Assembly: GCA_020426085.1 (NCBI GenBank)
Contig: JAGQQP010000101.1
Location: 1-10,258 of the forward strand
Reading direction: 5' to 3'
DNA length: 10,258 bases
Origin: Planctomycetaceae bacterium
GTDB lineage: Bacteria > Planctomycetota > Planctomycetia > Planctomycetales > Planctomycetaceae
Made by a program: the position numbers and the translations under genes. The stretch's first letter is position 1; each line of letters begins with the position of its first letter. Under the pieces are notes generated by a model. It searched no databases. It was not told where the DNA came from and saw only the letters and a list, made by a program, of their open reading frames with translations. Below are positions 1 to 10,258 of this stretch, piece after piece.

Positions 1-6
1 ACAAGC

Positions 7-1677
7 ATGTTAAGAAAAAAGAAATTGAGTTCCTTCAAGAAATTAAAATGTCTGATCCTGTTATTGCCAGTATTTCTGTTCTCTGAAAATGAAACGGGTT
101 ATGCAGAAGTAGAACAGGCTCAAGTGAAACTGACACCCTGGTCTGGTTACTGGTGGCCACATTACCAGGGAGCTATTTTAAAGCCGTTGGCAAAGTATGA
201 TCAGGCTACGGGCAAAAATTCTGCTGCCTGGGAACAGAATAACCATCCTTCCGGAAGCGATGTTCCCAAGTGGCACGGTTATTGTCATGCTTGGGCAGCA
301 TCTGCCGTGATGGAGCAGGAGCCTAAAAAAAGCCGACAAGTCAGTGGACCCGCGGGATCCGCTTCATTGCAGGTGAGCGATCAGAAAGGATGGTTGGCAG
401 TCAGCCACGCCAGAGATGTTGCCAATTTTTATGGTGATCGGTATGGGGACGGCCAAGGGTCGGAAGACAGCCACGATCTTGCACCAGATCAATTGTGGCG
501 GTTGCTGAAACTGTATGTCAAACAGCAGCAGATTCCATTGATTCTTGATGTGGAAGCGGGAGATGAAGTCTGGAATTATCCTATCTATGCTTACAAAATC
601 GAATATGAGCCAGTGAGTGAAAATTCCGGAATGTATCAGGCAAAGCTCGGTTTATGGATGGCTGACGATGCCGTTGCTCCTGATTTTGTAGGAGTGAAAG
701 TTCGCTATCAGACTTATCAGTTCACTTTTCAGATGAAGAACGACTCCATACTTATGGGATCAGGTAAGTGGACTGGAAGCAGTCTGAAAGATCATCCCGA
801 TTTCGCCTGGTATCCTTATGTAGCTCGCGCTGAAAATCCGGAAATTGATTATCAACTGGTGCAAACTCTGCTGGGTAGAAGGCGTCAAGCAGTGCCTTCC
901 ACTGACGGGGCTACTGAATCGCCATCTGAGCCCGAACTCGTAGCGAACAATGGTTACACCGAATCAAACCCTCCAGCGGAACCTGTTGAGTCCGGATCAG
1001 ATAATGTAACCGCAGAAAATTTAACGAGCACTCAAAGCAGGGACATTCTTAGTCCACTCGAACTGACTTCGCTGGTAACAAACCGAACTTCTGCTTTTAA
1101 TTTTGATGTCTCAATTGATCGATTCGAAGGAGGGATATATCGGGTTGGTGAACGCTTCACGATTTCAGCCAAGAGTGAACTGCCCGGGTATTTGTACCTG
1201 TTGCAAATTAATCCTGAGGGAAAATTGAACCTGATTTATCCGCTGAGTGGTCAGGATAATCGAATTCCTGGTGGTAAGCTGGTTCAGATTCCATCAAAGG
1301 GGAACGCACCCAAATTCCAGGTGCAAGGTCCCCCGGGACAATATCGTGTGACGGCCGTTGTCACTTCGCGTCAGTTGTTCTTCTCGGGTCTGATTACCCA
1401 GGCTGGCTTATCACAACCACAGATACAGAATTTACACGAGCAAAACCAAAACCAGACAAATCAGCAGAAATTACAACGTATACCAAATGAAGAGCCTGGG
1501 CTGATGATTGGCGAAACTGGCCAATTTCGCTGGCATCCCACCCAGAGGAGACTGATTGAGCACCTGCTGCGAGAGTATCTGCAGAATGAGAAGTCGATAA
1601 GTGATGGCAGTGTTTCAGATGTCAAAAAAATACTGGGGAAATTTGCACAGGATGAAGTCCTGTTCCTCGTCCAATAA
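7..1677 (+). CDS. Exported elicitor-type transglutaminase with C-terminal DUF4384 domain
   Basis: This 556-residue protein probably crosslinks proteins (glutamine to lysine or amine) outside the cytoplasm. Residues 1-33 look like a signal peptide: a basic start (LRKKK), a hydrophobic core around 15-26 and a possible cut after GYA. The catalytic domain (about 45-290) has WHGYCHAWA at 89-97, with C93 the likely nucleophile, then GDEVWNYP at 185-192 and HPDFAWYP at 263-270. This motif order matches the family of Phytophthora GP42 transglutaminase (transglutaminase elicitor), recalled rather than searched. Residues 291-350 form a Ser/Pro/Glu-rich, probably disordered linker that begins with RRR. 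Residues 365-455 are a DUF4384 domain (PGYLYLLQINPEG, IYPLSGQDN) similar to that of the next gene. The tail is Gln/Asn-rich followed by a short helix. No in-frame stop lies between the window edge and the ATG, so the true start could be further upstream, but the signal peptide fits this ATG. The metacaspase-like gene follows after about 70 bases. Confidence 0.82.
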   Translation: MLRKKKLSSFKKLKCLILLLPVFLFSENETGYAEVEQAQVKLTPWSGYWWPHYQGAILKPLAKYDQATGKNSAAWEQNNHPSGSDVPKWHGYCHAWAASAVMEQEPKKSRQVSGPAGSASLQVSDQKGWLAVSHARDVANFYGDRYGDGQGSEDSHDLAPDQLWRLLKLYVKQQQIPLILDVEAGDEVWNYPIYAYKIEYEPVSENSGMYQAKLGLWMADDAVAPDFVGVKVRYQTYQFTFQMKNDSILMGSGKWTGSSLKDHPDFAWYPYVARAENPEIDYQLVQTLLGRRRQAVPSTDGATESPSEPELVANNGYTESNPPAEPVESGSDNVTAENLTSTQSRDILSPLELTSLVTNRTSAFNFDVSIDRFEGGIYRVGERFTISAKSELPGYLYLLQINPEGKLNLIYPLSGQDNRIPGGKLVQIPSKGNAPKFQVQGPPGQYRVTAVVTSRQLFFSGLITQAGLSQPQIQNLHEQNQNQTNQQKLQRIPNEEPGLMIGETGQFRWHPTQRRLIEHLLREYLQNEKSISDGSVSDVKKILGKFAQDEVLFLVQ

Positions 1678-1736
1678 ATTTCACGAGCGTTTTTCAATAT
1701 ATTGCTTGAGTTGATTTAAAATTTTGAATGAAAACT

Positions 1737-1740
1737 GGAG
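1737..1740 (+). promoter_or_regulatory. Ribosome binding site deciding the start of the metacaspase gene
   Basis: GGAG lies 8 bases before the ATG at 1749. An in-frame ATG at 1728 would add seven residues (MKTGDLE) but has only AT-rich sequence before it and would put two acidic residues in front of the signal peptide. The 1749 start is therefore preferred. Confidence 0.6.
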
Positions 1741-1748
1741 ATCTAGAA

Positions 1749-3116
1749 ATGAGACTTCTACAAAACAAAATGACCCACTGGATGGGAGTTTTCAGTATTC
1801 TGTGTTCGTGTGCAGGAGCAATTCAGGCTGCGCCCCGAGCCATTCTGGTCGAGGAAGTAAAAAACGATCGTAGCAGTTTTTATGTCCGAGTTGACGTGGA
1901 TCGGGAAGACCGGACTTACGTTGCCGGCGAAACGGTTAACATCGAAGTTGTCAGTGAAAAACCAGGTTATCTGTATCTGTTTTATCTCCAGGCGGACAAT
2001 AAAGTTGTCTGTCTGTTTCCCAACAAAGTGCAACGGGAAAATCAAATCCCTGCAAAGAAAAAAATCATTATTCCCCAACGCGATGCCGGATTTCGTCTGC
2101 GTGTCGCTGAACCGCTCGGTGATGAAATTTTGAAAGCAATTGTCACCAGCAAACGATTGAATTCGCTGGATATTGATATCCTAACTAAATCTAACTTTAC
2201 GGCTATAAATGAAGATGAGGCGAAAGCCATTCGAGTCGAGGCGACCGATACCGACAGCCAGGAGTGGGCCGAACATCAGGTCCAGATCAGAACGGTGAAG
2301 TCAGCATCAGATAGAAAGAACCGGCAGCAGAGACACCGACGACTCGCATTGCTGATTGGGATTAGTGATTACAAAGATCCGAGAATTCCCGAATTACGCA
2401 TATGTCATCTGGACAGCAAAAAAATGGGGGAAGCGTTAATATCTTATGGCCATTTTGACGAAGTGATTTCGCTTGTTAACGAACAGGCAACCCGAGGAAA
2501 TATCGAGAAAATGATCCGGGTACAAGCCGCTGAAAAAACACAACCGGGGGATGAAGTATTGATCTTCTGGTCTGGACATGGAGATTCGGTCGCAGATGTG
2601 GATGGGGACGAACAGGACGGGCGTGATGAGGTGCTGATCCCTTATGATGCAAACCGGGAAAATATTAAAGAGACCAGCATCACAGACGATACGTTCGGTC
2701 GCTGGCTGCAAGCACTGGATGGCCGCAAAATCGTAGTCTTGCTCGATGCGTGCAAAAGTGGGGGGCAAGCTAATAACGAAAAAGGGCTGGGACAGCGAAC
2801 GGATAAACTGAAAACATTTGATTTTCTGGATAACGAACTTACTCGTACCAAAGATATCGGCCAGAAACAGGCAGCTGTGCTGGCATCTTCGTCGGCCAGT
2901 CAGATTTCTCTGGTTCGTCTGGAAGGCGATCTATCGGTAATGACTTATTTTCTTATTGAAAAAATCAAATCTAGTGATGGTGCCCTGAGTCTGCAGCAGG
3001 CTTTTGAGCACCTGAGTAAAGCAGTCCCGGATTATGTGAAACAGAAATTTCCAGGTTATACCCAGACACCGGTTTTGATTGGTGATGAGAAAATGCCGTT
3101 TAATTTCAGGGAATAA
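1749..3116 (+). CDS. Exported DUF4384-metacaspase-like peptidase (C14, type I metacaspase-like)
   Basis: This 455-residue protein is a probable cysteine endopeptidase. Residues 1-28 form a signal peptide ending in AIQA before AP. A DUF4384 domain spans about 41-144 (PGYLYLFYLQAD, VCLFPNK, NQIP). A basic linker (181-198, rich in Arg and Lys) leads into the caspase fold, which starts at RLALLIGISDY (198 on). The dyad is H277 in WSGHG and C335 in DACKSGG. Between them, 283-294 reads DVDGDEQDGRDE, the acidic loop typical of type I metacaspases. The Asp two residues before the Cys matches the S1-pocket Asp of metacaspases, so Arg/Lys cleavage preference is inferred. The p10-like half includes AAVLASSSASQ (about 374-384). 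Neighbours: the transglutaminase upstream carries the same accessory domain, and a second caspase-fold gene follows after 183 bases. A start at 1728 (462 residues) is possible but less well supported. Confidence 0.85.
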   Translation: MRLLQNKMTHWMGVFSILCSCAGAIQAAPRAILVEEVKNDRSSFYVRVDVDREDRTYVAGETVNIEVVSEKPGYLYLFYLQADNKVVCLFPNKVQRENQIPAKKKIIIPQRDAGFRLRVAEPLGDEILKAIVTSKRLNSLDIDILTKSNFTAINEDEAKAIRVEATDTDSQEWAEHQVQIRTVKSASDRKNRQQRHRRLALLIGISDYKDPRIPELRICHLDSKKMGEALISYGHFDEVISLVNEQATRGNIEKMIRVQAAEKTQPGDEVLIFWSGHGDSVADVDGDEQDGRDEVLIPYDANRENIKETSITDDTFGRWLQALDGRKIVVLLDACKSGGQANNEKGLGQRTDKLKTFDFLDNELTRTKDIGQKQAAVLASSSASQISLVRLEGDLSVMTYFLIEKIKSSDGALSLQQAFEHLSKAVPDYVKQKFPGYTQTPVLIGDEKMPFNFRE

Positions 3117-3182
3117 ACAGGGTTATCTGCTGAGATCAAAACTGGATTGAGTGTGCGGACTGATTGATCTCGAATGTCAATA

Positions 3183-3219
3183 GGATTGATTGCCTCGCTT
3201 TATTGAGCAGTGTCAATCC
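3183..3219. repeat. Inverted repeat in the gap before the second caspase gene
   Basis: GGATTGA (3183-3189) and TCAATCC (3213-3219) are exact 7-base complements separated by 23 bases. No T run follows, so it does not read as an intrinsic terminator. It could be a regulatory hairpin, an operator, or chance. The rest of the 3117-3299 gap shows only AT-rich sequence before the next start and no clear -35/-10 pair. Confidence 0.25.
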
Positions 3220-3299
3220 GATTTCTGCGAAGCGTAATTGTTACTTATGATGCTTTTTAGACGACATATATCAGTTTTATAAAATAGAAATGATATCTG

Positions 3300-5387
3300 A
3301 TGAAATATGACTGTTCACAACTAATTCAACTGACTGTTCTTAAGAAATCATTGCTCACACTGATATTAATCACCTTTGTCCCAGTAACAGACGCTGACGC
3401 AGGGATATCCAGGGCTTTTCTGATTGGTGTTTCTGAATATGAATCCCCAGCAGCTCCCGACTTACCACTGGTTAAAAATGATCTTAATCACTTATATACG
3501 ACACTCACCACGTACGGTCAGTTTGAAAAAAAACATGTGGTACGTGCACTTGATGGAGGCGTGATCAACGCTGAATCCAAAGCATTGAAGAAGGTATTTC
3601 CTCAATGGCTGAGTCAAGCACAAACTGAGGATGCGATTCTGGTGTATTTCAGTGGCCATGGCTTTCAAGATGCTTCAGGAAACCTTTATCTGGCAACAGC
3701 TGATTTTGATATTCGTAATCCTGAAGAGACAGGGCTACCAGTCTCCTGGCTGCGTAATCAGCTTGCCAGTTGCAAAGCGGGATTCAAACTCCTGATTCTG
3801 GATTCGTGTCATGCAGGATCTGAGAAAAACGCCGAAATGGATAACCGGGTCTCTGCCAAGGAATTGGGAACTCCGTTTGAGGACTTGAAAAACGTGGTGA
3901 CGATTGCAAGCTCCCAGGCTGATGAAAAATCTCTGTTCTATTTCAACCAGAAGCGATCGCTGTTCAGTTTCTGGATGACAGAAGGAATGAAAGGGCATGC
4001 GGATTTCAATCAGGATGGGATGATCGATATTGACGAATTGTACAAATATGTCTCTCGACGGGTACGTCATTCTGCCAATGCACTCTACAGTAAATCGCAG
4101 ACACCGGTGCGTATTGTGAGGACGGGGGTTATTGATGTCCCGACTGTTCTGAAATTACATCCTCAGCCTCTGAAACAGACCCTGTCAAATATGGCAGAGC
4201 ATATTTCGATTGTGATGCAGGAAAACAAGCTGGAACAATTGGGTGTATTGGAATTCCTGGACAATACCAACACGCTGCAGGAAAAGCTGGGAGGCGATTT
4301 CGGACTCCTGGGAAAATTCTGTTCCGAAGAGATCGAACGTCAGCTGGCAGAACTGAAACTCTCAGGAGGGTTTGGACTGGTCAATCGCAAGCGACTGCGG
4401 AGTGCCCTGAAAGAACAGGGATTCAAAATTGATGATCTCTCTTCGAATCTCAAGCTGGCAGGACTCTCGAAGAGCGTTGGTAATATGCCCGTTGTTGTTC
4501 TGGGAACGTTTCAGAGTCGCAAAGGGCGCGTGGTTCGCCTGCGCTGTAACATGCAACAGACGACAGGATTTGAAGATCTGGATACGATCGGCGGCAGCGC
4601 TGAACTCAGTCTGGATGAGTGGGCTATGTTGGGGCATAGCGCGGCGGTACGTGCGGAAGATCGTCAGGTGAATCCCTTTAATCAGCAGAAAGAAGATATT
4701 TCGATCCAGACCCAGGTCGTGAACAGGTTGGATGCGCGTAGTCAGGGGGGGCATATTCTCCTGGATCCCGCTTTTCCTTTCGATGTGCAACTGGTGATTA
4801 ATGATAAGGTCCGTCAGGGGGTTGTACGTGGCAATGATTATTTTGTACCAGTCAAACAGGGAGAAGTTTACAGCATTCGGATTGTGAACAAACAGGGGAA
4901 GCAGGGGGAAACCATCGTCATGAAACTGCTGGTTGATGGTCTGGATACGCTTCCGCGAGCTAATTCGGATCAGGATGACAAAGCCGGGCTGATGAAAGCG
5001 CTAGAGACAGAATACTGGGGGCTGCCGGTAACACATCTCACCGAGGCACGGAGTTGGATTTTAGATCCCAAAGCGATTCCCAGGGAATATCCAGATGCAA
5101 CCTGGGAAGTCAGGGGCTTTGTTACCCAGACAGGAGATGACGGGAAACTGCGGGAATTCAAAGTGGTCGACGCTGCCGAATCTCTTGCGGGTAGACAGGG
5201 ATTCACAGATCAGATCGGTCTGATTACGGTTGCCTTTTATAAGGCCAAGGGTTCCGCCCGCGCGCTGGGAACCGCTGCCGGTCAGGAACGGGATGAGAAT
5301 TTGAAAGAACGCAGTGGGATCGCTGCGGGGAATTTAATGGGTGTCGTGCATCTGCGGTACGTTGACGCCACCTCATTGGGTGAGTGA
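3300..5387 (+). CDS. Exported caspase-fold protein with EF-hand loop and FlgO/CsgG-like domain
   Basis: This 695-residue multidomain protein has a signal peptide at about 1-34 (KKSLLTLILITF, ending ADA before G). Its C14 caspase fold starts at SRAFLIGVSEY (37 on), with H120 in YFSGHG and C170 in LDSCHAG. It lacks the DxDGDExDGxDE loop of its upstream neighbour. Instead, residues 235-246 (DFNQDGMIDIDE) form a complete EF-hand calcium loop, with acidic or Asn residues at positions 1, 3, 5, 9 and 12. EF-hands at this place are common in bacterial caspase-domain proteins. Residues 313-445 resemble FlgO/CsgG-type domains (LGVLEFLDNTN, FGLVNRKRLRSAL, VVVLGTFQSRKGRVV). Residues 490-690 are a beta-rich domain I cannot name (VRGNDYFVPVKQGEVYSIRIVN, LLVDGLDTL, WEVRGF, IGLITVAFY). 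Calcium-controlled peptidase activity at the envelope is inferred. No Shine-Dalgarno is visible before the ATG, and no other ATG would keep the signal peptide. Confidence 0.78.
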   Translation: MKYDCSQLIQLTVLKKSLLTLILITFVPVTDADAGISRAFLIGVSEYESPAAPDLPLVKNDLNHLYTTLTTYGQFEKKHVVRALDGGVINAESKALKKVFPQWLSQAQTEDAILVYFSGHGFQDASGNLYLATADFDIRNPEETGLPVSWLRNQLASCKAGFKLLILDSCHAGSEKNAEMDNRVSAKELGTPFEDLKNVVTIASSQADEKSLFYFNQKRSLFSFWMTEGMKGHADFNQDGMIDIDELYKYVSRRVRHSANALYSKSQTPVRIVRTGVIDVPTVLKLHPQPLKQTLSNMAEHISIVMQENKLEQLGVLEFLDNTNTLQEKLGGDFGLLGKFCSEEIERQLAELKLSGGFGLVNRKRLRSALKEQGFKIDDLSSNLKLAGLSKSVGNMPVVVLGTFQSRKGRVVRLRCNMQQTTGFEDLDTIGGSAELSLDEWAMLGHSAAVRAEDRQVNPFNQQKEDISIQTQVVNRLDARSQGGHILLDPAFPFDVQLVINDKVRQGVVRGNDYFVPVKQGEVYSIRIVNKQGKQGETIVMKLLVDGLDTLPRANSDQDDKAGLMKALETEYWGLPVTHLTEARSWILDPKAIPREYPDATWEVRGFVTQTGDDGKLREFKVVDAAESLAGRQGFTDQIGLITVAFYKAKGSARALGTAAGQERDENLKERSGIAAGNLMGVVHLRYVDATSLGE

Positions 5388-5455
5388 GGGAGAAGGATCT
5401 GCCGCAGTAGAAAGATTTTAGAATACAGTGCTCAATTGGAAAACTGAAAAAATAG

Positions 5456-5503
5456 AGCAGCCCCTGTTACTGGTCATCGTTCGTGCATGTGGGGCCGGAG
5501 TAG
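5456..5503 (+). pseudogene. Relic of a CHAT-domain gene: C-terminal tail only
   Basis: Read in the frame of 5456, this stretch encodes SSPCYWSSFVHVGPE followed by TAG. The intact TPR-CHAT gene just downstream ends RSPYYWAAFVHVGPE followed by TGA. Eleven of 15 residues are identical, the other four are substitutions without gaps, and both tails stop at the same codon position. A TAG at 5453-5455 closes the frame upstream. A weaker resemblance may continue in another frame (5431-5452: LNWKTE against the ARKWVRE stretch), which would imply a frameshift. The codons differ at several third positions (GGG CCG GAG against GGA CCA GAA), so this is an old paralogous copy rather than a recent duplication. 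It is most simply the 3' end of a lost CHAT gene. Chance is unlikely given the gap-free match and matching stop. Confidence 0.75.
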
Positions 5504-5527
5504 GCAGGTAGAACGTCTCAATTCCAT

Positions 5528-5532
5528 AGGAG
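5528..5532 (+). promoter_or_regulatory. Ribosome binding site of the first TPR-CHAT gene
   Basis: AGGAG sits 12 bases before the ATG at 5545 and 15 before the adjacent in-frame ATG at 5548. The spacing is longer than usual, but no better site is near, and the signal peptide supports this start. Confidence 0.5.
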
Positions 5533-5544
5533 TTCATACAGACC

Positions 5545-8271
5545 ATGATGAATTGTGTCCGGCATATAATGATCGCACTCCTGTTGATTTTGTGTGCCCA
5601 TGCTATGGAGTGTCATCAGGATGCGCAGGCAGGAGAGATTCCGCAGTGGGTCTTCGACCAGGGGAAGCAGGCGAAACAACTCACGAAAGCCGGGCGGTAC
5701 CAGGAGGCTGCCGAGATCTGGGAAAAGATTCTCGATCAACTGGAACGTAGCCTGGGGGCAGATCATATTGATGTCGCTGTGACATTATTTAACCTGTCCT
5801 TAATTTATTACGATCAGGGACGTTATGAGTCTGCAGAACCTCTTTTGCAACGGGCTCTCAAGATCAGGGAAAAACAGTTCGGTGCGAATCATATCGAGGT
5901 GGCAAACGTCTTATGCACTCTGGGAAATCTGTCTCAGATTCAGGGAAATTATTTAACAGCAGAACCTATATACCTACGCGCTATAGAGATCACGAAACAG
6001 CAAGCAGGCGCTGATTCAGAAAATGTGGCCCTTTTGTTGAATAACCTGGGGGCAATGTACCGGGCACAAGGACGCTATGACGAAGCAGAGCCCATCCTGA
6101 AACAGGCGTTTGAAATATATCAGCGGCACAATCATTCAATGTTGATGCTTGTATGTTCTAATCTCGGTTCACTTTACAGGGGGCGTGATCAGTACGAACT
6201 GGCGGAGAAATATCTTCAACGGTCGGTACAGATATCGAAACAGAAACTGGGACCCGATCATATTGAAGTTGCATTCACCCAGGCAAATCTGGGTTCATTA
6301 TACGTGAAACTGAAACAATACGAGAAAGCTGAATTACTGCTGAAAAATGCACTCACAATATGGGAAACAAAACTGGGGACAGATCATCCTTATTCGGCGG
6401 GAGCCCTTTGGTCGCTGGCAAGTATGTATCGTGATCAAGGATTATACGAGAAAGCAGAGCCCTGTATCGATCGTGCGATTCGAATACTGGATTCCAAGGG
6501 GATTGCAGCAGGAAAACGATCTGCTGCATATAAGTTTCGTGCAGAAATTGCCTGGGAACAACAGCGACGTGGAGAAGCACTTGCGGATCTGCGTGAAGCC
6601 ATGGACCTGGCGGAACAACAGCGGGCAATGTTTTCGGGGGGGGCGCAATCCCGGGCCGAGTCCTTTTCTGAATATACCTCAACCTTTGAAACAATGGTGC
6701 AATGGCAATCCGAACTGGGCGATCTGGGGGATATGACTCAAGTCCTGAGCGCGATTGAACGGGGCAAAGCACGTTCGCTGCTGGACGATCTTCTTCACAG
6801 CGGGACTGATATCAACATCGGGCGTGCGCAGGCTGAACGCCAGCAGTTTAAAAAAGAGGAACAGCGTCTGAAGCAGGAATTGACTGTTCTGGAGCGTCGG
6901 CTGACGAAAGCCAATCAATCGACAGTCGAGCCCAAGATCATTGCGGCCAAGAAGGCGATTCTCGAACTGGAAAACCGCATGCGAACGACGAGCCCGGTGT
7001 ACCGGAATTTGCTGTCTGCCGGTTCGGGTCCCCTGCGGTTGAGGCAGTTGCAGCGTGACCTTGTGGGAGATGATAATCTACTGTTGATTTACATGCTGGG
7101 GGCAGAGGGGGGATATCTTCTGGCAATCGATCCGAAACGTGCTCGATTATTCTCATTGTACGTCGATGAAAAGTCGGCGCAGTTTTTAAATTGCGAAGCA
7201 GGGCCGCTGACTGCCGAGCGACTCGGTTCATTACTGACGAATGATCAACATTCAGGCATCCTGGAGACGCTTTCCGATCAGCAGAAATCAGATCTGGCAG
7301 CGTCCCAACTCGCAGAGCTCTTCAAAATTCTGATCCCAACAGAGTTGCGTGCTGGCTTGCGAGATCAATCTCTGAAACGGCTGATGGTTGTCCCGGATGG
7401 ACCTCTGGCGTTGCTTCCCTTTGAGGCACTGGTTGTTGAGTTGGTCGGAAACGAACCGACTTACCTGATCGATGTGGGGCCCCCCGTTTTGTATGCTCCG
7501 TCTGCGACAGTGATGTACAACCTGAATCGTCGATCGGATACAACCAGGAGGGAAGCATCCCCTTCGGTCTTAACGGTGGGGAATCCGAAATATGACAACG
7601 CATCAACCAGCACCACACAGACCTCGCTGACGGCGCTCAGCACAAAAAGCCGCTATGCAAAAGCAGGGGGGGCATTACCTGCGCTACCCTTCACACTGAC
7701 AGAATCGAACTGGATTGTAGATAACTTCCGGAAATCGGGTTTGGAGACGGTCCAACTGTCAGGAGTCCGCGCTACCGAAGCCGGCATCCGACGTTCGATT
7801 GCAGGGCGAAAATATCTGCATCTGGCCTGCCACGGACTGACCGATCATTCATTCGGCAACGTCTTTGGAGCATTGGCTGTCACTCCGGGAAATCAGTCTG
7901 ATCGCGATGATGGGTTTCTCACACTGGGCGAGATCTATGAACTGAACTTATCCGGTTGCGAACTGGCGATTCTGAGTGCCTGCCAGACGAATTACGGTCC
8001 TCGACAGAAAGGGGAGGGTGTCTGGAGTCTGTCGCGGGGTTTCCTTGTCGCCGGTGCGCGGCGGGTGGTCGCCAGTAACTGGCTGGTGGATGACGAAGCG
8101 GCAGCCAGCATGATGAGTTATTACTGCGGTTATCTGGCGCAGGCGGAAGAAGAGAAGCGAAAACCAGATTATGCTCAGGCATTACACGATGCCCGCAAAT
8201 GGGTACGCGAACAGAAAAAGTGGCGTAGTCCGTATTATTGGGCTGCATTCGTGCATGTGGGACCAGAATGA
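5545..8271 (+). CDS. Exported TPR-CHAT caspase-like protein (intact)
   Basis: This 908-residue protein pairs a TPR scaffold with a CHAT domain (caspase HetF associated with TPRs). Residues 1-30 contain a hydrophobic export signal (IMIALLLILCAHA). Kinesin-light-chain-like TPRs of about 42 residues run from about 35 to 360, with the consensus NLGxLYxxQGxYxxAEPLL and LGxDH at unit joins. A helical, coiled-coil-prone stretch follows (427-480). The CHAT domain starts near NLLLIYMLGAEGGYLLAI (511 on) and includes LMVVPDGPLALLPFEAL (613-629). Its dyad is H763 in LACHG and C813 in LSACQT, and it has the usual ending (EGVWSLSRGFLVAGARRVV, then SPYYWAAFVHVG). Catalytic activity is inferred from the intact dyad. 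A paralogue follows after 64 bases, and a relic of another CHAT tail lies just upstream. The CHAT half is noticeably GC-richer than the next gene. What the TPRs bind is unknown; neighbouring exported proteins are candidates. Confidence 0.9.
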   Translation: MMNCVRHIMIALLLILCAHAMECHQDAQAGEIPQWVFDQGKQAKQLTKAGRYQEAAEIWEKILDQLERSLGADHIDVAVTLFNLSLIYYDQGRYESAEPLLQRALKIREKQFGANHIEVANVLCTLGNLSQIQGNYLTAEPIYLRAIEITKQQAGADSENVALLLNNLGAMYRAQGRYDEAEPILKQAFEIYQRHNHSMLMLVCSNLGSLYRGRDQYELAEKYLQRSVQISKQKLGPDHIEVAFTQANLGSLYVKLKQYEKAELLLKNALTIWETKLGTDHPYSAGALWSLASMYRDQGLYEKAEPCIDRAIRILDSKGIAAGKRSAAYKFRAEIAWEQQRRGEALADLREAMDLAEQQRAMFSGGAQSRAESFSEYTSTFETMVQWQSELGDLGDMTQVLSAIERGKARSLLDDLLHSGTDINIGRAQAERQQFKKEEQRLKQELTVLERRLTKANQSTVEPKIIAAKKAILELENRMRTTSPVYRNLLSAGSGPLRLRQLQRDLVGDDNLLLIYMLGAEGGYLLAIDPKRARLFSLYVDEKSAQFLNCEAGPLTAERLGSLLTNDQHSGILETLSDQQKSDLAASQLAELFKILIPTELRAGLRDQSLKRLMVVPDGPLALLPFEALVVELVGNEPTYLIDVGPPVLYAPSATVMYNLNRRSDTTRREASPSVLTVGNPKYDNASTSTTQTSLTALSTKSRYAKAGGALPALPFTLTESNWIVDNFRKSGLETVQLSGVRATEAGIRRSIAGRKYLHLACHGLTDHSFGNVFGALAVTPGNQSDRDDGFLTLGEIYELNLSGCELAILSACQTNYGPRQKGEGVWSLSRGFLVAGARRVVASNWLVDDEAAASMMSYYCGYLAQAEEEKRKPDYAQALHDARKWVREQKKWRSPYYWAAFVHVGPE
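5770..6516 (+). repeat. TPR coding repeats, about 126-base period (first CHAT gene)
   Basis: These bases encode residues 76-324, about six TPR units. Unit anchors (the position of D in DHxDVA) fall at residues 76, 118, 160, then 241, 283 and 325. The step from 160 to 241 is 81 residues instead of 84, so one unit has lost about three residues around RHNHSML. The units are strongly diverged at DNA level. Confidence 0.8.
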
Positions 8272-8324
8272 ACCTCTCTTTGCTATGAAAGACTTACAAG
8301 CAGCCAGGCTTTCTGATTTTTAAT

Positions 8325-8328
8325 GGAG
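8325..8328 (+). promoter_or_regulatory. Ribosome binding site of the second TPR-CHAT gene
   Basis: GGAG lies 7 bases before the ATG at 8336, which is close to ideal spacing. It fixes the start of the gene that runs off the right edge. Confidence 0.7.
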
Positions 8329-8335
8329 CGAATTT

Positions 8336-10258
8336 ATGAATCGATTATTGCCAGGAACGTATTGTCTGATGGCATTGCTGTTTGTTTCTGTCTGTTTTCG
8401 ATCACAGGAGAACTTCGCCGCGCAACAATTACCTCGAAAAGCCTTTGATCTGGTGAAACAGGCCAATCAGTTTGAAAAAGAGACGAAATTCAGGGAAGCA
8501 GTGGAAAAGTGGGAAGAATTACTACCGATTGTAGAAGCAAGTTATGGAACTGATCATCTCGATGTCGCTGCGACTTTAGGCAAAATTGCGCTGTTAAAGT
8601 CAAGGCTGGGGGATTTTGAAGAAGCGGAGGCAGCCTACCTGAGATCGCTTCACATTCGCGAACAGAAACTGGAAGTAAACGATCCAAAAATTGCAATCAC
8701 TCTTAATAATCTGGCGAATCTGTATATTACTCTGGGGCGTTATGAAAAAGCAGAGCCACTTACCCGAAGGGCTCTTAACGTTTATGAATTCCATTTGGGA
8801 AATGATCATCCTGATTATGCTTCAATCATGAATAATCTGGCTGCCTTATTAAAAGCCCAGGGAAAGTATGATGAGGCAGAAACACTCTACAATCGTTCTT
8901 TGAAAATTAGAGAATCCAAATTAGGGCCTGATCATAATGACGTAGCTCAAAGTCTACACAATCTCGCAGCTTTATATGAATTACAAGGAGACTACACCAG
9001 GGCTGAACCATTTTATCAGCGCGCACTTAAGATTCGTCAGAAGCGACTGGGAGAAGATCACCCCGATGTCGCTACGAGTCTAAATTATCTGGCTGCTTTG
9101 TATTTTGCTCAAGGTCGGTACGAGAAGGCAGAGCCACTCTACCTTGAGTCAATAAGCATCCTGGAAGCGAAACTGGGAAAGGATCATCCTGATGTCGCGC
9201 AAATTATCAATAACTTAGCAGCCCTCTATTACAGAAAGAGTGAATTTAAAAAAGCGGAGGATTTTTATCTGCGTTCTTTGAAAATAAGGGAAATAAAATA
9301 CGGTTCCAATCATCCTAGTGTTGCCTCCAGCCTGAATAATCTGGCGAATCTTTATTCCAGTCAACTTGATTATAAGAAAGCTCAACCACTTTATCAGCGA
9401 TCTCTTCGGATACGAGAACTGGCTCTGGGCTCTGGCCATCCAGATGTTGCAAATAGTTGTAATAATCAGGCGGGACTTTACAAGCTGCAAGGGAAATTTG
9501 AAAAGGCCATGCCATTCCTCGATCGGGCTATTAAGATTCAGAATGAGAATGGGATCGCATCGGGAATCAGGGCAAAGACTTATAAACTGCGAGCAGAAAT
9601 ATTCTGGGAATTGAACAAGCAAGATGAAGCGATTGCCGACTTATCGCAAGCGATGCAACTGGCAGAGCAACAACGTCTTCAGTTTTCGGGTGGTTCTGAA
9701 GATCATGCTCAGGCGTTTTCAGGTTATGCATTACTTTATGAAGAGATGATTAAATGGCAGACTGAGCGGGGTAAGCTAGCAGAAGTATTTTCTGCTATTG
9801 AAAGAAGTCGGGCAAAATCTTTGCTGGATCAACTGGCAGCGAGTGGGACAAATCTGCTTATCGGTCTCTCTTCTACAGAGTCGGCGCGATTAAAACAGCA
9901 AAAGCAGGATGCCCACACTCGTTTGGCGTATCTGGAGCAACAGATAAGGATCAAGAAAGCCAAATCGGAAAAAATTAACTCTGGAGATCAAAACGATTTA
10001 AATCAGTTATCCAGGGAACTCGTGGCGGCAAAGCAGACGTTGGTAGATGCATATCAGGCAGTTCAAAATGCCAGTCCAGCCTACCGACTATCGATGTCTG
10101 AAAATCAACGCCCAGTAGAACTGTCTGTGATTCAGTCAGAAGTTACTCAACAACAGGGGATTTTGCTGGAGTATTTTATTGGAAGTGATCAGAGTTATCT
10201 GTTTGTTGTACCCAGTAAGGGGGATCCACAAATTTATCACCTAAAAGTGGATGAAACT
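8336..10258 (+). CDS. Exported TPR-CHAT paralogue, 3' end beyond the window
   Basis: The reading frame is open for 641 codons to the last base, with no stop. Residues 1-29 form an export signal (LMALLFVSVCF, possible cut after FAA). Ten TPR-like units follow from about 36 to 452, eight of them exactly 42 residues apart, with the consensus DVAxSLNNLAALYxxQGxYxKAEPLYxRSLKIRExKLGxDHP seen in parts. The stretch from GIASGIRAKTYKLRAEIFWE (406-425) through AEQQRLQFSGG (443-453) to FSAIERSRAKSLLDQLAASG (485-504) aligns with the upstream TPR-CHAT gene, which has GIAAGKR, AEQQRAMFSGG and LSAIERGKARSLLDDLLHSG. A helical, coiled-coil-prone region covers about 515-580. The first CHAT strand is present (GILLEYFIGSDQSYLFVV, 608-625), but the His and Cys motifs lie past the edge, so catalytic competence cannot be judged. 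It probably shares a transcript with the gene before it (64-base gap). Confidence 0.88.
   Translation, partial: MNRLLPGTYCLMALLFVSVCFRSQENFAAQQLPRKAFDLVKQANQFEKETKFREAVEKWEELLPIVEASYGTDHLDVAATLGKIALLKSRLGDFEEAEAAYLRSLHIREQKLEVNDPKIAITLNNLANLYITLGRYEKAEPLTRRALNVYEFHLGNDHPDYASIMNNLAALLKAQGKYDEAETLYNRSLKIRESKLGPDHNDVAQSLHNLAALYELQGDYTRAEPFYQRALKIRQKRLGEDHPDVATSLNYLAALYFAQGRYEKAEPLYLESISILEAKLGKDHPDVAQIINNLAALYYRKSEFKKAEDFYLRSLKIREIKYGSNHPSVASSLNNLANLYSSQLDYKKAQPLYQRSLRIRELALGSGHPDVANSCNNQAGLYKLQGKFEKAMPFLDRAIKIQNENGIASGIRAKTYKLRAEIFWELNKQDEAIADLSQAMQLAEQQRLQFSGGSEDHAQAFSGYALLYEEMIKWQTERGKLAEVFSAIERSRAKSLLDQLAASGTNLLIGLSSTESARLKQQKQDAHTRLAYLEQQIRIKKAKSEKINSGDQNDLNQLSRELVAAKQTLVDAYQAVQNASPAYRLSMSENQRPVELSVIQSEVTQQQGILLEYFIGSDQSYLFVVPSKGDPQIYHLKVDET
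8561..9568 (+). repeat. Eight TPR coding repeats with exact 126-base period
   Basis: Anchors for units fall at residues 76, 118, 160, 202, 244, 286, 328 and 370, each step exactly 42 codons. Some DNA similarity survives, for example AATAATCTGGCGAATCT occurs in two units (near 8704 and 9337). The array has two more units than the upstream paralogue, consistent with unit gain or loss by slippage or recombination. Confidence 0.85.

Follow-up and report, generated by a model that had tools for sequence, protein, structure and literature searches.

A short CHAT gene tail beside a planctomycete caspase gene, probably what remains of a deleted TPR-CHAT neighbour

The gap between a caspase gene and an intact TPR-CHAT gene in this planctomycete contig holds the 3' end of a further CHAT gene (5456..5503, forward strand), an observation confirmed by tail alignment, sequence shuffles and pattern searches, and its best explanation, to which I would give a probability of about 0.8, is that a CHAT gene lying directly after the caspase gene at 3300-5387 was deleted down to its tail. 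The window (the whole stretch of DNA that was analysed) is a complete contig of 10,258 bases within a 5.1-Mb draft assembly of 1017 contigs that is 76% complete. On its forward strand it carries a TGase_elicitor/DUF4384 protein (7-1677), a first caspase of the DUF4384-caspase type (1728-3116), an intact second caspase gene (Peptidase_C14, 3300..5387) whose orthologues at two Gimesia sp. SAT87 loci are 74% identical and end at the same point, an intact TPR-CHAT gene of 908 amino acids, here called gene A (5545..8271), which ends in RSPYYWAAFVHVGPE and a stop, and a TPR protein, gene B (8336..10258), which the contig end cuts before any CHAT domain. The remnant, or relic, sits in the 157-base gap separating the second caspase gene from gene A. 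The two SAT87 loci, on contigs C19 and C29 of genome G011, are called L036 and L037 below, and their coordinates are locus-internal. Separately, protein P0001, 839 amino acids long and encoded on a 3220-base contig, shows 2 residue differences from residues 21-859 of gene A (window 5605-8121) and may come from a second strain or be a variant record of this one.

The relic, its edges and its specificity

The letters at 5456-5503 are AGC AGC CCC TGT TAC TGG TCA TCG TTC GTG CAT GTG GGG CCG GAG TAG, giving SSPCYWSSFVHVGPE and a stop, and realignment bore out the original prediction that fifteen codons plus stop align without gaps with the end of gene A at 11 of 15 identical residues; over the bases, 33/48 agree with the gene A tail (8224-8271), stop included, and the relic's stop codon falls in the same column as that of gene A, while the L037 gene stops one codon earlier and the L036 gene has lost this stop. 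Placed in six frames on the 157-base gap, the 15-residue tail of gene A reaches a best BLOSUM62 score of 68, whereas 1000 dinucleotide-shuffled versions of the gap scored 27 at best, nowhere near 68, so the relic beats shuffled sequence, a comparison on which its reading had been said to depend. The same tail scores at most 22 in three other window stretches tested, and the L036 tail scores 72 in the gap against a best shuffle of 32. Elsewhere in the window, the best ungapped match to the 45 coding bases is again the gene A tail (32/45), with a runner-up of 25. Differences between relic and gene A number 3, 1 and 9 at codon positions 1, 2 and 3 (binomial p 0.009), and since 9 of these 13 lie at third positions, most of the divergence appears to have arisen under coding constraint, the pattern being as would be expected of two coding lineages. 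The PF12770 profile has four matches across the assembly and none at the relic, as expected because a 15-codon piece is too short for it.

The relic probably extends slightly upstream, through the short stretch AAA AAA TAG at 5447..5455 (forward strand) that forms its probable left edge: intact genes here encode a basic residue or D, followed by K and then by TGG, and AAA-TAG at 5450-5455 is aligned with AAA-TGG in both L036 and L037, which suggests that a W codon turned into a stop at 5453-5455. Further upstream the likeness fades to 13-15 of 27 bases, compared with 19-22 between intact genes. The post-caspase spacer to the left (5388..5446, forward strand) resembles the L037 spacer that separates caspase from CHAT gene (7019-7115), with a score reached by 0 of 1000 shuffles (2 of 2000 when 5388-5455 is used), and its likeness to the L036 spacer does not stand out clearly from chance, with 64 of 1000 shuffles reaching the score. 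The spacer from the relic stop to gene A (5504..5544, forward strand) shows no likeness beyond chance to the tested L036 and L037 spacers (301/1000 for L037); in nine comparisons the lowest count was 18/1000, against window 3117-3299, and the remainder were 226 or more. Control spacers compared between window and L037 differed, the one between the TGase_elicitor gene and the first caspase being above chance (3/500) and the one between the two caspases not (493/500), so spacers in this cluster are not uniformly conserved. A caspase reading frame that once ran on into the relic was considered and rejected: the orthologues stop at the same place, the relic is read in a different frame and additional stops intervene.

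The back-translated pattern YW..FVH[VIM]GP occurs at two places in the 5.1-Mb assembly, the relic and gene A, with 0 matches for the reversed control, and neither a DNA search nor this strict pattern found a further copy of the relic in the assembly except the gene A tail. A looser tail pattern occurs at 12 places in 9 of 170 family genomes, the window's own included, and at 10 of these, 111 or more open in-frame codons run ahead of the match; the exceptions are the relic and a match on G100:C253 that looks like chance, its residues being unlike a CHAT end. A still shorter FxHxGP-like pattern lacks specificity, with 16 places matched across 5 of 6 genomes, and the tail pattern had 0 matches in viral contigs.

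The place after the caspase in relatives

Among the 17 genomes of the genus (own included), G011 alone has close caspase copies other than that of the window, a scan of genome contigs for relatives of the window found the two SAT87 loci only, and at E<=1e-30 the caspase is found in 7 of 170 family genomes, again with its own included. The genes around the caspase were read at 7 loci, from 5 of the other 6 genomes (G011 C19, C29 and C60; G111; G134; G162; G030; G138 being the sixth), and a caspase row at G011:C29:2245-2994 proved to be a different caspase gene inside L037. The place directly after the caspase holds an intact CHAT gene in L037, a broken one in L036 and a tail in the window. In L037 a 97-base spacer separates the caspase (4940-7018) from a TPR-CHAT gene of 1544 codons (7116-11750), intact and ending in SPYYWASFVHIGP and a stop, and another caspase-containing gene comes next, with no second CHAT gene. 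In L036 a TPR-CHAT gene (6783-9800) precedes the caspase, and the gene after it, which starts at 12103 (12103-12516) and is alignable to the L037 CHAT gene, meets a stop at codon 7 and is broken off near 12419 by a repeated element, presumably an insertion sequence, which occurs in 8 copies in that genome (the L036 copy included) and in which the contig ends. The gene at the same position being broken there, the slot decays elsewhere too. The L036 gene at 6783-9800 itself continues for 38 extra residues past GPE, where its stop is missing.

Across the 7 relative loci, the next gene on the same strand is a CHAT gene in 2 (one of them broken) and none has two, with the sequences of L036, G134 and G162 ending within or soon after the caspase's neighbour; no CHAT gene follows the caspase within the sequence covered at G011 C60, G134, G162 and G030. 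An intact CHAT gene right after the caspase is thus present in a syntenic relative, at L037, and the order caspase, CHAT gene, second CHAT gene was found at none of the relative loci read. In another genus (L075, G111:C40:14001-34000, at 8013-13710), a caspase of 50% identity and a TPR-CHAT gene on the other strand run towards each other. In a further genus of the family (L102, G134:C110:10001-19936), a second tandem CHAT gene at 6641-7692 has lost its middle: after an intact TPR-CHAT gene, it consists of a TPR start, a stretch that by eye is antitoxin-like and the last ~106 codons, so a tandem CHAT gene has lost internal sequence elsewhere as well.

Origin of the tail

Comparison of the tails supports the relic as a CHAT gene 3' end of the same narrow Gimesia subfamily as gene A and the SAT87 genes. 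The relic, gene A, L036 and L037 share the motif FVH[VI]GP, which none of the 120 homologues listed (of 847 found) has; 62 of these 120 have a tail recognised by the regular expression, and many homologues end in FVLVGPN or similar. With the motif seen in these four only, the lost gene was probably a member of this small subfamily. Raw identities of the relic are close to one another, at 36/48 with L037, 35/48 with L036 and 33/48 with gene A, and at the variable sites of the 45-base alignment where no sequence stands alone against the rest, the relic sides with L037 at 5, L036 at 3 and gene A at 3, a preference for L037 that carries little weight at such numbers. A fresh copy of the gene A tail is not favoured, given this 5 versus 3 agreement and the absence from the relic of all three bases private to gene A; the original prediction of an old paralogue instead of a fresh duplication fits both the third-position bias and these missing private bases, again with little weight over 45 bases. 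In linker and CHAT part gene A is 62% identical to L037 and 54% to L036, and the linker of gene B is 48% identical to the L036 TPR-CHAT gene, 41% to P0008, 39% to L037 and 38% to gene A; a tree of linker and CHAT part left out 15 of 28 sequences, gene B among them, which the trimming motif had missed, and was not used as evidence. Two CHAT lineages are thus seen in different orders around the same caspase in the two genomes, B being near the L036 gene and A of the L037 type.

Under the preferred reading, a TPR-CHAT gene of the Gimesia subfamily would once have stood directly downstream of the caspase gene, and a deletion reaching from the post-caspase spacer into the CHAT gene as far as its last 16-18 codons would have taken its start and nearly its whole body, joining spacer to tail, after which the remnant would have gained missense changes and a nonsense change. 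I infer both that this was one deletion event and its timing, and most simply the lost gene would correspond in position to the L037 CHAT gene that follows the caspase. The relic is without a start of its own and most likely has no function; its disabling changes are the missing body and the probable W-to-stop change, and both of the 2 substitutions private to it in 45 bases alter the residue, a sign of relaxed constraint at tiny numbers. Of the earlier proposal that the locus once held at least three CHAT genes in tandem, one of them cut to its tail, the CHAT gene tail is supported, and for the coexistence of three no relative with the order caspase-CHAT-CHAT was seen.

A different history, which I regard as improbable, is that no whole gene was lost here and that a CHAT 3' end of ~57 bases, from gene B or from another gene, was pasted by template switch into the ancestral caspase-CHAT spacer of ~97 bases, gene A then being the counterpart of the L037 gene. 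The arithmetic suits it, as the 157-base gap minus the ~57 bases of relic comes close to the 97-base spacer of L037, and so do the L037 type of gene A in its linker and CHAT part and the position of the end of gene B, a possible donor, beyond the contig. However, the sequence to the right of the relic does not resemble the spacer of L037, gene A is a poor donor in view of its missing private bases, and a piece that ends exactly at the stop would be a coincidence for a paste, whereas it is expected of a 3' remnant.

Very little probability goes to the idea that the 48 bases were kept for a function, as a short peptide or as a regulatory or recombination site: the tail is still recognisable, but an in-frame stop lies just upstream of 5456, leaving only 4 open codons before the pattern starts at 5468, the changes private to the relic alter residues, and neither DNA search nor strict pattern finds another copy in the assembly apart from the gene A tail. 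An assembly error fusing two CHAT loci deserves as little credence, for although this is a draft in 1017 contigs judged from the assembled sequence, the left part fits the spacer expected after the caspase and the relic is identical to no other place in the assembly. Chance likeness of non-coding sequence to a short motif is scarcely credible; there are 15 codons only, one of the 12 looser-pattern matches is chance-like and a still looser pattern matches many places, yet 0 of 1000 shuffles came near, the stop shares its column with that of gene A and the strict pattern is confined to the relic and gene A. Deletion of a CHAT gene down to its tail is hence the reading I retain, and the relic is an ordinary case of gene decay, in a cluster where genes turn over.

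Meaning and relation to known systems

As this case illustrates, a relic may be very short and still be recognisable, with synteny linking it to the gene that was lost. It also indicates that a CHAT gene beside this caspase is expendable, and it illuminates function little. A more speculative thought, and one I consider unlikely, is that the place after the caspase is a turnover hot spot where CHAT genes are repeatedly gained and destroyed, as one would predict for a caspase with exchangeable CHAT partners, engaged in a defence-like arms race; if true, planctomycete caspase-CHAT clusters would be worth surveying for the birth and death of CHAT partners. In the paper collection searched, nothing on this locus came up and no paper joins 'Gimesia' and 'caspase'.

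With respect to known systems, the relic aligns with the C-terminal Y-W-x-x-F-V-x-x-G-P stretch of gene A and its homologues, as TPR-CHAT genes do (Pfam CHAT, PF12770), but unlike them it keeps the last 15 to 18 codons only, and its FVH variant turned up in Gimesia genes alone. Gene remnants within the intergenic spacers of bacteria are a known kind, according to excerpts of two papers (PMC522871, PMC3164680), and like those described there the relic is a short in-frame match to the end of a paralogue, without a start, with a nonsense change and with an intact paralogue adjoining; it differs from them in being very short and in lying in a caspase/CHAT cluster whose slot has an intact gene at one relative locus and a broken one at another. 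Tandem arrays of paralogues also turn over by recombination, as an excerpt on the immunity genes of type VII secretion recounts (PMC9484751), and the window shares with those arrays the loss of a gene in tandem; what is left here, unlike in the arrays of that excerpt, is a leftover tail and not a fused gene, so that recombination between paralogues is not the obvious route.
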